DNA of 64,000 nucleotides from Clostridia bacterium (lineage in GTDB: Bacteria > Bacillota > Clostridia > Oscillospirales > Acutalibacteraceae): the NCBI GenBank assembly GCA_017432485.1, contig JAFRJB010000079.1:1-64000 (forward strand), read 5' to 3'. Both the position numbers and the translations under genes were made by a program. Positions 1 through 64,000 of this stretch are shown piece by piece; positions within the stretch are counted from its first letter, which is position 1; every line of letters begins with the position of its first letter. Below the pieces are notes generated by a model. It did no database searches, had not been told where the DNA came from, and saw nothing but the letters and a program-made list of their open reading frames with translations.

Positions 1-175
1 GTATTAGCATTCGGTTCCAACTGTTGTCCCCCGCTCACAGGCAGAGTCCCCACGCGTTACTCACCCGGTCGCTGCTCATCCAGTTGGTACAAGTACCAAC
101 CTTCAGCGCTCAACTTGCATGTATTAGGCACGCCGCCAGCGTTCGTCCTGAGCCACGATCAAACTCTCTAAACAA
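1..175 (-). rRNA. rrs: 16S ribosomal RNA, 5' end (partial)
   Basis: The reverse strand holds the universal 16S start AGAGTTTGATC (157-167, written as gatcaaactct on the plus strand), followed by the conserved GGCTCAGGACGAACGCTGG and GTGAGTAACGCGTGG blocks of helices 1 to 8. Only the first ~170 bases are present; the gene runs leftwards out of the window. The exact mature 5' end (about position 175) is estimated from the usual distance to AGAGTTTGATC. The sequence fits a Clostridia/Oscillospirales 16S. Confidence 0.97.
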
Positions 176-386
176 TTGTATCTCACAGGCCTTGCGACCT
201 GTGATATCTTTTTTAGCGTTCAATTCGCTCTATCAGTCTGCTGACTGACCGTTGTACAATTTACTGTACGATTAAAGTTTGCTAAAACTTAAAAAAATTT
301 CAGGTTCCTTTTTTCTTGTCACTGTTTAATTTTCAAGGTCCATTTGCACTCGACAGGGAAAGCCCCTTTGAACAGAGTGCTTTACT
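176..386 (-). promoter_or_regulatory. rRNA leader with boxA-like antitermination site
   Basis: The transcribed leader starts with a hairpin closed by GCACTC/GAGTGC (about 347-380), followed by a Firmicutes boxA-like ACCTTGAAAATTAAACAG (322-339), the type bound by NusB/NusE in rrn antitermination. Close to the 16S start lies a stem TCACAGG/CCTGTGA (183-204), probably part of the RNase III processing stem. The boxA and processing roles are inferred from position and from known rrn leaders. Confidence 0.7.
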
Positions 387-414
387 ATTATATCAAAAAA
401 AGAACAAAAGTCAA
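387..414 (-). promoter_or_regulatory. rRNA operon promoter (sigma-A type)
   Basis: On the minus strand a -35 box TTGACT (409-414) and a -10 box TATAAT (387-392) are separated by 16 bases, about 210 bases upstream of the 16S start. The A/T-rich stretch to its right (415-470) could act as an UP element. No other gene lies between this promoter and the 16S gene. Confidence 0.9.
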
Positions 415-547
415 GAAAAAATTTCACTTTTTTTCAACTTTTTTTAATTTCGACTTTTTCAACAAAACACCGCCCGAAATGTCAACAAATTGCCCGCCGA
501 TTTTGCGGTTTTCAACAAGTTATTAATATAGGTTTGCACAGCAAACA

Positions 548-1000
548 GTGTTCAGCGTTCAGTGTTCAGTTTTCAGTAGCGAGTTCGCAAAAACGAACCC
601 GCATTTTACGCGCGCTGTACGCATTGCGCCTCGATTTTTGCCGAGCTCAAAACAATCGAAAAAAGCATCGTTTCTCTTCATGATAATTAGTATGGTAATT
701 AATACTGTATAACGGTCGGCATGGTTCGCTTGCGCGAACAGTTTTCAGTTTTCAGTATCTTCCCCTCTGTCACTGCGTGACATCTCCCCTCATCAAGGTG
801 CTCCCTGTTAGGGAGACGTCACGTAGTGACAGAGGGTCTGGCGTGCGCTCCAAGCACGACGAGAAGCGGGCAAATTGAACATCGAACCGATTGCGCAGGT
901 TTTGTTCGCTACCGAGAACCCGGCAAATAAATAGAGCGCAGCGGAACGGGTGCGGGTGTCCCGCCCTCTACTGAACACTGAACTCTGAAAACTGAACACT
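548..1000. repeat. Modular intergenic repeat (copy A) with inverted heptad arrays
   Basis: This gene-free stretch is bounded by tandem heptamers of the type TTCAGTN: forward at about 548-576 and in inverted orientation at about 968-1000, so the arrays act as terminal inverted repeats. Inside are a CCCCTCTGTCAC...GTGACAGAGGG palindromic module (about 763-837), a block resembling CAAATTGAACAT.GAACC (about 871-890) and CAAATAAATAGAGCGCAGCGGAACGGGTGCGGGTGTCCCGCCC (about 934-976, seen in other copies). No coding potential was recognised. Related copies lie at 16671, 19535, 20911, 34678 and 60633. Confidence 0.85.
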
Positions 1001-1031
1001 AAAAAAGTGTGCTCTCTCGAGCACACTTTTT
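1001..1031 (-). terminator. Terminator of the S10-spc-alpha operon
   Basis: A perfect stem GTGTGCTC/GAGCACAC (1007-1014 with 1019-1026) with a TCTC loop is flanked by six A and five T, so it gives a U-tract on the minus strand. It begins three bases after the rplQ stop codon and ends the r-protein operon. Confidence 0.92.
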
Positions 1032-1033
1032 GA

Positions 1034-1399
1034 TTATTTCTTCGCATCCTTGTCCTTCGCTGTCAACTCGATGATGCACATTTCTGCTGCGTCACCGCGG
1101 CGAGGACCGGTTTTGATGATGCGGGTATAGCCGCCGTTTACATCTTTGTACTTCGGAGCGACTTCTTCAAACAATTTCTTGACAACGTCTTCTTTTGTGA
1201 TAAAAGCGAGCGCCTGTCTTCTTGTATGAAGGGTATCGTTCTTTGCCAGAGTGATATATTTCTCTGCTACGGAACGAACTTCCTTAGCACGCGTAACGGT
1301 GGTTTCAATTTTGCCGTTTTCGATAAGGTAAGTCACCATAGCTCTGAGCATTGCTTTTCTGCTATCGGACTTTTTACCTAATTTTCTGCTACCGGGCAT
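1034..1399 (-). CDS. rplQ: 50S ribosomal protein L17
   Basis: The 121-residue protein starts MPGSRKLGK, where most homologues start with M.H..K.R.L.R, then shows the L17 core [25 protein letters not shown] and the C-terminal TRI.K...[12 protein letters not shown] block. L17 sits near the peptide exit tunnel of the large subunit. A strong AAAGGAGGAA precedes the ATG. It is the last gene of the alpha operon, 36 bases after rpoA, and is followed directly by a terminator. Confidence 0.97.
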
Positions 1400-1435
1400 T
1401 AGAAATTCCTCCTTTACCGGATTTAAAGGTTATTC

Positions 1436-2386
1436 TCAGTCTTCATCCTGGCGAAGGGATAAGCCGAGTTGAGCCAACTTGCCGACCACTTCATCCAGCG
1501 ATTTTCTACCGAGGTTTCTAACCTTCATCATGTCATCTTCAGACCTGCTGATAAGGTCTTCTACTGTGTTGATGCCAGCTCTCTTTAAGCAATTGAAGGA
1601 ACGCACGCTTAAGTCAAATTCCTCAATGGTCATCTCCAGCACCTTTTCTTTTGAATTATCAGGATGCTCAACCATAATCTCTGTGTCATAGGTCTTATCG
1701 GAAAGATCGATGAAGAGATTGAGATGCTCGTTGAGGATCTTGGCACCTAATGATACCGCTTCTGTTGCAGAGATTGTTCCATCGGTCCAAATCTCCAGAG
1801 AAAGCTTATCATAATCCGTAATCTGACCGACACGGGTGTTTTCGACTGTGTAATTGACTCTTGATACAGGTGTGTAAATCGAGTCAATTGCAATCACACC
1901 GATTGCCGGCTGTAAAATTTGTTTGTTGCGTTCTGCTGTCACCCAGCCACGGCCTCTGCCGAGGGTCAGCTCAATATTGAGGTGAGCGCCTTCTTCGAGG
2001 GTAGCAATGTGAAGGTCGGGGTTGAGAATATCAACATCGGAATCGGTGCGGATATCCCCTGCCTTAACTTCACAGGGACCTACTGCATCAATGTAGGCAA
2101 TTTTATCGTCACCCGAATGAATCTTCAGAATAACATCTTTGAAATTGAGAACCAATTCGGTGATGTCTTCTTTGACATGGGGAACGGTAGAGAACTCATG
2201 GAGCACTCCGTCAATTTTGATGGATGTAATCGCATAGCCCGGAAGAGAGGACAAAAGCACTCTTCTCAAACTATTACCGAGTGTAGTACCGAAACCTCTC
2301 TCAAGCGGTTCCAATACAAATTTACCATAAGTTCCGTCAGCTGCTAAATCGAGAGCTTCGATTGTAGGCTTGTTGATTTCTATCAT
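1436..2386 (-). CDS. rpoA: DNA-directed RNA polymerase subunit alpha
   Basis: The 316-residue product is of normal length. The N-terminal dimerisation domain shows [28 protein letters not shown] (about residues 24-51). The C-terminal domain carries [20 protein letters not shown] and [12 protein letters not shown], the helices that contact UP-element DNA and activators. It assembles the core polymerase. AAGGAGG lies ahead of the ATG. It stands between rpsD and rplQ, the standard alpha operon order. Confidence 0.98.
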
Positions 2387-2448
2387 GCGAAAGCCTCCTT
2401 AAAAATTTGATGGTCGAAATAATACCGAATAATGCTAAAAATGTTAGA

Positions 2449-3069
2449 TTATTTAGAGTAGAACTCGACGATAAGGTGTTCCTCAACCGGTACGGTGATT
2501 TCTTCTCTTTCGGGAAGTCTTTCCACCTTTGCAGTAGTACCTTCTACTGCCAACCACTGGGGAATCGGACGGGATGCATCTTCTTCAAGCATAGCCTTAA
2601 ACTCAGCCTTATCGACACTTGTAGACTTGATTGCCACAACATCGCCTGCCTTTAAGAGACGAGACGGGATGTTACAAACCGTACCGTTTACGGTAAAGTG
2701 ACCGTGGTTAACAAGCTGTCTTGCCTGCGCGCGGCTCTTACCCCAAGATGCCGTATAAACAACGTTGTCTAAGCGGCTTTCACAAAGTTGCAACAGATTT
2801 TCACCTGTTACGCCGACCTTTTTCTCGGCCATTTCAAAATACTTATGGAACTGCTTTTCGGGGATACCGTAGTATCTTCTTGCAGTCTGCTTTGCACGAA
2901 GCTGAATACCGTATTCGGAATTCTTTTTCCTGCCCTGGCCATGTTGACCGGGAGCATATGAGCGGCGATCAAGACCGCACTTATTTGTGTAGCATCTGTC
3001 GCCTTTTAAGAAAAGCTTTTTGCCTTCTCTGCGGCACTGCTTACATACTGCTCCAGTATATCTTGCCAT
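2449..3069 (-). CDS. rpsD: 30S ribosomal protein S4 (zinc-binding form)
   Basis: The 206-residue protein begins [16 protein letters not shown] and has a CxxC plus CYTNKC pair (residues 9-31), the zinc-binding version of the S4 N-terminus. An S4 RNA-binding domain follows (SRLDNVVY.....[13 protein letters not shown]). S4 starts assembly of the 16S 5' domain and often represses its own operon. Here it is inside the alpha operon, between rpsK and rpoA, rather than being a separate gene as in Bacillus. Confidence 0.97.
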
Positions 3070-3090
3070 TTACATTTACCTCCGTTAAGA

Positions 3091-3489
3091 TTAAACACGT
3101 CTGCGCTTAGGCGGACGGCAGCCATTGTGCGGGATGGGTGTGACATCTTTAATCATGGTGATGTTCAAACCGGCTGTCTGTAACGCACGGATAGCTGATT
3201 CACGGCCCTGACCGGGACCCTTCACATATACTTCAACTGTTTTCATACCATGTTCCATTGCTGCTGCGGCTGCAGTTTCCGCTGCCTGCTGTGCTGCAAA
3301 CGGTGTGGACTTACGCGAACCCTTAAAACCGAGCTCGCCTGCGCTTGCCCAAGATACCGCGTTGCCCTGTGTATCGGTAATGGTAACGATGGTGTTATTG
3401 AAGGTTGCTTGAATGTGCGCTGCACCGCTTTCAATGTTCTTTTTAACACGGCGGTGAGATGTGGTTTTTCTTGAACCTTTTGCTGCCAT
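3091..3489 (-). CDS. rpsK: 30S ribosomal protein S11
   Basis: The 132-residue protein shows [18 protein letters not shown], the [25 protein letters not shown] block and the C-terminal [18 protein letters not shown] signature of S11, a platform protein next to the mRNA exit. It lies 16 bases after rpsM with a GGAGG upstream, and is followed by rpsD. Confidence 0.98.
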
Positions 3490-3505
3490 TTTTTTACCTC
3501 CTGAC

Positions 3506-3874
3506 TTACTTCTTCTTGTTTGCTATGGTCTTCTTGGGACCTTTTCTGGTACGGGCATTTGTTTTAGAGTTTTGACCTCTTACGGGTAAACCCTTACGAT
3601 GTCTGATACCGCGATAGCAACCGATTTCAATAAGTCTCTTAATGTCGTATGCAGTGTTACGGCGAAGGTCACCTTCTACTGTAACGTTATCTTCGATATA
3701 GTCACGGATCAAGGATACTTCGTTCTCGGTCAGGTCATTGACTCTTGTATCGGGGTTAATGCCTGTTGCCTCGATGATATCCTTTGCAGTCTTCGGACCA
3801 ATACCATAAATGTAGGTTAAACCTACTTCGATCCTCTTATTTCTCGGAAGATCGACACCAGAAATTCGTGCCAT
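3506..3874 (-). CDS. rpsM: 30S ribosomal protein S13
   Basis: The 122-residue product starts [26 protein letters not shown] and ends in the basic [22 protein letters not shown] tail that reaches the P-site tRNA. It is a head protein of the small subunit that bridges to L5. Its place after infA and rpmJ is the usual alpha operon arrangement. Confidence 0.98.
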
Positions 3875-3904
3875 TTAGTGCACCTCCATTTAATAGGTCG
3901 TCAA

Positions 3905-4018
3905 TTAGCCTTGACGCTGCTTATGCTTGGGATTTTCACAGATAACCATTACTTTTCCCTTGCGCTTAATGATTTTGCATTTGTCGCAAATCTTCTTTAC
4001 TGAAGGTCTAACTTTCAT
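3905..4018 (-). CDS. rpmJ: 50S ribosomal protein L36 (zinc-ribbon form)
   Basis: A 37-residue reading frame translates to [17 protein letters not shown], continues with RRKG-type basic residues and [15 protein letters not shown]. The CxxC...C...H ligand set (C11, C14, C27, H32 by count) is the zinc-binding L36 form. A clear AAAGGAGGT precedes the ATG at 4018. It sits between infA and rpsM as in nearly all bacteria. It is short and easily missed. Confidence 0.97.
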
Positions 4019-4036
4019 GATCTGTACCTCCTTTGT

Positions 4037-4255
4037 TTACTTTGTTCTCCAAGTGATGCGACCTCTGGTCAAATCATAGGGAGACATTTCAACTGTCACT
4101 TTGTCTCCGGGTAAAATGCGGATGTAGTTCATGCGCAATTTGCCCGAAATATGTGCTAATATTTTGTGTCCGTTTTGCAGCTCTACGCTGAACATCGCGT
4201 TCGGCAGAGCCTCAATCACTGTACCTTCAATTTCAATCATATCAGATTTTGACAT
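4037..4255 (-). CDS. infA: Translation initiation factor IF-1
   Basis: The 72-residue OB-fold protein has the IF-1 core [21 protein letters not shown] and ends RGRITWRTK, where most homologues have RGRI.YR.K. IF-1 blocks the A site during initiation with IF-2 and IF-3. It lies 25 bases after map and directly before rpmJ. Confidence 0.97.
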
Positions 4256-4280
4256 AAATTTTCTCCTTGTGGATATCCAC

Positions 4281-5030
4281 CTAAATCTTCGTCAATATGA
4301 CGGGGCCATCTTTGGTGATAGCAACTGTGTGCTCGAAGTGCGCCGCCAATGAACCGTCCGCCGTGACAATTGTCCATCCATCCGATAACTGTTTGACCTC
4401 GTAGTCGCCTTGGGTTATCATCGGCTCTATTGCCAAGGTCATGCCGGGCAAGAGCCTGACGCCTCTGCCCGCAGTACCGAAATTAGGTACACTTGGATCT
4501 TCATGAAGTTTTTTGCCGACTCCGTGCCCGACAAAGTCGCGGACTACGCCGTAACCTGCCGCTTCGCAGTGCTGTTGCACCGCTGCGCCGATATCGCCGA
4601 TTCTTCCACCCGCGAGTGCCTTCTCAATGCCTTTGTAAAGGCTTTGCTCGGTCACCTCGCACAGCCGCTTCGCCTGAGCAGAGATATCTCCGGCGGGGAA
4701 GGTCGCGGCGTTATCGCCGTTGAAGCCGTTGATCGCGGCACCCAAGTCAATCGAAACAATATCACCGTTTTGAATGATGCGCTTCTTACTCGGGATACCG
4801 TGAATCACTTCATTGTTTATGGATATGCATGCAGTAGCAGGAAAGTCATACAAGTGGAGGAAGTTCGGTGTGGCGCCCTGACTGACAATGTACTTATAAG
4901 CAATCCTGTCAATCTCGGCGGTTGAAACACCGGGCTCCACTGCCTCCCCTGCTATCTTGAGTGCCATTGCAGAAATATAGCAAGCCTCTTTCATCAGCTC
5001 TAATTCTCTTGCAGTTTTGAGCACTACCAT
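4281..5030 (-). CDS. map: Methionine aminopeptidase, type I
   Basis: The 249-residue protein matches the length of MetAP type Ia. The metal ligands are visible: [16 protein letters not shown] (first Asp pair), [18 protein letters not shown] (His), LAIEPM (Glu) and EHTVAIT (final Glu). It removes the initiator Met from new proteins. The ATG lies one base after the adk stop (TAG C ATG), with the ribosome binding site inside the adk end, so translation is probably coupled. Confidence 0.97.
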
Positions 5031-5031
5031 G

Positions 5032-5664
5032 CTAATCCTCCAGTGCCTTCAGCGTTGCTTCGATGGATTTTTCAATCCCGAGCGTGCCGTCAGCGGTGCG
5101 CAGAATACCTTTCTGCGCGTAGAAATCTTTGAGCGGTTCGGTCTGGGTGTGGTACACTTCCAGCCTGTCTAAAACGGTTTCGGGTGCATCGTCTTTCCTT
5201 TGCATCAGCTCACCGCCGCAGCTGTCACAAATGCCTTCCGCCTTCGGGGGCTTATTGACAATGTGGTAAGAAGCGCCGCACTTGGAGCAAACTCTTCTGC
5301 CGCTCATTCTGCCGATGATGGTTTCATCGTCGACCTGAATTTCTACTACTTTATCAATTTTTACGCCCATTGCATCCAAGGCTTCCGCCTGGGGAATGGT
5401 GCGCGGGAAACCATCCAAAATAAAGCCGTTTGCACAATCTTCTTTAGCAAGTCTTTCTTGGATAATTCCAATCACTACATCATCGGGCACCAATTTGCCC
5501 GCTTCAATGTAGGCTTTTGCTTTTAAGCCCATTTCCGTGCCGTTCTTGAGAGCTTCACGGATAATGTTGCCTGTGGAAATGGTGGGAATCCCAAGTTTTT
5601 GGCTGATAACCTCCGCTTGGGTACCCTTTCCTGCGCCGGGGGCGCCTAAAAAGATAAGATTCAT
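5032..5664 (-). CDS. adk: Adenylate kinase (zinc-binding lid)
   Basis: The 210-residue protein has the P-loop [11 protein letters not shown] (residues 7-17), the AMP-binding STGN.IRE and the DGFPRT motif. The lid contains CSKC and CDSC pairs, as in the zinc-containing adenylate kinases of Gram-positive bacteria. It interconverts 2 ADP with ATP and AMP. The secY-adk-map-infA order is the usual Firmicutes one. Confidence 0.97.
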
Positions 5665-5679
5665 AATCTCTACCTCTAA

Positions 5680-6981
5680 TTAGTCAAGAAACCCTTTGTA
5701 GTGACGCATCATCATCTGGCTTTCCAGCTGCTTAACAGTTTCAAGAGCAACACCTACTACGATGATAAGAGATGTACCGCCCATGGAAATCTGCATATCC
5801 AAGCCGCCGGCTTTGGTGCCGAGCTGGAAGAGTATCGGGAAGAGCGCAACAACGCTGATTAATAAAGCGCCGAGTAAGGTCACTCTGTTGATAATCTTGC
5901 CGATGTAGTCACTGGTGGGCTTACCGGGTCTGATACCGGGAATCGCACCGTTATTCTTTCTGAGGTTATTCGCCATTTCTACCGGGTTGTACTGAATGGT
6001 TGCATAGAAATATGCAAAGAAGATAATCAATACAAAGTAGATAATTGCATACGGCCAATAATCGGAAGAGAATACGTGGAAGAACTTCTCCCAGAAAGAG
6101 CCTTCTTTGACATCCACAAACATCTGAATGGTGGTCGGGATGGAAAGAATGGAGGAAGCGAAGATGATGGGAAGCACGCCGCTCATATTGACCTTAATGG
6201 GCATATGGGTGGACTGACCGCCGTACATCTTTCTGCCGACAACTCTCTTTGCGTATTGAATGGGTAACCTTCTCTCTGCATTGTCCATCCAAACGATGAA
6301 AGCAATCATCAGAAGGAAGCAAACCAATACAACCGGAGAAAGCACATAGTATACGCTACCTCTTACGAAGTACTGCCACAGCGAACCGATGAGAGTGGGA
6401 ATTCTCGAAACGATACCTGCAAAAAGGATAATGGAGATACCGTTGCCGATACCACGGTCATTAATTTGCTCACCGAGCCACATCACCAGTGCGGAGCCTG
6501 CGGTGAAGCATAGCACAATGACAACGGCTTCAAAAATGGCTGCGCCGGTGCCCTCAACTTGAGCAAGGTATTCACTGTTAGTGTTTTTAATATAGAAGTA
6601 GTAAGCTACAGATTGCAGAATAGCCAAACCGATGGTTAAGTAACGGGTAATGGTTGCAATCTTCTTTCTGCCTTCTTCGCCTTCTTTCTCGAGCCTGCCG
6701 ATAGCAGGGATTGCAACACCCAACAGCTGGATAATAATGGAGCTGTTGATGTAGGGTGTTACACCGAGAGCGAACAGAGTACCGTAGTTAAATGCGGAAC
6801 CTGTCATCATGGAGAAGTAAGTTAAGATATTACCGCCTGAAGTATCCAGGGCTTCCGTAATGTTCACAAAGGGAACAGGGATATTTGCACCGATACGATA
6901 CAGAAGAATGATGAATAAAGTGAAAATCATCTTTCTTCTGAGGTCTTCCGTTTTCCACGCATTAGCGATAGTTCTAAACAA
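5680..6981 (-). CDS. secY: Preprotein translocase subunit SecY
   Basis: The 433-residue membrane protein has ten predicted hydrophobic spans, the N-terminal FTLFIILLYRIGANIPVP region and the cytosolic loop RRLPIQYAKRVVG that contacts SecA and the ribosome. It forms the protein-conducting channel. The start codon is TTG at 6981, one base after the rplO stop, with AGAGGTG seven bases upstream inside rplO; this is translational coupling with an uncommon start. Confidence 0.97.
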   Translation of the reverse strand: MFRTIANAWKTEDLRRKMIFTLFIILLYRIGANIPVPFVNITEALDTSGGNILTYFSMMTGSAFNYGTLFALGVTPYINSSIIIQLLGVAIPAIGRLEKEGEEGRKKIATITRYLTIGLAILQSVAYYFYIKNTNSEYLAQVEGTGAAIFEAVVIVLCFTAGSALVMWLGEQINDRGIGNGISIILFAGIVSRIPTLIGSLWQYFVRGSVYYVLSPVVLVCFLLMIAFIVWMDNAERRLPIQYAKRVVGRKMYGGQSTHMPIKVNMSGVLPIIFASSILSIPTTIQMFVDVKEGSFWEKFFHVFSSDYWPYAIIYFVLIIFFAYFYATIQYNPVEMANNLRKNNGAIPGIRPGKPTSDYIGKIINRVTLLGALLISVVALFPILFQLGTKAGGLDMQISMGGTSLIIVVGVALETVKQLESQMMMRHYKGFLD

Positions 6982-6982
6982 C

Positions 6983-7426
6983 TTACATCACCTCTGCCTT
7001 TCCGCCTGCAGCCTCAATTTTAGCTTTGGCTGTTTCAGAAAAAGCATTTGCTTTCACATCAAGCTTCTTTGTGATTTCGCCGTTGCCGAGGATTTTCACG
7101 CCGTCAAGCGTCTTCTTCAAAAGACCGCTTGCTACGATAGCATCTACATCAACAACTGCGCCATCTTCAAATCTTGCCTCTAAATCAGCAACATTGACTG
7201 TTGCATATTCGGTTCTGAAAATGTTGGTGAAACCTCTCTTCGGTACACGCCTTTGCAGGGGCATCTGACCGCCTTCAAAGCCGGGACGAATGCTGGCGCC
7301 GGAGCGAGCCTTTTGACCCTTGTGACCTTTGCCTGCAGTTTTACCTTGACCGGAAGCGGGGCCTCTGCCGATTCTCTTGCGAACCTTCTTGGAACCCTCA
7401 GCGGGAGATAAATCATGTAAATTCAT
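6983..7426 (-). CDS. rplO: 50S ribosomal protein L15
   Basis: The 147-residue protein starts [22 protein letters not shown] and shows the glycine-rich [19 protein letters not shown] segment and the [16 protein letters not shown] motif of L15, a late-assembly large-subunit protein. It lies 13 bases after rpmD and nearly abuts secY. Confidence 0.97.
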
Positions 7427-7439
7427 TTATTGCACCTCC

Positions 7440-7625
7440 TTAGCCTTCCACGACTGCGACAAGATGAGAAATCTTCTTAATCTTGCCTTGTGTCTGGGCA
7501 TTATCGGGTTGTACCTTTTCATCACCAATTTTGAAAAGTCCGAGAGCATGAGCAGTTGCAATCTGGTCCTTCTTAGAACCGATGAGGCTTCTGACTAATT
7601 TTACCGTAACTGTTTTATTTGCCAT
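7440..7625 (-). CDS. rpmD: 50S ribosomal protein L30
   Basis: The start chosen is ATG at 7625, giving 61 residues, MANKTVTVKLVRSLIG..., the usual L30 length. An upstream in-frame ATG at 7688 would run into rpsE and has no matching family sequence. A GGAGGG precedes 7625. The protein belongs to the short bacterial L30 family (LVRSLIGSKKDQIATAHALGL). Confidence 0.95.
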   Translation of the reverse strand: MANKTVTVKLVRSLIGSKKDQIATAHALGLFKIGDEKVQPDNAQTQGKIKKISHLVAVVEG

Positions 7626-7638
7626 GTTACCTGCCCTC

Positions 7639-8136
7639 CTATTCCAAAATCTCTTTCGCGCTCTTGCCGCGGATAGCCGCGACTTCATCTACAGTGCGAA
7701 GTTTTGATAAACCGTCAAATGTTGCTCTGACCACATTGATGGGATTATTTGAGCGAAGCGCCTTGGTACGAATATCTTTGATACCGGCTGACTCAACAAC
7801 CGCACGCACAGGGCCGCCTGCAATAACACCGGTACCGGGAGCAGCGGGCTTCATGAGCACTGCGCCTGCACCGTACTTACCAATAATCTCGTGAGGAATA
7901 GTCGTTCCTTTCATAGATACCTTGATAAGATTTTTTCTTGCTGCTTCAGTACCTTTGCGGATGGCATCCGGAACTTCGCCGGATTTGCCCAGACCGAAAC
8001 CAACGGTACCCTTGCCGTCGCCGACAACAACTAATGCAGCAAATTTGAAAATTCTACCGCCCTTAACAGTTTTGGAAACCCTGTTAAGAGTGACAAGTCT
8101 TTCCTGCAATTCTTCTTGCTGTTCAAACTTAGCCAT
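7639..8136 (-). CDS. rpsE: 30S ribosomal protein S5
   Basis: The 165-residue protein carries the double-stranded RNA-binding-like N-terminal domain ([26 protein letters not shown]) and the C-terminal [27 protein letters not shown] signature. S5 takes part in decoding accuracy and mRNA unwinding. Order rplR-rpsE-rpmD as in the spc operon. Confidence 0.98.
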
Positions 8137-8146
8137 TGTATCCTCC

Positions 8147-8506
8147 TTAGAACTTTAATCCACCCTCACGGGCACCATCAGCCAGAGCCTGCACTCTGCC
8201 TGTGTAAACATAACCGCCGCGGTCAAAGACAACCTCGGTGATATTCTTCTGCGCAGCGCGCTCTGCAATCTTCTTGCCGACTGCTTTTGCCGCTTCTGCA
8301 TTACCGCCATATTCGGTGAAATCTTTCTCAGTGGTGGATGCAGCGCAAAGAGTGATGCCCTTTGTGTCATCAATAATCTGAGCATAAATATGGCTGAGTG
8401 AACGGTAAACTGCTAAACGAGGACGCTCTGCAGTTCCGCTGATTTTGCCGCGCACGCGCGCATGGCGTTTTTGACGGCTTTTATTGCTATCAATCTTAGA
8501 AACCAT
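8147..8506 (-). CDS. rplR: 50S ribosomal protein L18
   Basis: The 119-residue protein shows [34 protein letters not shown] and the C-terminal [26 protein letters not shown] block. L18 binds 5S rRNA with L5. A strong AAAGGAGG precedes the ATG. Confidence 0.98.
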
Positions 8507-8524
8507 TTTGCTAATCCTCCTTTA

Positions 8525-9064
8525 TTATGCTTTACCTGCTTTACCTTCCTTACGGCGGATATGCTCGTAATCGTACTTGATACCCTTGCCCTTATAAGGT
8601 TCGGGAAGTCTCTTCTCGCGCACAACCGCTGCGAACTGACCAACCTGCTGTTTGTCAGCACCGGAAATGATAATGGTGTTTGCGTTGGGCACTTCAATGG
8701 TGATGCCTTCGGGCGGGGTCATCACAACCGGATGAGAATACCCGAGGTTCATGTTCAGGTCTTTACCCTGCAGTTGTGCACGGTAACCGACACCATTGAT
8801 TTCCAACTTCTTTGAGTAGCCCTCGGTGACACCCTTCACCATATTGGTGAGTAAGGAATTGTATAAACCGTGGAGAGCCTTTGACTTATTTGAATCATCC
8901 GGACGGGTTAAAGTCATCACACCGTCTTTGAGTTCAATCGCAATAATGGGATCAACAGTTTGAGTCAGAGTCCCTTTGGCGCCTTTGATGGTAACAGTTT
9001 GACCGTCAACATTGCACTCAACACCAGCCGGAATTGCGATTGGTCTTTTGCCTATTCTTGACAA
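8525..9064 (-). CDS. rplF: 50S ribosomal protein L6 (TTG start)
   Basis: The family begins MSRIGKRPI. Here this is read from a TTG at 9064 preceded by TAGGAGGTG with 6-8 bases spacing. An ATG at 9112 gives an extra 16 residues unlike L6 and would overlap rpsH, so it is rejected. The resulting 179 residues match the family length. The C-terminal ..RLPEPYKGKGIKYDYEHIRRKEGKAGKA is the L6 signature. L6 sits near the GTPase centre. Confidence 0.95.
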   Translation of the reverse strand: MSRIGKRPIAIPAGVECNVDGQTVTIKGAKGTLTQTVDPIIAIELKDGVMTLTRPDDSNKSKALHGLYNSLLTNMVKGVTEGYSKKLEINGVGYRAQLQGKDLNMNLGYSHPVVMTPPEGITIEVPNANTIIISGADKQQVGQFAAVVREKRLPEPYKGKGIKYDYEHIRRKEGKAGKA

Positions 9065-9077
9065 TGCACTGCACCTC

Positions 9078-9476
9078 CTACCAAATAAATGCGAGAACTT
9101 CGCCGCCCACATTTTCTTTGCGGGCTTTCTTATCGGTCATTACACCCTTGGGGGTCGAGATGATCGCAACGCCGAGTCCCTTCATTACGCGGGGCATATC
9201 CTCTACACTGGTGTAGATTCTAAGGCCGGGCTTGGAAACTCTTCTGAGACCTGTAATAACCTGTGATTTGTTTTGACCGTATTTCAAAGTCATGTGAATA
9301 ACGCCTTGCTTGCCGTCTTCAATCACTTCAAAACCTTTAATGTAACCCTCATCAACAAGAATCTGAGCAATTGCTTTCTTCATGTTAGATGCAGGAATAT
9401 CAACTGTTTCATGCTTTTGGGAATTAGCGTTTCTAATTCTGGTGAGCATGTCAGCTATGGGATCTGTAATATGCAT
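9078..9476 (-). CDS. rpsH: 30S ribosomal protein S8
   Basis: The protein begins [17 protein letters not shown] and ends [22 protein letters not shown]. The second of two consecutive ATG codons (9476) is preferred because it lies six bases from GGAGG while the first has only three. It gives 132 residues. S8 binds helix 21 of 16S rRNA, and in many bacteria it represses the spc operon near rplE. Confidence 0.95.
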
Positions 9477-9496
9477 CATTAACCTCCTTCAATTGC

Positions 9497-9682
9497 TTAC
9501 CAACTTGCTTTTTTTACTCCGGGAATTTCACCCTTGTGGGCCAATTCTCTGAAGCAGATACGACATACACCATACTTACGAAGGTAGGAATGAGGTCTGC
9601 CGCAAATTTTACATCTGTTATAGGCTCTGGTAGAGTACTTAGCCTTGCGAGCCTGCTTAACTTTCATAGATGTTTTAGCCAT
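9497..9682 (-). CDS. rpsZ: 30S ribosomal protein S14 type Z (zinc-binding)
   Basis: The 61-residue protein is the short, zinc-binding S14 with [38 protein letters not shown], four Cys ligands in two CxxC pairs. The family is also named rpsN. It lies between rplE and rpsH with GGAGGG upstream. Confidence 0.98.
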
Positions 9683-9695
9683 TCTCTATCCCTCC

Positions 9696-10238
9696 TTATC
9701 TTGCGAACGGTGCGCCCATGAGAGCTAACAATTCACGAGCTTCTTCGTCTGTTTTAGCGGTTGTGACAAAGTTGATGTCCATACCTCTGACTTTGTCAAT
9801 CTTATCATAATCGATTTCAGGGAAAATCAACTGCTCTTTGATGCCGACGCTGTAATTGCCTCTGCCATCGAAAGAATCGGGGTTGATACCTCTGAAGTCA
9901 CGCACTCTGGGAAGAGCAATGTTGAAGAATCTGTCAACAAATTCATACATTCTCTCGCCACGCAGAGTGACTTTGAAACCTACGATTTGACCATCACGCA
10001 CTTTGAAGTTCGCTACGGACTTCTTAGCGCGGCAAACGATAGGACGCTGACCTGTAATCTGCATTAAATCGCTTGTTACAGCGTCTACGATTTTAGAATT
10101 GTCACGAGCTTCGCCGCAAGCAACATTGATAACGACCTTATCAATCTTCGGGATGCTCATAACAGAAGTGTATTCAAACTTTTTCATCAAAGCGGGTGCT
10201 ACCTCTTTGAGATAAGTCTCTTTGAGTCTTGCTGCCAT
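9696..10238 (-). CDS. rplE: 50S ribosomal protein L5
   Basis: The start is set at ATG 10238 ([18 protein letters not shown]), preceded by GGGAGGTTAAC; an upstream ATG at 10277 overlaps rplX and adds non-homologous residues. The 180 residues include [10 protein letters not shown]-type (here [27 protein letters not shown]) and [21 protein letters not shown]5 binds 5S rRNA and contacts the P-site tRNA. Confidence 0.97.
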
Positions 10239-10249
10239 GTTAACCTCCC

Positions 10250-10567
10250 TTAGAATGTTGCGTTGCACTTCTTGCAAACGCGCACTTTGTTACCCTTCTT
10301 GTCTACGGTGTGACCGATTCTGGTCGCCTTACCGCACTTGGGGCAAACGAGCTGCACTTTGCTTGCATAGAGCGCGCTCTCTGTTTTAATTAATCCGCCC
10401 GGGTCGCCCTGCTGACGGGGTTTCGCATGCTTAGTAATAATGTTTACACCCTCAACAATGACTTTGCCCTCTTTGGGACTAACTGCCTTTACTTTACCGA
10501 CCACGCCGCGGTCCTTGCCGTTGATGACCTGAACCTTGTCGCCTGTCTTTACAAACAATTTACTCAT
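10250..10567 (-). CDS. rplX: 50S ribosomal protein L24
   Basis: The 105-residue protein has a KOW motif near its start ([20 protein letters not shown]), the [20 protein letters not shown] loop and a C-terminal [11 protein letters not shown]...CKKC zinc-ribbon pattern. L24 begins folding of 23S rRNA. Gene order rplN-rplX-rplE is standard. Confidence 0.97.
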
Positions 10568-10580
10568 TTCTTCGCCCTCC

Positions 10581-10949
10581 TTACAGTACTTCCGGAGCCA
10601 AAGAAAGGATTTTGGTGTAATCCTTATCTCTTAACTCTCTTGCTACGGGCCCGAAGATACGAGTACCGGTCGGATTCTTATCTTCTTTGATAATGACTGC
10701 TGCATTTTCGTCGAAACGAAGATACTGACCGTCTGCACGGCGCACGCCCTTCGCGGAACGAACAACGACAGCTTTCACTACATCGCCTTTCTTAACGACG
10801 CCGCCGGGTGCTGCCTTTTTGACCGAGCACACGATAACGTCACCAATGTTGGCATACCTTCTGCCTGTTCCTCCAAGTACACGGATGCACATTAATTCTT
10901 TTGCTCCGGTATTGTCGGCAACCTTAAGGTAAGTTTGTTGCTGAATCAT
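10581..10949 (-). CDS. rplN: 50S ribosomal protein L14
   Basis: The 122-residue protein begins [27 protein letters not shown] and ends [19 protein letters not shown], both diagnostic for L14, an intersubunit bridge protein that also binds RsfS. A GGAGGC lies before the ATG. Confidence 0.98.
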
Positions 10950-10970
10950 CAGTGATTGCCTCCTTAAAAA

Positions 10971-11228
10971 TTACTTGGCTTTTTCTATAATTTCTACAAC
11001 TCTCCATCTCTTATCTTTCGAGAGGGGACGAGTTTCCATAATCAGCACCTTGTCGCCGATGCCGCACTCATTCTTTTCATCATGAGCCTTGTACTTCACG
11101 GTACGGTTGATGATTTTGTTGTAAAGCGGATGGCGCACCTTATCTTTAATAGATACGACAACGGTTTTGTCCATCTTATCGCTGGATACAACACCAACTC
11201 TTGTTTTTCTAAGATTTCTTTCGCTCAC
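10971..11228 (-). CDS. rpsQ: 30S ribosomal protein S17
   Basis: The 85-residue OB-fold protein shows [21 protein letters not shown].....[17 protein letters not shown] and [24 protein letters not shown], the S17 family pattern. S17 binds the 16S 5' domain. It follows rpmC in the operon. Confidence 0.98.
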
Positions 11229-11247
11229 AGCTTAATCCTCCCTTCGC

Positions 11248-11442
11248 TTATTCGGCAGCGCTGTTTTCATTCTGGACAGTCTTGATACGAGCAATGTCCT
11301 TCTTAACAGCGTTGATGCGCATTGGGTTATCGAGCTGATTAATGGCTTGCTGGAAGCGAAGCTTAAACAATTCGTCTTTCAGCTCAAGAAGCTGCTTATC
11401 AAGCTCTTCAGCTGACATTTTTCTGATTTCGCTTGCTTTCAT
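11248..11442 (-). CDS. rpmC: 50S ribosomal protein L29
   Basis: The 64-residue two-helix protein reads [41 protein letters not shown]...KKDIARIKT, typical of L29 at the tunnel exit where SRP and trigger factor dock. Its ATG overlaps the rplP stop by one base (TAATG). Confidence 0.97.
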
Positions 11443-11867
11443 TACTGCTCACCACCCATTTCTTCTTTTACTACAAATTTGCATTTTACAGGCAATTTAT
11501 TGGCTGCAAGACGCATAGCTTCCCTGGCGATATCTTCTTCGACACCTTTGATCTCGAAGAGAACCTTGCCCGGCTTAACAACTGCTACCCAGTATTCGGG
11601 AGAACCTTTACCGGAACCCATTCTGGTTTCGGCGGGCTTTGCCGTTACGGGCTTGTCGGGGAAAATCTTAATCCAAACCTGACCGCCACGCTTGATGTAA
11701 CGCGTCATAGCGATACGAGCGGCTTCGATTTGGTTTGCGGTAATCCAGCAAGGCTCTGTTGCCTGAAGACCGAAATCACCGTAAGTGACTGTGTTACCTC
11801 TGAGTGCCTTACCTTTCATACGGCCTCTCTGAACACGGCGATACTTAACTCTCTTTGGCATTAACAT
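11442..11867 (-). CDS. rplP: 50S ribosomal protein L16
   Basis: The start used is ATG 11867 ([19 protein letters not shown]) with GGAGG eight bases ahead; a further upstream ATG lies inside rpsC and is not family-like. This gives 141 residues and a 23-base overlap with rpsC. The [27 protein letters not shown] block is conserved in L16, which helps position A-site tRNA. Confidence 0.96.
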
Positions 11868-12540
11868 TGCGCTTGCCTCCTTCCCTGCGAGGTCTGCGCT
11901 TATTGCGCGCCTCGTGAAGAACCTCACCGCGATACAGCCAAACCTTTACACCGATACGACCGTAGGTGGTCTTTGCTTCCGCAAAACCGTAGTCGATGTC
12001 GGCACGAATGGTTTGAAGCGGGATAGTTCCCTCTTTGTAAGTCTCGGAGCGAGCGATTTCCGCGCCGCCGAGACGACCTGATACCTGAACCTTGATACCG
12101 CGAGCGCGCAAACGCATCGCATTACCGATTGCCTTCTTCACAGCTCTTCTGAAAGAAATTCTTCTCTCTAACTGAGCGGCAATGTTTTCTGCAACGAGAG
12201 TTGCATTCAGATCAGGCTGCTTAATATCAATAATATTCAAGGAAACATCTTTACCGAGTTTCTTTTCGCAATCTTCCTTAAGCTTTGCGATTTCAGCGCC
12301 CTGGCGGCCGATGATGATACCGGGCTTAGCGCAGTGAATATTAATGGTAACTTTGTTGGAAGTTCTCTCGATTTCAATCTTGGCAACGCCTGCATCATAC
12401 AGTCTGTCTTTCAAGTACACTCTGATTTCGTGGTCTTCCACAAGAGTTTTACCGAAAACATCTTTGCGCGCGTACCAGCGAGAATCCCAATTTTTGATGA
12501 CGCCGATTCTTAAACCGGTCGGATTAACTTTCTGTCCCAT
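11845..12540 (-). CDS. rpsC: 30S ribosomal protein S3
   Basis: The start is ATG 12540 ([24 protein letters not shown]), with AAAGGGG upstream; an ATG at 12675 would lie inside rplV. The 231 residues include the KH domain ([14 protein letters not shown]) and the [17 protein letters not shown] helicase-site region. S3 forms the mRNA entry channel. Confidence 0.97.
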
Positions 12541-12557
12541 AAATTCTATCCCCTTTC

Positions 12558-12893
12558 TTATTCTTTCTCTGCAAGAGTTAAGGAGATGTGCGAAGTTCTC
12601 TTGTTGATTCTGTACGCACGGCCCTGTGCTCTCGGTCTGATTCTCTTGAGGATAGGTCCGGGACCTACCTGGCATGCCTTGACATACAATGTCGAAGGAT
12701 CCATATCGAAATTGTTTTCCGCATTAGCGGCTGCTGACTTGAGCAGCTTTAATACCGGCTCGCAAGCTGCCTTCGGTGTGTACTGAAGGATAGCCATTGC
12801 TTTATCTACCGGTTGATTGCGGATGAGATCCAAAACGATCTGAACCTTACGAGGAGACATGCGGACATAAGTAACTTTTGCTGTTGCTTCCAT
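12558..12893 (-). CDS. rplV: 50S ribosomal protein L22
   Basis: Start ATG 12893 ([25 protein letters not shown]) is preceded by AAAGGAGAATTTAAA. The 111 residues contain the extended tunnel loop region [28 protein letters not shown]22 lines the exit tunnel, where macrolide resistance changes map in other bacteria. Confidence 0.96.
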
Positions 12894-12916
12894 TTTAAAT
12901 TCTCCTTTCATCCGCC

Positions 12917-13189
12917 TTACTTAGTGGTTTTGGCACCTGCGTGCCCTCTGAATGTTCTGGTGGGAGCAAACTCACCGAGTTTGTGACCTACCATATCTTC
13001 TGTAACATAAACAGGTACATGCTTGCGGCCGTCATGCACGGCAAAGGTGTGGCCTACAAAATCCGGATAGATTGTGGAGGCACGGCTCCAAGTCTTCAGA
13101 ACCTGCTTTTCACCGCTTTCGTTCATAGCCTGAACTCTCTTGAGCAATACAGGCTGTACAAATGGTGCCTTTTTAGTACTTCTACTCAT
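12917..13189 (-). CDS. rpsS: 30S ribosomal protein S19
   Basis: The 90-residue protein reads [11 protein letters not shown]....LLKRV, then [50 protein letters not shown], all conserved in S19, a head protein that pairs with S13. Standard position between rplB and rplV. Confidence 0.98.
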
Positions 13190-13208
13190 AATTTATTGCT
13201 CCTTTCGA

Positions 13209-14042
13209 CTATTTACCGTTACGGCGTCTTACAATATACTTATTAGATGCCTTCTTCTTATCACGTGTCTTGTAACCGAGAGTGGGTTTACCCCAAGGCG
13301 TTACAGGACCCGGTCTACCGATCGGGGACTTACCTTCACCACCGCCGTGGGGGTGGTCGTTCGGGTTCATAACAGAACCGCGGACAGTCGGTCTCCAACC
13401 CATGTGGCGCTTACGGCCTGCTTTACCGATTTTGACATTCTCATGGTCAATGTTGGAAACCTGACCGATGGTAGCCATACAGTTAATCGGCACATTTCTC
13501 AACTCTGTTGAGGGTAATCTCAAAAGAGCGTAGCCGTTTTCTTTCGCCATCAACTGAGCGCTGTTACCGGCGGAACGAACAAGTTGTGCGCCCTTGCCGG
13601 GATACATCTCAATGTTGTGAATGACGGTACCTACCGGGATATTGAGCAGCGGTAATGCGTTACCGACTTTAATATCCGCGTCGGGACCTGCGATAACCTT
13701 ATCGCCGACCTTTAAGCCGTTAGGTGCGATAATGTATCTCTTCTCGCCGTCTTCATACTGAAGCAAAGCGATGAATGCGGAACGGTTGGGGTCGTACTCT
13801 AATGTGAGCACTTCTGCTTCCATGCCTACCTTATCTCTCTTGAAGTCGATGATACGGTACTTTCTGCGGTTGCCGCCACCGTGATGGCGCACTGTGATTC
13901 TACCGTAGCTGTTACGACCGGAATGCTTCTTCACAGGCTCTAAGAGGCTTCTTTCGGGCTCTACCTTGGAAAGACCTCTATAATCTGTTGTGGACATCCC
14001 TCTTCTGCCGGGAGTGGTAGGATTGTAAAATTTAATTGGCAT
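13209..14042 (-). CDS. rplB: 50S ribosomal protein L2
   Basis: The 277-residue protein has the L2 signature [30 protein letters not shown] near its C-terminus, including the essential His of the HGGGEG loop close to the peptidyl transferase centre. N-terminal RNA-binding and SH3-like domains are intact. It is separated from rplW by a 92-base spacer with no clear terminator. Confidence 0.98.
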
Positions 14043-14134
14043 TTCTTTACTCTCCTATTCTGAACAAACTTCGCGGAACATGCCTATTCCATACATCATC
14101 TGTTCAATATTTTTAATAATTATTAACTAATTAA

Positions 14135-14428
14135 TTACATAAGTCCGTCAAAGAACTCGATGGTCTTTGAATCTTCAGTGATCGTGACGATAGCCTTTTT
14201 CCAGTTAGCTGTACGACCTTCGGACGCGCCCTGTCTTCTCTTCTGACCTCTGACGGGCATGGTGTTTACCTTTGCAACCTTGATATCAAACAGCTCTTCG
14301 CAAGCCTGCTTGATTTCAATCTTGTTGGCTTTGTCGGCAACCTTAAACGTATATTTACGCTCTTGTGCCGCCATCATACTTGCTTCGGTAATAATCGGTT
14401 TAATGATAATATCTTGAGCGAGTTTCAT
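14135..14428 (-). CDS. rplW: 50S ribosomal protein L23
   Basis: The 97-residue protein shows IIKPIITEASM......YTFKVADKANKIEIKQACEELFDIKVAKVNTM, typical of L23, the docking point for trigger factor and SRP. Its ATG overlaps the rplD stop by one base (TAATG). Confidence 0.97.
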   Translation of the reverse strand: MKLAQDIIIKPIITEASMMAAQERKYTFKVADKANKIEIKQACEELFDIKVAKVNTMPVRGQKRRQGASEGRTANWKKAIVTITEDSKTIEFFDGLM

Positions 14429-15051
14429 TATGCGTATACCTCCTCAATCTTCTTGACAGCCGCTTCGGTAATCACCAGGCTGTTGGCATTAAGGATATCA
14501 TAAGTGTTGATAGTGTTAACGGTTGCAACCTTCACACCGGCAATGTTTCTTGCACTCTTATAGATATTCTCGTCTTTTTCCGGTAAAACAATCAAAGTCT
14601 TCTTGCCGGCTTTGATAGCCTTTAAGACTTCTGCAGCCTTGGCAGTCTTGATTTCATCGAGCTTCCACTCGTTGAGCACAATCAGCTCTTCTGCTGCGGT
14701 CTTGGCGGATAAAGCGGACTTTAACGCCAATCTCTTTGTCTTCTTTGTCATACCGACTTTGTATTTTCTGGGCTTGGGGCCGAGTGCGATACCGCCGTGA
14801 ATCCACTGAGTCGCTCTGGTGGAACCCTGGCGCGCACGGCCTGTGCCTTTTTGTCTCCAAGGCTTTTTGCCGCCGCCGCTTACTTCGGAGCGAGTAAGGG
14901 TTGACTGTGTGCCCTGGCGCTGATGAGCAAGGTAGCTGACAACTGCTAAGTGCATTGCCGACTTGTTCGGCTCAATACCGAAAATGCCTTCAGCTAATTT
15001 AAGATCGGATACCTTTTTACCTGCGGTATCTACTACTTTTACTTTGAGCAT
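14428..15051 (-). CDS. rplD: 50S ribosomal protein L4
   Basis: The 207-residue protein has the central RNA-binding loop TLTRSEVSGGGKKPWRQKGTGRARQGSTR.TQW.HGGIA, and KTKRLALKSALSAK. L4 lines the exit tunnel. In several bacteria it represses the S10 operon, which could be relevant to the long leader upstream of rpsJ. Confidence 0.97.
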   Translation of the reverse strand: MLKVKVVDTAGKKVSDLKLAEGIFGIEPNKSAMHLAVVSYLAHQRQGTQSTLTRSEVSGGGKKPWRQKGTGRARQGSTRATQWIHGGIALGPKPRKYKVGMTKKTKRLALKSALSAKTAAEELIVLNEWKLDEIKTAKAAEVLKAIKAGKKTLIVLPEKDENIYKSARNIAGVKVATVNTINTYDILNANSLVITEAAVKKIEEVYA

Positions 15052-15065
15052 GTTCTAATCCCCCT

Positions 15066-15701
15066 TTACGCTTTTTTGACGGCGCTGGCTACGGTAACAA
15101 CGGAACCCTTTGCACCGGGAATCGCACCCTTAATCGCAATGAGGTTGTTTTCTGCATCTACCTTAGCAATGCTGAGGTTTTGCACCGTGACTTTCTCTGC
15201 ACCGAGATGACCTGCTAACTTCTTACCCTTAAATACTCTTGAGGGATCGGAGCAAGCGCCCAAGGAACCGGCATGGCGCGCATTCGGGCCAGTACCGTGA
15301 GACATTTTCAGTCTGCTGAAGTTCCATCTCTTAATTGCACCCGCTGTACCTTTACCCTTGCTGGTGCCGCTGACATCAACGATGTCGCCTACTTCAAACA
15401 CATCTGCTTTGATGATGTCGCCGGGGTTCAAGCTGTCGAGATCATCGAGCTTAAACTCTCTGAGGTACTTTTTGGGAGCAACATCTGCTTTCTTAAAGTG
15501 ACCCTGCATCGGCTTGTTGGTTCTGTTGAGCTTTAACTCGCCGAAACCTAACTGCGCTGCTGCGTAACCGTCTTTCTCTACGGTTTTGATCTGAACGACT
15601 GCACAGGGACCTGCTTCTACAACTGTTACAGGGATAACTGCACCGTCTTCAGCGAAAATCTGGGTCATACCGATTTTCTTTGCGATGAGACCTTTCTTCA
15701 T
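15066..15701 (-). CDS. rplC: 50S ribosomal protein L3
   Basis: The 211-residue protein starts MKKGLIAKKIGMTQIFAEDGAVIPVTVVEAGPC and carries the conserved SRLKMSHGT..ARHAGSLGA..DPSRVFKGKKLAGHLG loop that reaches the peptidyl transferase centre. The 71-base spacer to rpsJ holds a GTCGGC/GCCGAC hairpin (15727-15742). Confidence 0.97.
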   Translation of the reverse strand: MKKGLIAKKIGMTQIFAEDGAVIPVTVVEAGPCAVVQIKTVEKDGYAAAQLGFGELKLNRTNKPMQGHFKKADVAPKKYLREFKLDDLDSLNPGDIIKADVFEVGDIVDVSGTSKGKGTAGAIKRWNFSRLKMSHGTGPNARHAGSLGACSDPSRVFKGKKLAGHLGAEKVTVQNLSIAKVDAENNLIAIKGAIPGAKGSVVTVASAVKKA

Positions 15702-15772
15702 CTAAATATTCCTCCTTTGGTTATTGGTCGGCTTTTGCCGACATGACCTGACGACGATTGGTTGGCTCTTAA

Positions 15773-16096
15773 TTACTCCTGAGAGAAACTCTTAATGTCA
15801 ACATCAACGCCAACAGGAAGCTCAAGATTTGTCAATGCTTCCAAAGTCTTGTTGGAAGGTCTGACAATATCGATAAGCCTTTTGTGGGTTCTTTGCTCAA
15901 ACTGCTCACGGCTGTCCTTATACTTATGAACGGCGCGGAGAATGGTGATAATCTCCTTGTCGGTCGGAAGCGGGATAGGGCCGCTGACCTTAGCGCCCGT
16001 GCGCTTTGCAGTTTCAACAATGAGTTCGGATGCCTGATCGACGATAGTGTGATCGTATCCTTTGAGTCTGATTCTGATTTTTACATTCTTTGCCAT
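15773..16096 (-). CDS. rpsJ: 30S ribosomal protein S10 (NusE)
   Basis: The 107-residue protein shows [25 protein letters not shown]...[15 protein letters not shown] and the C-terminal [10 protein letters not shown]10 is a head protein and, as NusE, part of the rrn antitermination complex with NusB. It is the first gene of the 31-gene operon and follows a leader of about 290 bases. Confidence 0.98.
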
Positions 16097-16390
16097 GGTT
16101 CTGGCTCCTTTCCTAATTCTGCCTCACGGCAGTTTCGGGGCGGCTAAACTAACAACTCTCCCGTGTGTTTCATACCCGGTGTTTTGTAAAGTCCGGAAAC
16201 CGCAAGTTCTTCCAGATTGATTTAGCCCGCGGCAGGAAATCGGGTTAATATTTCCGCCGACTTTTGCGCCCGGTTTAAAATCGGACATACTCCTCGGAAA
16301 TTCCCAATCTCAAGCGGATTGCCACCTTCCGAATCAACGCATATCATGCTCTGCTCTATATATATAAAAATATATTCACGCCAGAGCAAC
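16097..16390 (-). promoter_or_regulatory. Long 5' leader of the S10 operon
   Basis: About 290 bases separate the likely transcription start from rpsJ. The RNA could form several short stems, for example CCCG/CGGG around 16222-16245 and CCGG/CCGG around 16176-16196. The GGGTATGAAACACACGGGAG-type segment (about 16155-16176) also looks structured. Firmicutes S10 operons often have regulated leaders, so r-protein autoregulation here is plausible but inferred; the fold was not computed. Confidence 0.5.
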
Positions 16391-16396
16391 GTGAAC

Positions 16397-16425
16397 ATTC
16401 TACCGCACCTATATAATAAAGTCAA
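16397..16425 (-). promoter_or_regulatory. Promoter of the S10-spc-alpha operon
   Basis: Minus-strand TTGACT (16420-16425) and TAGAAT (16397-16402) are 17 bases apart, preceded by a very A/T-rich stretch (16426-16480) that may act as an UP element. This is the only good promoter seen upstream of rpsJ. Confidence 0.85.
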
Positions 16426-16670
16426 GAAAATTTTTCCTCAAAAATATTTTTTTGGATATTTGCACAGAAAATGCACAAAATTTCCGCTAAAAATTCTACT
16501 ATTTGCACAAAGCTTGTTTTCATCATTTTGCACAGTTACTAACTGTATTTATAGTAAAGTTGCACAAAAACAGCGTTAACGCAATAGTAATCGTAAACAA
16601 GAACATTCTACCCCTTCGAGCGCTGTAAACGCACCCACCTCCCTTGGAGCGGGCGCCGGACTCTCTGTCA

Positions 16671-16863
16671 CTTCGTGACGTTTCCCTAACAGGGAGCACC
16701 TGTCAAGGGGAGGCTCGGCAAGCCTCGAAACGGTTAAGATAAAAATATCGAACCAACAGTGATTGTTCTGTTCGCTTTGCGAATCCGACAAATAAATAGA
16801 GTGAAGCGGAACGGGCGAGGGTGCCCCTCCCTTAATTCTTCACTCTTCATTATTCATTATTCA
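16671..16863. repeat. Modular intergenic repeat (copy B)
   Basis: The stretch holds TCTGTCACTTCGTGACG, a CCCTAACAGGGAG palindrome, the ATCGAACC...CAAATAAATAGAGTGAAGCGGAACGGG block shared with copy A (about 16752-16812), and ends in heptamers of TTCATTA/TTCACTC type (about 16836-16862). Positions 16480-16670 hold no recognised gene or signal beyond A/T-rich sequence. The array runs directly into a palindrome (16864-16890) spanning the stop codon of the next gene. Confidence 0.8.
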
Positions 16864-16890
16864 TTTAATCGAGGTGCATCCTCGATTAAA
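16864..16890. repeat. Stop-codon-spanning palindrome after the PHP phosphatase
   Basis: TTTAATCGAGG and CCTCGATTAAA form an 11-base-pair stem with loop TGCAT. On the minus strand the last Phe codon and TAA stop of the 16886-17653 gene are part of the stem. There is no U-tract, so an intrinsic terminator is doubtful. It abuts a heptad array. Confidence 0.8.
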
Positions 16891-17653
16891 ACAGCTTCTT
16901 TTTAAGCGTAGTAAACGAGGGATTCTCCACGTGCTCGCCGCGCAGCAGTTTTGCGGGATTTTCGGTTAAAAGCGCTTCGATTTTGGTGTAATCCACTTTC
17001 TTTTTATATTCTTTGATACTCTTTAACATAGCGGGAATATCGGTGTTGCGATACTCCACCCTGTGCGCATCCGTGGCTAAAAAGGAAACCGCACCGGCAT
17101 TGAGCATTTCTCTTGCCAGGACAGACTCTTTCTTGCCGAGTTCCCCGGTCAAAGAGCCTAAATTGCACTGGAATAAAACCCCGCAGTCCGCCAGGCGATT
17201 GATGTTTTCATAATTACTCAGTGTAAAACGGTAGCGCTCGGGGTGCGCCAAAACCGGGATTAAATCCTGGGAAAGAATGACACTTGCCACTTCTTTGGCG
17301 TAATTAAGCGTTGCCTCGCCGAAATCAAACTCAAACAGCAGGTAGCGCGAGCCCGCCAACGTGTAGGGGCGCAAATCCGGAGAGTAGAGAATGTCGGAAG
17401 AAGCATAGACTTCCGCACCCTTGTGCACGCGCAGGTCTATCCCCTTCTCTTCCATTAAGCGGTTCATAAAATCAACGCGGATATTCACTTTTTCCAAAAA
17501 CTCATCGCTCGCATATAAATCCATCATATGCGGTGTGGCAATGATATCGGTCACGCCGCCGCGCGCCGCCATTTCGCACATTTCGAATGCCATGGTCTTG
17601 CTTTGCGCGCCGTCATCAATCTGCGGCAGTATGTGAGCATGAATATCGATCAT
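16886..17653 (-). CDS. PHP-domain tyrosine-protein phosphatase, CpsB/YwqE type
   Basis: The 255-residue protein begins MIDIHAHILPQIDDGAQS, the metal-binding HxH motif of PHP phosphatases. It also has DIIATPHMM, KGAEVY, PVLAHPERYRF and ATDAHR, the remaining metal ligands of the family. In Firmicutes these enzymes dephosphorylate BY-kinases that control capsule or exopolysaccharide synthesis. No tyrosine kinase or capsule gene is adjacent, so the partner is unknown. CGGAGG stands before the ATG. Family call is firm, substrate is inferred. Confidence 0.88.
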   Translation of the reverse strand: MIDIHAHILPQIDDGAQSKTMAFEMCEMAARGGVTDIIATPHMMDLYASDEFLEKVNIRVDFMNRLMEEKGIDLRVHKGAEVYASSDILYSPDLRPYTLAGSRYLLFEFDFGEATLNYAKEVASVILSQDLIPVLAHPERYRFTLSNYENINRLADCGVLFQCNLGSLTGELGKKESVLAREMLNAGAVSFLATDAHRVEYRNTDIPAMLKSIKEYKKKVDYTKIEALLTENPAKLLRGEHVENPSFTTLKKKLF

Positions 17654-17668
17654 AGAAAACCTCCGGTT

Positions 17669-17791
17669 TAGCTGTTAGCCTATTAGCCGTTAGCGAATGG
17701 TGGTGCCGCTAAGCGGCACATTCTAATACGGGTGAGGGCGCAGCCCTCCCTCTATCCAATATGCTAATATGCCGATATGCTAACTGCTAAC
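17669..17791. repeat. Intergenic repeat (copy H): heptads and GTGCCGC hairpin
   Basis: Heptamers of TTAGCCG/TTAGCCT type (17669-17696) are followed by the hairpin GTGCCGCTAAGCGGCAC (about 17702-17718), GGGTGAGGGCGCAGCCCTCCC (about 17730-17752) and a second array of ATGCTAAT/ATGCCGAT/ATGCTAAC units (about 17758-17791). The same hairpin core occurs at 60660. The remaining bases up to glpK hold a weak promoter candidate only. Confidence 0.75.
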
Positions 17792-17923
17792 AATATATTA
17801 TATAATTTTATTACCATTTTCGCAAGATTTTTTGTAAATTGGTGGCGAGAGCTGTTTTTTTCGTCTTTTTTACCAAAAACAGCGGAAAAAATCTCCCATT
17901 TTATGCCTGTTGATTATTGAAAA

Positions 17924-17951
17924 TTACCAATATTTATGATATAGTTATAAT
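17924..17951 (+). promoter_or_regulatory. Possible glpK promoter
   Basis: A perfect -10 box TATAAT (17946-17951) lies 48 bases upstream of glpK; a poor -35 candidate TTACCA (17924-17929) is 16 bases before it. The -10 is convincing, the -35 is not. Confidence 0.4.
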
Positions 17952-17999
17952 ATGTTTAATTATATTTAAACGAATTACATTTTATAGGAGGAAAATGTT

Positions 18000-19523
18000 G
18001 TGGCAGAATATGTATTATCGTTAGACCAAGGCACCACCAGTTCCCGTGCCATTATCTTCGATAAACAAGGTAATGCATTTGCCAAGGGTCAGCTTGAGTA
18101 TCCTCAAATTTACCCGAAGGCAGGTTGGGTGGAACACGACCCGATGGACATTCTCTACAGCCAGCTTAACGCCGTTACACAGGTGTTAAAGCGCGCCAAG
18201 AGAGTGGAAGGCTTCAGCGCCAAAGACATCAAGGCAATCGGTATCACCAACCAGAGAGAAACCACCATTGTGTGGGATAAAGAAACCGGTATGCCCATTC
18301 ACAACGCGATTGTGTGGCAATGCCGCCGCACCGCGGATATTTGTGAAGACTTAAAGGCAAAAGGCTTAGAGCCCTATGTCAGAGAACACACCGGCTTGAT
18401 TATTGATGCCTACTTCTCCGGCACCAAGATTAAGTGGATTTTAGACCATGTGCCCGGCTCCAGAGAGCGCGCCAAAGAGGGCAAATTGCTCTTCGGTACG
18501 GTAGAAACTTGGATTATTTGGAAGCTTACCGGCGGCAAAGCCCATGTGACCGACTACTCCAACGCTTCGCGCACCATGCTCTTTGATATCGACAAACTCG
18601 ATTGGGACCCCTTCCTTTGCGAGCAGTTAGATATCCCGATGGAAATGCTGCCCAAGCCCGTTCCGTCCAGCATGGTATACGGCGAAGTTGCCGAAAACCT
18701 GCTCGGTTTGGAAGAATTGGCAGGCGTTCCGGTGGCAGGCGCTATCGGCGACCAGCCCGGCGCTCTGTTCGGTCAAGGCTGCTTCGAACCCGGCATGGCA
18801 AAGAATACATACGGCACCGGCTGCTTCCTTCTGATGAATACAGGCGACAAGAGAGTAAACTCCAAAAACAACCTCTTAACCAATGTTGCTTGGGGTATCG
18901 GTGACAAGGTCACCTATTCCCTGGAGGGCTCCGCCTTTATCGCAGGTGCGGTCATTAAGTGGCTGCAGGAAAGCCTGCACTTGGTTGACACCCCGAAACA
19001 GTGCGATGAATTCGCCGAAACAGTGGAAGACTCCAACGGTCTTTACCTCGTTCCCGCTTTCACGGGTCTGGGTGCTCCCTATTGGGATATGTACGCCAGA
19101 GGCGTGATGGTCGGCATTACCAGAGGCGTGACCAGAGAGCATGTCTGCCGCGCGGCATTAGAGAGCATCTGCTTCCAGATGACCGACTTGCTGGAAGCCA
19201 TGACCGATGACAGCGGCATTGAGCTGCAGAGCCTGCGCGTAGACGGCGGCGCTTCCATTTCCGACATCATGATGCAAATCCAGGCAAACTTTATCGGCTG
19301 CGAAGTCAACAGACCCAAGAACGTGGAAACCACCGCTTTGGGCGCTGCCTATATGGCAGGTCTTGCCGTCGGTTTCTGGAAAGATACCGATGAAATCGAA
19401 AGCAACCGCGAGGTTGCCAAGGTCTTTAACAGACTGATGCCGGTCGAAGAAAGAGATAAACTCTACCACGGCTGGAAGAGAGCGGTTGAGCGCTCATTCA
19501 AGTGGATAGAGGCTGATGAGTAA
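18000..19523 (+). CDS. glpK: Glycerol kinase
   Basis: The 507-residue FGGY-family kinase begins MAEYVLSLDQGTTSSRAIIFD (ATP-binding phosphate 1 motif), shows TNQRETT and GAIGDQPGALFGQ, and ends with the GLGAPYWD and DGGAS...MQ.QA blocks. It makes glycerol 3-phosphate from glycerol and ATP. A GTG at 18000 is the start, eight bases after AGGAGG; an overlapping out-of-frame ATG is ignored. HEHT-type PTS phosphorylation site of Firmicutes GlpK was not clearly seen. No glpF or glpD is adjacent. Confidence 0.96.
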   Translation: MAEYVLSLDQGTTSSRAIIFDKQGNAFAKGQLEYPQIYPKAGWVEHDPMDILYSQLNAVTQVLKRAKRVEGFSAKDIKAIGITNQRETTIVWDKETGMPIHNAIVWQCRRTADICEDLKAKGLEPYVREHTGLIIDAYFSGTKIKWILDHVPGSRERAKEGKLLFGTVETWIIWKLTGGKAHVTDYSNASRTMLFDIDKLDWDPFLCEQLDIPMEMLPKPVPSSMVYGEVAENLLGLEELAGVPVAGAIGDQPGALFGQGCFEPGMAKNTYGTGCFLLMNTGDKRVNSKNNLLTNVAWGIGDKVTYSLEGSAFIAGAVIKWLQESLHLVDTPKQCDEFAETVEDSNGLYLVPAFTGLGAPYWDMYARGVMVGITRGVTREHVCRAALESICFQMTDLLEAMTDDSGIELQSLRVDGGASISDIMMQIQANFIGCEVNRPKNVETTALGAAYMAGLAVGFWKDTDEIESNREVAKVFNRLMPVEERDKLYHGWKRAVERSFKWIEADE

Positions 19524-19534
19524 AACTCATCTGC
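19512..19534. repeat. Stop-codon-spanning hairpin at the glpK end
   Basis: GATGAGT (19515-19521) and ACTCATC (19525-19531) form a seven-base stem, extendable by GC/GC past a mismatch. The TAA stop is at the stem top and loop. A heptad array follows directly. Confidence 0.75.
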
Positions 19535-19710
19535 AACGAATAGTGAATAATGAATAATGAATAATTAAGGGCGGGACACCCGCACCCGATTAAAAAAGTC
19601 GGGTTTGCGGAGCAAACAAAACCCTCTCAGATGGTTCAATGTTCAATTTATCCGCTTCTTGTCGCCCCTTGATGAGGGGAGATGTCGGCTTAGCCGACAG
19701 AGGGGTAGAC
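19535..19710. repeat. Modular intergenic repeat (copy C)
   Basis: Heptamers of AATAGTG/AATAATG type (19538-19566) lead into GGGCGGGACACCCGCACCCGATTAAAAAAG (about 19570-19598), a TTTGCGGAGCAAACAAAACC block, TTCAATGTTCAATTTATCC, and the module CCCCTTGATGAGGGGAGATGTCGG...CCGACAGAGGGGTAGAC (about 19663-19710). It has the opposite orientation to copies A and B. No gene is seen. Confidence 0.85.
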
Positions 19711-19773
19711 AAAACAAATGCAATGATTCCCCCGCAAAAATTTTGAAAAAATTTATTTATAGGAGAAAGAAAA

Positions 19774-20889
19774 ATGGCAAACAAAAATTGTGTAGATTTC
19801 GATTATGTTGAAGCGTTTATGACCGATGTATTCGAAAAATACGGTATTCCGAGAGATGATGCTGCTATCATCGCAAACGTACTTGTTGAGTCTGACAAGA
19901 GAGGCATTAATTCCCACGGTGTGAACCGCTTTAAGCCCATCTATCTTGACAGAATTAAGGCAGGGGTCGTTAATCCCGTAACCGAGATTGAAATTCTCAA
20001 AGAGACCGAAACCACCGCTGTGATTGATGGTCATGACGGTATGGGTCATGTCATTTCCCACAAGGCTATGAGCATGGCTATTGAAAAGGCTAAGAAGTAC
20101 GGTATGGGCATGGTTGCCGTGCGCAACTCTTCTCACTACGGTATTGCCGGTTACTATCCTTCCATGGCTTGTGATGCAGGCTGCATCGGTATCACCGGTA
20201 CCAACGCACGTCCGTCCGTTGCGCCCACCTTCGGTGTGGAAGGCATGTTCGGCACCAACCCGCTGACCATCGGTATCCCGACTGATGAAGATTTCGATTT
20301 CATCATCGACTGCGCTACTTCCATTACGCAGAACGGTAAAATTGAGTACTACTCCAGAATCGGCGAAGATGTGCACCCCGGCACCATCATCAATGAAGAC
20401 GGTACCGCTTGCGAAGGCAATGCGACCGACGCTCTTGCCAAGATCAGAAAGGGCACTGCTGCTTTGACTCCTCTGGGCGGCATCGGCGAAGACCTCGGCG
20501 GCTACAAGGGCTACGGCTACGGCATGGTAGTAGAGCTTCTCTCTGCAGTGCTGCAGAACGGTATGTTCCTCAAAGACCTTGACGGTAAAGACGAAGAGGG
20601 CAACCTCAGACCGTATCACCTTGGTCACTTCTTCATCGCTATCGACACCAACCACTTCTTAGGCGAAGAAATGTGCCGCAAGGTTGCAGGCAACATCCTG
20701 CGCGAAATCAGAGCTTCCAAGAAGGCTCCCGGTCAGGAAAGAATCTACACCGCAAACGAGAAAGAGCACCTTGTCTATCTTGACAGAAAAGCCAACGGCG
20801 GTGTGCCGATTAACGAATCTGTACAAAAAGAATTCATCGCTATTCGTGACGAGTTCGGTTTAGATTATCACTTCCCCTTTGAAGATTAA
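19774..20889 (+). CDS. Ldh_2-family malate/L-lactate dehydrogenase
   Basis: The 371-residue protein belongs to the NAD(P)-dependent Ldh_2 (YlbC/ComC/AllD) family, which is unrelated to Rossmann-fold malate dehydrogenases. Signs are DKRGINSHGVNRF near residue 45, the RNSSHYGIAGYY motif with the catalytic His, FGTNPL.IGIPT and KGYGYGM..E.L. Members oxidise malate, L-lactate, ureidoglycolate or 2,3-diketogulonate, so substrate cannot be fixed from sequence. Placement directly before malic enzyme favours malate. AGGAGAAAG precedes the ATG. Confidence 0.87.
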   Translation: MANKNCVDFDYVEAFMTDVFEKYGIPRDDAAIIANVLVESDKRGINSHGVNRFKPIYLDRIKAGVVNPVTEIEILKETETTAVIDGHDGMGHVISHKAMSMAIEKAKKYGMGMVAVRNSSHYGIAGYYPSMACDAGCIGITGTNARPSVAPTFGVEGMFGTNPLTIGIPTDEDFDFIIDCATSITQNGKIEYYSRIGEDVHPGTIINEDGTACEGNATDALAKIRKGTAALTPLGGIGEDLGGYKGYGYGMVVELLSAVLQNGMFLKDLDGKDEEGNLRPYHLGHFFIAIDTNHFLGEEMCRKVAGNILREIRASKKAPGQERIYTANEKEHLVYLDRKANGGVPINESVQKEFIAIRDEFGLDYHFPFED

Positions 20890-20909
20890 TCGCGCTGCGA
20901 TTAATCTTC
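20881..20909. repeat. Stop-codon-spanning hairpin at the dehydrogenase end
   Basis: GAAGATTAATCGC and GCGATTAATCTTC form a perfect 13-base-pair stem with a GCT loop. The last codons (Glu-Asp) and the TAA stop of the dehydrogenase lie in the left arm. No U-tract follows; a heptad array does. Confidence 0.88.
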
Positions 20910-20910
20910 A

Positions 20911-21084
20911 GTGAAGAGGTAATAGTGAATAGTGAATAACTGTGGGCGGGATACCCGCACCCGATTAAAAAAGTTCGGTTTGCGCAGCAAACAAATCCGT
21001 CACAGTTCGTTCAATGTTTTCATCTTTACCAATTCTAATCTCCCCTTGATGAGGGGAGATGTCACAAAGTGACAGAGGGGTAGA
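20911..21084. repeat. Modular intergenic repeat (copy D)
   Basis: The layout repeats that of copy C in the same orientation: AATAGTG heptads (20917-20939), GGGCGGGATACCCGCACCCGATTAAAAAAG, TTTGCGCAGCAAACAAA, TTCAATGTTTTCATC and CTCCCCTTGATGAGGGGAGATGTCAC...GTGACAGAGGGGTAGAC (21041-21084). Only the central spacers differ between the two copies. Confidence 0.87.
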
Positions 21085-21114
21085 CCATAAAAAATAACCA
21101 TTTGGAGGAAAACA

Positions 21115-22323
21115 ATGGATTACGCAAAAGAATCATTAAGACTCCACGAAGAGTGGAAAGGTAAAATTGAAGTTATCGCGCGCGCAAAGGTTGACTCGAA
21201 GGAAGCTTTGAGCCTTGCTTACACCCCCGGTGTAGCACAGCCTTGCCTGGAAGTGCAAAAGGATATCAACAAATCCTATGACCTTACCCGCCGCTGGAAC
21301 ACCGTTGCCGTTGTAACTGACGGTACTGCTGTTCTCGGTCTCGGTGACATCGGCCCCGAAGCCGGTATGCCCGTTATGGAAGGTAAATGCGTTCTCTTTA
21401 AAGAGTTCGGCGATGTAGATGCTATCCCGCTTTGCATTCGCTCTAAGGATGTTGATGAAATCGTCAGAACCGTTGAACTGCTTGCAGGCTCCTTCGGCGG
21501 CGTGAACCTTGAAGATATCGCGGCTCCCCGCTGCTTCGAAATCGAAAGACAGCTCAAAGAGAAATGCGACATTCCGATTTTCCATGACGACCAGCACGGT
21601 ACTGCCGTTATCTGCGGCGCTGCCATCATCAACGCCATGAGATTAACCGGTAAGAAGTTAGAGGATTGCACCGCTGTTATGAGCGGCGCAGGCGCTGCCG
21701 GCGTAGCAATCTGCAAACTGCTCATCAGCCTTGGTCTGAAAGGCGAAAACGTTATCATGTGCGACAGAAAAGGCATGATTTGCGAAGGTGACCCGAGACT
21801 GGAAGGCAATGCTTCCAAGATTGAAGTTTCCAAGTTCACCAACCGCGCTAAGAGACAGGGCTCTCTTGCCGATGCCATGAAGGGCGCTGACATCTTTATC
21901 GGCGTTTCCGGCCCCGGCATTGTCAGCCAGGATATGGTGCGCTCCATGAACAGAGACCCGATCGTGCTGCCGATGAGTAACCCGACTCCCGAAATTATGC
22001 CCGACCTTGCTAAAGAAGCAGGTGCTGCCATTGTCGGTACCGGTCGTTCGGACTTCCCGAACCAAATCAACAATGTGCTTTGCTTCCCCGGTCTTTTCAG
22101 AGGCGCTTTGGATGCGCGCGCAAGCGACATCACAGAGGGTATGAAGATTGCTGCTGCTTACGCACTGGCTGACTTCATTCCGGCTGATCAGCTGACTGCT
22201 GACCACATCATTCCTTACGCATTTGATGAAGGCGTGAAGGAAGCTGTTTCCAAGGCAGTGTATGAAGCTGCTTTCAAAGATGGCGTTGCAAGAGTTCCCT
22301 ATGATGAGAGCTACAGCAAATAA
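21115..22323 (+). CDS. NAD(P)-dependent malic enzyme (oxaloacetate-decarboxylating type)
   Basis: The 402-residue protein is the short bacterial malic enzyme. It has AYTPGVAQPC, the GLGDIGPEAGMPVMEGK motif, SFGGVNLEDIAAPRCFEIE with metal ligands, FHDDQHGTAV, a Rossmann glycine motif GAGAAGVA and MSNPTPEI. It converts malate to pyruvate, CO2 and NAD(P)H. GGAGG lies nine bases before ATG. A second, broken copy of its 3' end occurs at 26025-26405. With the preceding dehydrogenase it could form a malate-pyruvate shunt. Confidence 0.95.
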   Translation: MDYAKESLRLHEEWKGKIEVIARAKVDSKEALSLAYTPGVAQPCLEVQKDINKSYDLTRRWNTVAVVTDGTAVLGLGDIGPEAGMPVMEGKCVLFKEFGDVDAIPLCIRSKDVDEIVRTVELLAGSFGGVNLEDIAAPRCFEIERQLKEKCDIPIFHDDQHGTAVICGAAIINAMRLTGKKLEDCTAVMSGAGAAGVAICKLLISLGLKGENVIMCDRKGMICEGDPRLEGNASKIEVSKFTNRAKRQGSLADAMKGADIFIGVSGPGIVSQDMVRSMNRDPIVLPMSNPTPEIMPDLAKEAGAAIVGTGRSDFPNQINNVLCFPGLFRGALDARASDITEGMKIAAAYALADFIPADQLTADHIIPYAFDEGVKEAVSKAVYEAAFKDGVARVPYDESYSK

Positions 22324-22347
22324 TCAATACCTGTAATGAACAAAACA

Positions 22348-22380
22348 CAGCCTGCGGAATATTCCGCAGGCTGTTCTGTT
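22348..22380 (+). terminator. Terminator after malic enzyme
   Basis: CAGCCTGCGGAAT and ATTCCGCAGGCTG form a perfect, self-complementary 26-base inverted repeat (22348-22373) followed by TTCTGTT. The U-tract is short, but the stem is strong. Confidence 0.75.
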
Positions 22381-22405
22381 ATCTGTACTCTGTGTTCTGT
22401 AATCT

Positions 22406-22446
22406 GACAAATAAGGATTTGGCGCAGTGCCAAATCCTTATTTGTC
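22406..22446. repeat. 18-bp palindrome spanning the subtilase stop codon
   Basis: GACAAATAAGGATTTGGC and its exact complement flank a five-base GCAGT loop. On the minus strand the last two codons and TAA of the 22438-25512 gene are in one arm. The same CAAATAAGGATTTGGC sequence is the terminal repeat of the element at 34678-35065, which suggests a collapsed copy of that element. Confidence 0.85.
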
Positions 22447-25400
22447 TAACAGTTTCCACGCCGGGCAATAGACACTCTGCAAAACCTGCTCTTTGCCGTA
22501 AACATTTTCGAGCAAAAGCATGGAAATATCTGCAATATCAATCACTGCATTGCCATCAATATCGCTTGTGATATTTACGTCACTTGCCTCCTGCCCCAAC
22601 TGTGCCAGCACCTGACTGACATCGGCAAAGTCTACAATAGTATCTTCATTGACATCTTCACCGCCATAACCGGTTCTTACTTTTCTGATTCCGTTTTCAA
22701 TAGTATAGCCATTATAATACAACAAATTCTCATTGTGCGTGATTTCGCAATAGTAATAGCGGTAATCGTACTTATCGCTCTCTAAAGTGCGGTTAACTTC
22801 TCCCTCCAACTTTGTACCTGTATGGTTATTTCTCAAATTTGTGCCATACCACTGGTAGGTGATATTAATCCCGATGCCGTCTGCTTCCAAGGTGCCACCT
22901 TTAGCACCCATTTCCTCCGGTTGAGAAGCGATGGCAGGCGTATGCAAAAAGTTTATATTGGCAGCAAGAGTTCCAGTTTTCACATCCGAGTTTTCATCAC
23001 TGCAAATAACCAAGTTCTTGTAATTATCGGAGTAACCCTCAAATGTGGTTTTCGTATAACCGCGTTCCTCATACCAATAGCCGTGATAGTCAAAGCCCAA
23101 ACTGGAACTGATTGAGTTAACAGTGCATGTGCGCGATACAATCGCCATCGGCACTTCTCCCGCAACAGGAGCGTATTTCAACCGTTTCAAACGCGGGGCA
23201 TACAAGATTTCGGTCGAAACCGGCAGAGATTCTATCGTATTGAGCATGGGTGCGTTGACAACTCTTATCGCGCGCACATTGTAAAAAGCGCAACGGTTAA
23301 TAGAAGTCACTTTTGAAAAATCGAAATTTTGCAAACTCACACACCCACAAAATGCATATATGCCAATATATATATTATTATCTCCCAAATCATCGCCGTA
23401 TGGTTCCAAATGAATGTTGACGGTTTTTAAGCGCAAGCAACCGCAAAAAGCATCTTCCGGAATTCCGCTTCGGCTCTTCTGCATACACTCCACCGTTTTA
23501 AGATAGCGGCAAAAATAAAATGCACCATTATCAATTCTGGCATGCGGAAAATACGCCTGGCGAATCAATGTTTCGCGAAAGGCATTTTTACCGATTTTTG
23601 TTACCGAAGGCGCTTCTATGATTGCCAGGTTGGTATCAGCAAAGCATTCATCACCAATCTGTTCCAAACCCGGCGCTTTGAAGTACACTAAAGTCTGCGG
23701 CATATGGCATAACACTCTTTTTGCACTGTCCGGCAAAGTGATGGCGTTTAATTGCGCGGTTGGTGCGGTGAAGTCTGCACCAAGACCTGTGACCTGAATG
23801 CCGTTGATTGTTTCGGGAATCACTATCGAACTGTCATTGCCCGTATATTGTGTGATATAACCATCTGCACCGATAGTCAATTCCTCTTGTGAGGCATGGC
23901 GCTGCGCAAAGAATTCGGCAGCAGTCACAATGCTCGGTGATTTTCCGCTTTTGCAGGCAACGGCGCGCAAGCACGCAAAGCCTTGTATCTCCAAGGGTTG
24001 CGCTACCGTGCCACCTTCTTCGGCTTGGGTATACTGCTGCACGGTTTCACTGTTGTAGGGGAAAGAGCCGTCTTCGGTATAGAAAATACGGCTATCCTCC
24101 TCGGCGCTCATTTCCACAAACACTTCTTCGTTCGCCCCGATATCTTGGGTAAACGCAACTTCTCGGCAGCGCTCCATACCGATTGCTACACCCGGCTCGG
24201 GCATTCCATTGCCGTAATACAATGCATTGTCAGGCGGATTCTGAACAAGCCGCGTTATAGCGTGGTAATCCCCGGCGCCTCTGCATAAAAACTCAAACAA
24301 CCGCCCTTCTAACGGGTGAATGGAATCATTCGAATACAGTTGTTCGCCGGTGTAACAAGAATCCTTTAGCGCCTGCTCTATATCAGCCGACCGGTACTGC
24401 GGGTGCACTGCTTTGACTGTCGCCGCCGCAGCCGCTACAAAGGGAGTAGCAAAGGAAGTGCCGGTACAGCCTTCATATTCAATTTCTCTGCCAAATATTT
24501 CTTCTTCATATTCATTTCGCGCAATGGAATAAGTGGTTGTAACGCTGTCGCCCGGTGCGCAAAAATCCACCCCATCGCCAAAGTTGGAATACGATTCGGG
24601 ATTGCCGTTGCGGTCAATCGCAGCCACACAAAGCACCTCATCCTCGCAAGCGGGAGTACATTCTGCCACATTGACACTCTCGTTGCCCGCAGCAACAACC
24701 ACCGTAATATCGGCAGCATAGGCTCTTTGCAGCGCTTCTTTAATACAGGGGTCAGTCTCCCCCGCGCCGCCAAGAGAAAGATTAATCACGCTGTTGCCGT
24801 CTTCTATCGCTTTATCAATACACATCGCAACGGAGATTTCATCCCCTTCACCGTCCATATTCAGCGCTTTGTAAGCGTAGACACTCACACTCTCGGGCGT
24901 ATTGGCATAGATAATTTCGCACACATTGGTGCCGTGACCGAAATCATCATGGGCTGTCCAGCGATAGCCGGTATTCGCAGTGTTATATCCCGTATCGACC
25001 AATCTGCCGCCGCAATTTTGATACAGTTCGCTTTTTGTATCAACGCCCGTATCAATCACTGCCACCTTGAGCGCAGCAGTTTCTATCGATTGCTCTGCAA
25101 TATATTCCATGGTTTCTTTCACACCGACAGAGCGCATACACTCCCCTTTTGCCTCGTGCAATTTATCCCATTGCACCCACTGCACAGCGGGAAGTTCGCT
25201 ATAATACGCCAGCGCCTCTTCTGCTTGCGCATGCGAAGGGTATTGAAAGACATATAAATTGCGGTAGCCTTTGATATACTCTGCATTTCCGTAGCGAGGA
25301 ATATCGGCAGAGGCTTTGAGAATAATCCTCGCCTCTACCATTTCTTCCATTGTCATATCGCTCTCGAGCGCCTGCTCATTGAGTGTTTCCAATTTCTGTG

Positions 25401-25512
25401 CGAAAGCATCGGCAGAATCAGTTTGTGCACCATAGGCGGATAATGGCAAAGAACCGATACCGGCAAGAAGCGCCACTATCACAATCAAACTGCAAATGCG
25501 TTGATATTTCAT
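22438..25512 (-). CDS. Secreted S8 subtilase with CHB_HEX-like, LRR_5 and dockerin modules
   Basis: The 1024-residue protein starts with a signal peptide (IVIVALLAGIGSLPLSAYGA). The S8 domain has Asp154 in AVIDTGVD, His193 in GHGTNV, Asn277 in AAGNES and Ser353 in GTSFATP, so the triad is intact. A segment near residues 470-530 (RIFYTEDGSFPYN...LRAVACKSG) resembles a CHB_HEX_C_1 module. Residues ~545-800 are BspA-like LRR_5 repeats. The C-terminus (~950-1005) is a type I dockerin with two loops, DVNEDTIVDFADVS and DIDGNAVIDIADIS. It is probably a cell-surface or cohesin-bound protease. An unusual leader precedes it. Confidence 0.9.
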   Translation of the reverse strand: MKYQRICSLIVIVALLAGIGSLPLSAYGAQTDSADAFAQKLETLNEQALESDMTMEEMVEARIILKASADIPRYGNAEYIKGYRNLYVFQYPSHAQAEEALAYYSELPAVQWVQWDKLHEAKGECMRSVGVKETMEYIAEQSIETAALKVAVIDTGVDTKSELYQNCGGRLVDTGYNTANTGYRWTAHDDFGHGTNVCEIIYANTPESVSVYAYKALNMDGEGDEISVAMCIDKAIEDGNSVINLSLGGAGETDPCIKEALQRAYAADITVVVAAGNESVNVAECTPACEDEVLCVAAIDRNGNPESYSNFGDGVDFCAPGDSVTTTYSIARNEYEEEIFGREIEYEGCTGTSFATPFVAAAAATVKAVHPQYRSADIEQALKDSCYTGEQLYSNDSIHPLEGRLFEFLCRGAGDYHAITRLVQNPPDNALYYGNGMPEPGVAIGMERCREVAFTQDIGANEEVFVEMSAEEDSRIFYTEDGSFPYNSETVQQYTQAEEGGTVAQPLEIQGFACLRAVACKSGKSPSIVTAAEFFAQRHASQEELTIGADGYITQYTGNDSSIVIPETINGIQVTGLGADFTAPTAQLNAITLPDSAKRVLCHMPQTLVYFKAPGLEQIGDECFADTNLAIIEAPSVTKIGKNAFRETLIRQAYFPHARIDNGAFYFCRYLKTVECMQKSRSGIPEDAFCGCLRLKTVNIHLEPYGDDLGDNNIYIGIYAFCGCVSLQNFDFSKVTSINRCAFYNVRAIRVVNAPMLNTIESLPVSTEILYAPRLKRLKYAPVAGEVPMAIVSRTCTVNSISSSLGFDYHGYWYEERGYTKTTFEGYSDNYKNLVICSDENSDVKTGTLAANINFLHTPAIASQPEEMGAKGGTLEADGIGINITYQWYGTNLRNNHTGTKLEGEVNRTLESDKYDYRYYYCEITHNENLLYYNGYTIENGIRKVRTGYGGEDVNEDTIVDFADVSQVLAQLGQEASDVNITSDIDGNAVIDIADISMLLLENVYGKEQVLQSVYCPAWKLLDK

Positions 25513-25536
25513 TTCCGTTCACCACCTCTGAAAGTT

Positions 25537-25562
25537 AAAAAAGGCGCAGCCGAAGCTGCGCC
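25537..25562 (-). terminator. Terminator-like hairpin in the subtilase leader
   Basis: On the minus strand GGCGCAGC-TTCG-GCTGCGCC is followed by TTTTTT, a textbook intrinsic terminator with a UUCG tetraloop. It ends about 25 bases before the subtilase ATG and no gene lies upstream on that strand for 900 bases. It could therefore be an attenuator for the subtilase, or end a small RNA from the leader. Confidence 0.8.
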
Positions 25563-25585
25563 AAAAAACGCAAACTTCAACTGTC

Positions 25586-25714
25586 GCCAAACAATTTTTC
25601 AAATAACTCCAAACAAAAAGAAGTACCTGAATAAAAGAAGTTGCATTTTTATCAAATGATAAAAATAGGACTTCCTTTTTGTTCGGAATAATTTAATTTG
25701 AAAAATCATTTGGC
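25586..25714. repeat. 129-bp inverted repeat in the subtilase leader
   Basis: GCCAAACAATTTTTCAAAT (25586-25604) pairs with ATTTGAAAAATCATTTGGC (25696-25714) with two mismatches. Inner pairs CAAAAAG.AAGT/ACTTCCTTTTTG and ATTTTTATC/GATAAAAAT (25645-25666) continue the stem, so almost the whole stretch can fold into one long hairpin. The order is long hairpin, terminator-like hairpin, ribosome binding site. It is either a small palindromic element or a leader RNA. Confidence 0.7.
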
Positions 25715-26024
25715 TTCTATTATTATATCATAGTTTTATAAAACATTCAACCGACAAATCTTTAGCCCAACATATCGGCACTGCGCACAATCCGTTATCA
25801 CTTTACATATTTGGATAACTCAAATATAAAGACCTGTCCGGCAGTCCAAAAACAATATAAAAGATAAAGCCGACAAAAAACATCGATTATTTAAAAATAT
25901 ATATTATAATATTTCTCGACAATTGATTATTAAAAATATATCTAATTTTAGTTTATCAATAGCAAGAAACGAAAGCAAGTTTTTCGGAAAACTAATGAAA
26001 AATCAAGAAAAAATAGGGCGCCAC
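25715..26024. other. Gene-free A/T-rich spacer
   Basis: This is low-GC sequence with no open frame of family-like character, no terminator and no promoter that I can support. It separates the subtilase leader from the malic enzyme remnant. Confidence 0.5.
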
Positions 26025-26405
26025 AAGGGCGCTGCCATCTTTATCGCTGTTTCCAAGGCAGTGTATGAAGCTGCACTACGGAGAGTGGCGATAAAGAAAT
26101 TTTGGTTTATTTTGTCTGCTTTCACTCACCTCGACAATTTAAAAATATGCCAATACGCTGAGTATTCCCACATTTTAAAATTGCCTATCTGAGCAAAATC
26201 AGGCAAAATAAACTGCTTCGCACCTTAAATTCAATATTTTTGTGCAAGAAGAAGGCAAAAATCGCACATAAAGCTGACGCTTATGTGCGGTTTTTAACGC
26301 ACTTATTGTGCGAAAAGATTGAATTTAAGGCAATATTTCTTTACCTCCACTCTCCGTTTAGACGGCGTGGCAAGAGTTCCTTATGATGAGAGCTACAGCA
26401 AATAA
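26025..26405 (+). pseudogene. Remnant of a malic enzyme gene, deleted and interrupted
   Basis: 26025-26074 joins a segment like 21888-21908 (KGA.IFI.VS) to one identical over 29 bases with 22243-22271 (VSKAVYEAA). After a 280-base inverted-repeat element, 26361-26405 matches the last 45 bases of malic enzyme (22279-22323) with three differences, all synonymous, and ends in the same codons DGVARVPYDESYSK and TAA. The fusion point lies in a shared GTTTCC. It is a broken second copy of the malic enzyme 3' end on the same strand as the intact gene. Confidence 0.85.
26078..26357. mobile_element. MITE-like element with 23-bp terminal inverted repeats
   Basis: ACGGAGAGTGGCGATAAAGA (from 26078) and its counterpart ending at 26357 match at 20 of 23 positions over the full repeat. 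Inside is a second perfect 13-base inverted repeat, CCTTAAATTCAAT (26223-26235) with ATTGAATTTAAGG (26318-26330), which encloses a hairpin CGCACATAA/TTATGTGCG (26263-26289) followed by GTTTTT. There is no transposase. The element interrupts the malic enzyme remnant. A target duplication was not clear. Confidence 0.78.
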
Positions 26406-26423
26406 GCTTACTTTGTAAAAATG

Positions 26424-26455
26424 CCTCCTGCTTTTAGCAGGAGGTGTTTTTTTGC
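26424..26455. terminator. Bidirectional terminator
   Basis: CCTCCTGC and GCAGGAGG (26424-26431 with 26437-26444) form an eight-pair stem, followed by TGTTTTTTT on the plus strand and CATTTTTAC on the minus strand. It serves the manganese catalase gene on the minus strand, and may be the original terminator of the broken malic enzyme copy. Confidence 0.8.
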
Positions 26456-26483
26456 CTTTTTTACAGGCGGTGTTTTGTTTCGA

Positions 26484-27152
26484 TTACTTAAACGAGACCG
26501 GGTCGGTTTTGCCGGCATCAAAATCGCTGCCCTCGGGTGAAGGTTCGGACATACTGAAATACATCTTTGCCGCTTTGGTGGTGCCGAAATCGCGGTTGGA
26601 ACCGGTCTTTTGCACCTTGTTAAAGGCTTCTCTAAAGAGTTTATTATGCGCTTCTTCTCGGTTGAGCAGGAAATCAATCGTTTCTCTGACCTTCTTATCT
26701 TCTATTTGTCGATAGAGGTATTCATAAACCACTTTGGCTCTTTGCTCGGAAGCAATATTTGAGAGCAAATCTGCGCACAAATCGCCTGTCACAGAAACAT
26801 AATCCCCTGTCCAAGAGTAGCCGGAAGCATTGATAAGCCCCGGATTCAAGCCCAAAATCACGTGGCTTTGCACTTCACCCGCATCGACCTTTGCCGCATC
26901 CACATCGTGCCCGTTAAGCAGGTTAATGGTCTGCGCCACCATTTCCATATGCCCCAATTCCTCAGCGGCAATATCAAGAAATAAATCCTTAATCTCCGGG
27001 TCTTTAATGCGAAAGCTCTGCGCCATATACTGCATGGCAGCCTTAAGTTCTCCGTTTGCTCCACCCAGTTGCTCGTGCAGCAGCGCAGCGTACTGCGGGT
27101 TCGGTTTTTCCACCGCTACCGGGTGAAAGAGCTGCTTTTCGTGTTTGAACAT
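26484..27152 (-). CDS. Manganese catalase family protein (CotJC-like)
   Basis: The 222-residue protein reads MFKHEKQLFHPVAVEKPNPQYAALLHEQLGGANGELKAAMQYMAQS, with the ferritin-like di-manganese ligands in GELKAAMQY, AAEELGHMEM and SEQRAK...NREEAHN. It would break down hydrogen peroxide without haem. It is shorter than lactobacillus Mn-catalase (266) and longer than Bacillus CotJC (about 190), so a spore-coat role is possible. AAAGGAGAG precedes the ATG. Confidence 0.9.
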   Translation of the reverse strand: MFKHEKQLFHPVAVEKPNPQYAALLHEQLGGANGELKAAMQYMAQSFRIKDPEIKDLFLDIAAEELGHMEMVAQTINLLNGHDVDAAKVDAGEVQSHVILGLNPGLINASGYSWTGDYVSVTGDLCADLLSNIASEQRAKVVYEYLYRQIEDKKVRETIDFLLNREEAHNKLFREAFNKVQKTGSNRDFGTTKAAKMYFSMSEPSPEGSDFDAGKTDPVSFK

Positions 27153-27220
27153 CTCTGTCTCTCCTTTTTCATTGAGTCGGTATAACCGCTTGTGTTAGTA
27201 TTCCCCGGATTTGCGATTTT

Positions 27221-27282
27221 AAAAAGGGGCTGTGAAGCCACGCAATTAAAAACTATTGCGTTTTTTCACAGCCCCTTTTTTT
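27221..27282. terminator. Large nested palindrome, bidirectional terminator
   Basis: AAAAAGGGGCTGTGAA (27221-27236) pairs with TTCACAGCCCCTTTTT (about 27265-27280); within it ACGCAAT/ATTGCGT forms an inner stem. T-tracts are present on both strands. Together with 27366-27397 it makes a palindrome-dense spacer between two minus-strand genes; no gene is seen between. Confidence 0.75.
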
Positions 27283-27365
27283 ATTGTGCGCATATTGGAC
27301 TCGAAATGCGAAACGAAGCATTAACACTGCACATCTTAAAATGCAGTTTCTTTAGTGTTCTAAAA

Positions 27366-27397
27366 AGACTTGGCAAGTGAATTCACCTGCCAAGTCT
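27366..27397 (-). terminator. Terminator of the FN3 protein gene
   Basis: AGACTTGGCA.GTGAATTCAC forms a 32-base palindrome with a single mismatch, flanked by AAAAA and TTTTTT so that it can work on both strands. It begins right after the stop of the 27404-28741 gene. Confidence 0.85.
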
Positions 27398-27403
27398 TTT
27401 TTA

Positions 27404-28741
27404 TTATTTTATGACTGCTTTGACCAGATTTTTGGTTGAATACTTACTACCTAAATTCTCTTTATTAAAAGCTCTGACCAAGTAATAATGTGTACCTTTA
27501 GAACGATTTGTCAACTTCACGCTGATATTTTTTGTACTCCCGACAAGGGTAGTATATTTCTTTGTTTTCGCGTTATACTCATAGACCTTATAGTAAGCTG
27601 CTCCGGCGCATTTTGCCCACTTGAGGGTAACCGCCTTGCCCGCAACGCTACTTTTGGCGGCAGGCGCCTTGCAAAGCGTATAAACCTCTATGGTATCCGT
27701 CACTTTATAAAAGGGGCTTAACACCTCTTTACCGGCTTTGTTATAGAAGCCGGCGCGCACGGCATAGCCGTATTTTGTGCCGGGTTTTCTGCCGGTAATG
27801 GTATAAGAGAGTTTAGTGATTTTGGCAATGCGGCTAAACTTCCCTGTCTTATAATTGAGTGCATAAACAATGTAGAATTTAGCGCCGGGAATTTTCAGCC
27901 AGCTCAGCGCCACCTTGTCTACGCCCATTTTCGCAGTTACCCCGGGCGCGCCGAGATGCACGGAATATTTGCCCTTGGCAGTGCCTTCGTACTTATCGCC
28001 TTTTAATGTCACAATATACTGATATGTGCCGACCTTGGCATCGGAAGCAGGGTAAGTCACTTTATAATAATTTGCGGGAATGGTGTCTTCCTCCTCTGTG
28101 CCGTATTCATAGACAGTCACTGCCGGAAAATGGTTTTTACCGTTATACATCAAGCCTTTGTAACGATAGTAAACATAAGAAAGCGCAACCTCTCCCGCAC
28201 GCGGAATTTCCTGCTCTGCCGTTTCATAGCCGCAGGCAGTACAAATGCGGGTCATTCTGCCGCACTTTTTAAAAGAAGCTTTCTCTAAAACATTGTCTTT
28301 AAAAAGGTGAAAGGTAAAGCTGATTTTCGCTTTGCAATTGACACCCTCTACATTGATAATGGTAAAATCCGTCACCGCCGTGTTGTTGAGCGTTGCCGCA
28401 AAACTCTCTGCATCGGCAAACACATTACCTTCATCGGCAACAAGGGCAATACGGATTTGGTACTCATGCCCTGCTACAAAGGGTTCCTCCGGTGACAGAG
28501 GCTGATTATCGGCTGTCAGGTCAACCCATTCCACACCGTTTTGCTGCCCCCGGGCAGTATCGGGCGAAAAAGCACCTGCGCTCCTTGCATAGTCATACTG
28601 CGGCAGTTCGCCCGCTGCGGGCAGCGCCACCCAAAAATCAGGGTTTGCAATCACCTCTGTCGCATTGGCGCTCAACGGCAGCATACAAAACAGCATCACA
28701 AAACATAGCGCCAAACTGATGATTTTAGCGTTTGTTTTCAT
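27404..28741 (-). CDS. Secreted protein with two C-terminal FN3 domains
   Basis: The 445-residue protein has a signal peptide (MKTNAKIISLALCFVMLFCM...SANA). The N-terminal 160 residues are not recognised. A CGRMTRICTACGYETAE segment (~residue 160) looks like a small zinc ribbon of the kind found in clostridial surface proteins. A YKGLMYNGKNHFPAVTVY...YKVTYPASDAKVGTYQYIVTLKG stretch resembles an Ig-like bacterial surface repeat. Two FN3 domains follow (VALSWLKIPGAKFYIVY and VTLKWAKCAGAAYYKVY). No catalytic motif and no anchor are seen. Likely surface or matrix binding. Confidence 0.75.
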   Translation of the reverse strand: MKTNAKIISLALCFVMLFCMLPLSANATEVIANPDFWVALPAAGELPQYDYARSAGAFSPDTARGQQNGVEWVDLTADNQPLSPEEPFVAGHEYQIRIALVADEGNVFADAESFAATLNNTAVTDFTIINVEGVNCKAKISFTFHLFKDNVLEKASFKKCGRMTRICTACGYETAEQEIPRAGEVALSYVYYRYKGLMYNGKNHFPAVTVYEYGTEEEDTIPANYYKVTYPASDAKVGTYQYIVTLKGDKYEGTAKGKYSVHLGAPGVTAKMGVDKVALSWLKIPGAKFYIVYALNYKTGKFSRIAKITKLSYTITGRKPGTKYGYAVRAGFYNKAGKEVLSPFYKVTDTIEVYTLCKAPAAKSSVAGKAVTLKWAKCAGAAYYKVYEYNAKTKKYTTLVGSTKNISVKLTNRSKGTHYYLVRAFNKENLGSKYSTKNLVKAVIK

Positions 28742-28773
28742 TTCAAACCCTCCATTCTTTCTATTCTACTTTC

Positions 28774-28802
28774 ATTATATTAAGAATAGAAAAAGAAGTC
28801 AA
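28774..28802 (-). promoter_or_regulatory. Promoter of the FN3 protein gene
   Basis: Minus-strand TTGACT (28797-28802) and TATAAT (28774-28779) have a 17-base spacer and lie about 33 bases upstream of the ATG at 28741, with GGAGGG in between. Confidence 0.85.
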
Positions 28803-28831
28803 TACACAAGATTTCACTAAAAGTCTCCCGC

Positions 28832-28860
28832 AAAAAAAGAGGCACAAAGTGCCTCTTTTA
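28832..28860 (-). terminator. Terminator of the MFS permease gene
   Basis: AAAGAGGCACAAAGTGCCTCTTT is a perfect palindrome; the minus strand continues in T residues. It lies 17 bases after the permease stop codon. Confidence 0.88.
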
Positions 28861-28876
28861 ATTCTATTTGCAATTA

Positions 28877-30322
28877 TTAATCATCACTGGCTGCTTCTAC
28901 AGCTTCTTCAAGCCACGCTTCATCATCTGCACTGACTTCACCGTGTTTGACCGGGATGAAGAGCAGTAAACCGATGAAGAAGGCAACTGCGCAGAATAAG
29001 AACATTGCATTGTAGTTGTTGTTAAACAGACCGATTAAGCCGCCGCAAAGGATGGGGCCGGTAATTGCTGCCGCAAAAGTAGCGGTGTAGTAGTAACCCG
29101 TAAAGGTACCGACCAAATCTCTGCCGCCCATTGCAAGCACGATCGGAAGCGTGTTGATGTTTACCATTGCGATTGCCGCACCGCCGCAAACAAGCGCGAT
29201 CCAAAGCATTACCCAAATTGCGGTATTTAACCAACCGGCATCTGTAAAGATTGCCGGCAGCACCATCGCTACAAGAATGTAAATAACAAACATAATCACA
29301 ACGACAATCAGACCTAAGGAGATGGTCTTTTTTCTGCCCCATTTTCTGCCGAGAATACCGGCGGGAACCGCAAATGCCGCCAGCGAAAGCGCAAACACCA
29401 GCATCATAATGGTGGAAATCATCGGGTTGTCAACATGCAGCGCTTTTTCCGCAAATACGGTGAAATTGGGTACGAGCGCTTCGGAAGCATTGCAGATAAA
29501 GAAGAGCCCGAACAGCGCAAACAGCAGCGAGCGTTTCTCCTCTTTGCTCATATCCAAATTTTTGATTTTGATTTTTTCCGCTTTTTTGCCATCGGAAGCT
29601 TTGTCTTCGATCGCCTGCTCTTTGGCGGATAAGTCCTTATCGACATTCTTCTTAACGAATGTATACAAAATACCCATAAAGACAAGCGCAAGAATGGCAC
29701 CTGCCGCAAACAGCGAAATGTAGTTACCTTGCTTAATAGCCTCTTTAAAGCCGAGCACACCGAGGATGGTGGCAAGCAGGAAACCGAGCGCCTGGCCGAC
29801 ACCGCCCATGATGTTGATAACGGCATTACCGTCACTCTGCAGTTCGGAAGGTGTGTAGTCGGGCATCATCGCAACAACCGGGCTTCTCCAGGTACTCATA
29901 GTAAAATTGAAGCCGATAATAACAAGCATCATCAATGCGATTTCCCAACCGCCGAAGTTGAGCCCCGCTAAAATCGGGATTAAAGTGAAGCACACCGCGC
30001 AAATCGGCAAACCCTTTAAAATGAAAGGCATTCTCTTACCGAGTTTGGAATGGGTGCGGTCACTGATTTTACCGAACATCGGTTGAAAAATGACACCGAA
30101 GATATTATCGATAGTCATAATCGCGTTAACAATCAGCGGCACGGTGATAAAACCGAAAAAGGTCTTGCCCGCCATGCCCATATCTTCTAACTTATGGGTT
30201 AAAATCAGCGGCACATAGGAGTTGTAAATACTCCAAAACAGCATACAGGCTAAGAAGCCGAAGCCGATGAGAAAGGTCTGCTTATAATCTAAGCCCGAAC
30301 CTTTTTTCTTTTCTTTAGACAT
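28877..30322 (-). CDS. MFS / sugar-cation symporter-like permease
   Basis: The start is ATG 30322 (MSKEKKKGSGLDYKQTFLIG) with AAGGAG upstream; the open frame extends further but without homology or a start signal. The 481-residue protein has 12 hydrophobic spans with the MFS loop GKISDRTHSKLGKRMPF after span 2-3 and GRKWGRKKT between spans 8 and 9. The pattern is like SLC45/GPH carriers for glucosides. Substrate unknown. The central loop (VKKNVDKDLSAKEQAIEDKAS) is charged. Divergent from the HD gene pair. Confidence 0.85.
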   Translation of the reverse strand: MSKEKKKGSGLDYKQTFLIGFGFLACMLFWSIYNSYVPLILTHKLEDMGMAGKTFFGFITVPLIVNAIMTIDNIFGVIFQPMFGKISDRTHSKLGKRMPFILKGLPICAVCFTLIPILAGLNFGGWEIALMMLVIIGFNFTMSTWRSPVVAMMPDYTPSELQSDGNAVINIMGGVGQALGFLLATILGVLGFKEAIKQGNYISLFAAGAILALVFMGILYTFVKKNVDKDLSAKEQAIEDKASDGKKAEKIKIKNLDMSKEEKRSLLFALFGLFFICNASEALVPNFTVFAEKALHVDNPMISTIMMLVFALSLAAFAVPAGILGRKWGRKKTISLGLIVVVIMFVIYILVAMVLPAIFTDAGWLNTAIWVMLWIALVCGGAAIAMVNINTLPIVLAMGGRDLVGTFTGYYYTATFAAAITGPILCGGLIGLFNNNYNAMFLFCAVAFFIGLLLFIPVKHGEVSADDEAWLEEAVEAASDD

Positions 30323-30361
30323 TTCACTTTTCTCCTTATAAGTAAAAAATTTAACAGTATA

Positions 30362-30389
30362 ATTATACCATAAAACCAAAATTTTACAA
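30362..30389 (-). promoter_or_regulatory. Promoter of the permease gene
   Basis: Minus-strand TTGTAA (30384-30389) and TATAAT (30362-30367) with a 16-base spacer, 40 bases before the ATG. It is divergent from the HD-pair promoter at 30426-30454. Confidence 0.65.
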
Positions 30390-30425
30390 TCTGTTATTGT
30401 GCAAATTCGCCTGAAAAGATAAATA

Positions 30426-30454
30426 TTGCATAATTGCACAAACTTTGCTATAAT
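30426..30454 (+). promoter_or_regulatory. Promoter of the HD-domain gene pair
   Basis: TTGCAT (30426-30431) and TATAAT (30449-30454) are 17 bases apart and end 32 bases before the first ATG. Confidence 0.75.
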
Positions 30455-30486
30455 ATTTTAGCAAAAAAGCCAAAGAAAGAAGACCA

Positions 30487-31029
30487 ATGATGTTATCAAA
30501 AAATTTAGCCGAATTTCACGCCATTGTTGCCGATTTAAGCTTGAGCGACACGGTGATGCAGATGGACAATTACATGCAGCACGGCGATATTACCACACTC
30601 GAGCACGTCATCGCCGTTTCCTACACAGCATTCATCCTTGCTAAAAAGTGGAATGCCGATGTAACTGCAGCTGTCAGAGGCGCGATGCTCCACGATTTAT
30701 ACTTGTATGACTGGCATATCAGAACCGATGAAAGAACGCCGCTCACACACACTTTCAACCACCCGAAAACTTCGGTAAAAAATGCAAAGAAATATTTTAA
30801 GCCGACCGAGAAAGAGCTTAAAATTGTGCGCTCGCATATGTGGCCGCTGACCATTTTTCATATGCCGACCTCTAAGGAAGCATTCATTTTAACATTAGCG
30901 GATAAATACTGCGCCTGGAATGAATCTTTCGGCATCTACGATAACAGCGCATACAGAAAGAAAATCAAATCCTATTTAGTGTATGTCAAAAAACAGCGCG
31001 CCGCGCAAAATTTAGCGAATAGAGGTTAG
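30487..31029 (+). CDS. HD-domain protein, first of a tandem pair
   Basis: The 180-residue protein carries an HD phosphohydrolase signature: His in TTLEHVIAVSY, the HD pair in GAMLHDLYLYDWH, His in RSHMWPL and a final Asp in LADKYCAWNE. HD proteins of this size hydrolyse nucleotides or phosphate esters, but the substrate cannot be told here. It is about 70% alike to the next gene by eye. ATGATG begins the frame; AGAAAGAAG is a weak ribosome binding site. Confidence 0.82.
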   Translation: MMLSKNLAEFHAIVADLSLSDTVMQMDNYMQHGDITTLEHVIAVSYTAFILAKKWNADVTAAVRGAMLHDLYLYDWHIRTDERTPLTHTFNHPKTSVKNAKKYFKPTEKELKIVRSHMWPLTIFHMPTSKEAFILTLADKYCAWNESFGIYDNSAYRKKIKSYLVYVKKQRAAQNLANRG

Positions 31030-31033
31030 TTCT

Positions 31034-31570
31034 ATGCACAAAGGCTTATTGGAATTTCACGAATATGTCAAAGACTTGTCTACGAGCGATGTGGTGATGC
31101 AAATGGATGACTATATCCAGCACGGCGATATTACCACGCTCGAGCATGTCATTGCCGTTTCCTATACTTCGTTTATTCTCGCAAAAAAGTGGAATGCCGA
31201 TGTGTGCACTACTGTCAGAGGCGCAATGCTCCACGACTTATATCTCTATGACTGGCATATCAAAGACCCGGCAACCAGACCGCCGCTGACCCACGGCTTT
31301 ACCCACCCCGCAAAAGCTGCTGAAAATGCGCAACTCTATTTTGAGCCGAGCGAGAAAGAGATCAAAATTATTCGCTCGCATATGTGGCCGCTGACCTTCC
31401 TGCACATTCCTTTGTCGAAAGAAGCACTCATAGTCACTTTGGCAGATAAATACTGCGCCACCAACGAAACCTTAGGCATTTATGATGAGAGTCATTTCCG
31501 CAAAAAGGTAAAAACCTATTTGATTTATATCAAAAAGCTCAGAGCCGCACAAAACAAAGAAAACAGATAA
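31034..31570 (+). CDS. HD-domain protein, second of a tandem pair
   Basis: The 178-residue protein is a paralogue of its neighbour, sharing QMDDYIQHGDITTLEHVIAVSYTSF, GAMLHDLYLYDWH, RSHMWPLTF and LADKYCATNE. All metal-binding His/Asp residues are kept in both copies, so both should be active. The gap is four bases and translation is probably coupled; AGAGGT of the first gene's end serves as the binding site. The pair ends at a strong hairpin. Confidence 0.82.
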   Translation: MHKGLLEFHEYVKDLSTSDVVMQMDDYIQHGDITTLEHVIAVSYTSFILAKKWNADVCTTVRGAMLHDLYLYDWHIKDPATRPPLTHGFTHPAKAAENAQLYFEPSEKEIKIIRSHMWPLTFLHIPLSKEALIVTLADKYCATNETLGIYDESHFRKKVKTYLIYIKKLRAAQNKENR

Positions 31571-31581
31571 CACACACTAAC

Positions 31582-31624
31582 ATAACCAAAAAGAGAACGC
31601 ACTATGCGTTCTCTTTTTGGTTAT
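31582..31624. terminator. Bidirectional terminator whose loop is the gdpd stop codon
   Basis: ATAACCAAAAAGAGAACGCA (31582-31601) and its exact complement (31605-31624) form a 20-base-pair stem. The three-base loop CTA is, on the minus strand, the TAG stop of the glycerophosphodiesterase gene. The last six codons of that gene are thus in the stem. It separates two convergent units. Confidence 0.9.
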
Positions 31625-32465
31625 GTATCGGTTTTAAGCAGTTTGTGGTTGCCATTGTGGCGCCAAGCGCTTTAATCTTTTTGAGTGCCGCTTCGCTATC
31701 CACAGTCCACATATTAAAGGGGATCCCCTTCTCGCGAATTTCGCGGCAAAGAGCATTGTTGCGCTGCAGGTTCTGCATACCGTCAAACCCGCAGTTGCCG
31801 ATTTCCTCCGCGGCATCAATAAACTTTCTTTTGACAAAGTGCCCTAAAATTTGCATCTGCAGCTCAGGGCAAAGCTTGCGAATGGTTCTGAGGTGGTCGA
31901 TATCGTAATCAATCACCACCGCTTTTTCGGTAATGTTATATTCGCGCAGTAAATACACAAGGTCTTTAAAATCAAAAACACCTTTTGCCTTTATTTCAAT
32001 AACCGGGTACGAGCCGCCTTCAATAACTTCTTTTAAATACTCATTGAGTGTGGGCACATGTTCATCCGGGTAAGTCTCGATGCCGGAGCCGCGGGTAATT
32101 TTAAGCTTTTGAATTTGCTCAAGTGTCAGGTCGGCGATGGCACCGCTGCCGTCGGTCATTCTGTCAACGGTCGCATCGTGCATAACCACCCAGTGCCCGT
32201 CTTTCGTGCGGCGAATATCGGTTTCAACATAGCGAAAACCCGCTTCGGTTGCCAGGCGAAAAGCGGCAAGCGTATTTTCCGGGGCTACGGCACTCAAGCC
32301 GCGGTGCGCAATCATGAGCATTTCATCGGTCAGCGCAACGCCCTCTTTGATTTTAGCGTATTCGCTCGCATTTTCAAAATAGTCTTTGATTTTGCGGTAA
32401 GTAATCAGCCCCACAATTGCAAAGGATGCAATAAAGAGCAATAATATGATACTCCACCTTGGCAC
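31602..32465 (-). CDS. Membrane-anchored glycerophosphodiester phosphodiesterase
   Basis: The 287-residue protein has one N-terminal membrane span (WSIILLLFIASFAIVGLITY) and then the GDPD fold: IAHRGLSAVAPENT with catalytic His and Glu, ETDIRRTKDGHWVVMHD with metal ligands and second His, IEIKAKG and FNMWTVDS near the end. It would release glycerol 3-phosphate from glycerophosphodiesters. Start is GTG directly after the upstream stop (TAA GTG), with AAGGGG. The C-terminal residues HNQKENA are encoded by the terminator stem. Confidence 0.9.
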   Translation of the reverse strand: MPRWSIILLLFIASFAIVGLITYRKIKDYFENASEYAKIKEGVALTDEMLMIAHRGLSAVAPENTLAAFRLATEAGFRYVETDIRRTKDGHWVVMHDATVDRMTDGSGAIADLTLEQIQKLKITRGSGIETYPDEHVPTLNEYLKEVIEGGSYPVIEIKAKGVFDFKDLVYLLREYNITEKAVVIDYDIDHLRTIRKLCPELQMQILGHFVKRKFIDAAEEIGNCGFDGMQNLQRNNALCREIREKGIPFNMWTVDSEAALKKIKALGATMATTNCLKPIHNQKENA

Positions 32466-33137
32466 TTAAACCCCTTCTTTCTCTACGGCAGTATCTTCTT
32501 CGGCTGCCTCTTGAAGCATTTTCTTCTTTTTCTTTGTCGCGGAAATATTAGAAAGAATGATATCGATGAACAATATGGAATAGGCAATCAAAATAATGAC
32601 AAAGCCGACTTTTTGGGGCAATGCATCCGTAATATTCTTACCGATGAGCGGGTGAACAAAGCGCACCGCCGCAACACTCAGCGCCCCCCAGCAGAAGGTT
32701 ATGGAAAAACACACTCTACCTTTGGTGTTGTATTTATAAGGCGTATAGTCCCACCAGCGCTGGTTAAAGAGCTTTTCCATCGAAAACGAAACCACATACT
32801 CCAGCACACTGGAAATAATCATACCGCCAATCATAATCAGGTAGTATTTATATTCAATTTCAATCGTTTGCTGCCCCGCAGGCAGAAAACTTAACTGCAT
32901 TTTCAGCGGCGGTAAGGTATAAAACGGATTGAGCAAAAATACAAAGCCGGTAATACCGAATGCATAAATCGGAATAAACGGACCGAACAGAAAGCCGCGG
33001 TTGACAAACTTTTTATCCGCAATACTGCGCAGCGCGCTTTCAAAAATCCAGCCGATGACACCGTATATTAAAAACCAAAGCAAAATCTCGTAGATTTCAA
33101 TGCCGAAAATCTTTGTAGTGGTTAAAAAATTAAACAT
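32466..33137 (-). CDS. CmpB-type multi-pass membrane protein (putative ABC transporter permease family)
   Basis: The 223-residue protein has about six hydrophobic spans and the features of the family annotated ABC_trans_CmpB: YGVIGWIFESALRSI...NRGFLFGPFIPIYAFG, SSVLEYVVSFSMEKLF..RWWDYT and KGRVCFSITFCWGALSVAAV. Despite the name, a transport function has not been established for the family and no ABC ATPase is nearby. It is joined to gdpd without a gap, which may mean a shared phospholipid-related role. Confidence 0.8.
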   Translation of the reverse strand: MFNFLTTTKIFGIEIYEILLWFLIYGVIGWIFESALRSIADKKFVNRGFLFGPFIPIYAFGITGFVFLLNPFYTLPPLKMQLSFLPAGQQTIEIEYKYYLIMIGGMIISSVLEYVVSFSMEKLFNQRWWDYTPYKYNTKGRVCFSITFCWGALSVAAVRFVHPLIGKNITDALPQKVGFVIILIAYSILFIDIILSNISATKKKKKMLQEAAEEDTAVEKEGV

Positions 33138-33221
33138 ATAGTCCTCTGTAATATTAATTCATTTTATTAATAAGTGATTATAACATACATTGGGAATATT
33201 GAAAAGCCTTTTATATAAAAA

Positions 33222-33839
33222 TTAATATTTTTTTATTTTTTCTTCGGCTTCTTTTTTTGAAAAAACGCAGCCGCAATAGTTCTGCCTGTAAATGTCATAT
33301 ACTTTACAAAGCTCAATCGAGCGCTGATATCCGCCCCTTTTTTTGAAATCTGCCGGCAGATATTTTGCTCCGAATTCGGCTTCAAAGCGCGCACCGAGCT
33401 CATTAATCCACTCCGCGTGCTTATACGGGCTGATAGAAAGCGTTGTTGTAAAGTAGTCATACTTTACCGCAAGCTCTGCCGCCTTGCGCATCCGAAAAGC
33501 GTAGCAGCGGTAACAGCGCTGTGAGTTTTCGCCCAATTCTTCAAAACCCGCCACTTCCCGGTAGTATTCCCGGTCATCATACGGCAAAGTGAGCAGCTTG
33601 ATTTGCGGGAATGCCGCCCCAATCAGGCGTTGCACTTCCCCCAAGCGCTTATCATATTCCGCTTCGGGGTAAATATTCGAGTTATAAAAGAGAATAGTAA
33701 TATCGAAGTAGTTACTCAGGTACTCCAAGACATAAGAAGAACAGGGCGCGCAGCATGCATGCAGCAGCAAGGACTTGCGCTCCCCTTCAAACGATGCGAT
33801 AATCGCTTCCATCTCTTTTTGGTAATTTCGCTTTTCCAT
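33222..33839 (-). CDS. queH: Epoxyqueuosine reductase QueH
   Basis: The 205-residue protein (DUF208) has LLLHACCAPCSSYVLEYL at residues 24-41, QRCYRCYAFRMRKAA and the C-terminal NYCGCVFS. These cysteine pairs bind the Fe-S cluster and di-iron site of QueH, which reduces epoxyqueuosine to queuosine in tRNA as the non-homologous alternative to QueG. No other queuosine genes are adjacent. The AGAGGT signal is unusually close to the ATG. Confidence 0.93.
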   Translation of the reverse strand: MEKRNYQKEMEAIIASFEGERKSLLLHACCAPCSSYVLEYLSNYFDITILFYNSNIYPEAEYDKRLGEVQRLIGAAFPQIKLLTLPYDDREYYREVAGFEELGENSQRCYRCYAFRMRKAAELAVKYDYFTTTLSISPYKHAEWINELGARFEAEFGAKYLPADFKKRGGYQRSIELCKVYDIYRQNYCGCVFSKKEAEEKIKKY

Positions 33840-33922
33840 ACCTCTATTTTACCATATTTCTTCATACTTACAAGAAAAAAATCATATATTCATAGTGGAT
33901 TTTTGAGAAGAGAGGTATTTTT

Positions 33923-34684
33923 ATGAAAGTTTTTGTGATGAATAAAAAAAGAGTCATTATTTTGCTGTGCCTTGTCATTGTCATTACCGCTGCCGTGGTC
34001 GGTTTTATCTACTGCGAAACAGCGCAAACGCTCAAAACTTCGGGCGGTTTACCGATTTACAGTGTACAAACCGACAAAAAACAAATTGCCATTTCCTTTG
34101 ATGCTGCCTGGGGCAATGAAGATACACCGGAATTGATTAAAATATTAAAACAATACAACATCAAAGCCACTTTCTTTTTGGTCGGCTCGTGGGTGGATAA
34201 CTACCCGAACAGTGTAAAAGACCTCGCTGCCGCGGGGCATTCCATTCAAAACCACTCCAATACGCACCCCTACCTGACCAAAATCGCCATAGACGATGCC
34301 AAGCGGGAAATCACAACCTGCAACGAAAAGATTCAAAAGCTCACCGGCACGGCGCCGACTCTCATTCGCCCGCCTTACGGTGATTACAACAGCGAAGTGG
34401 TCAGCATGGTCGAAAACTTACAGATGTACACCATCCAGTGGAGTGTGGACAGTTTGGACTGGATGGATATTTCCGCCGATGAAATCTATAACAATGTGGT
34501 GCCCAAAATCAAGAGCGGCGATATTGTGCTCTTTCACAATGCCGCCAAGCACACCCCCGAAGCGCTCCCGCGCATTATAGAAGCGCTGCAGAAGGAAGGC
34601 TATGAATTCGTGCTCATTGAAGATTTGATTTATAAAGATGATTATAAGATAGATGTTAATGGCACGCAGATGCCCGCCAAATAA
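33923..34684 (+). CDS. Polysaccharide deacetylase, PdaB-like
   Basis: The 253-residue protein has an N-terminal membrane span (RVIILLCLVIVITAAVVGFIY) and a NodB homology domain: ISFDAAWGNEDT, with the FDAAWG form typical of the sporulation protein PdaB, HSIQNHSNTHPYL with the metal-binding HxxxH, RPPYG and VLFHNAAKHTPEALP. It probably deacetylates peptidoglycan, perhaps in the spore. Its last codon and stop (AAA TAA) lie inside the terminal repeat of the following element. AGAGAGG is seven bases from the ATG. Confidence 0.88.
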   Translation: MKVFVMNKKRVIILLCLVIVITAAVVGFIYCETAQTLKTSGGLPIYSVQTDKKQIAISFDAAWGNEDTPELIKILKQYNIKATFFLVGSWVDNYPNSVKDLAAAGHSIQNHSNTHPYLTKIAIDDAKREITTCNEKIQKLTGTAPTLIRPPYGDYNSEVVSMVENLQMYTIQWSVDSLDWMDISADEIYNNVVPKIKSGDIVLFHNAAKHTPEALPRIIEALQKEGYEFVLIEDLIYKDDYKIDVNGTQMPAK

Positions 34685-35065
34685 GGATTTGGCGAGGTCT
34701 TTGAGTAAAAAGTTTACACTGATTTCAACCGACTTTTCTACCCCTCAGTCGCGCCAATCGCGCGCCAGCTCCCCTCGTCAAGAGGAGCCGAGAAGCGGTT
34801 AAGAAGAAACTGTCAATTCACATAGATTGTTTTGTTTGCTCCGCAAACCCGACAACACAAAGATTGTTGTACTTACTTGGATTTTAACCGACTTTTTTAG
34901 TTGGGCGAGTGGAACGAGCAAAACCACCGCAGTTGGTTCGATGTTCAATTTATCCTCTTCTTGTCGCCCCTTGATGAGGGGAGATGTCACGAAGTGACAG
35001 AGGGGTAGACCTATATCGAACACAACTTTGGTGGTTTTGCAAACAGCTCGACAAATCCTTATTTG
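34678..35065. mobile_element. 388-bp non-coding element with 19-bp terminal inverted repeats
   Basis: CAAATAAGGATTTGGCGAG (34678-34696) and CTCGACAAATCCTTATTTG (35047-35065) are inverted copies with 18 of 19 matches. Inside are two copies, in opposite orientation, of the CCCCTC...GAGGGG module (about 34739-34792 and 34972-35010), TTTGCTCCGCAAACCCGAC and TTCGATGTTCAATTTATCC blocks. It has no gene. The left repeat holds the stop of the deacetylase. It is the most complete copy of the repeat family in this window. Confidence 0.82.
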
Positions 35066-35076
35066 TGATAGAAAAC

Positions 35077-35093
35077 ACTTGACAGTCAAGTGA
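35077..35093. promoter_or_regulatory. Operator-like palindrome over the -35 box
   Basis: CACTTGAC-A-GTCAAGTG is a perfect 8+1+8 palindrome that covers the -35 hexamer of the exchanger promoter. A TetR-family regulator is encoded just downstream (36271-36816), so this is a good candidate for its binding site; the link is inferred. Confidence 0.65.
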
Positions 35094-35107
35094 ACTTGTG
35101 ATATAAT
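35079..35107 (+). promoter_or_regulatory. Consensus sigma-A promoter of the exchanger gene
   Basis: TTGACA (35079-35084), a 17-base spacer and TATAAT (35102-35107) match the consensus at all twelve positions. It lies 14 bases beyond the end of the 388-base element. Confidence 0.92.
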
Positions 35108-35158
35108 CAGGTGAAAGTATAAAAAGGCAAAAACGATGATGGAAAAGGAGGTATCGAA

Positions 35159-36223
35159 ATGTCCCTGACTTTATGGATTACAGCATTACCCGTTTGGGCG
35201 ATTGCGATTGTATTTGCAGTAGCTTTAATTCTCATTATTAAAGGCGGCGATGTTTTTGTAGATGCCGCAAGCAGCATTGCAGGCGCATTGAAAATACCGC
35301 CTTTGATTGTGGGCGCCACCATTGTTTCTTTGGCAACCACTTTGCCAGAAATCATTGTCAGCGTTTCCGCTGCGGCAAAAGGAAATGTAGATATTGCCGC
35401 CGGCAATGCCATCGGCTCCGTAACGGCAAATACCGCTTTGGTGATGGGTGTTCTGCTGGTCGGCATGCCCATTATCGTAGACAAAAAAGACTTTACCCCC
35501 AAAGGTATATTACTCTTTTTGGCGGCAGCAGTATTAATTCTCAGCTGCATTTTCACCCCGCGCTTCCATATGAACAGCGCTGCCGGTGCAGGCGATTACT
35601 ATACCCTTGCGACCATCGGCATTGTGGTGTTGGGCATTTTGTGCATTACCTTTTTTGCACAAAACATTCGCAATGCAAAAAACGGCATGCTGGCTGAGCG
35701 CGCACTGCAAAAGGAAACTGAGCAAAAAGCTGCAGTGCAGCCCGCATACACAAAAAAGCAAATTATCAAGAGCGTTATTCTCTTCGTTCTCGGCGGTGCC
35801 GGCATTGTTATCGGCGCGCAAGCGCTTGTAGAGAGCGGCAGCGAACTTGCCTTGCGTTTCGGGATTGAGCAAAGGGTTATCAGTGTGGTGGCATTTGCTT
35901 TAGGCACTTCCCTGCCGGAACTGATTACCGCTATTAGCGCGCTGCGCAAAAAGGAAAGCGCAATTTCGGTCGGCAACATTATCGGCGCAAACATCATTGA
36001 CTTAACCTTAATTCTGCCGCTGTGCGCACTCAGCTCTGCCGTAAAAGGTAATGGCAGCTTAGCCGTACCGGTACAGGCGGTTGCGATTGATATGAGTGTC
36101 TGCCTGCTGACGATTGCCATTGCAGTCATCCCCACCATTTTCAGAGGCAAATTCAGCCGTGTGCAAGGCGGTATGATGCTCACCTGCTACGGCGCCTATG
36201 TGGTTTCGACTGTTGCATTTTAG
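35159..36223 (+). CDS. Na+/Ca2+ exchanger family (CaCA, YrbG-like) antiporter
   Basis: The 354-residue membrane protein has two inverted alpha repeats: GATIVSLATTLPEIIVS...GNAIGSVTANTAL and VVAFALGTSLPELITA...GNIIGANIIDLTL, with the ion-binding Glu in both. Ten or eleven hydrophobic spans and a short central cytosolic loop (about residues 178-200) fit the YrbG type. It likely exports Ca2+ or another divalent cation. GGAGG precedes the ATG. The next gene encodes a TetR regulator, which may control it. Confidence 0.88.
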   Translation: MSLTLWITALPVWAIAIVFAVALILIIKGGDVFVDAASSIAGALKIPPLIVGATIVSLATTLPEIIVSVSAAAKGNVDIAAGNAIGSVTANTALVMGVLLVGMPIIVDKKDFTPKGILLFLAAAVLILSCIFTPRFHMNSAAGAGDYYTLATIGIVVLGILCITFFAQNIRNAKNGMLAERALQKETEQKAAVQPAYTKKQIIKSVILFVLGGAGIVIGAQALVESGSELALRFGIEQRVISVVAFALGTSLPELITAISALRKKESAISVGNIIGANIIDLTLILPLCALSSAVKGNGSLAVPVQAVAIDMSVCLLTIAIAVIPTIFRGKFSRVQGGMMLTCYGAYVVSTVAF

Positions 36224-36224
36224 G

Positions 36225-36253
36225 TTGAACAAAACACGTCTTTATGGTACACT
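36225..36253 (+). promoter_or_regulatory. Promoter of the tetR-type gene
   Basis: TTGAAC (36225-36230) and TACACT (36248-36253) are 17 bases apart, directly after the exchanger stop codon, and end 17 bases before the regulator ATG, so the regulator can be made independently. Confidence 0.6.
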
Positions 36254-36270
36254 GTTAGAGAGGTGAAACC

Positions 36271-36816
36271 ATGGAGAAGATATATGACAAAACCAGAGAG
36301 CATCTGCTCGTAGCCGGCATACAGGAAATTGAAAAGCACGGGCTTTCGGAATTTTCACTCCGGCGCGTCGCCTCTGTGTGCGGTGTTTCCTGCGCTGCCC
36401 CTTACAAACACTTTAAAAATAAAGATGAGTTTGTACTGGAAATTATCAAGTATATCGGCGGCAGGTGGAAAATGCTTGAAGCACAGGTGATGAAGATTTT
36501 CGAGAACGACAAAGCCCGGCAAATCGAGGAACTTGCCGCTGCTTATGTAAAATTTTGGATTGCCAACCCGAACTTTCGCTCGATTTTGCTGCTTAACCCT
36601 CGCCAAATGGATGAAGCGCAAAAGCAGGCGCGCCGCGAGATTGACAGTAACCTCATCGCTCTCATTGAAGCCTACGACGACAGCGGCAAAGAAAAACGCG
36701 TTTATGAAATTCTCTCGCTTATTTACGGAGCGCTGCTGATGCTTGAAAGCGGGCAGCTGCAAAATGATGAAGCTTCTTTACAATTAATAAAAACCTCGAT
36801 ACGAGAAAGACTATAA
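36271..36816 (+). CDS. TetR/AcrR family transcriptional regulator
   Basis: The 181-residue protein has the TetR DNA-binding helix-turn-helix at residues 10-55: LVAGIQEIEKHGLSEFSLRRVASVCGVSCAAPYKHFKNKDEFVLEII. The C-terminal ligand domain is not recognisable. The neighbouring palindrome at 35077 makes the exchanger gene a likely target. AGAGGTG is six bases from the ATG. Confidence 0.9.
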   Translation: MEKIYDKTREHLLVAGIQEIEKHGLSEFSLRRVASVCGVSCAAPYKHFKNKDEFVLEIIKYIGGRWKMLEAQVMKIFENDKARQIEELAAAYVKFWIANPNFRSILLLNPRQMDEAQKQARREIDSNLIALIEAYDDSGKEKRVYEILSLIYGALLMLESGQLQNDEASLQLIKTSIRERL

Positions 36817-36842
36817 AAAGAAACGAAGAAAAGGTGACGGAT

Positions 36843-37382
36843 ATGAAAAGAATATTTTGCATTTTACTTGCAGCACTTTTACTGCTTAGCTTTGCCGCTT
36901 GTTCCAAAAATAAGAACAAAGACAAAACGACCACTGCGACAACTACTGCCGCAACGAGCACAACCCAAAAGCAAACAAGCCAAGCGACTACCGCAAAAGA
37001 AGGCACCACTGCCAAAAAAACAGATATTTCTTATATCTACAAAGGCTTTTGGTACAAAAACGAATCAAATAAAGTAGTTGTTTTGCAGTTTAGTAAGGAT
37101 GGCAAGGTAACTGTCAACCTCTACCGCCGCAACAGTTTAGCCGATGGTGCCGATGCTCCCGACAGTACCTCCAAGGGAAGCTTCCAAGATAATGGCGACG
37201 GTACACTGCGCGTATTTCTCGACAGCGAGCAGCAGGATACCTTTGATGTTTACAAAGTCAGTGCCGACGGCACACTCATTTGCCAAAACGATGACCCGGA
37301 AGGCAGCAGCACCATTCAACTGCAGCACTTTGATACACTTGACAGCGACAACGCCGCTACCGTGTTGTTTGGCGATAATTAA
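36843..37382 (+). CDS. Putative lipoprotein
   Basis: The ATG at 36843 is chosen (MKRIFCILLAALLLLSFAACSKN), with AAGGTG six bases before it; a GTG at 36834 overlaps that signal. The lipobox is SFAAC, so Cys would be lipidated. A Thr-rich linker (KTTTATTTAATSTTQKQ) follows, then about 120 residues with a beta-rich look (YKGFWYKNESNKVVVLQFSKDGKV). Not recognised beyond that; resembles clostridial lipoproteins of unknown role. Confidence 0.72.
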   Translation: MKRIFCILLAALLLLSFAACSKNKNKDKTTTATTTAATSTTQKQTSQATTAKEGTTAKKTDISYIYKGFWYKNESNKVVVLQFSKDGKVTVNLYRRNSLADGADAPDSTSKGSFQDNGDGTLRVFLDSEQQDTFDVYKVSADGTLICQNDDPEGSSTIQLQHFDTLDSDNAATVLFGDN

Positions 37383-37412
37383 AAAGGAACGAGCATGGCG
37401 TGCAGTGGATGA

Positions 37413-37445
37413 AACTGAACTCTGAAAACTGAAAACTGAAAACCG
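37413..37445. repeat. Heptad array (copy I)
   Basis: Four ACTGAAN heptamers in tandem (ACTGAAC, TCTGAAA, ACTGAAA, ACTGAAA) lie between the lipoprotein gene and a terminator. They have the same flavour as the arrays at 548, 968 and 40982. Confidence 0.75.
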
Positions 37446-37491
37446 CAAAAAAAGAACTGTCTCAACATTTCGTTGAGACAGTTCTTTTTTT
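37446..37491. terminator. Bidirectional terminator between lipoprotein and ftsZ
   Basis: AGAACTGTCTCAAC (37453-37466) pairs with GTTGAGACAGTTCT (37472-37485), loop ATTTC, flanked by A and T runs on both sides. It ends the convergent lipoprotein and ftsZ transcripts. Confidence 0.92.
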
Positions 37492-37497
37492 GCTAAA

Positions 37498-38631
37498 TTA
37501 TTTGGAGCCCCAAAGGTCCATCATATCCAAGAACTCGCCGCCGCTATTGCTGCTACTGCTGCTTTCTTTCTTGGAGGGTTTGGAGAAGATGTCATCATCA
37601 TCGCCAAAACCGAAGCCGGTATCCTTTTTATCGCTTGCGCGCGGTTTTGCCGGTGCTTTGAACTCACCGTTTTCATCAAAACCGAAGCCGGTAGCAACGA
37701 CAGTAATGATGATTTCGTCTTCAAGCGAATCATCGAAGCAAGCACCCCAAATGATGTTTGCATCCGGATGCGCCGCATTGGCAATCATCTGAGAAGCGTT
37801 GTCAACTTCATCCAAACCGATGTCGGGCGAAGCGGTGATGTTGATAATCACGCCGGTCGCGCCGTCAATGGTGGTTTCAAGCAGCGGGCTGGTGACAGCT
37901 GCCTTTGCAGCTGCTTCCGCTTTATCTTTACCCTTGGCTCTGCCAACACCCATATGTGCATAGCCGGCGCCGCGCATAACAGCGGTCACATCGGCAAAGT
38001 CAAGGTTGACAAGACCGGGCACTTTAATCAAATCGGAAATAGATTGCACACCCTGGCGCAGGACATCATCTGCAATATTAAAGGCATTGAGAAGGGTAAT
38101 CTTTTCTTCGGTGACTTCCTTCAATCTGTCATTCGGGATCACCATAATGCAGTCAACGCTCTTTTTGAGCTCTTCAATACCTGCAAGAGCCTGTTCCATT
38201 CTTCTCTTGCCTTCAAAACCAAAGGGCTTTGTGACAATCGCAACGGTAAGAATGCCGAGGTCTTTGGCAATTTGCGCCACAATCGGTGCTGCACCGGTAC
38301 CGGTGCCGCCGCCCATACCTGCGGTAATGAAGAGCATATCGGTACCCTGCAAGGCTTCTTCGATATCGGTTCTGCTCTCTTCAGCAGCTCTTTGACCGAT
38401 TTCGGGCTTTGCGCCTGCACCGTTACCTCTGGAAATTTTATCTCCGATTTGGAGTTTATATGTAGCCTGTGAGTTTGCCAGAGCTGTGCGGTCGGTATTA
38501 ATCGCAATAAACTCTACACCCAACAGATTGCTCTTAATCATTCTGTTAACAGCGTTGCCGCCGCCACCGCCGACACCGATTACTCTTATCTGCTCACCGG
38601 CAACAACATCATTATCAAGTTCAAAAGCCAT
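37498..38631 (-). CDS. ftsZ: Cell division protein FtsZ
   Basis: The 377-residue tubulin homologue has [24 protein letters not shown], the GTP-binding loop GGGTGTG and NLDFADV. ATG 38631 is the start, eight bases from GGAGG; an upstream TTG overlaps that signal. The C-terminus is unusual: after an acidic and serine-rich linker it ends [14 protein letters not shown] and not with the common DIP.FLR peptide that binds FtsA and other tethers. ftsA is not in the cluster. Confidence 0.97.
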
Positions 38632-38709
38632 TTTTTCTTCCTCCAATACACTATTTTGCTATAGAAACATTCCTGTAACATTCCTCTAGACATAGTTATT
38701 TATAATAGC

Positions 38710-38738
38710 AATATACCATATATATGTTTTTTAATCAA
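38710..38738 (-). promoter_or_regulatory. Possible ftsZ promoter
   Basis: Minus-strand TTGATT (38733-38738) and TATATT (38710-38715) with a 17-base spacer, within the 138-base gap between ftsQ and ftsZ. The long gap in an otherwise tight cluster supports separate expression of ftsZ. Confidence 0.5.
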
Positions 38739-38769
38739 GCATTTACCGAAAATAAAGGTTACAATTAGG

Positions 38770-39843
38770 TTACGAATTCGGGTTAAAATAGGCTTGTCTT
38801 GTTTGATCTGCCTGCTTAACATTGACCGTGCCTTTTGCCTTTTCATTTTCCTTAAGCGCATCTTCAATCGCCTTGGCGGCAATCTTGCACTTGTAATCGA
38901 GCGCGTTTGCCTGCCCGATTTGCACGGTAATGGCATTGTTATAGACCACTTCAATATCCACCGTGCTCTTAACATTAATACTTGTCACATCTTCCATGCC
39001 GTTATCGGCGAACACTGCTTTAATGGTCTTAACCAAATCCCCTTTTTCGGGCTCTTTAAACTTGGCTTTTTCGCCCATATCCGCCCCGACAATGCCGACA
39101 CCTTCTATAATTGCGGCGCCTTTGGCGGGCTTGTCCGCCACCTCGAGCAGTTTCAAATCCGCATCGGTCAATATGTATTTGGTGGTGTTTTTGTTTGAAG
39201 ATTTAAAAGCGAACTGCGCCGTAGACTCTTTGACACAGATTACCAGCACATCCGGCAGCTCGTGTTTGAGGGTAACGCTTTTAATATAGGGCAGCTGCTT
39301 GTCTAACTTTGACTGTACCGACAGCGCGGTCGGCGCAAACAGATTGTCGCCTAATTCCACGCCGGAAGCTTCCACAACTTGCGCCGCGGTGTATTTTTTA
39401 CTGCCGGTTACCTTAATTTCACCGACTTTAAAAAAGATAAAAATACTCAGCACAATGCCGATAATAAACACCGCCGAAGCAATCAACGCGCGCAGCATCA
39501 CACTGTTTCTGTTTCTGCGCTTGGCGCGCTCAATGCGCTCTTGCTCTTTTTCGCTGTAAGAAGTGTAGCCCCGGCGCGCCTGCTTGGCAGCTTGTGAGGA
39601 TGCCTGAACGGATTTATACTTTTTCTTTTTCTTTTTTGCGGGCGCCGCTGCTGCCTTATTCTGTTGTGCTTTTTCTTCTCTGTAGCGCTGCTCGAGCTCG
39701 GAGGTTTCTTTTTTTGCCTTCTTCTCACCCTCGGGCTTGAGATGGTACACTTCACTCTCGGCAGGTCGGGGGTAGGAAGCGTAGGTGTTTCCCTTCTTCC
39801 CTGCCGGTCTGGATCGCCAGCGCTTGACCTTTTTATTTGCCAT
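38770..39843 (-). CDS. ftsQ: Cell division protein FtsQ/DivIB
   Basis: The 357-residue protein has a long Lys/Ala/Glu-rich cytosolic N-terminus (about 115 residues, with KKKKKKYKS), one membrane span (ALIASAVFIIGIVLSIFIFF) and a POTRA domain (VGEIKVTGSKKYTAAQVVEASGVELGDNLF) followed by LPYIKSVTLKHELPDVLVI. It belongs to the FtsQLB subcomplex. It begins two bases after the murG stop. FtsQ in this lineage is poorly conserved after POTRA. Confidence 0.9.
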   Translation of the reverse strand: MANKKVKRWRSRPAGKKGNTYASYPRPAESEVYHLKPEGEKKAKKETSELEQRYREEKAQQNKAAAAPAKKKKKKYKSVQASSQAAKQARRGYTSYSEKEQERIERAKRRNRNSVMLRALIASAVFIIGIVLSIFIFFKVGEIKVTGSKKYTAAQVVEASGVELGDNLFAPTALSVQSKLDKQLPYIKSVTLKHELPDVLVICVKESTAQFAFKSSNKNTTKYILTDADLKLLEVADKPAKGAAIIEGVGIVGADMGEKAKFKEPEKGDLVKTIKAVFADNGMEDVTSINVKSTVDIEVVYNNAITVQIGQANALDYKCKIAAKAIEDALKENEKAKGTVNVKQADQTRQAYFNPNS

Positions 39844-39845
39844 GC

Positions 39846-40961
39846 TTACTTCACCAATGAAAGGATAATCTCGGCAATCTTTTCATTTGCATTCAAAATT
39901 GCCATTTTCTTTGCATTTTCTCCCAATGCCAACAATTTTTCTTTATCGCTCATAAGCGCATCGACCTTTTCGATTAAGGTCCGGGCGCTCAAATCTTTCT
40001 GCTCAATAATTTCCGCCGCGCCTCTGTTGACGAGTGCCATCGCGTTGTGAAACTGATGGTTTTCCGCCACATAGGGGCTGGGGATTAAGATAGAAGCTTT
40101 GCCTGCCGCCTGGATTTCGCTCAAAGAGCTTGCACCGGCTCTGCCGATGACCAAATCCGCCGCTGCCAGGCATCTGTCCATATCATCAATATAATCGCGC
40201 ACCATAATGTGCGATTCGGTCTCGAGGTCTACGCCGTCTTCTTTGAGTTTATCATAAACAAAGGCACCATATTGCCCCACGGCGTGAATGTGGTAGTATG
40301 GCGCTTCTTTGTGGTGCGCCGCAATTAAGCCTTCAACTGCTTCATTAATCGCATCGGCGCCGAGGCTGCCGCCGGTGGAAAGAATGAGCGGTCTGTCATC
40401 GAGCCCCAACTCTTCTCTTGCCTTGCTGCGGTCAGCTCTTAAAATCTCGCTTCTGACCGGCAAGCCGGTAATTTCGCACCTGCCTTTGATTTCCATATTC
40501 TTTTTGGCATCTTCATTTGTCAACATCACGGCATCACAGCGCTTGGCAAGCGTTTTGTTGGTGATACCGGGGTAAGCATTCTGCTCGTGAATAGCAGTGG
40601 GAATACCCATTTTTGCCGCCATACGAATCACAGGACCGCTGACATAGCCGCCAAACCCGACTGCAACATCGGGCGCAAAGGCTTTGAGAATTTTCTTTGC
40701 TTCCGAAGAGGAGCGCAGAGTCAAATAGGCAGTTCTGATATTATGCTTAATTCCTGCCAAATTCAAGCTTCTTTTAAAGCCTGTAATTTCAATCGTCTTA
40801 AAGTCAAACCCTGCCGCAGGCACAAGCCTTGCCTCCATTTTTTCGGCAGTTCCCACAAACAGGATTTCGGCATCCGGGTGATGCTCTCTGATATAACCGG
40901 CAGCTGCCAGCGCGGGGTTAATATGCCCTGCCGTGCCGCCTGTTGCAAATAATATTTTCAT
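39846..40961 (-). CDS. murG: UDP-GlcNAc:lipid I N-acetylglucosaminyltransferase MurG
   Basis: The 371-residue GT28 enzyme begins MKILFATGGTAGHINPALAAA and has GFGGYVSGPVIRMAAK, HEQNAYPG, STGGSLGAD and GRAGASSLSEI with PSPYVAENHQ. It converts lipid I to lipid II. ATG 40961 follows GGGAGG; a TTG 15 bases upstream overlaps this signal and is rejected. Confidence 0.97.
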   Translation of the reverse strand: MKILFATGGTAGHINPALAAAGYIREHHPDAEILFVGTAEKMEARLVPAAGFDFKTIEITGFKRSLNLAGIKHNIRTAYLTLRSSSEAKKILKAFAPDVAVGFGGYVSGPVIRMAAKMGIPTAIHEQNAYPGITNKTLAKRCDAVMLTNEDAKKNMEIKGRCEITGLPVRSEILRADRSKAREELGLDDRPLILSTGGSLGADAINEAVEGLIAAHHKEAPYYHIHAVGQYGAFVYDKLKEDGVDLETESHIMVRDYIDDMDRCLAAADLVIGRAGASSLSEIQAAGKASILIPSPYVAENHQFHNAMALVNRGAAEIIEQKDLSARTLIEKVDALMSDKEKLLALGENAKKMAILNANEKIAEIILSLVK

Positions 40962-40981
40962 CTCAAATCCTCCCAAACAAT

Positions 40982-41035
40982 CTAAACACTAAACACTGAA
41001 AACTGAAAACCGATATAGCCGCTCGCGGCTATATC
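40982..41035. repeat. Heptad array plus palindrome at the ftsW end (copy J)
   Basis: GATATAGCCGC and GCGGCTATATC (41012-41035) form an 11-base stem with a TC loop; the ATA TAG of the ftsW end is in one arm. Next to it are four heptamers of CACTAAA/CACTGAAA type (40984-41010). The unit sits between ftsW and murG inside the dcw operon. Confidence 0.82.
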
Positions 41036-42261
41036 TTTTCCATCCTCGCTGTTCTCGAAACGGAAAGCACAACTCCCATCTCCAGCAGTAACATCAGCAG
41101 TGATGTACCTCCGTAGGAGAAAAACGGCAGTGAAATACCGGTGTTGGGAATGGTGTCCGTCACCACAGCCACATTGAGGATGACCTGTATGCCGACTTGG
41201 AACACAATGCCCATTGTCAACAGCGAAGCGTAGTTATTCTTCGCGCTCTTGGCAATCATTACACCTCTGCCGATAAGCAGGCAGAAGGTAAACAGAATTA
41301 AAATTGCGCCCACAAAACCGAGCTCTTCGCACACAATCGCAAAAATAAAGTCATTTTGCGGTTCGGAAACATACAGGTATTTCTGCATTGACTGCCCGAG
41401 CCCGGAGCCGAGCAAACCGCCCGAACCGATAGCATACAGTGAGTTGTTGGTCTGCCACCTGGCGCCCAGCGGGTCATAGTCTTTATCTAACCAGGATTTG
41501 ACACGAATGAAAGCGTGCTCATTGATTCCCGGGTTCTTGTAAATAATGAAAATCAGAAACGCCAATACCGCAACACCCACAATCACAATCGCAGGTGCCG
41601 CAATCTTATGCTTGTTCCAGATGCCGCCTGCATAGAGCATACATAAGCCGATAGCAAAAATCAGAATGGTACCCGACAAGTGCTTTTCGAGCATCAGCAT
41701 GACCACAAACAGCGCAATCACACTTCCCAAGAGTGCAATAAATTTAAACTCATTCATTCTATCGGGATGCAGGGCGATAAAATGCGCGAGCACCGCAATA
41801 ATAGTAAACTTTGCAATCTCCGAAGGCTGAATGGTGAACATACCCAGGTTAATCCAGCGGTAAACGCCGTCAACCGGCGGCAATAAGCGCACAATAATCA
41901 ACAGCGCAATGGTCACAATCAACAGCGGTAAGGTCAGCTTTCTGATCAGCTTATAGTCGATTGCCGATACAATGAACATACCCGCCACACCGGCAACGGC
42001 AAAAATGAGCTGACGCTTGATGTAATAGAGGCTGTCGTGGCTTGCCGTATTGTAGAGCGCCGAAACAAACGATGCCGAAAACATCATAATCAGCCCGACG
42101 GTCAGCAGCGCAATCACCAAGATAAAAAACGGCATATCCATTCTGCCTTTTTTGGCGTAAGGGAACAATTCCTTAAACCTGCCGGTAGAAAGCTTGGTTT
42201 TCGGTGCCTTCTCACGCTTGGGGCGCGGTAAAGCTTTACGATTTTTGAGTGTTTTTTCCAA
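41029..42261 (-). CDS. ftsW: Lipid II polymerase FtsW (SEDS family)
   Basis: The 410-residue SEDS protein has a Lys/Arg-rich N-terminal tail and ten hydrophobic spans, with GVYRWINLGMFTIQPSEIAKF, a VKSWLDKDYDPLGARWQTNNSLYAIGSGGLLGSGLGQS loop and the C-terminal TGISLPFFSYGGTSLL. It is the septal glycosyltransferase, acting with the SpoVD/PBP2-like protein in this cluster. SpoVE or RodA are alternatives but the dcw location favours FtsW. Its stop lies in a palindrome. Confidence 0.92.
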   Translation of the reverse strand: MEKTLKNRKALPRPKREKAPKTKLSTGRFKELFPYAKKGRMDMPFFILVIALLTVGLIMMFSASFVSALYNTASHDSLYYIKRQLIFAVAGVAGMFIVSAIDYKLIRKLTLPLLIVTIALLIIVRLLPPVDGVYRWINLGMFTIQPSEIAKFTIIAVLAHFIALHPDRMNEFKFIALLGSVIALFVVMLMLEKHLSGTILIFAIGLCMLYAGGIWNKHKIAAPAIVIVGVAVLAFLIFIIYKNPGINEHAFIRVKSWLDKDYDPLGARWQTNNSLYAIGSGGLLGSGLGQSMQKYLYVSEPQNDFIFAIVCEELGFVGAILILFTFCLLIGRGVMIAKSAKNNYASLLTMGIVFQVGIQVILNVAVVTDTIPNTGISLPFFSYGGTSLLMLLLEMGVVLSVSRTARMEKI

Positions 42262-42271
42262 AATATACCAC

Positions 42272-43378
42272 CTAATTCAGTCTTGAAAAAATGCCGAAAT
42301 ACACGATTGCAATGCCGATAACCGAAACGATAACGGAGACCGCGGAAAATACGGCAACGATTTTATTCTCTTTCCACCCGCTCAATTCAAAGTGATGGTG
42401 GATGGGGGTCATTTTAAAGATTCTTCTGCCGACAATATTGCCGTTTTCATCTTTATCTTTATAAATCTTTTTTGTCAGTTTGTAATAGCCGACCTGCAGC
42501 ATCACCGAGCCGGTTTCGCACACATACACAATACCCATAATCAAAATGATGTACGGTACATGCAGGGCAAATGCCATTGCCATCACCGCGCCGCCCAAAA
42601 ACAGCGAGCCGGTATCGCCCATAAAGACTTTTGCGGGGTAGTGGTTCCAGATCAAATAGCCGGCGCAAGCGCCTGCAATCGCCGCCGCGAAAATGGAAAC
42701 GCCTGCAAACTTGTGCAAAACGGAAATGACCAGGAAGCCGATGGAAACCACCGTTGTCACCGAACCGCACAGTCCGTCAATACCATCGGTGAGGTTAACG
42801 GCATTGGAAAAACCGTAAATTAAGAAAATGCCGCCAAGCCAGAAAAGAAGACCGCCCCAAATACTGTTACCAAGTTCGACCACCATATGCTTACCGGAAG
42901 CAAACGGCAAATAAAACCAGGTGTTTTTGCTTATATATAAACTGAGCAAATAACCGAAGCCGATAATCACCTGCCCTAAGGTTTTTTGCATCGGGGTTAA
43001 GCCTTCGTTTCTCTTTTTGACCACGGAAATGTAGTCATCCGCAAAGCCGATCACGCCTTGCCCGAGCGCCAGGAACAGTCCGGCAAAGACAAGCACCTTG
43101 GAGTTACTGCCGAAATTATTGACACCGTCACCCAAGTCGCCTTTTGTAAGCACAAAAATCAAAACAGTGATAAGAAACGCCGCAACCGAGCCGATGATAA
43201 ACATAATGCCGCCCATGGTCGGGGTGCCTTGCTTTTTCTTGTGCCAGGAAGGACCGATATCCAAAATGGTTTGACCGTATTTCAGTTTGTGCAGCCACGG
43301 AATAATCCATTTGCCCGAAACTGCCGAAATCGCAAATGCCAGTGCGAGTGAAATCGCGATTGCTACCCAATTACTCAT
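42272..43378 (-). CDS. mraY: Phospho-MurNAc-pentapeptide transferase MraY
   Basis: The 368-residue protein (start ATG 43378, MSNWVAIAIS) shows KKQGTPTMGGIMF, the catalytic FADDYISVVKKRN..LTP.QK and NLTDGIDGL, and ends TPIHHHFELSGWKENKI. It makes lipid I from UDP-MurNAc-pentapeptide and undecaprenyl phosphate. It overlaps the murF end by eight bases, with AGGAAGG in the murF codons. Confidence 0.97.
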   Translation of the reverse strand: MSNWVAIAISLALAFAISAVSGKWIIPWLHKLKYGQTILDIGPSWHKKKQGTPTMGGIMFIIGSVAAFLITVLIFVLTKGDLGDGVNNFGSNSKVLVFAGLFLALGQGVIGFADDYISVVKKRNEGLTPMQKTLGQVIIGFGYLLSLYISKNTWFYLPFASGKHMVVELGNSIWGGLLFWLGGIFLIYGFSNAVNLTDGIDGLCGSVTTVVSIGFLVISVLHKFAGVSIFAAAIAGACAGYLIWNHYPAKVFMGDTGSLFLGGAVMAMAFALHVPYIILIMGIVYVCETGSVMLQVGYYKLTKKIYKDKDENGNIVGRRIFKMTPIHHHFELSGWKENKIVAVFSAVSVIVSVIGIAIVYFGIFSRLN

Positions 43379-44738
43379 GTTTGATACCCTTCCTCTCATA
43401 CAAAGCGTTAATTGTTTCTTCTAAGTGCATGCCGTTACTGCCTTTGAATAACAGCACGCTGTCATCTTCTGCGCAGGCACTGACTGCTTCCAATAATGCC
43501 TGCTTATCTTCAAAAAATTCTGTCTGCGGCACGCCGCCCTCTTTTGCCTTCTCGCAGTAGAAGCGCGCCTGATCGCCGTAAGCGAGCACTGCATCTATTT
43601 TTTGCCGGGCGCAAAATTCACCGACCTCTTCGTGCAGGCGCTGTGCATAGTCACCGAGCTCAAGCATATCCGCCAACACGGCGATTTTCTTTTTGGCGTT
43701 CATCTGTGCCAAGGTTTCGATTGCCGCGCGCATCGAGTCGGTAGAAGCGTTGTAACAATCTTCAATGACGGTAAAATCGCTGCATTTGACAATCTTTTGG
43801 CGCCTGCCTGCAGGTTCATATTCCGCAAGTTTTTGCGCAACCTTTTTGGCATCAATGCCGCTCAACACGGCAACACCGAAAGCACACAGCGCATTGAGCA
43901 CATTGTGGTTACCCACTGCAGGGATGTGTACCTCTTGCCTGCCGCCGCTGTAAACGATGGTAAAATCGGTACTCTCTGTTGTGCGGCGAATATCCTGCGC
44001 CCGAAAGTCGGCGCCGGGGTTTTCAATCCCGAAGTAGTACACCGGTCTGCCTTCGACTTTAACCGTTGCCAATTTGTCGTTATCGGCATTGAGTAGAAGC
44101 GGTGCATCGGGCTGCATCCCATCGAGTATTTCGAGCTTTGCTTTTAAAATGCCGTCACGCGAGCCCAAATTCTCAATATGGGAAACACCGATATTGGTGA
44201 TCACACCCATCGTCGGTCTGCTGCGCAGCACTAAGTTGTGGATTTCTCCGAAATGGTTCATTCCCATTTCAATAACCGCCGCTTCATAACTGCTGTCTAA
44301 GCGTAACAGCGTTGCCGGCATACCGATATCGTTGTTGAAGTTTCCTTCTGTTTTAAGCGTTTTAAACTTAGCGCTGAGTGCCAAAGCAATAAACTCTTTT
44401 GTGGTCGTTTTACCCACACTGCCGGTGATGCCCACCAGCGGGATAGAAAACAGCGAGCGATAATAGCCTGCAATATCCAAGTAAGCGGTGCGCGTGTCTT
44501 CCACATAGAGCACCGGAGCGCTGCATGTCACCTTCTTGTGGCAAATGAGTGCCGCCGCGCCCTGCTCTGCCGCCTGCGCGGCAAAATCGTGAGCATCAAA
44601 GCGCTCGCCCTCAAAGGCGATAAACAAACAGCCTTTTTCTATTTTTCTGGTGTCGGTGCAAATGCTACTGATGGGGATATCCGCATCACACTTAGCGCCG
44701 ACCACCTCTGCAATCTTTTTTAAACGAAGTTCTTCCAA
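43371..44738 (-). CDS. murF: UDP-MurNAc-tripeptide:D-Ala-D-Ala ligase MurF
   Basis: The 455-residue Mur ligase has ISSICTDTRKIEKGCLFIAFEGERFDAHDF, the P-loop GITGSVGKTTTKEF and the second-domain MGMNHFGEIHNL, and IEDCYNASTDSM. It adds D-Ala-D-Ala. The start is TTG at 44738 after GAGAGGAG. Upstream, 284 bases separate it from murE, almost all taken by an inverted-repeat element. Confidence 0.96.
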   Translation of the reverse strand: MEELRLKKIAEVVGAKCDADIPISSICTDTRKIEKGCLFIAFEGERFDAHDFAAQAAEQGAAALICHKKVTCSAPVLYVEDTRTAYLDIAGYYRSLFSIPLVGITGSVGKTTTKEFIALALSAKFKTLKTEGNFNNDIGMPATLLRLDSSYEAAVIEMGMNHFGEIHNLVLRSRPTMGVITNIGVSHIENLGSRDGILKAKLEILDGMQPDAPLLLNADNDKLATVKVEGRPVYYFGIENPGADFRAQDIRRTTESTDFTIVYSGGRQEVHIPAVGNHNVLNALCAFGVAVLSGIDAKKVAQKLAEYEPAGRRQKIVKCSDFTVIEDCYNASTDSMRAAIETLAQMNAKKKIAVLADMLELGDYAQRLHEEVGEFCARQKIDAVLAYGDQARFYCEKAKEGGVPQTEFFEDKQALLEAVSACAEDDSVLLFKGSNGMHLEETINALYERKGIKHE

Positions 44739-44752
44739 TTAGATCTCCTCTC

Positions 44753-45029
44753 AGGGTAAAAGGAGCCGAGCCTTAACAGCCTCTCCCTCGCCCTTTTTGA
44801 CTAATTTATCCGGTTTTTCGTTGATTGGCGCCAGCCAATCTGCCTCAATATCGAAGAAATTATCACAAAAATTTCTTCGCGAGAGGTGCTTCACAGTTTT
44901 GGTCAGCTTATTTTTTTTAAAGATAAGGCAAAGCAGCGAAGGAATGCATCCGCATTGCGAGATGCTTTAACGCAATATTTGGGAAAAAGAAGCGACCAAA
45001 ACCTATTATGGTTCGACTCCTTTTACCCT
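44753..45029. mobile_element. 277-bp MITE-like element between murE and murF
   Basis: AGGGTAAAAGGAGCCGA (44753-44769) and TCGACTCCTTTTACCCT (45013-45029) are terminal inverted repeats with one mismatch. Inside are TTTTGGTC/GACCAAAA near the ends of the inner part, the hairpin CGAAGAAATT/AATTTCTTCG (about 44853-44880) and GATTGGCGCCAGCCAATC (about 44823-44840). No gene is seen. The right repeat supplies the final Gly codon and the TAA stop of murE. Confidence 0.8.
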
Positions 45030-46450
45030 AAAATTCCTTTGACAATTTCTCTCTCGTCGTAGTGCCGCTTCTCTTTGCCGATAATCTGATAGGTTTCGTG
45101 CCCTTTACCGGCTAAGATAATCACATCGTCTGCCTTCGCTTCCTGCAAAGCAAAGCGAATGGCTTCGGTTCTGTCGACAATAATCTTTGTATCTACCTTA
45201 TGCCCTTTTAAACCGACCGCTGCGTCTTCGACAATCTTTGCCGGATCCTCCGTGCGCGGGTTGTCGGAAGTGAGCACCACAAAGTCCGCTAAGGAGGCTG
45301 CCGCATCCGCCATCTTCGGGCGCTTGCCGGCATCTCTGTCGCCGCCGCAGCCGAAGACAATGATCACTCTGCCCTTGGCGAACTCTTTGACAGAACTCAA
45401 GATGTTCTTAATCCCATCCGGTGAGTGGGCGTAATCGATAATAACCGTGTAGTCCGTATCGGTCGGTACCACTTCAATTCTGCCTTTAACCCCTTTGACC
45501 GAAGAAAAGGCGCTGATGGTTTTCTTAAAATCAAGCCCCGCGGTAATCGCCGTGCTCGCAGCACACAAGGTGTTATACACCGTAAACGAACCGGGCACCG
45601 GGCACTTGAGCCTTGCAATCACCGCATCGCCCAACAGCTCATAGGTAATGCCGCGCGCATCTAACTGAATATTCTTTGCCACGAAATCGGCGCTGTTATC
45701 TTTGGCGGAATAAGTCACCACTTTGCAGCTGAGCCCTTCGCGCATAAAAGCGGCATAGGGGTCATCAAGATTGATAATCGCCGTATCGCAGTTGGCAAAG
45801 AGTTTTTTCTTTGCTGCCGCGTAGTTTTCCATAGTGCCGTGGAAATCCAGGTGGTCCTGGGTTAAGTTGGTGAAGATGGCAATGTGAAAATGCAAGCCGT
45901 CTACCCTGCCCTGCGCGAGCGCCTGGCTGGAAACTTCCATCACACAGTATTCACAACCGGCATCCGCCATCTTGCGGAAAAGTTGCTGCAATTCATAAGC
46001 AGTCGGGGTGGTATACTGCGCTTCAAACACTTCGTTGCCGACCATGTTCTGCATGGTGCCGATTAAGCCCATTTTAATGCCGTAGAGTTCAAACAAACTC
46101 TTGATAAAGTAAGTCGACGAAGTCTTGCCGTTGGTGCCGGTCAACCCGATAAGTTTGAGCTGCCTTGCGGGGTTGCCGAAGAAATTGGCGCACATCACGG
46201 AATACGCGCTGCGGGTGTTTTCAACCACCACTTCTTTTTTTAACCCCAGAGAGTGGTCGCAGACAACTGCCGCCGCACCCTTATCAAGCATTTCTTTGGC
46301 GGCACTGTGGCCGTCAAAATTAGCGCCTTTGATGCAGACAAACACGCTGCCTTTTTTCACTTTTCTTGTATCGTCCGTAATATCCTTCACTCTGACATTC
46401 TTGTAATCGGATACCACGTTCACACCCGTTAACAATTCCGATATTTTCAT
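45023..46450 (-). CDS. murE: UDP-MurNAc-tripeptide synthetase MurE (meso-DAP adding)
   Basis: The 475-residue Mur ligase has KDITDDTRKVKKGSVFVCIKG, the P-loop GLTGTNGKTSS, MEVSSQALAQGRVDG and the DNPRTEDP motif that marks specificity for meso-diaminopimelate in place of lysine. It ends AGKGHETYQ...HYDEREIV. This implies a DAP-type peptidoglycan. The last residues ILG and the stop come from the terminal repeat of the adjacent element, so the native C-terminus may have been altered by one to a few residues. Confidence 0.96.
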   Translation of the reverse strand: MKISELLTGVNVVSDYKNVRVKDITDDTRKVKKGSVFVCIKGANFDGHSAAKEMLDKGAAAVVCDHSLGLKKEVVVENTRSAYSVMCANFFGNPARQLKLIGLTGTNGKTSSTYFIKSLFELYGIKMGLIGTMQNMVGNEVFEAQYTTPTAYELQQLFRKMADAGCEYCVMEVSSQALAQGRVDGLHFHIAIFTNLTQDHLDFHGTMENYAAAKKKLFANCDTAIINLDDPYAAFMREGLSCKVVTYSAKDNSADFVAKNIQLDARGITYELLGDAVIARLKCPVPGSFTVYNTLCAASTAITAGLDFKKTISAFSSVKGVKGRIEVVPTDTDYTVIIDYAHSPDGIKNILSSVKEFAKGRVIIVFGCGGDRDAGKRPKMADAAASLADFVVLTSDNPRTEDPAKIVEDAAVGLKGHKVDTKIIVDRTEAIRFALQEAKADDVIILAGKGHETYQIIGKEKRHYDEREIVKGILG

Positions 46451-46486
46451 GTATGTGCACCTCCGAAAATTGTTTTTGCGTTTGTT

Positions 46487-48763
46487 TTAGTCTTCAACAG
46501 CGGCATCCCCCGTATAGGTGTCGCTCACACCGCTTGAAGCGATAAAGAAGACGGTAATCACCGAGCCCTTCTCGATTTCGCTGTCCTTTTCTTCGGACTG
46601 TCGGTAAGCCGTGACCGTTCCGCTCTCCAAGTTATTACCGCTAAAGCGAATATTTAAGCCGCTCTCCGCCGCCAACTGGTTGGCTTCGGAAACGCCAAGT
46701 CCCGTGAAATCGGGCACCTTAACAGTCTCGGCTTTGTAGTCTTTTTCCGTATAGAGCACTACCGTGCCGCCGCCCGGAATATTTCTGTCTGCCGCCGGGG
46801 ATTGACCGGTAACCTCTTTGCCGTTACCCACAACGATATAGGTAAGGTCGTTATCTTCCAATACCGACTGAGCTTTGTTCAAACTCATACCGACCAGTGA
46901 CGGTGTCACGGTTTCGAGCTTACTCATTTCATCCTCGGTATACTGCGGCTGCACATTGTAATACTTCATCGCTTCTTCAATGACTGCCGCTACGGAAGGC
47001 GCCGCATTGGTGCCGCCGCCGATATTGCCGCCTTTGGGTTCATCGACCGCAATGAGCACGGCGACCTTCGGGTCATTGGCGGGCGCAAACGCCACGAAAC
47101 TTGTGACATACTTTTTGCCGGTATCGTCTTGAATGGTACCCAGTTTTTCGGAAGTACCCGTTTTACCTGCCACGCGGTAGCCTGCCACGTAAGCGTTTTT
47201 ACCGGTACCGTATTTGACCACTTCCTCCAACATCAGGCTCAAGGTGGAAGAAGTCGATTCGGAAATTACCTGCCGGCGCACCTTCGGCTGCGTGGTGGAA
47301 GTGACATTACCCTCTGTATCGAGCACTTCTTTAACCACATACGGCTGCATCAGCTTGCCGCCGTTTGCCGCCGCACAGACTGCGGTAATCATTTGAATGG
47401 GACTGACCTGGAAGGATTGACCGAACGATTCGGAAGCAAGTTCCACGCGGCCCATTTCATCTTCGGTGTGGTAGGTGACACCCGCTGCAGGTGTTGCCTC
47501 ACCGGGCAAGTCAATATTGGTCTTTTCCGTAAAGCCGAAGGCTTCAAAATATTTGTAGAAGTTATGCACACCCAATTTCTGCCCCACCGTAATAAACCAC
47601 GGGTTACAGGAGTTCTGCAAGCCTTCCGAGAAGGTTTCCAAACCGTGACCGGTTCTCAGCTGGCAGTGGTATACGCGATCTTCGACTTCAATGCTGCCGG
47701 AGTCGTAGTATGTATCATCGGGTTTGACCACCCCTTCTTCGAGCGCTGCCGCCGCGGTGACGATTTTGAAAACGGAACCGGGCTCATAGGTGTCGGAAAT
47801 CGTACGGTTACGCCACTGGGCAATCAGTGCATCGGACTCTGCCTGTGCGCGCTCTTTCTTATCCGTAAGTTTGGCAATCTCTTTCTTGGCATCTTCATCT
47901 TTAATCTTCCACGGGTCATCGGAATTATAGTCGGGCTTGTTAGACATGGCGAGGATCGCGCCGGTATTGACATCCATCACAACCCCGTAGGCATATTTGG
48001 CATCCGCATTGGTTCTGGCGGTATCCAAATTCTTTTCCAAAGAGTATTGCAGCACATCGTCAATGGTGAGCACAATGCTCGAGCCGTCAGTCGAATCAAT
48101 CACACTTTCGTAGTTATTCGGCATTGACCCTGCCTGTGCGTTTTTGGCGGTTACAATTCTGCCTGCCGTACCGGTGAGGGTATCATCGTAAAATGATTCA
48201 AGCCCCTCAATGCCCTGCCCGTCGGAACCGACAAAACCGAGCACCGTTGCCGCAAAGGAAGACGAGGAATAATATCTCTTGGTAGAAGCTTCCACGCCGA
48301 CACAAGAGGTGTATTTGTTATCTGTCGTGTAGGCAAGCAGCTTTTGTTTCATTTCGTGCTCTACATCGTCTTTAATCACTTCATAGCGCGTATCTTTTTT
48401 ACAGGCGGCAAGCACATCTTCCTTTTTGACACCCAAGATTTTAGAAAGGTTTTGTGCCAACTCTTCCGCCACATCTTTGCCGTACTTTTCCGTTTCGCTC
48501 TTCACGCTGACCGGGTCGACAAAGACTTTCCACACCGTGGCGCTCTGCACAAGCACATTCATATTGCTATCGTAAATCGTGCCGCGCTGGGCTTCCACCA
48601 CCGTATCGGAGAGCTGATTTTGCAGTGCCTTTTCTTTGTAGTAGTTGCCTTTAACAAGCTGCACCCACATCAGCTTTATCCCTAAAATGGCAAAGCCGAC
48701 AAATATCACAAGCATCAAAACCCGGATGCGCTTTAAGCTGACTTTTTTGATTGCTTTTTGCAA
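46487..48763 (-). CDS. SpoVD/PbpB-type class B penicillin-binding protein with PASTA domains
   Basis: The start chosen is TTG 48763, seven bases after GGAGGG; a TTG at 48778 overlaps this signal. The 758-residue protein has one N-terminal span, a dimerisation domain (EAQRGTIYDSN), and transpeptidase motifs EPGSVFKIVT (SxxK), NSCNPW (SxN) and AGKTGTSEK. Two PASTA domains follow (PSLVGMSLNKAQSVLED and VPDFTGLGVSEANQLA). It would crosslink septal peptidoglycan with FtsW. PASTA domains occur in SpoVD and in PBP2x-like proteins, so the vegetative or sporulation role is open. Confidence 0.92.
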   Translation of the reverse strand: MQKAIKKVSLKRIRVLMLVIFVGFAILGIKLMWVQLVKGNYYKEKALQNQLSDTVVEAQRGTIYDSNMNVLVQSATVWKVFVDPVSVKSETEKYGKDVAEELAQNLSKILGVKKEDVLAACKKDTRYEVIKDDVEHEMKQKLLAYTTDNKYTSCVGVEASTKRYYSSSSFAATVLGFVGSDGQGIEGLESFYDDTLTGTAGRIVTAKNAQAGSMPNNYESVIDSTDGSSIVLTIDDVLQYSLEKNLDTARTNADAKYAYGVVMDVNTGAILAMSNKPDYNSDDPWKIKDEDAKKEIAKLTDKKERAQAESDALIAQWRNRTISDTYEPGSVFKIVTAAAALEEGVVKPDDTYYDSGSIEVEDRVYHCQLRTGHGLETFSEGLQNSCNPWFITVGQKLGVHNFYKYFEAFGFTEKTNIDLPGEATPAAGVTYHTEDEMGRVELASESFGQSFQVSPIQMITAVCAAANGGKLMQPYVVKEVLDTEGNVTSTTQPKVRRQVISESTSSTLSLMLEEVVKYGTGKNAYVAGYRVAGKTGTSEKLGTIQDDTGKKYVTSFVAFAPANDPKVAVLIAVDEPKGGNIGGGTNAAPSVAAVIEEAMKYYNVQPQYTEDEMSKLETVTPSLVGMSLNKAQSVLEDNDLTYIVVGNGKEVTGQSPAADRNIPGGGTVVLYTEKDYKAETVKVPDFTGLGVSEANQLAAESGLNIRFSGNNLESGTVTAYRQSEEKDSEIEKGSVITVFFIASSGVSDTYTGDAAVED

Positions 48764-48881
48764 CTGCTGTCCCTCCAATTAACTATATATTATTTATAAT
48801 ATTATATTATAAAAATAAAGGCTAACGAGAGTCTTTAACAATAAAGGCTCTCGTAATTATATTATTTGCTTTTTTTAAAAA

Positions 48882-49337
48882 TTACTCGCTGACTCTGACC
48901 CCATCGGTGGAATTGTCGGTGGAGTTAACTTCAATGTATCGAATTTGGCTGGAATCGCGCTTTACCATATGCAGTTCCTTAACTGCCTTTTGCTCTACCG
49001 CATCCAGGCTCATAATCTCATAAAGTTGGTTGTTGAGCGCCACATTTTCGCTCTGTGCGACCTTAATATCAGCGTTGTACTGGTCGAGCTCTCTGGTCTT
49101 TTCTGTCAGGCTTACCTGCAGGTAAATGCGGCTGCCGAGCAGTGTGAACAAAATGAGTGCAACTGCTATGACTCGAATAAATTTATTGCGGTAATTGAGT
49201 TTTTCTTCCCTTTGCTGCTTAAAGCTCTTTTTGGGAGCGCGCACAATTTTCGGTTCAAAGCCCTTTCTTTCGGGCTCAACTTGGCGCCGCGGGGCAAAGG
49301 TATCAAAATCATATGCACTGTTGTTGTAGACTGCCAT
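48882..49337 (-). CDS. ftsL: FtsL-like septum formation protein
   Basis: The 151-residue protein (start ATG 49337, MAVYNNSAYDFD) has a basic cytosolic tail, one membrane span (FIRVIAVALILFTLLGSRIYL) and an extracellular coiled-coil (LTEKTRELDQYNADIKVAQSENVALNNQLYEI). Size, topology and place between rsmH and the class B PBP are those of FtsL. Sequence similarity in this family is low, so the call rests on topology and context. Confidence 0.85.
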   Translation of the reverse strand: MAVYNNSAYDFDTFAPRRQVEPERKGFEPKIVRAPKKSFKQQREEKLNYRNKFIRVIAVALILFTLLGSRIYLQVSLTEKTRELDQYNADIKVAQSENVALNNQLYEIMSLDAVEQKAVKELHMVKRDSSQIRYIEVNSTDNSTDGVRVSE

Positions 49338-49408
49338 TTCTAATCCTCTCACATCACTCGGTTTTGAGTGTTATCTCAGCGAAGCCTTTCGACCTCGGTT
49401 ACTCTCTC

Positions 49409-50329
49409 TTATAATTTAACTGCCGCGCGTAAACGCGCACTGCGGCTGCGGTTATTTTCCGCAATTTCCTGCGCGCTCGGTGCCACTACCTTGCGCACTT
49501 TTGCGCGCGGTGTTTTACCGCAAACGCAAACCGGGAAATCCTTCGGGCAGGTGCAGCCCTGCGCCCACTCTCTCATTTTGTTTTTCACCAGCCTGTCCTC
49601 TAAAGAGTGGAAAGTGATAACAGCTATGACACCGCCGGTGTTTAAGCAATCAAGCGCGCTGTCGAGCGCCTGCTCGAGCACATCGAGCTCGGCATTAACT
49701 TCTATGCGTAGCGCCTGAAAGGTTTTGCGCGCCGGGTGCGCCCCTCTCTTGGCAGCTTCCGGCATGGAAGCTTTAATGATATCTACCAGCTCGAAAGTGG
49801 TTTCTATCGGCTTTTCCTGCCGCGCCTTGACAATGTTTTTGGCAATGGAGCGCGCATATTTCTCTTCGCCGTAGCGGAAAATAACAGCGGCAAGTTCCTG
49901 CTCACCGTAGCTGTTGACTATATCTTTTGCCGATTTACCCTGCTGCGCCATGCGCATATCCAGGGGTGCATCAAAGTGGTAAGAAAAGCCTCTTTGCGCC
50001 GTATCCAATTGGTGAGAACTGACGCCGATATCCAGAAGAATTCCGTCAACCTTTTCGATGCCGACATCCGATAGAATGTTTTTAATATGAGAAAAGTTAT
50101 TATTAATTATTATTACATTAGAATTGCCGCCGAAGCGCTCGCCGAGTATCGCCAGCGCATCCGGGTCTTGGTCAACGGCAATCAGCCTGCCGCTCTCAGC
50201 GAGCTTTTGGAGAATGGCTGCCGAATGACCGCCGCCGCCTGCCGTACCGTCAAGATACACGCCGTCGGGCTTGACATCAAGTGCGGCAACCGCCTCGTGC
50301 AAAAGAACCGATTTATGTTCAAACTTCAT
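49409..50329 (-). CDS. rsmH: 16S rRNA (cytosine(1402)-N4)-methyltransferase RsmH
   Basis: The 306-residue protein (MraW) shows HKSVLLHEAVAAL, the SAM-binding DGTAGGGGHSAAIL, DGILLDIGVSSHQLD..RGFSY and FQALRIEVNAEL, ending SRSARLRAA. It methylates C1402 in the decoding site. Its start overlaps mraZ by 11 bases, so coupling is likely; its own ribosome binding site is poor. Confidence 0.97.
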   Translation of the reverse strand: MKFEHKSVLLHEAVAALDVKPDGVYLDGTAGGGGHSAAILQKLAESGRLIAVDQDPDALAILGERFGGNSNVIIINNNFSHIKNILSDVGIEKVDGILLDIGVSSHQLDTAQRGFSYHFDAPLDMRMAQQGKSAKDIVNSYGEQELAAVIFRYGEEKYARSIAKNIVKARQEKPIETTFELVDIIKASMPEAAKRGAHPARKTFQALRIEVNAELDVLEQALDSALDCLNTGGVIAVITFHSLEDRLVKNKMREWAQGCTCPKDFPVCVCGKTPRAKVRKVVAPSAQEIAENNRSRSARLRAAVKL

Positions 50330-50792
50330 TGTCGGTTTGTTCGGGGCTCTCTTCGTAATCGAAGTTCATGTAAGACATCAGGATATCGCTCTCTTCCGGT
50401 GAAAGCTCCACAGCCTTACTGAATTCGCTGTCGCTCCATACTTCAATATACGGTCCCATACCCGCCAGCACAATCGCATCGCCGATTTCCAAGCCGAGCG
50501 CCTTGCGCAGCTGCGGCGGGAGCACGACTCTGCCCTGCCTGTCCGTTTTGGCGCTGAAAGAAAAAGCATTAAACCTTCTGGCAAGCTTTGCTGAAGAATT
50601 CAGCGGCAATTTGGAGATTTGGCGGCTGACACTATCAAACACTTTTGTTTCCATAATGTACAGGCATTTATCAAACCCCAGTGAAATTCTGAACTCCTCG
50701 CCGAGCGCCTCACGGTATAACGCGGGAATGACAATACGGCACTTATTGTCGAGTTTGGTATCCGCTTGGGCGGTAAAAGAATTGTAAGCCAT
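50319..50792 (-). CDS. mraZ: Transcriptional regulator MraZ
   Basis: The start is ATG 50792 (MAYNSFTAQADTKLDNKCRIVIPALYREAL) after AAAGGAG. The 157-residue protein holds two AbrB-like MraZ repeats, each with a D.KCR...PA or D.QGRVVLPPQLRK core. MraZ represses its own dcw cluster by binding short direct repeats near the promoter; such repeats are visible at 50868-50880. Confidence 0.95.
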   Translation of the reverse strand: MAYNSFTAQADTKLDNKCRIVIPALYREALGEEFRISLGFDKCLYIMETKVFDSVSRQISKLPLNSSAKLARRFNAFSFSAKTDRQGRVVLPPQLRKALGLEIGDAIVLAGMGPYIEVWSDSEFSKAVELSPEESDILMSYMNFDYEESPEQTDNEV

Positions 50793-50867
50793 ATCGTCAC
50801 TCCTTTCTTGCGGGATAATTTGGGTGAAATTTAGGGATAATGTGCCCTCAAATGACAATTCGCGGCA

Positions 50868-50880
50868 CACCCTACCACCC
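50868..50880 (-). promoter_or_regulatory. Candidate MraZ operator
   Basis: On the minus strand GGGTGGTAGGGTG holds two GGGTG units eight bases apart, placed just downstream of the promoter -10 box. MraZ operators in other bacteria are short G-rich direct repeats with similar periodicity. Binding is inferred. Confidence 0.6.
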
Positions 50881-50889
50881 AGTGTTTAT

Positions 50890-50918
50890 ATTATATTATA
50901 TTTAAGCGCTAAATGCAA
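50890..50918 (-). promoter_or_regulatory. dcw cluster promoter
   Basis: Minus-strand TTGCAT (50913-50918) and TATAAT (50890-50895), spacer 17. A second TATAAT overlaps at 50895-50900. About 95 bases upstream of mraZ. Confidence 0.75.
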
Positions 50919-50952
50919 GCAATTTTTAAAAAATTTTTCAGCTTTTTTGCGC

Positions 50953-50986
50953 AAAAAAAGAGAACCACAACATCTTGTGGTTCTCT
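50953..50986 (-). terminator. Terminator of the rsmD-coaD-51113 unit
   Basis: AGAGAACCACAA (50959-50970) and TTGTGGTTCTCT (50975-50986) form a 12-base-pair stem with a CATC loop; the minus strand continues with seven T. Confidence 0.92.
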
Positions 50987-51112
50987 TCAAAAAAATACAA
51001 AATATGCTATTTTAACCTGCCTGTTTTCTCAAAAGAATTTATCAAAAACAAACCCGGTTTGCCGCCTTGGCATAACAGGGGGCACCTTGCTCTAAAAAGC
51101 AGGTGAACAGGC
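50987..51112 (-). other. Structured 3' region of unknown function
   Basis: Between the stop of the 51113 gene and its terminator lie about 125 bases with internal complementarity: GCCTGTT just after the stop can pair with AACAGGC about 80 bases on, and CACCT/AGGTG forms an inner hairpin. This is longer than a usual 3' spacer and could be a small RNA, but no Rfam family was recognised with certainty. Confidence 0.4.
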
Positions 51113-51625
51113 TTATTCTTCTACAGCAGAGTCGCCGATAACGGAATCGGCTGTGCCTTTGAAGGACTGCCTTGCGCGGCGCAGCTCGGAAAGGTTGTCA
51201 TAAAGCGCATCGTCTGCCTGGCGCATCAAATCATCCACAAAGCGAATAGCGCTGTTTCTCATGGAAGTAGCCTTGTCTTTTGCTTCCGCAAGGATATCGT
51301 TAGCTTCGGCGTTGGATTTTGCCAAAAGAGCATTGGATTGTGCCTGTGCCACTTTCATAACCTCAGTGTCAGATACCATCAACTGTTGTTGCTCTTCTGC
51401 CTTTTTGATGGTCATTTCGGCATCGGCAGCAGCCTTCTCGAGAATTGTTGCTCTGTCTTCAACAATTTTCTTTGCCTTTCTGATTTCTTCGGGCATATTA
51501 AGGCGGATATCCTCAATGATTTCCTTCATCTTTTCGCCGTCGACCATAATCTTGTTGGTCAAAACAACCGATTTACCATCCTCAATTGTTTCCTCAAGTA
51601 AATCCAAAAAATCTTCAATAGTCAC
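51113..51625 (-). CDS. Coiled-coil protein of unknown function (ATPase subunit-like)
   Basis: The 170-residue soluble protein is rich in Glu, Lys, Ala and Asp, with a long predicted coiled-coil (KAKKIVEDRATILEKAAADAEMTIKKAEEQQQ) and NALLAKSNAEANDILAEAKDKATSMRNSA. Similar proteins next to coaD in Clostridia are labelled ATPase or V-type subunit H-like, but no nucleotide site is visible. A structural or DivIVA-like scaffolding role is possible. GTG start at 51625 after AAGGAG. Confidence 0.6.
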   Translation of the reverse strand: MTIEDFLDLLEETIEDGKSVVLTNKIMVDGEKMKEIIEDIRLNMPEEIRKAKKIVEDRATILEKAAADAEMTIKKAEEQQQLMVSDTEVMKVAQAQSNALLAKSNAEANDILAEAKDKATSMRNSAIRFVDDLMRQADDALYDNLSELRRARQSFKGTADSVIGDSAVEE

Positions 51626-51656
51626 TGTGTTATTCTCCTTTCATTTTACCGAAATA

Positions 51657-52142
51657 CTATCTCGGCATGAATCTGTTAACTATATCATCATGTATAGCCG
51701 GCGGAACAAATTTGCGAATGTCGCCGCCAAGCTTGCATACCTCTTTAACTGCGGAAGAGCTCAAAAACATATTTTCGCTGTCGGTCATCAGGAAGACGGT
51801 TTCCACTCCCGCATTCAGGCTTTTGTTCATCAAAGCCTGCTGGAATTCATACTCGTAGTCGGACACCGCGCGCAGCCCTTTAACAATGGCAACGGCACCC
51901 TTTTCTTTGGCGTAATCAGCGAGCAAAATATCGCTGACACCTTCGACCTCAACATTGGGAATATCCGCGGTACAGCGGCGAATAAAGTCTACGCGCTCAT
52001 CTGCCGAAAACGCGGCTACTTTCGCCGAATTTGTCATCACGCTGACAATGACTTTATCAAAAAGCGTTGAGGCTCTTTTTATGATATCTAAATGCCCCAC
52101 CGTGACCGGGTCAAAGGAACCGGGGCAAACACAAATTCTCAT
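51657..52142 (-). CDS. coaD: Phosphopantetheine adenylyltransferase
   Basis: The 161-residue nucleotidyltransferase begins MRICVCPGSFDPVTVGHLDII, with the T.GH motif, IVKGLRAVSDYEYE and a C-terminal FLSSSAVKEV. It makes dephospho-CoA from 4'-phosphopantetheine and ATP. The ATG follows the rsmD stop with no gap (TAA ATG). Confidence 0.97.
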   Translation of the reverse strand: MRICVCPGSFDPVTVGHLDIIKRASTLFDKVIVSVMTNSAKVAAFSADERVDFIRRCTADIPNVEVEGVSDILLADYAKEKGAVAIVKGLRAVSDYEYEFQQALMNKSLNAGVETVFLMTDSENMFLSSSAVKEVCKLGGDIRKFVPPAIHDDIVNRFMPR

Positions 52143-52679
52143 TTATTTCTCTCTTCTGTAGTAATTCAGGCGCATACTGCCGTATTGTTTGGTTTTGACT
52201 TTGACAAAGCCGTTTTCCAAGCAGTCGGGGGTTGATTCCTCCTGCGGGCACTCCGCTGCAATCACGCCGTTTTCTCGCATCACGCGGCTGACCGCCGGCA
52301 AAGCTTCCTGCAGCAGCCCCACGCGGTACGGCGGATCTAAAAACGCAATGTCAAATTGCTGCCGGCAGTTTTGCAAAAACACCAAACTGTCACTGCAAAT
52401 AACCTGCCCCTCGAGCCGGCACAGCGCCAAATTCTCTTTGGTCAGCGCCACGGACTGCCTGCTCTTGTCAATAAACACCGCCTGCTTGGCACCGCGGCTG
52501 AGCGCCTCGATACCCAGCTGCCCCGAACCGGAAAATAAATCCAGCACACTGGCATCCTGCAATTCAAACTGCAGTGAAGAAAACAGTGCTTCTTTGACTT
52601 TATCGGTTGTCGGTCTGACAGCATCATCCGCCGGTGTGAGCAGCTTTCTGCCGCCGCATTTGCCTGCTATTACTCGCAA
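52143..52679 (-). CDS. rsmD: 16S rRNA (guanine(966)-N2)-methyltransferase RsmD
   Basis: The 178-residue protein has MRVIAGKCGGRKL, RPTTDKVKEALF, VLDLFSGSGQLGIEALSRGA and the catalytic FLDPPYR motif. It methylates G966 of 16S rRNA. The start is TTG (52679) with GAGGTG seven bases upstream. The rsmD-coaD pair is common in Firmicutes. Confidence 0.95.
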   Translation of the reverse strand: MRVIAGKCGGRKLLTPADDAVRPTTDKVKEALFSSLQFELQDASVLDLFSGSGQLGIEALSRGAKQAVFIDKSRQSVALTKENLALCRLEGQVICSDSLVFLQNCRQQFDIAFLDPPYRVGLLQEALPAVSRVMRENGVIAAECPQEESTPDCLENGFVKVKTKQYGSMRLNYYRREK

Positions 52680-52773
52680 TGGTTTACACCTCGGCTCGGA
52701 GATTTTGAAAGCAAGGAATACAAATAGAATTCCAATCTTAATAAATATACTATATTATTATATTAATGTCAAG

Positions 52774-54606
52774 TTATTTCCCTTCCGGCGCCTGTAAAGC
52801 CGCTTTGACTTTTTGCGCAAGCTCCGGTGAAAAACCCTTTAACTGTGCGATTTCTTCGACTTTTGCCTCTCTGATTTTGCGCAGAGAGCCGAAGTGCTTG
52901 AGCAGCAGTTTTGCCTTCGCTTGACCGATGCCTTCAATCGCAGTCAAGCTGGTGGAAATCGTGCTTTTTTGATGTTTTTTGCGGTGGTAAGTAATGGCAA
53001 AGCGGTGCACTTCATCCTGAATTTGGGTGACGAGCGCAAACGCCGTGCGCACACTGTTGATTTGAATTTCCCCGCCGGAGGTTGCAATCGCTCTTGTCTT
53101 GTGCTTGGAATCTTTTACCATACCGAACAGCGGCACATCAATGCCTAAGCGCTCCAGTACCGGCTGCACGGCACCGACCTGCCCCTTACCGCCGTCAAGC
53201 AATATCAAATCGGGTAACTGCTTAAAGCTGCTCCCCTCTTCATCTTCATAATAGTGCCGAAATCTTCTCTCGAGCACCTCTGCCATCGAAGCATAGTCAT
53301 CCTGCCCGCTAAAGCCTTTAATCGCGAAACGCTTGTAGGCTTTTTTGTAGGGCTTGCCGTCTTTAAAGACCACCATGCCCGCCACATTATCCTGCCCGCC
53401 GGTGTGAGAAATATCATAGCTTTCAATCCAAGTCGGCGGTGCACTCAAGCCCAACAGGCGCGCCAGTTCATCGAGCGCTGCCGTCTGCTTCATGCTGACA
53501 CCTTCATACAGCGCTAAATGCTGCGCGGCATTTTGGCGGCACAGCTCGCAGAGTTTGACCTGTTCTCCCTTTTTGGGCACAATAAGCTTGATTTTTTTGC
53601 CTGCTTTAGAGCTGAAATAATCTTCAAGCAGCGCGGCATCCTCAATTTCGCTCTCAAAAAGGATGCGCGGTGGGATGTCGTCCCTCATCGCGTAAAAGCG
53701 CAACAGCAATTCCCTGACCGCTTCCCCGGTGTCGGGCGTATCGTCTACAATAAAGTTTTCGCTTTCCTGCAGGCGGTTGTCGCGAAAGCGCAGCGCACTG
53801 AAGCACATCTTTTTGCTGCCTCTGACAAGCGCAAACACGTCTTCACTGCGGTAGGTACCCGCCACGACTTTTTGCCTGTCATTGAGTCGCTCAATCGCGG
53901 CAATGCGGTCGCGCAGGCGCGCGGCTTTTTCAAACTGCATTTTTTCGCTGTAATCGAGCATTTTTTCTTGCATAAGCGCCAGCACCTGCTTGCTGTTTCC
54001 CTGCAAAAATGCCAATGCCTGCTCAATGGTTTCGGCATACTCCTCTTGCGAAATTTTACCGGTGCATACGCCCATACACTTACCGATGTGGTAGTTTAAA
54101 CAAGGGCGCGCTTTGCCGAAATCGCGCGGGAAGGACTTGTTGCAGTCGGGCAGCATAAAAATGCTCTGTGCTTCTCTGACCGAGGCGGAAATCGCCCACG
54201 AAGAAGTGAAAGGCCCCATATACTTGGCGCCGTCATCCGCTTTTTGCTTGACTTCGCTGATGCGCGGGTAAGCTTCTTTGCTTATGCGAATGTAACTGTA
54301 ACCTTTATCGTCTTTGAGCAAGATATTGTATTTCGGCTGATACTGCTTAATCAGACTGCACTCGAGCACGAGCGCTTCAAACTCGCTGTCGGTCAAAATG
54401 TAGTCAAAATCTTCTACTTTTGAAACCATCATTACGGTTTTTGCGTTGTGGGAAGAATTCTTGCGAAAGTAAGAAGTAACGCGGTTTTTGAGTTTCTTTG
54501 CCTTGCCGACATAAATAACCTTTTTGCTCTTGTCTTTCATAATGTAGACACCGCTCTGCAGCGGCAGCGCATTGGCTTTTTTGAGTAATCTCTCTATTCT
54601 CTGCAA
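52774..54606 (-). CDS. uvrC: Excinuclease ABC subunit C
   Basis: The start is TTG at 54606 (MQRIERLLKKANALPLQSGVYIMKD), preceded by AAGGAGGG with seven bases spacing; a longer frame to 54726 passes through repeat sequence and is not UvrC-like. The 610 residues contain the GIY-YIG nuclease (GVYIMKD..KKVIYVGKAKKLKNRV), a UVR motif (MLDYSEKMQFEKAARLRDRI), the RNase H-like nuclease domain (ESYDISHTGGQDNVAGMVVF) and two HhH motifs (TAIEGIGQAKAKLLLKHFG). It makes both cuts in nucleotide excision repair. Confidence 0.97.
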   Translation of the reverse strand: MQRIERLLKKANALPLQSGVYIMKDKSKKVIYVGKAKKLKNRVTSYFRKNSSHNAKTVMMVSKVEDFDYILTDSEFEALVLECSLIKQYQPKYNILLKDDKGYSYIRISKEAYPRISEVKQKADDGAKYMGPFTSSWAISASVREAQSIFMLPDCNKSFPRDFGKARPCLNYHIGKCMGVCTGKISQEEYAETIEQALAFLQGNSKQVLALMQEKMLDYSEKMQFEKAARLRDRIAAIERLNDRQKVVAGTYRSEDVFALVRGSKKMCFSALRFRDNRLQESENFIVDDTPDTGEAVRELLLRFYAMRDDIPPRILFESEIEDAALLEDYFSSKAGKKIKLIVPKKGEQVKLCELCRQNAAQHLALYEGVSMKQTAALDELARLLGLSAPPTWIESYDISHTGGQDNVAGMVVFKDGKPYKKAYKRFAIKGFSGQDDYASMAEVLERRFRHYYEDEEGSSFKQLPDLILLDGGKGQVGAVQPVLERLGIDVPLFGMVKDSKHKTRAIATSGGEIQINSVRTAFALVTQIQDEVHRFAITYHRKKHQKSTISTSLTAIEGIGQAKAKLLLKHFGSLRKIREAKVEEIAQLKGFSPELAQKVKAALQAPEGK

Positions 54607-54640
54607 ATCTTCTTCCCTCCTTTCTTGTTTGCATCGCAAA

Positions 54641-54830
54641 CATATCGAGCCGCTTAAAGCGGCATATCGAATTGCCATAGCAATATATCGAATGCGCAGT
54701 AAAAATTTCGCACAGCGAACAACCATTAAAAACAGCGGTCGGTTCGTTTTATCGAACCGTTTTTAATGCGAAGCGTTGCTTCGCCGCCTTTAATTCCGCA
54801 TTCCGACCGGACGCCCGACGCGAGTTCGAA
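54641..54830. repeat. Intergenic repeat (copy K) upstream of uvrC
   Basis: Three CATATCGA/ATATCGAA units alternate with short palindromes GCCGCTTAAAGCGGC and TTGCCATAGCAA (54641-54695). Then come GGTTCG...CGAACC (about 54740-54770), ATTCCGCATTCCGA heptads (54791-54804) and a GTTCGAAC palindrome. The remaining bases to 54916 hold nothing I recognise. No separate promoter for uvrC was found here. Confidence 0.7.
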
Positions 54831-54916
54831 CCGGAGCAGTCTCTCGGTTAGATATTTTCGTGATAATTGTGCCGCAACTGAGGCTGTTTGGGTTTGATTT
54901 GCGTTGGGCTATAACA

Positions 54917-54944
54917 CAAAAGCACTGTGAAGGATTCACAGTGC
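54917..54944 (-). terminator. Terminator of the HPr gene
   Basis: GCACTGTGAA (54922-54931) and TTCACAGTGC (54935-54944) form a ten-pair stem; the minus strand continues CTTTTGTG. The U-tract is short. Confidence 0.75.
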
Positions 54945-54964
54945 CGGGTTATCTGTCGTCGTTT

Positions 54965-55228
54965 TTAGCCGTTTAAGCCTTCTTCCACAAGCTCTACCAA
55001 GCTGTTGACGGCAAGCTCTTCGTCTGCACCGTCGGCAATAATGTTGATAGAAGTATCTTGCGCGATACCGAGCGAAAGCACACCTAAGAGGCTCTTGGCA
55101 TTCACTCTTCTGCCGTCTTTCTCCACCCAAATGGTAGATTTAAACTCATTGGCTTTCTGAATAAAGAATGTCGCGGGACGCGCATGTAAACCGACTTTAT
55201 TACTGACTTCAACACTTTTAATAAACAT
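54965..55228 (-). CDS. ptsH: HPr family phosphocarrier protein
   Basis: The 87-residue protein (start ATG 55228, MFIKSVEVSNKVGLHARPA) has the active His in GLHARP and a serine in NAKSLLGVLSLGI, the place of the regulatory Ser46 phosphorylated by HPr kinase in Firmicutes. It carries phosphate from enzyme I to PTS permeases and, when Ser-phosphorylated, supports CcpA. It is a single-gene unit with its own promoter and terminator; a Crh-like variant is excluded by the His. Confidence 0.9.
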   Translation of the reverse strand: MFIKSVEVSNKVGLHARPATFFIQKANEFKSTIWVEKDGRRVNAKSLLGVLSLGIAQDTSINIIADGADEELAVNSLVELVEEGLNG

Positions 55229-55290
55229 ATCAAATACCCCCAAACGGAATGACTTTCATACTAATGGTTTGCTTTAAAAATACAATATAT

Positions 55291-55318
55291 ATTATACCTT
55301 TTTTTAGCAATAGGTCAA
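55291..55318 (-). promoter_or_regulatory. Promoter of the HPr gene
   Basis: Minus-strand TTGACC (55313-55318) and TATAAT (55291-55296) with a 16-base spacer, about 63 bases upstream of the ATG. Confidence 0.82.
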
Positions 55319-55462
55319 TATTTTCGCACCCCTTTTTTGCATTTTCGGCTTTCTTCCCGAATATTTTTTTAACGGTGTTAAGTTTTTTGTGCATATTTAC
55401 AAAAAAACGGCGCTTTTTTTACGTTTAGAGCAGAATTTATAAACATTTGCCTGTTAAAATGT

Positions 55463-56206
55463 TTAATTTGACTTAAATTCACCTTTTAATTCTTCCAAAA
55501 ATTCCCGCTCTTTTTCGCTCAAATCAGCGTGTTCCAAGAGGTCGGGGCGGCGCAAAAAGGTGCGCTGAACAGCCTGCTGCCGTTTCCACTCGGCAACTGC
55601 CTTGTGGTTGCCCGAAAGCAGGATATCCGGCACGGTTTTACCGCGCCATTCGTAAGGCCTTGTGTACTGCGGCGCTTCCAACAGCGAAGCAAAATGGCTC
55701 TCGTTGGTGTAGGCTTCTTCATTCGGCAGTACGCCCGGCACCATGCGCGCAATACAGTCCGCCAGCAGCAGTGCCGGCAGTTCCCCGCCGGTGAGCACAT
55801 AGTCACCGCAGGAGATTTCTTCATCAACTATTTCTTCAATCACGCGCTCATCCACGCCCTCGTAGTGCCCGCACAAAACAGCAATGTTCTCGAGCTTGCT
55901 CAGTTCCAGCGCGCGCTGTTGGGTGAGCGTTTTGCCTTGGGGCGACATATAAATCAAATGCGGCTTTTTGCCCAATGTATCGCACAGCGCTTGGTAGCAA
56001 TCGTAAATCGGCTGTGCCTGCATCACCATACCGGTGGTGCCTGCATAGGGCGCATCGTCTACCCGATTGTGCTTGTCGAGTGTGTAGTCGCGAATGTTTT
56101 CGCACTCAATGGTAATGGCGCCTTTTTTTCTGGCTCTGCCGATAATGCTCTCGTCTAAGTACGCGTAGCACATAGCGGGAAAAAGGGTTAATATATCAAT
56201 CCTCAT
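55463..56206 (-). CDS. trmD: tRNA (guanine(37)-N1)-methyltransferase TrmD
   Basis: The 247-residue SPOUT enzyme (start ATG 56206, MRIDILTLFPAM) has DDAPYAGTTGMVMQAQP, YMSPQGKTLTQ, the SAM-binding knot LCGHYEGVDERV and DYVLTGGELPAL. It methylates G37 next to the anticodon and prevents frameshifting. It overlaps rimM by 11 bases. Confidence 0.97.
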   Translation of the reverse strand: MRIDILTLFPAMCYAYLDESIIGRARKKGAITIECENIRDYTLDKHNRVDDAPYAGTTGMVMQAQPIYDCYQALCDTLGKKPHLIYMSPQGKTLTQQRALELSKLENIAVLCGHYEGVDERVIEEIVDEEISCGDYVLTGGELPALLLADCIARMVPGVLPNEEAYTNESHFASLLEAPQYTRPYEWRGKTVPDILLSGNHKAVAEWKRQQAVQRTFLRRPDLLEHADLSEKEREFLEELKGEFKSN

Positions 56207-56711
56207 CTTCAAAAAGCCCTTTCATTTTATGAATATACACTTTGCGCTCCGGTATGCACACTTTTTTGACCACGCTCGGGATATTGGGAATGAGCACTTC
56301 CTTTTCCCCGTTGCGAATAAACCAAACATCATTGGCGGGGTACGCCTGCACATCACTGATAACGCCGAGCACTTCGCCGCCGGCTTCATCCACTGCCTGC
56401 AGCCCGATAATGTCGTCAATAAAATAACTGCCCTGCGGTAAAACCGCCTGACTCTTGCGGATATAAAGCTTTCTGCCGCGCAGGCTCTCTGCTTTTTCCA
56501 TGGTATCGACACCCTCTAACTTGAGCAATGTCACATTCCCGTGAGGGCGCGCGGAAACCACGCGAACAGGCTCCTGCCCCTCGCTGTCATAAAACACGGT
56601 ATCAAATCCGCTTAAAAAGGAAGCATCGTCACTGAAGGGTTTAACGCGCATTTCACCGCGCACGCCGTGCGTTGCCGCAATCAAACCCGCTTCCAGGTAC
56701 TCTTTTGCCAT
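56196..56711 (-). CDS. rimM: 16S rRNA processing protein RimM
   Basis: The 171-residue protein has the N-terminal barrel (AGLIAATHGVRGEMRVKPFSDD), ESLRGRKLYI, and the C-terminal PRC-barrel (YFIDDIIGLQAVDEAGGEVLGVISDV...DVWFI). It binds S19 and aids 30S head maturation. ATG 56711 is used. A terminator-like hairpin lies between khpA and this gene. Confidence 0.95.
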   Translation of the reverse strand: MAKEYLEAGLIAATHGVRGEMRVKPFSDDASFLSGFDTVFYDSEGQEPVRVVSARPHGNVTLLKLEGVDTMEKAESLRGRKLYIRKSQAVLPQGSYFIDDIIGLQAVDEAGGEVLGVISDVQAYPANDVWFIRNGEKEVLIPNIPSVVKKVCIPERKVYIHKMKGLFEDED

Positions 56712-56732
56712 CACTTAACCCCTGTAGCAAAC

Positions 56733-56765
56733 AAAAAACCCCGCATCCGCAAAGGGACTTCGGGG
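56733..56765 (-). terminator. Terminator-like hairpin inside the rpsP operon
   Basis: On the minus strand CCCCG and CGGGG (56761-56765 with 56739-56743) close a loop region and are followed by TTTTTT (56738-56733). It lies between khpA and rimM, so it may reduce expression of the modification enzymes relative to S16. Confidence 0.65.
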
Positions 56766-56780
56766 GGTCTTTTGTCATTT

Positions 56781-57014
56781 TTAGTCAATTTCCACCGCGA
56801 TTTTCGCATCCTGCCTGTTGGAAGCAGCGCGCATCACAACGCGAATTGCCTTTGCAATTCTGCCCTGCTTGCCGATTACGCGCCCCATATCATCGGGTGC
56901 CACGTGTAAATGGTATACCGTAACCCCTTCGGCGTTCGGTTCATCTACCTCAACGCTGACTTCGGAAGGTGCGTCAACTAAACCCTGTGCGATGGACACA
57001 AGTAAATCTTTCAC
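56781..57014 (-). CDS. khpA: KH-domain RNA-binding protein KhpA
   Basis: The 77-residue protein is the YlqC/KhpA family, with one KH domain carrying the GxxG-type loop DDMGRVIGKQGRIAKAIRVVMRA. With KhpB/Jag it binds RNA and affects cell elongation in streptococci. GTG start at 57014 after GGAGG. The rpsP-khpA-rimM-trmD order is conserved in Firmicutes. Confidence 0.93.
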   Translation of the reverse strand: MKDLLVSIAQGLVDAPSEVSVEVDEPNAEGVTVYHLHVAPDDMGRVIGKQGRIAKAIRVVMRAASNRQDAKIAVEID

Positions 57015-57048
57015 TGATTAATCCTCCGTTTTGTAAAACCAGGCGCGA

Positions 57049-57291
57049 TTAAAGCACACCGTTCTTCTTAAGAATGGCTTTTACGGTATCGGTCGGCTGT
57101 GCGCCGTTGCTAATCCACTGCTTAGCCTTTTCCGCATCCACTTTGATTTCTGCAGGCTCTTTCAAAGGATTGTATACGCCGATTTCCTCGATGAAACGAC
57201 CGTCACGAGGATATCTGGAATCTGCAACAACGATACGATAGTAGGGTGCTTTTTTGGCGCCCATTCTACGAAGTCTGATTTTTACTGCCAT
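57049..57291 (-). CDS. rpsP: 30S ribosomal protein S16
   Basis: The 80-residue protein starts [26 protein letters not shown] and has [12 protein letters not shown] and [15 protein letters not shown], all S16 features. It is the first gene of the rpsP-khpA-rimM-trmD unit. GGGAGG is seven bases upstream. Confidence 0.98.
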
Positions 57292-57367
57292 TTTAATTTA
57301 CCTCCCAAATATATTGGTATTGTTTACTGAATTTATATGAGCAGGTTACCCTGCCGGTTTACTAAAG

Positions 57368-57482
57368 GTTGGAGTGTGAAGAGTGGAGAGTGGAGTTTCG
57401 GTGGCGAAACTGCGTTTCGCATTATAATGTGCCGCCGGAGGCACCACCGCTAATTCCGCATTCCGAACTCCGCATTCCGAAT
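57368..57482. repeat. Intergenic repeat (copy F) between ffh and rpsP
   Basis: GGAGTGTGAAGAGTGGAGAGTGGAG heptads (57371-57395), the palindrome GCGAAACTGCGTTTCGC, GTGCCGCCGGAGGCAC and ATTCCGC/ATTCCGA/ACTCCGC/ATTCCGA heptads (57453-57481). The second array runs into the ffh stop codon. Confidence 0.75.
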
Positions 57483-58846
57483 TAGAACCCGAATCCGCTC
57501 ATGCCGCCGGGGCCCATGCCGCCCATGCCGCCCATGCGGGACATCTTGCGCTTCATGGATTTGGAATTCATCTGCTTAAACATCTTTTGCATATCGCGGT
57601 GCTGCTTGAGCACGCGGTTAACATCTTCCACCTGCGTGCCGCTGCCCGCGGCAATTCTGCGCTTGCGAGAGGGGTTGATAATATCGGGATTTTTGCGCTC
57701 TTTCGCCGTCATCGAGCGAATGATCGCCTGCAAGCGGTCAAACTGGCGCTCGTCAATATCGACATCGCCGATTTTCTTGCTCATACCGGGTATCATACCC
57801 AGCAAATCCTTAATGGACCCCATATTGCGAATTTGCTCTAATTGCTCGAGCAAATCATCCAAATCAAATTTGTTCTTTTTGAGCTTTTGCTCTAATTTTG
57901 CCGCCGACTTTTCATCAATCTGCTGTTCGGCTTTCTCGATGAGAGTGAGCACATCGCCCATACCGAGAATGCGCTTTGCCATTCTGTCAGGGTGGAAGAC
58001 TTCCAAATCTTCGAGCTTTTCGCCGATACCCGCAAATTTGATAGGCTTGCCGGTCACTGCCTTTGCGGAAAGTGCCGCACCGCCTCTGGTATCGCCGTCG
58101 AGCTTGGTAATGACCAAACCGTCAATTCCCAGCGCTTCATCGAAAGCCGCCGCCACATTGACCGCATCCTGACCGGTCATGGCATCGACAACAAGTAATA
58201 TTTCGTGCGGATGCACCTGCGCTTTAATGTTGCGCAATTCATCCATAAGCACTTCATCAATATGCAAGCGTCCTGCGGTATCTAAGAACATATAGTCATA
58301 GCCGTAGTCTCTTGCGTATTTGACTGCTTCTAACGCGATTTGAACCGGGTCACCCTGCCCTTTTTCAAACACGGGCACGCCGATTTTTTCGCCCACTACC
58401 TGCAGCTGCTTAATAGCGGCAGGTCTGTAAACGTCGCACGCGACCAACAGCGGGCGGTGCCCCTGATTTTTGAGCATCAGCGCCAGCTTGCCGGAGTGGG
58501 TGGTTTTACCGGAACCCTGTAAGCCGCACATCATCACGATGGTCGGCAGGCGCGAAGAGGTTGCCAAGCGGGTTTCGGTGCCGCCCATCAGTTCGCACAG
58601 CTCTTCGTCTACAATTTTAATCACCATTTGTGCAGGTGTCAGGCTTTCCATCACATCCTGCCCGATGGCTCTCTCGGTAACTTTATTGGTAAAATCTTTT
58701 GCGACTTTGTAGTTAACATCCGCTTCGAGCAGTGCCAAGCGGACTTCTCTCATGGCGGCTTTTACATCGGCTTCGGTCAACTTGCCTTTAGAGCGCAAGC
58801 GCTTAAAAGCAGCCGATAGTTTTTCACTTAAACCTTCAAATGCCAT
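57482..58846 (-). CDS. ffh: Signal recognition particle protein Ffh
   Basis: The 454-residue SRP54 GTPase has the N domain (FEGLSEKLSAAFKRL), G1 GLQGSGKTTHSGKLA, CDVYRPAA, DTAGRLHID, TKLDGDTRGGAALS and an M domain with a Met-rich end (MGGMGGMGPGGMSGFGF). G1 has THSGKLA where TT.KLA is usual. It targets ribosomes to SecY. It forms a unit with ylxM. Confidence 0.97.
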   Translation of the reverse strand: MAFEGLSEKLSAAFKRLRSKGKLTEADVKAAMREVRLALLEADVNYKVAKDFTNKVTERAIGQDVMESLTPAQMVIKIVDEELCELMGGTETRLATSSRLPTIVMMCGLQGSGKTTHSGKLALMLKNQGHRPLLVACDVYRPAAIKQLQVVGEKIGVPVFEKGQGDPVQIALEAVKYARDYGYDYMFLDTAGRLHIDEVLMDELRNIKAQVHPHEILLVVDAMTGQDAVNVAAAFDEALGIDGLVITKLDGDTRGGAALSAKAVTGKPIKFAGIGEKLEDLEVFHPDRMAKRILGMGDVLTLIEKAEQQIDEKSAAKLEQKLKKNKFDLDDLLEQLEQIRNMGSIKDLLGMIPGMSKKIGDVDIDERQFDRLQAIIRSMTAKERKNPDIINPSRKRRIAAGSGTQVEDVNRVLKQHRDMQKMFKQMNSKSMKRKMSRMGGMGGMGPGGMSGFGF

Positions 58847-58894
58847 GATAACTCCTTTTTAAACGGATTTTCTTGTAACGTTTGAAACCAGAAC

Positions 58895-59272
58895 TTAGTC
58901 TGCCAAATTGCCGGCAATCGCTTTAATTTTGATTACCGCATCGTTAATTTCGCGGGAAAGCCCGAAATTGAGATTGGTTTTGTTGATAATTTCCGCACAT
59001 TCAATGATTTCATTCAACCCTTCCTGCACGGTCATAAAGCGCTTGACCAAACCTAATTTGGTTTCCATTTCAATCAATTGACCTTCTGCGCGCTTAATAA
59101 CATCTCTCACTGCCTGACGCGATCTGCCTTTTTCACCGTAAGGGATATTGTTGGCAATTTCGGAAAGGGACAGATCGTCGTTATAATAGTAATCAAGATA
59201 CTCTCTCTGCTTATCGGTAAGCATTTCGCCGTAGAAATCAAGATATACGGTAATGTCCAGATTCTTTGCCAT
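58895..59272 (-). CDS. ylxM: YlxM/p13-like putative helix-turn-helix protein
   Basis: The 125-residue protein (start ATG 59272, MAKNLDITVYLDFYGEMLTDKQREYLDYYYNDDLSLSEIA) has a sigma-70 region-4-like helix-turn-helix (LTDKQREYLDYYYNDDLSLSEIANN). YlxM is always next to ffh in Firmicutes and is thought to aid SRP function or ffh expression. GGGAGGG lies before the ATG. Confidence 0.93.
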   Translation of the reverse strand: MAKNLDITVYLDFYGEMLTDKQREYLDYYYNDDLSLSEIANNIPYGEKGRSRQAVRDVIKRAEGQLIEMETKLGLVKRFMTVQEGLNEIIECAEIINKTNLNFGLSREINDAVIKIKAIAGNLAD

Positions 59273-59319
59273 TTGAATCCCTCCCATAGCTGTAAAGCCA
59301 TTTTTCTTTACAGTGTGAT

Positions 59320-59348
59320 ATTATACTAAATGCGAGCATAAATGTCAA
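59320..59348 (-). promoter_or_regulatory. Consensus promoter of ylxM-ffh
   Basis: Minus-strand TTGACA (59343-59348) and TATAAT (59320-59325), spacer 17: a full consensus match. Confidence 0.92.
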
Positions 59349-59596
59349 TAACAAATTTATTACAATTTAATATATAGAGAAAATGTGCTCTGCCGCCCGC
59401 GCTTTTTTCGCTGCCGCCGAGGTACATTTCGCATTGTTACGGGGAAAATGCAGCTTTATTTCAGCTGTTCTGACCACCCGCTTACCCGAAAAAGTGTGCA
59501 CTTTCGGGCGCATTGTGCCGCACCTTGGCGGTCGTTTTTTGCCGCAATCGGTCGATTTTATTACAAAACAGTTAAAGAAATCGGCGCGTTTTTTAC
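59349..59596. other. Gene-free spacer
   Basis: Apart from a hairpin CCCGAAA...TTTCGGG (59485-59508), this stretch shows no supported gene or signal. Short open frames on the plus strand have no start signal or family look. Confidence 0.5.
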
Positions 59597-59642
59597 AAAA
59601 AAAAGAGCCTCAATACCCCTGTTTTTGCAGGGAAATCGAGGC
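59597..59642 (-). terminator. Terminator of prmA
   Basis: On the minus strand GCCTCGAT...ATTGAGGC forms a stem with an inner CCCTG/CAGGG pair, followed by eight T. It ends 41 bases beyond the prmA stop. Confidence 0.88.
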
Positions 59643-59682
59643 CGAAATTCAGCTGTAAAGCAATATTATTTTACAGGTGATT

Positions 59683-60612
59683 TTATCCTTTTTGGAGCAC
59701 AAAGGAAACCCAGCCGGCTTTCTCTTGGCGCTCAATAATGCGCAGCGCCTGTTTTTCAAAGGCGGCGCGCACCTGCGCTTCACTTTCGAGAATAATGCCG
59801 CTGACAATAAAGAAGGCATCTTCACTCATAAAGCGGGTAATTTCTTCGCACAGCACAACAATAACATCTGCCACAATGTTGGCGGCAATCAGGTTGAACT
59901 GCCCGCTGATTTTCTCTGTTAAATCGCCTTGCTCAAAGCGAATGCGCGGCGGCGCATAGCCGTTGCGCCGAGCGTTCTCTACAGCGGTTTTGACCGCTTT
60001 TTCATCAATATCTACACCGATAGCGCTCTGAGCCCCCAGCAGCACGGCACTGAGCGCCAAAATCCCGCTGCCGCAGCCGACATCCAGCATGCGCGTTTCG
60101 GCTGTAATGTATTTTTCCATTACTTCCATACAAAGGCAGGTAGTCGCGTGCGTTCCCGTGCCGAATGCCATACCGGGCTCCAGGTAGAGCACCGCTCTCC
60201 CCTGCGTGTCCTTCGCCTGCTCCCAGCTCGGGCAAATAAGCAGCTTTTCGCCGATGGGCAGCTGGTGAAAATACTGTTTCCAGTTATTTGCCCAATCTTC
60301 CTGCTTAATCGCAGTCAAATCATATTCAAAAGCAATGCCCGCGCTCTTTAAGCGCTCACCGAGCATCGCAATGCACTCTTGCGGGTTTTCGTTCTCGCCT
60401 ATATATAAGTGGATAATGGCGTGCTCTCTGTCTTTGAGCAGTAAATCGCGGTCGATTAAGTCAATGTGCGCAATCTCGCGCGTTTCTTCTTCCAAGCGGC
60501 TGTAATCTTCAATATATAAGCCATAAGGCGTGCACTCGCCGATAATCCACGCTGCCTGCTCGGCATCTTCTACCGCCACACTTAAAGCAATATCAATCCA
60601 ATTCTGTTCCAT
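59683..60612 (-). CDS. prmA: Ribosomal protein L11 methyltransferase
   Basis: The 309-residue enzyme has the N-terminal substrate-recognition domain and the linker DWANNWKQYFHQLPIGEKLLICPSW, then FGTGTHATT and the SAM-binding LDVGCGSGILALSA with AANIVADVI. It trimethylates L11. The preceding spacer holds a repeat and no promoter I can support. Confidence 0.96.
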   Translation of the reverse strand: MEQNWIDIALSVAVEDAEQAAWIIGECTPYGLYIEDYSRLEEETREIAHIDLIDRDLLLKDREHAIIHLYIGENENPQECIAMLGERLKSAGIAFEYDLTAIKQEDWANNWKQYFHQLPIGEKLLICPSWEQAKDTQGRAVLYLEPGMAFGTGTHATTCLCMEVMEKYITAETRMLDVGCGSGILALSAVLLGAQSAIGVDIDEKAVKTAVENARRNGYAPPRIRFEQGDLTEKISGQFNLIAANIVADVIVVLCEEITRFMSEDAFFIVSGIILESEAQVRAAFEKQALRIIERQEKAGWVSFVLQKG

Positions 60613-60632
60613 ACTTCCCTACTCCAAAAAAT

Positions 60633-60905
60633 AGTTTTCAGCGTTCAGTTTTCAGTTTTCAGTAGTGCCGCGAGCGGCACATTATATTTTCACAACACAA
60701 CGCGTTGCTGTTGGCAGGAATTGTGTCTGAGGCTATGCCGAAGAATCCCCCGGTTGCTTATGCTTGCTTCTTGTCCGCGAGATCTTTCGCTTCACTCAAG
60801 ATGACAACTAACCTATCAAGCGCAAAAATCTTAATAGAGCGTAGCGGAACGGGTAAGGGTGCCCCTTCCACAATTCTGCATTCTACATTCAACATTCTAC
60901 ATTAA
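60633..60905. repeat. Modular intergenic repeat (copy G)
   Basis: TTCAGTN heptads (60635-60664), the GTGCCGCGAGCGGCAC hairpin (60666-60681), a central block with ATCTTTCGCTTCACTCAAGATGAC (about 60783-60806) and AATAGAGCGTAGCGGAACGGGTAAGGGTGCCCCTTCC (about 60833-60870, like copies A and B), then CATTCTA/CATTCAA heptads (60875-60904). Confidence 0.78.
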
Positions 60906-60958
60906 AAAATATCTCTGCGTTTCGGTTATTGTCATTATACCCGAAAGCGCAGAGATAT
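60906..60958 (-). terminator. Terminator of the small membrane peptide gene
   Basis: ATATCTCTGCG (60909-60919) and CGCAGAGATAT (60948-60958) form an 11-pair stem, extended inside by TTTCGG/CCGAAA. The minus strand continues with six T. It lies just beyond the 30-residue gene at 60981. Confidence 0.85.
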
Positions 60959-60980
60959 TCAAGAGATATTCACTCAGTAA

Positions 60981-61073
60981 TTAGTCGTCAAAACCATTGC
61001 CGATAGCAAGTAAAACGATTACGATGAGAATAATCCAGCAGATGGAATTATTGTTGGAGTTACCACAGCACAT
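60981..61073 (-). CDS. 30-residue single-span membrane peptide
   Basis: A short frame reads MCCGNSNNNSICW, then IILIVIVLLAIGNGFDD. It has a CC-Gly/Asn-rich head and one hydrophobic span. GGGGGAAACGAG precedes the ATG and a clear terminator follows, which supports a real gene. Tiny proteins of this make-up (YjcZ-like) are common in spore-forming Firmicutes, some in spores. Function unknown. Confidence 0.65.
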   Translation of the reverse strand: MCCGNSNNNSICWIILIVIVLLAIGNGFDD

Positions 61074-61142
61074 TCTCGTTTCCCCCTTTCATCAATTTCA
61101 ATTCATACTATGAAACAGGGGCACAAGGTGTGCAAAGAAAAA

Positions 61143-61167
61143 ACCGAGCAGGTTTTCCCTGCTCGGT
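61143..61167 (-). terminator. Terminator of the small dockerin protein gene
   Basis: ACCGAGCAGG (61143-61152) and CCTGCTCGGT (61158-61167) form a ten-pair stem followed on the minus strand by TTTTTT. Confidence 0.92.
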
Positions 61168-61184
61168 CAAAAAGTTAATTGCTA

Positions 61185-61808
61185 TTAATACGGATTGGTC
61201 CAACCATCGTTGAAATAGGAAGAAGTGAAAGCACTTTGACCATAATTCTTAGTAGCCAAAATCACGGAAATGTCGCCTAAGCAAACTTCCTTGTTGTGGT
61301 CTACATCGGAATTGATGTTTGTGCTTGTCACAGTTTCGCCGATGTTCATCAGAGCTGCTGCAACATCCTGCACATCGATGACACCGCTTTGGTCGACATC
61401 GCCGCCGAATACAACATTCTCGCAAATCTCAACATCTTCATTTTCAGCTACATCAATGCTGGTGACATTGTTCTCAGTCCAACCCGGAATAGAAATGCGC
61501 AAATCATATGTGCCTTCCGAGAGTTTATCAAACAAATAAGAACCATCCGCAGCAATGTTGACAACCTTCACGGGGTGACCACCCTGTAATAAAGTTGCCT
61601 TGCCGTCGTTGTTAAAACTAAAACTGACGTTTACCTTACCGGAAATGGTAGCACCTTCAGCGTTCTTAGCCGAATTCTCGGCAGAGGCGGTATTTGAGAC
61701 GGGCTCAGCCTTAAGAACATCCTCAGCGCCAGCATTCATGGCAAGGGCTGCCGTTCCGACCGGAACGAGCATCATAATTGCTAAAATAATACACAGAAAC
61801 TTTTTCAT
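61185..61808 (-). CDS. Small secreted dockerin protein
   Basis: The 207-residue protein has a signal peptide (FLCIILAIMMLVPVGTAALA), a carboxypeptidase-regulatory-like beta domain (residues ~53-125: GKVNVSFSFNNDGKATLLQGGHPVKVVNI...GTYDLRISIPGWT) and a C-terminal type I dockerin with two loops, GDVDQSGVIDVQDVAAAL and SDVDHNKEVCLGDISVIL. No enzyme domain is present. No ribosome binding site lies before the ATG; the promoter sits so close that the mRNA may be leaderless. Confidence 0.85.
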   Translation of the reverse strand: MKKFLCIILAIMMLVPVGTAALAMNAGAEDVLKAEPVSNTASAENSAKNAEGATISGKVNVSFSFNNDGKATLLQGGHPVKVVNIAADGSYLFDKLSEGTYDLRISIPGWTENNVTSIDVAENEDVEICENVVFGGDVDQSGVIDVQDVAAALMNIGETVTSTNINSDVDHNKEVCLGDISVILATKNYGQSAFTSSYFNDGWTNPY

Positions 61809-61816
61809 AGTTTAAT

Positions 61817-61843
61817 ATTATAACAAAACTTTCTGACTGTCAA
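61817..61843 (-). promoter_or_regulatory. Promoter of the small dockerin gene
   Basis: Minus-strand TTGACA (61838-61843) and TATAAT (61817-61822) with a 15-base spacer. The -10 overlaps the clpC-like stop codon and ends eight bases before the ATG at 61808, so transcription should start at or next to the ATG. Confidence 0.7.
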
Positions 61844-64000
61844 GTATTTTTACTATATTATTTTCACAAAAAAATAAATATTTTTTGTTACTTTTGAACT
61901 GTCCCGCCATAATCATATCCGAGATTTTGTCTTCCAACAGCGCTTGAATAGCGCGCCGTATCGGTCTGGCGCCGGCATTTTCCTCCATCGCCTTGCGGCA
62001 AATGAGGTTGACCAGACTCTCATCTGTTTCCACGCTGCAGCCAAAGCGATTTTCCAAGTGCTGTGCGAATTCGCGCAGTGCCTGTTTGGCAATGCGGCGA
62101 ATTTCGGCTTCGCCCAATTTGTTAAAAATAATGATTTCATCCAGGCGGTTTAAAAACTCCGGTTTAAAAGTTTTCTTAAGCGCCGCCTGCACTTCGGCTT
62201 TGCGCTGAGTTTCGCTTTGCCCGAAACCCAAAGAAAAGTTTTTATTTAGAATATCGGCGCAAATATTGCTTGTCATAATAATGATCGTGTTTTTAAAATT
62301 GATTTTTCTGCCCATAGCGTCTTTAATTTCGCCCTCTTCCATCACACTCAGCAAAAGGTTGAAAATATCGGGGTGCGCCTTTTCAATTTCATCAAAGAGC
62401 ACCACGCAATAGGGCTTTTTGCGCACTTTTTCGGTCAGCTGCCCGCCCTCTTCAAAGCCCACATAACCGGGCGGTGCGCCGATAAGCGCCGAAAGCGAAT
62501 GCTTCTCCATATACTCGCTCATATCCACCGTTATCAGGTAATCTTCGCGCCCGAACACGCACTTGGCAATGGCTTTGGAAAGCGCGGTTTTCCCTACACC
62601 GCTCGAGCCGATAAACAGGAATGAACCTATCGGTCTTTCGGCTTGCGAAATGCCGAGCCTTGCGCGGCGAATCGCTTTGGCAACCGCCTGCACCGCCTCA
62701 TCCTGCCCTGTCACGCAGGCGGAAAGCTCTTCTTCCAGGCGGCTCAGGCGCAGTGACTCATCTTCATCAATTTTGGTCACCGGCACCCCTGTCCACTGCG
62801 ATACAATTTTGGCAATATCCTGCGCTTCCACCACCACTTTCGCACCGCCGGCGCGCGCCATTTTTGTTTCGCTCGCCGCTTCGTCTATTAAGTCAATTGC
62901 TTTGTCGGGCAGAAAGCGGTCGGTAATGTAGCGCTGCGAGAGTTCCACTGCGCTTTCGAGGGCGCTCTGTGTGTATTTGACCGCGTGGTGCCGCTCGTAA
63001 TATTGCTTCACACCTTCCAAAATCTGCAAGGTCTGCGCGGCAGTCGGTTCTTCGACCATAATCGGCTGAAAACGGCGCTCGAGCGCGCTGTCTTTTTCAA
63101 TGTTTTTGGTGTATTCCTCAATCGTGGTCGCGCCGATAAGCTGAATTTCTCCCCTGGCGAGCGCGGGCTTGAGGATGTTTGCTGCATCCACCGCGCCCTC
63201 CGCCGCACCGGTGCCGATGAGGTTGTGCACCTCGTCAATAAATAAAATGATGTTGCCCAGGCGCTTGGTTTCGGTGATAATCGCCTTAATGCGCTCTTCA
63301 AAATCACCGCGGTATTTGGTACCTGCCACCACACCGCTCAAATCAATGGAAACAATCTTTTTGGCAGCGAGCACTTCCGGCACCTGCGCCGTGGCAATGA
63401 GCACCGCCAAGCCTTCTGCAATAGCGGTTTTGCCCACCCCCGGTTCACCGATTAAACAGGGGTTATTTTTGGTCTTGCGCGCAAGCACCCGCAGCGCGCG
63501 GCGAATTTCTTTTTCCCTGCCGATTACCGGTTCAATTTCACCGCGGGCGGCAAGGTCGGTTAAATCTCTGCCGTATTTGAGCAACAGCGAACTCGGCTTG
63601 CCGGCAGCCTTGCGCTTGGGCGTGTTACCTGCCGCCGCACCCATCAGGTCGCCGACAATGGAAGCAGGCGAAATTTGCAGTTGCTGCAAGATGCGCAGCG
63701 CCATGCAGTCGCTTTCGTGCAAAATGGCAAGCAGCAGGTGTTCCGTGCCCACCGTGTTGCGGTAAGTGCCCATAGATTTTGAGCGCGCGCTTTCAATAAT
63801 GCTCGCCGCTTTCGGGGTAATGTCGCGCTCGCTCAGATGTGTAGCACTTCCCATCCCTACGCGAGATTTAATGGTGCTCTTGAGCACCGAAGCGCTCACG
63901 CCTTTGGTGCTCAATTCCGCCGCTGCCACGCCGGAGCCTTCGCACACAAGCCCCAGCAAAATATGCTCACTGCCGATATAGGTGTGCCCCATTTTCTGGG
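61818..64000 (-). CDS. clpC: ClpC-like AAA+ unfoldase lacking the M domain (5' end outside window)
   Basis: The protein is cut by the window edge; about 25 N-terminal residues are missing, and the frame continues past the internal Met at 63992. The ClpN repeats (HTYIGSEHILLGLV and GTEHLLLAIL), first AAA domain (GEPGVGKTA, ILFIDEVHNLIG), second AAA domain (GSSGVGKTA, VVLFDEIEKAHP) and the ClpP-binding SLGFG loop are present. The region between DEAASETKMA and VVVEAQDIAKIVSQWTGVPV is only a few residues, so the coiled-coil M/UVR domain of classic ClpC is absent. It would feed proteins to ClpP. Confidence 0.9.
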   Translation of the reverse strand, partial: QKMGHTYIGSEHILLGLVCEGSGVAAAELSTKGVSASVLKSTIKSRVGMGSATHLSERDITPKAASIIESARSKSMGTYRNTVGTEHLLLAILHESDCMALRILQQLQISPASIVGDLMGAAAGNTPKRKAAGKPSSLLLKYGRDLTDLAARGEIEPVIGREKEIRRALRVLARKTKNNPCLIGEPGVGKTAIAEGLAVLIATAQVPEVLAAKKIVSIDLSGVVAGTKYRGDFEERIKAIITETKRLGNIILFIDEVHNLIGTGAAEGAVDAANILKPALARGEIQLIGATTIEEYTKNIEKDSALERRFQPIMVEEPTAAQTLQILEGVKQYYERHHAVKYTQSALESAVELSQRYITDRFLPDKAIDLIDEAASETKMARAGGAKVVVEAQDIAKIVSQWTGVPVTKIDEDESLRLSRLEEELSACVTGQDEAVQAVAKAIRRARLGISQAERPIGSFLFIGSSGVGKTALSKAIAKCVFGREDYLITVDMSEYMEKHSLSALIGAPPGYVGFEEGGQLTEKVRKKPYCVVLFDEIEKAHPDIFNLLLSVMEEGEIKDAMGRKINFKNTIIIMTSNICADILNKNFSLGFGQSETQRKAEVQAALKKTFKPEFLNRLDEIIIFNKLGEAEIRRIAKQALREFAQHLENRFGCSVETDESLVNLICRKAMEENAGARPIRRAIQALLEDKISDMIMAGQFKSNKKYLFFCENNIVKILDSQKVLL

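What the first reader, a model, noticed from the sequence alone, without database searches (positions are those of the whole stretch)
22324..26405. Accessory segment flanked by duplicated malic enzyme 3' ends
The intact malic enzyme ends at 22323. A second copy of its last codons lies at 26025-26405 on the same strand: 29 identical bases (22243-22271 and 26046-26074) and a 45-base block with three differences, all synonymous. The only full gene between is the dockerin subtilase on the opposite strand. Integrative elements that use a gene end as attachment site leave exactly this pattern. The synonymous-only changes suggest that the copy came from a functional allele and did not decay in place.
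Basis: partly seen in the sequence, partly recalled or inferred. Interest (0 to 1): 0.72.

Follow-up and report, generated by a model that had tools for sequence, protein, structure and literature searches.

The report
Captured protease gene with RNA leader
A secreted-protease gene was inserted between two neighbouring genes of a gut Clostridia bacterium, duplicating the end of one neighbour by ordinary recombination, and the protease gene carries a strongly conserved on/off-type RNA leader that is widespread in this bacterial class and has no match in the Rfam RNA catalogue.

Summary
The malic enzyme 3' duplication is real, but it is not an integrase footprint. Two congeners (G002, G004) have malic enzyme directly followed by Mn-catalase, with no subtilase and no second malic enzyme end. 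So the 3.7 kb segment is a lineage-specific insertion. The second copy is a decayed fragment: it retains pieces spanning 444 bp of the gene, has lost about 342 bp internally, and is split by a 280 bp inverted-repeat (MITE-like) element found in all seven genus genomes. No recombinase lies in the segment, and the duplicated stretch is far longer than a typical att core. Homologous recombination with close-relative DNA fits best; donor and recombination type are inferred.

Following the segment led to something more interesting inside the same coordinates. The subtilase is preceded by a promoter, a pseudoknotted leader RNA and an intrinsic terminator. The same RNA occurs in 49 of 150 family genomes and 86 of 391 class genomes, but only in the window's own genome in a 299-genome phylum sample. 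It has strong covariation, sits about 40 nt before diverse, mostly secreted or surface-protein genes, and has no Rfam 15 match. Ligand and function are untested.

The parts
21115..22323 (+). intact malic enzyme gene (left copy of the duplicated 3' end: 21880-22323)
   Evidence: ORF; Pfam malic and Malic_M
22406..22446 (.). 41 bp perfect hairpin repeat, multi-copy in the genus, overlapping the subtilase 3' end
   Evidence: inverted repeat 18+18 nt, 100%; many matches in own and congener genomes
22438..25512 (-). secreted subtilase with BspA-type leucine-rich repeats; C-terminus only weakly dockerin/EF-hand-like
   Evidence: Pfam Peptidase_S8 7.7e-36, LRR_5, CHB_HEX_C_1; subtilisins in PDB; no Pfam dockerin; weak C-terminal PDB similarity E 0.08-0.8
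25537..25562 (-). intrinsic terminator of the leader (GGCGCAGC TTCG GCTGCGCC + T run) just before the ribosome-binding site
   Evidence: sequence; fold
25557..25716 (-). conserved pseudoknotted leader RNA: P1 25696-25714/25586-25604; P2 25675-25694/25601-25620; P3 25645-25666; pseudoknot 25637-25644 with 25570-25578
   Evidence: covariance model match 114.4 bits; pair counts; strand-swap tests; no Rfam match
25722..25750 (-). promoter TTGAAT-N17-TATAAT of the leader and subtilase
   Evidence: sequence; same position relative to the RNA in nearly all relatives
26025..26074 (+). malic enzyme remnant, left part: 21880-21901 (1 mismatch) fused to 22243-22271 by a deletion of about 342 bp
26078..26357 (.). 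280 bp MITE-like element with terminal inverted repeats, inserted in the remnant
26360..26405 (+). malic enzyme remnant, last 46 bp including the stop codon, followed by the ancestral terminator
   Evidence: 43/46 identical; downstream context shared with G002 and G004
26484..27152 (-). Mn-catalase gene, directly behind malic enzyme in G002 and G004
   Evidence: Pfam Mn_catalase 2.3e-55; synteny

Best explanation
An ancestor had malic enzyme, then its terminator, then catalase. DNA from a close relative, carrying the malic enzyme 3' part followed by a subtilase gene with its own promoter, leader RNA and terminator, recombined into the malic enzyme gene. The event was either a single crossover of a circular molecule, or homologous exchange on one side and illegitimate joining on the other. 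This left an intact malic enzyme in front and a 5'-truncated copy behind. The redundant copy then decayed by a deletion of about 342 bp and by insertion of a genus-wide MITE-like element. The subtilase is probably switched by transcription attenuation: if P1 of the leader forms, the terminator folds and the gene is off; if P1 is open, its 3' strand can pair with the terminator's 3' arm and the gene is read. Shown: the empty site, the remnant anatomy, the element insertion, and the leader's conservation, covariation and position. Inferred: the donor, the recombination type, and the switching logic.
For: Empty site in G002 and G004, with the remnant side carrying the ancestral context. Remnant pieces colinear with 444 bp of the gene. 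The inserted 280 bp element is dispersed in all seven genus genomes. Both gene ends share bases not seen in six congeners (22315 A with 22316 G), and three of four differences are synonymous, so the two ends are the same or a very close lineage. No recombinase in the segment. Leader: covariance model hits, pair counts, P1/P2 and pseudoknot swap tests, P1 strand complementary to the terminator arm, fixed distance to the start codon, and absence outside the class in the phylum sample.
Against: No genome with malic enzyme followed by this subtilase was found, so a donor is hypothetical. The compared remnant is only about 97 bp with four differences, too few to date or place the event. A two-step history (small tandem duplication, then insertion at its junction) is not excluded. 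The genome is a 140-contig draft, probably metagenome-assembled, and reads were not available. Ligand, read-through control and expression of the leader are untested; swap tests do not correct for shared ancestry.
Confidence: 0.6

Rival explanations
1. Site-specific integrative element using the malic enzyme 3' end as attachment site; the integrase was lost or acts from elsewhere.
For: Gene-end duplication on the same strand with the host context behind the distal copy; two tyrosine recombinase genes elsewhere in the genome.
Against: Remnant pieces span 444 bp of gene, not a short core. No recombinase or other mobility gene in the segment. No other copy of the gene end in the genome. No such insertion behind malic enzyme in congeners.
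Confidence: 0.07
2. Two-step history: a small tandem duplication of the malic enzyme 3' end, then insertion of the subtilase cassette at the new junction.
For: Both gene ends look like the same lineage. Gives the same final layout.
Against: The DNA after the intact gene carries a different terminator from the ancestral one kept behind the remnant, so no trace of a duplicated terminator.
Confidence: 0.25
3. Assembly chimera: strain variants or repeats joined wrongly in a draft genome.
For: Many genus contigs end in the 280 bp element; 140 contigs; no reads at hand.
Against: Malic enzyme pieces lie on both sides of the element in register, and the pieces carry their own substitutions and a deletion. 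Contamination estimate 0.29%.
Confidence: 0.06
4. For the leader: it is an independent small RNA gene (or RNA repeat) rather than a cis-acting switch of the gene behind it.
For: Tandem units occur (four in G169:C60, two in several loci); where inspected each unit has its own promoter and terminator. Some copies have no sense gene close behind.
Against: 42 of 54 identified downstream start codons lie 33-57 nt after the RNA match, with the terminator directly before the ribosome-binding site. The P1 3' strand is complementary to the terminator's 3' arm.
Confidence: 0.2

Closest known systems
Merodiploidy by recombination with imported DNA: Campbell-type single crossover, or homology-facilitated illegitimate recombination (PMC3240628, PMC3784515; abstracts seen)
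   Same: Intact gene, new DNA, then a truncated copy of the gene followed by its original neighbour
   Different: Donor not identified; the truncated copy has since lost about 342 bp and taken up a MITE-like element
Integrative elements that use gene 3' ends as att sites
   Same: Direct repeat of a gene end around accessory DNA
   Different: No recombinase inside; repeat spans 444 bp of gene; one cargo gene only
MITEs (short non-autonomous inverted-repeat elements of bacteria)
   Same: 280 bp, terminal inverted repeats, no ORF reported, dispersed copies, strong hairpin fold
   Different: No transposase linked here; target duplication not consistent
Transcription-terminating riboswitches and attenuator leaders (for example the fluoride riboswitch with pseudoknot and terminator, PMC11077080, abstract seen)
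   Same: Conserved folded domain with pseudoknot, then intrinsic terminator, then start codon
   Different: No Rfam 15 match; ligand unknown; precedes heterogeneous, mostly surface or accessory genes; often in tandem with separate promoters

Membership tests
Site-specific integrative element | Recombinase gene inside the element | tested here: not met
   Only the subtilase is a full gene between the repeats; recombinases found in the genome lie on other contigs
Site-specific integrative element | Short direct repeats (att cores) at both junctions | tested here: not met
   Repeat pieces span 444 bp of the gene, with internal deletion and insertion
Site-specific integrative element | Empty site in relatives | tested here: met
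   G002 and G004; also expected under homologous recombination
Recombination-derived merodiploid insertion | Long homologous duplication flanking foreign DNA, host context kept behind the distal copy | tested here: met
Recombination-derived merodiploid insertion | Donor with malic enzyme next to the subtilase | tested here: inconclusive
   None among congeners, family genomes or 80 named loci; sampling is thin
MITE | Terminal inverted repeats and several dispersed copies | tested here: met
MITE | Target-site duplication of fixed length | tested here: inconclusive
   TA at one or both ends in many copies, not in all
MITE | Autonomous partner with the same ends | not tested
   No search for a longer element with these ends was made
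Riboswitch or attenuator leader | Conserved secondary structure with covariation | tested here: met
Riboswitch or attenuator leader | Position before genes with an expression platform | tested here: met
   Start codon distance; terminator and complementary P1 strand
Riboswitch | Specific ligand that changes gene expression | not testable with these tools
   Needs in vitro transcription or probing
Known Rfam 15 family (leader) | Match to a covariance model | tested here: not met
   No leader match among hits listed for the window and 24 loci
Cellulosomal dockerin protein (subtilase) | Dockerin type I domain | tested here: inconclusive
   No Pfam match on the full protein or C-terminus; weak PDB similarity to a dockerin and EF-hands, E 0.08-0.8

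The most novel reading that the evidence does not exclude
It controls surface proteins, secreted hydrolases and other accessory genes, often in tandem units with separate promoters.
Probability: 0.5. Interest if true: 0.8.

Novelty: new variant of a known kind. Interest (0 to 1): 0.55.

Why it matters
The duplication shows how an accessory secreted-protease gene can be added next to a housekeeping gene without an integrase, and it corrects an att-site reading. The leader matters more. It is a strongly supported structured RNA with an apparent expression platform, present in up to nine copies per genome, without a match in Rfam 15, and placed before genes for surface and secreted proteins. If it senses a metabolite or second messenger, that would open the control of surface proteins in many gut Clostridia to direct testing.

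Tried and rejected
Composite transposon: the MITE-like element lies on one side only and the hairpin repeat on the left is unrelated. Tandem full malic enzyme genes in the ancestor: none seen in congeners or in 80 named loci. Known RNA family for the leader: Rfam evalue-mode hits over the window leader were chance-level, and on leader loci were tRNAs, Gut-1 or chance hits elsewhere. Literature: searches with riboswitch, dockerin, Ruminococcus, BspA and similar terms gave nothing on this motif. The main text of the human-microbiome RNA survey PMC8040213 does not mention Ruminococcus or Oscillospira; its supplement could not be read. The first pseudoknot swap test gave an invalid number because sequences were trimmed and was redone.

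Full report
Observation. The malic enzyme at 21115-22323 is intact. A second set of its 3' sequences lies at 26025-26405 on the same strand. It is not a single copy. 26025-26046 matches 21880-21901 with one change (non-synonymous, Asp to Ala). 26046-26074 is identical to 22243-22271. 26360-26405 matches 22278-22323 with three synonymous changes. The pieces are colinear with 444 bp of the gene. The first two are fused by a deletion of about 342 bp between short similar stretches (GGCGTTTCC and GCTGTTTCC). The last two are separated by a 280 bp element (26078-26357), and 6 bp of gene are missing there. The first 22-mer occurs nowhere else in the window, and no shuffle contained it.

The element. 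26078-26357 has near-perfect ends (ACGGAGAGTGG... / ...CCACTCTCCGT) and folds into a branched hairpin, z -8.4 for 26060-26420. It has seven near-full copies in the genome and matches in all seven genus genomes, often at contig ends. Many copies are flanked by TA on one or both sides, others are not. The intact malic enzyme serves as the empty site, so this is an insertion into the remnant. I call it MITE-like; a transposase was not searched for.

Empty site and direction. In G002 and G004 the malic enzyme is followed directly by a terminator and the Mn-catalase, with no subtilase and no second gene end. In G005 the malic enzyme is followed by the homologue of the 27404-28741 gene. In G001 and G006 it is followed by a different neighbourhood. 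The window's remnant side aligns with the G002/G004 junction, whereas the DNA behind the intact gene does not.

Mechanism. The segment has one full gene and no recombinase, and the malic enzyme end occurs nowhere else in the genome. Two tyrosine recombinase genes lie on other contigs. An att core of hundreds of bases would be unusual. Both copies share bases not seen together in six congeners (22315 A with 22316 G), so both derive from the same or a very close lineage. Four differences in about 97 compared bases, three synonymous, fit a close-relative donor allele, but four sites cannot decide. Single-crossover integration or homology-facilitated illegitimate recombination (PMC3240628; merodiploids in PMC3784515; abstracts only) produces this layout in one step. 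No donor was found.

The gene inside. The subtilase carries a Peptidase_S8 domain, BspA-type leucine-rich repeats and Fn3-like domains, and resembles subtilisin Carlsberg. Pfam does not report a dockerin, even on the C-terminus alone. PDB similarities there are weak, so dockerin is only a possibility. The nearest homologue is in G006 (54% identity) on a short separate contig without malic enzyme sequence.

The leader. A DNA search showed that the stretch just upstream of the subtilase recurs many times, in the genus and in other genera. Read on the minus strand it is: promoter TTGAAT-N17-TATAAT, a long P1 (GCCAAA.../...TTTGGC), P2, a conserved P3 hairpin (ATTTTTATC...GATAAAAAT), a loop strand (GCAnGCTC type) that pairs with a strand just after P1 (GAGCnnTGC type), a terminator hairpin, ribosome-binding site and ATG. 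The window copy folds with z -9.2. A covariance model from 22 copies matches 49 of 150 family genomes at E up to 1e-3 and 86 of 391 class genomes at E up to 1e-4. In a 299-genome phylum sample it matches only the window's own genome, which serves as a specificity control.

Covariation. On 66 distinct sequences, 93% of pair cells are standard pairs against 81% in shuffles and at most 53% in slid structures; 144 cells have changes on both sides against 37.8. In P1, CG becomes GC in 21 sequences and AU becomes CG in 16. That alignment was fitted to the model, which favours the structure. The following tests were made on sequence segments instead. Energies of own versus swapped strands: P1 extension -6.8 against -2.9 (sd 0.25), P2 -19.8 against -8.6 (sd 0.42), in 57 sequences (the pseudoknot value printed there was invalid and was redone); pseudoknot -11.05 against -9.18 (sd 0.22) in 60 sequences. 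The P1 3' strand (TTTGGCGACAG, or GTCGCAGC in the other subtype) is complementary to the terminator's 3' arm, -8.8 against -7.72 (sd 0.19) in 76 sequences. This is the expected layout of an attenuator in which P1 formation permits termination. Shared ancestry is not corrected for in these swap tests.

Genes behind the leader. Of 54 leader copies with an identifiable downstream gene, 42 have its start codon 33-57 nt after the RNA match. In 40 such proteins, 11 have BspA-type repeats; others have CHAP, bacterial Ig-like, lectin, SLH, M23 and a dockerin domain. Further targets include an EcoRI-type methylase, a PIN7 protein and a SLOG (YpsA) protein. Tandem units occur, four in G169:C60. No Rfam 15 family matched the leader. 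Novelty is relative to Rfam 15 and to the papers searched, not to every published candidate list.

Verdict. The finding as stated is a real but ordinary recombination scar with a decayed gene end. The att-site reading is not supported. The segment's leader RNA is the part that deserves follow-up.

Noticed in passing
window 25537-25750 (minus strand); loci L079-L106, L247-L296: Conserved pseudoknotted leader RNA with its own promoter and terminator before mostly secreted or surface-protein genes; no Rfam 15 match; widespread in the class.
   Followed up: yes
window 26078-26357; L002-L007, L052-L071: 280 bp MITE-like element with terminal inverted repeats, dispersed in all seven genus genomes and often at contig ends; more diverged partial relatives share only the inner part.
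   Followed up: partly
L247, L093 (also the leader copies in L090, L096): Several leader copies have a different sequence from the terminator loop onwards, with a serine-recombinase-like gene in convergent orientation behind it in L247 and L093: possibly an integrative element that uses the leader's terminator as its target.
   Followed up: no
L046 1872-3407 and L041 4989-6223: Behind malic enzyme in G006 and G001 a gene for a MarR-like regulator is flanked on both sides by 16-17 palindromes (TAGTTTAGCACTAAACTA or TAGTTAAGTGCTTAACTA types), many spaced about 44-50 bp; shuffles gave about 1-2. Looks like an operator array whose sequence differs between species. The MarR assignment is by eye.
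   Followed up: partly
window 22406-22446: 41 bp hairpin repeat (GACAAATAAGGATTTGGC...GCCAAATCCTTATTTGTC), multi-copy in the genus, at the subtilase 3' end.
   Followed up: no
L265 665-1613: Four tandem leader units about 265 bp apart in front of a PIN7-domain gene.
   Followed up: partly
window 61200-61409 (minus strand): A 208-aa open frame matches the dockerin-like C-terminus of the subtilase (31% identity, E 5e-7).
   Followed up: no

Follow-up and report, generated by a model that had tools for sequence, protein, structure and literature searches.

The window analysed here, a stretch of 64,000 nucleotides from a Clostridia bacterium, carries murE and murF, essential cell-wall genes of the dcw operon, on its minus strand and, between them, a 277-bp element that, like its other copies, holds no gene (Table 1). 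The original prediction had placed terminal repeats at the borders of these 277 bases, and a search of 44600-45200 recovered exactly one such inverted pair, 27 nt long, imperfect (85% complementary) and with its strands 223 nt apart. The motif AGGGTAAAAGGAG occurs exactly at both element ends and is absent elsewhere in the window even when two mismatches are allowed; because 1.3 chance matches are expected, we place weight on the pairing of the ends and not on the motif count. The proposed gene edges were recovered as well: the 3' end of murE reads ...ATT TTA GGG TAA, its last Gly codon and stop lying inside the element, and the TTG of murF at 44738 is 14 bases off the left edge. In line with the claim that the inner hairpins lack a good U-tract, a consensus scan of 44600-45200 revealed no intrinsic terminator. 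The same scan yielded no sigma-70-like promoter and thus lends no support to one within the element.

Table 1. Features of the element at the murE-murF junction (positions in the window).
Feature	Position	Strand	Basis
Whole inserted element, 277 bp	44753..45029	.	Terminal repeats; junction without element in 5/5 genus relatives; ~40 own-genome matches
Left terminal repeat, one strand of stem P1	44753..44779	+	Inverted-repeat search and structure
Right terminal repeat, other strand of P1	45003..45029	+	Inverted-repeat search; minus strand has the murE stop TAA and the Gly codon before it
Hairpin arm A	44780..44886	+	Arm-A model R2 match, 122 bits; consensus structure
Mini-hairpin TGC-TTC-(G/A)CA between arms	44887..44895	+	Consensus structure, helix 6
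Hairpin arm B, diverged inverted copy of arm A	44894..45003	+	Arm-B model R1 match, 126.3 bits
murE, stop codon within element	45023..46450	-	ORF reading
murF, start TTG, GGAG upstream outside element	43371..44738	-	ORF reading

Eighty named loci were fetched with MurE as the query. In the five closest (L099-L103) MurE is 78-89% identical and in the next relative 63%; on account of this gap the five were taken as belonging to the same genus. They come from the gut and rumen MAGs RGIG2589, RUG714, RGIG5713, RUG14020 and RUG14129, and in all five murE abuts murF with no spacer. MurE ends in ...AGEI plus stop in four of them and in ...SGEIQ in L102; the window MurE ends in KGILG and a stop inside the element. 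On the plus strand, the junction reads CTCC(T/C)GCCAAAA or similar in the relatives, and CTCCTCTC, the element and AAAATT in the window. TA was seen at this junction in none of the five relatives, so that a doubling of TA at the murE site is possible at most. The comparison of spacing and C-termini that had been proposed as a check thus agreed with the prediction: the spacer, far from being conserved in distant species, is missing even in the five genus relatives, and their MurE tail is ...AGEI or a variant of it. Collectively, these data support the conclusion that the murE-murF element is a lineage-specific insertion in this gut bacterium.

BLAST of the bacterium's own 2.6-Mb genome returned 60 rows at E<=1, of which about 40 had an E of 1.5e-22 or better, a few of these being pieces of one copy. 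Element matches were present in all six other genomes of the genus, and in this BLAST-level comparison one of 53 genomes from other genera had a match, a marginal one of 26 nt. Both the ends, whose recurrence had been suggested as a further check, and the whole element are therefore repeated at dispersed places, which together with the empty orthologous junction upholds the reading as a mobile element. That the element is a mobile repeat is supported on these grounds. In the draft genomes many copies are found at the ends of contigs. Composites of about 549 bp also occur (L017/L189, L020/L190 and L188); the arm-A loop of these copies, which represent three different types of end, contains a related element about 270 bp long. 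No autonomous copy was seen around stray TIR motifs (ORFs at L031, L032 and L040; context only at L041, L044 and L049) or among the copies of G126, a genome of another genus described below. Searches of viral contigs (with one core pattern), phages and plasmids gave no match, and a viral, phage or plasmid carrier was rejected.

The window holds two further members. One, at 26078-26357, is diverged but belongs to the same superfamily (280 bp; own terminal repeats GGAGAGTGG.../...CCACTCTCC; two inverted arms); the other, at about 54813-54909 on the minus strand, is a shortened member of the GCCCGAC-ended subfamily (arm-A model, 24 bits; ends GCCCGACGCGAGTTCGAACC / GGGTTTGATTTGCGTTGGGC). Among the copies outside the window, that of L199 (G000 contig C51) directly follows the CCA of a tRNA-Ser(tga), and its other end recurs about three times in tandem as the 25-bp unit GTACCCATAGGAGTTCAAATCCTT. 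Many intergenic regions of the genus have short tandem arrays of the heptads (AATGCGG)n and (GTTCAGT)n next to small hairpins; they were noted at the flanks of L014, L011, L021 and L222. Matches to Gut-1 RNA (RF01706) were obtained at L029:506-583 and, just under the gathering score, at L015:1305-1378; both loci also hold tRNAs and element copies.

The element is built from the terminal stem P1, a mini-hairpin and two long hairpin arms, each arm being a diverged inverted copy of the other. The inverted homology of the arms is seen in copies from another genus: inside single G126 copies arm A matches arm B in inverted orientation at 72-74.5% over 108-110 nt. In the window member at 26078-26357, the arm-B model likewise matches the two arms, which run in opposite orientation. 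Folded with 8-nt flanks (293 nt), the minus strand reached -104 kcal/mol versus -75 kcal/mol in shuffles (z -5.5) and the plus strand -100.9 versus -66.5 kcal/mol (z -6.9), with none of 200 dinucleotide shuffles as stable on either strand. Thirty-eight copies (22 from G000 and 16 from G001, G002 and G004-G006) were aligned over their full length, incomplete, composite and near-duplicate copies being left out. For folding, L016 was dropped, leaving 37, and alignments of 21 G000 copies (A1), 36 copies (A2) and 37 copies (A3) were used. The consensus structure, which was derived from the tested sequences themselves, pairs 92.0% of cells in 21 copies, as against 82.9% after shuffling and 40-50% after sliding. 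Both sides have changed at 47 of 97 pairs, and none of 500 shuffles reached any of the measures. Compensatory changes are seen in P1 and in both arms, and covariation exceeds every control, of which the shuffle control is inflated by kinship and the slide control is free of that fault.

Conservation is unevenly distributed along the element. Mean column identity over the 38 copies is 0.85 in each arm and 0.72 and 0.71 in the terminal repeats, and yet the two ends of one copy agree with each other at a mean of 19.3 of 22 positions, versus 12.5 of 22 for ends of different copies. In 27 of the 38 copies, no end from another copy agrees better than the copy's own partner end. Placing the ends by maximal terminal match favours pairing within a copy, and the comparison between copies was given a shift of 2 to offset this bias. 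A conserved interior combined with variable, paired ends is the reverse of the standard MITE. The right ends of many copies (for example L018, L188 and L015) resemble a tRNA T-arm (GGTTCGANTCC; GGTTCGACTCC), and by eye tRNA-like right ends also appear in copies of G136, G177 and G202. Against tRNA 3' ends of their own genome the best matches were 11-17 of 20 positions, 30 shuffles of each giving means of 10-11 and maxima of 12-15; because several subfamilies score no better than shuffles, a tRNA origin of the ends was set aside and is treated as a curiosity.

Beyond the genus, a covariance model of arm B, built from 36 copies and run with stricter filters on 300 sampled genomes of the taxonomic family, matched 116 genomes in 66 of 135 genera. 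G126 (three contigs) contains subfamilies of five and eight copies, 92-99.6% and 93-99% identical, of about 277-281 bp, and G245 and G136 hold near-identical copies of the same size class. Judged by this identity, the copies in the three genomes indicate recent mobility. Among the 80 named murE loci, at E<=0.1, the arm-B model had four matches and the arm-A model five, at six loci altogether. With neighbouring genes named from context, the match lies between murE and the next gene in L162, just before murE in L144, and farther downstream in L158 and L166; those at L123 and L148 are weak (E near 0.09). We found no description of the repeat family in the literature covered, open-licence PMC papers.

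The 13 G126 copies lie at or in hairpins, many of them with T-tracts. When the flanks are joined (nine were displayed in this way), they restore intact terminators, for example GAAGCC-TCTTT-GGCTTCTTTTTT, which means that the stem of the target is kept. The flanks pair with a mean of -13.9 kcal/mol versus -8.0 kcal/mol for mismatched flanks, a mean reached in none of 5000 permutations; a pairing of -8 or better is found in 11 of the 13 copies and also in 45% of mismatched pairs. Outside a loop are L281, which lies in the T-tract past a hairpin, and L280, where a stem is hard to make out. For copies of the window's own genus the effect of loops is small (165 of 5000 permutations with 27 copies, 65 of 5000 with 23), the copies not all being independent, and the murE copy, with flanks at -5.4 kcal/mol, does not sit in a hairpin loop. 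One copy cuts a tRNA-Ala-like sequence at its anticodon loop (L004/L202, the latter being G000 contig C70 27400-28300). An intact tRNA-Ala(cgc) lies near L202, and another tRNA-like sequence is split elsewhere. A recurring host site is a palindrome about 130 bp long that is distinct from the element (CTCGTCCAAACAAA...CTTTTCGGGG), filled in L019, L021, L026, L027, L184, L230, L241 and L242 and empty in L031, L021, L097 and L221. For the G126 sites, two genomes of the same genus proved too diverged to supply direct empty counterparts, with just five short matches. With GC skew as a proxy for the replication strand, there was no strand bias (12 of 24 copies in G000, 7 of 13 in G126). Taken together, the targets are often loops of existing hairpins, namely terminators, palindromic repeats and a tRNA-like anticodon loop, as shown in another genus and weakly in that of the window.

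The edges of the element bear on the type of transposition. TA lies outside 34 of 88 ends against a background of 5.3%, a count that leaves out 15 named duplicates or incomplete copies and includes three ends misplaced by the script; most remaining ends have an A before GGG or GCC. Both ends are next to TA in at most 10 of 44 copies (seven by script and three by eye), and one pair, L228 filled and L095 empty, displays an exact doubling of TA. This pattern would suit an ordinary TA-duplicating MITE of the IS630/Tc1 type whose parent was lost or not assembled and whose transposase reads the terminal repeats. According to passages of PMC2229807, RUP, Correia/NEMIS and ERIC have TA at their ends and target-site duplications, and like the element they are 100-300 bp in size and have terminal inverted repeats, with stop codons and long stems as further shared traits. 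The element differs from them in its conserved interior, its variable, matched ends and its two inverted arms. Moreover, the IS630-type DDE_3 domain was found in none of the seven genus genomes, draft MAGs that may miss genes, and an IS630-type enzyme in the genus was rejected; conservation along the element is lowest in the terminal repeats, the opposite of what is expected of repeats read by a transposase; and just 1 of the 13 G126 copies has TA as its right flank. We therefore regard an IS630/Tc1-type MITE as unlikely.

The strong fold with its covariation could also belong to an old structured RNA that was dispersed passively and is kept for an effect on the mRNA, such as a cut by RNase III in the stretch from murE to murF. 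Twelve of the 15 classified G000 copies lie between tandem ORFs by rough ORF calls (five further copies had no usable ORFs, four were at contig edges and eight were excluded beforehand), and members stand beside cell-wall genes in other genera, both of which would fit such a role. Against it, the junction is empty in the relatives, many copies occupy unrelated sites, and none of the 4227 families of Rfam release 15 matched the element, so that a known RNA family was rejected. Counts of G-U and A-C pairs place the two arms on opposite strands, a poor fit to one RNA strand; as few columns decide, these counts were discarded as a means of calling RNA versus DNA. A structured RNA appears quite improbable in the light of these findings. 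Least probable of all, and in our judgement barely credible, is a stem-loop replacement in which a DDE enzyme of the IS1182/IS1272 type swaps the element for the inverted repeats of its target: passages of PMC5678879 report that IS1272 replaces target inverted repeats without a target-site duplication, potential stem-loops are targets in both cases, and part of the target stem has seemingly been lost in L004, L208 and L215, but IS1272 has its own gene and replaces the stem, which the G126 targets keep, and DDE_Tnp_1_6 was detected in one of ten genomes as a contig-end fragment and in none of the three genus genomes searched, so that an IS1182-type enzyme was rejected.

For a mobile element moved by an enzyme in trans, the Y1 transposases offer a candidate. 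Y1_Tnp was present in 154 of the 300 family genomes. The element occurs in 33 of the 41 genomes whose best Y1 match is weak (E > 1e-10) versus 83 of the other 259 (odds ratio 8.7, p 5e-9); strong IS200-type Y1 matches have no link with it (p 0.52). Counted by genus, it occurs in 28 of 34 genera with a RAYT-like gene versus 38 of 101 others (odds ratio 7.7, p 7e-6), where the cut of 1e-10 that defines RAYT-like was picked after the list had been seen and the genera are not independent. The weak Y1 matches that were inspected look like RAYTs by motif. Four proteins scored 58-67 bits with NF047646 (REP-associated tyrosine transposase), under the cut-off of 80, and that of L298, which looks like a different subgroup, scored 81 bits; the sole solved-structure match to L312 is 4er8, TnpArep. 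On G000 contig C124 about 70 bp separate a copy from the start of a RAYT-like gene. An arm-B match was found in 1 of 22 loci around Y1/RAYT matches, and no Y1 gene was detected at E<=0.1 in the element-rich genomes G136, G202, G009 and G014. Long flanking inverted repeats were present in 1 of 16 RAYT cases: at L298 (G000 contig C34, about 23.2 kb) a second Y1 gene, of another subgroup, lies between 38-nt inverted repeats holding GGGTAGGGGACGG, in the manner of a TIRtron. In the RAYT genes of L312:1430-1640, L301, L306, L310 and L316, apparent palindromic repeats in the coding frame give rise to variable peptide inserts. From these associations and matches we infer that a RAYT-type HUH/Y1 transposase would be the best candidate for the mobilising enzyme.

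Among known systems, REPINs are described in passages of PMC3116915 as non-coding, intergenic, inverted pairs of hairpin units with many copies. The element is likewise a non-coding, intergenic, multicopy inverted hairpin pair, with two inverted hairpin units per mobile unit in the G126 copies, and RAYT-like genes tend to occur in the same genomes, with exceptions such as G136, G202, G009 and G014. It differs in its length of about 277 bp, compared with short REP doublets, in its variable, paired ends, in lacking a GTAG tag, for which it has ends of the (T)AGGG, GCCC and TGGG types, and in that the RAYT genes are mostly not flanked by it. The general features of a MITE are present, since it is small, non-coding and dispersed with terminal inverted repeats; terminal repeats shared with an autonomous transposon were not found, the ends being its least conserved part. 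TIRtrons, according to passages of PMC3733652, have Y1-type transposase (TIRYT) genes, long terminal inverted repeats and dispersed TIR families, and the combination of Y1-type genes with a dispersed terminal-repeat family is similar here; the flanking inverted repeats at L298, the one locus that has them, are by eye unrelated to the element. Because it lacks both the GTAG tag of REPINs and the IS630 link of RUP-like MITEs, the element was assigned to neither group. It behaves most like a large REPIN or MITE and is non-autonomous, palindromic mobile DNA.

We thus consider it likely that the element is non-autonomous and non-coding, MITE/REPIN-like, maintained in its structure and targeted to hairpins, that it entered the murE-murF junction as a lineage-specific insertion, and that an enzyme acts on it in trans, for which a RAYT would be the best candidate. 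Such an enzyme may recognise the conserved inverted arm pair, the folded shape or both instead of a fixed terminal sequence, which would explain that the ends drift and yet stay paired. With regard to insertion edges, two of the three frames meet a stop codon in TAGGG... and GGGTAA, and the upstream ORF is stopped by the element in 4 of the 15 classified G000 copies; these ORFs are murE, one that matches the ODP beta-lactamase fold, one for a calcineurin-like phosphoesterase and one without a Pfam match. At the murE site the insertion would be tolerated because GGG TAA at the element's edge serves as a stop in frame, the GGAG of murF is kept and there is no terminator, so that murF and the later dcw genes could still be transcribed.

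More tentatively, and with considerable doubt, we propose a family-wide class of mobile DNA that would be known by its fold and conserved inverted arms, with ends free to vary if paired, hairpin loops (mainly of terminators) as targets, nesting, and one HUH enzyme (RAYT-type) or other enzyme acting in trans in at least 66 genera. The new features are that conservation is reversed, that the ends covary and that hairpin loops serve as targets. These data add a widespread family of structured mobile repeats with no match in Rfam release 15, and the reversed conservation and terminator-loop targets raise the testable question of whether a transposition system can set its own ends through base pairing. 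For the reading of genomes, they indicate that such elements enter essential operons and give stop codons to upstream genes.
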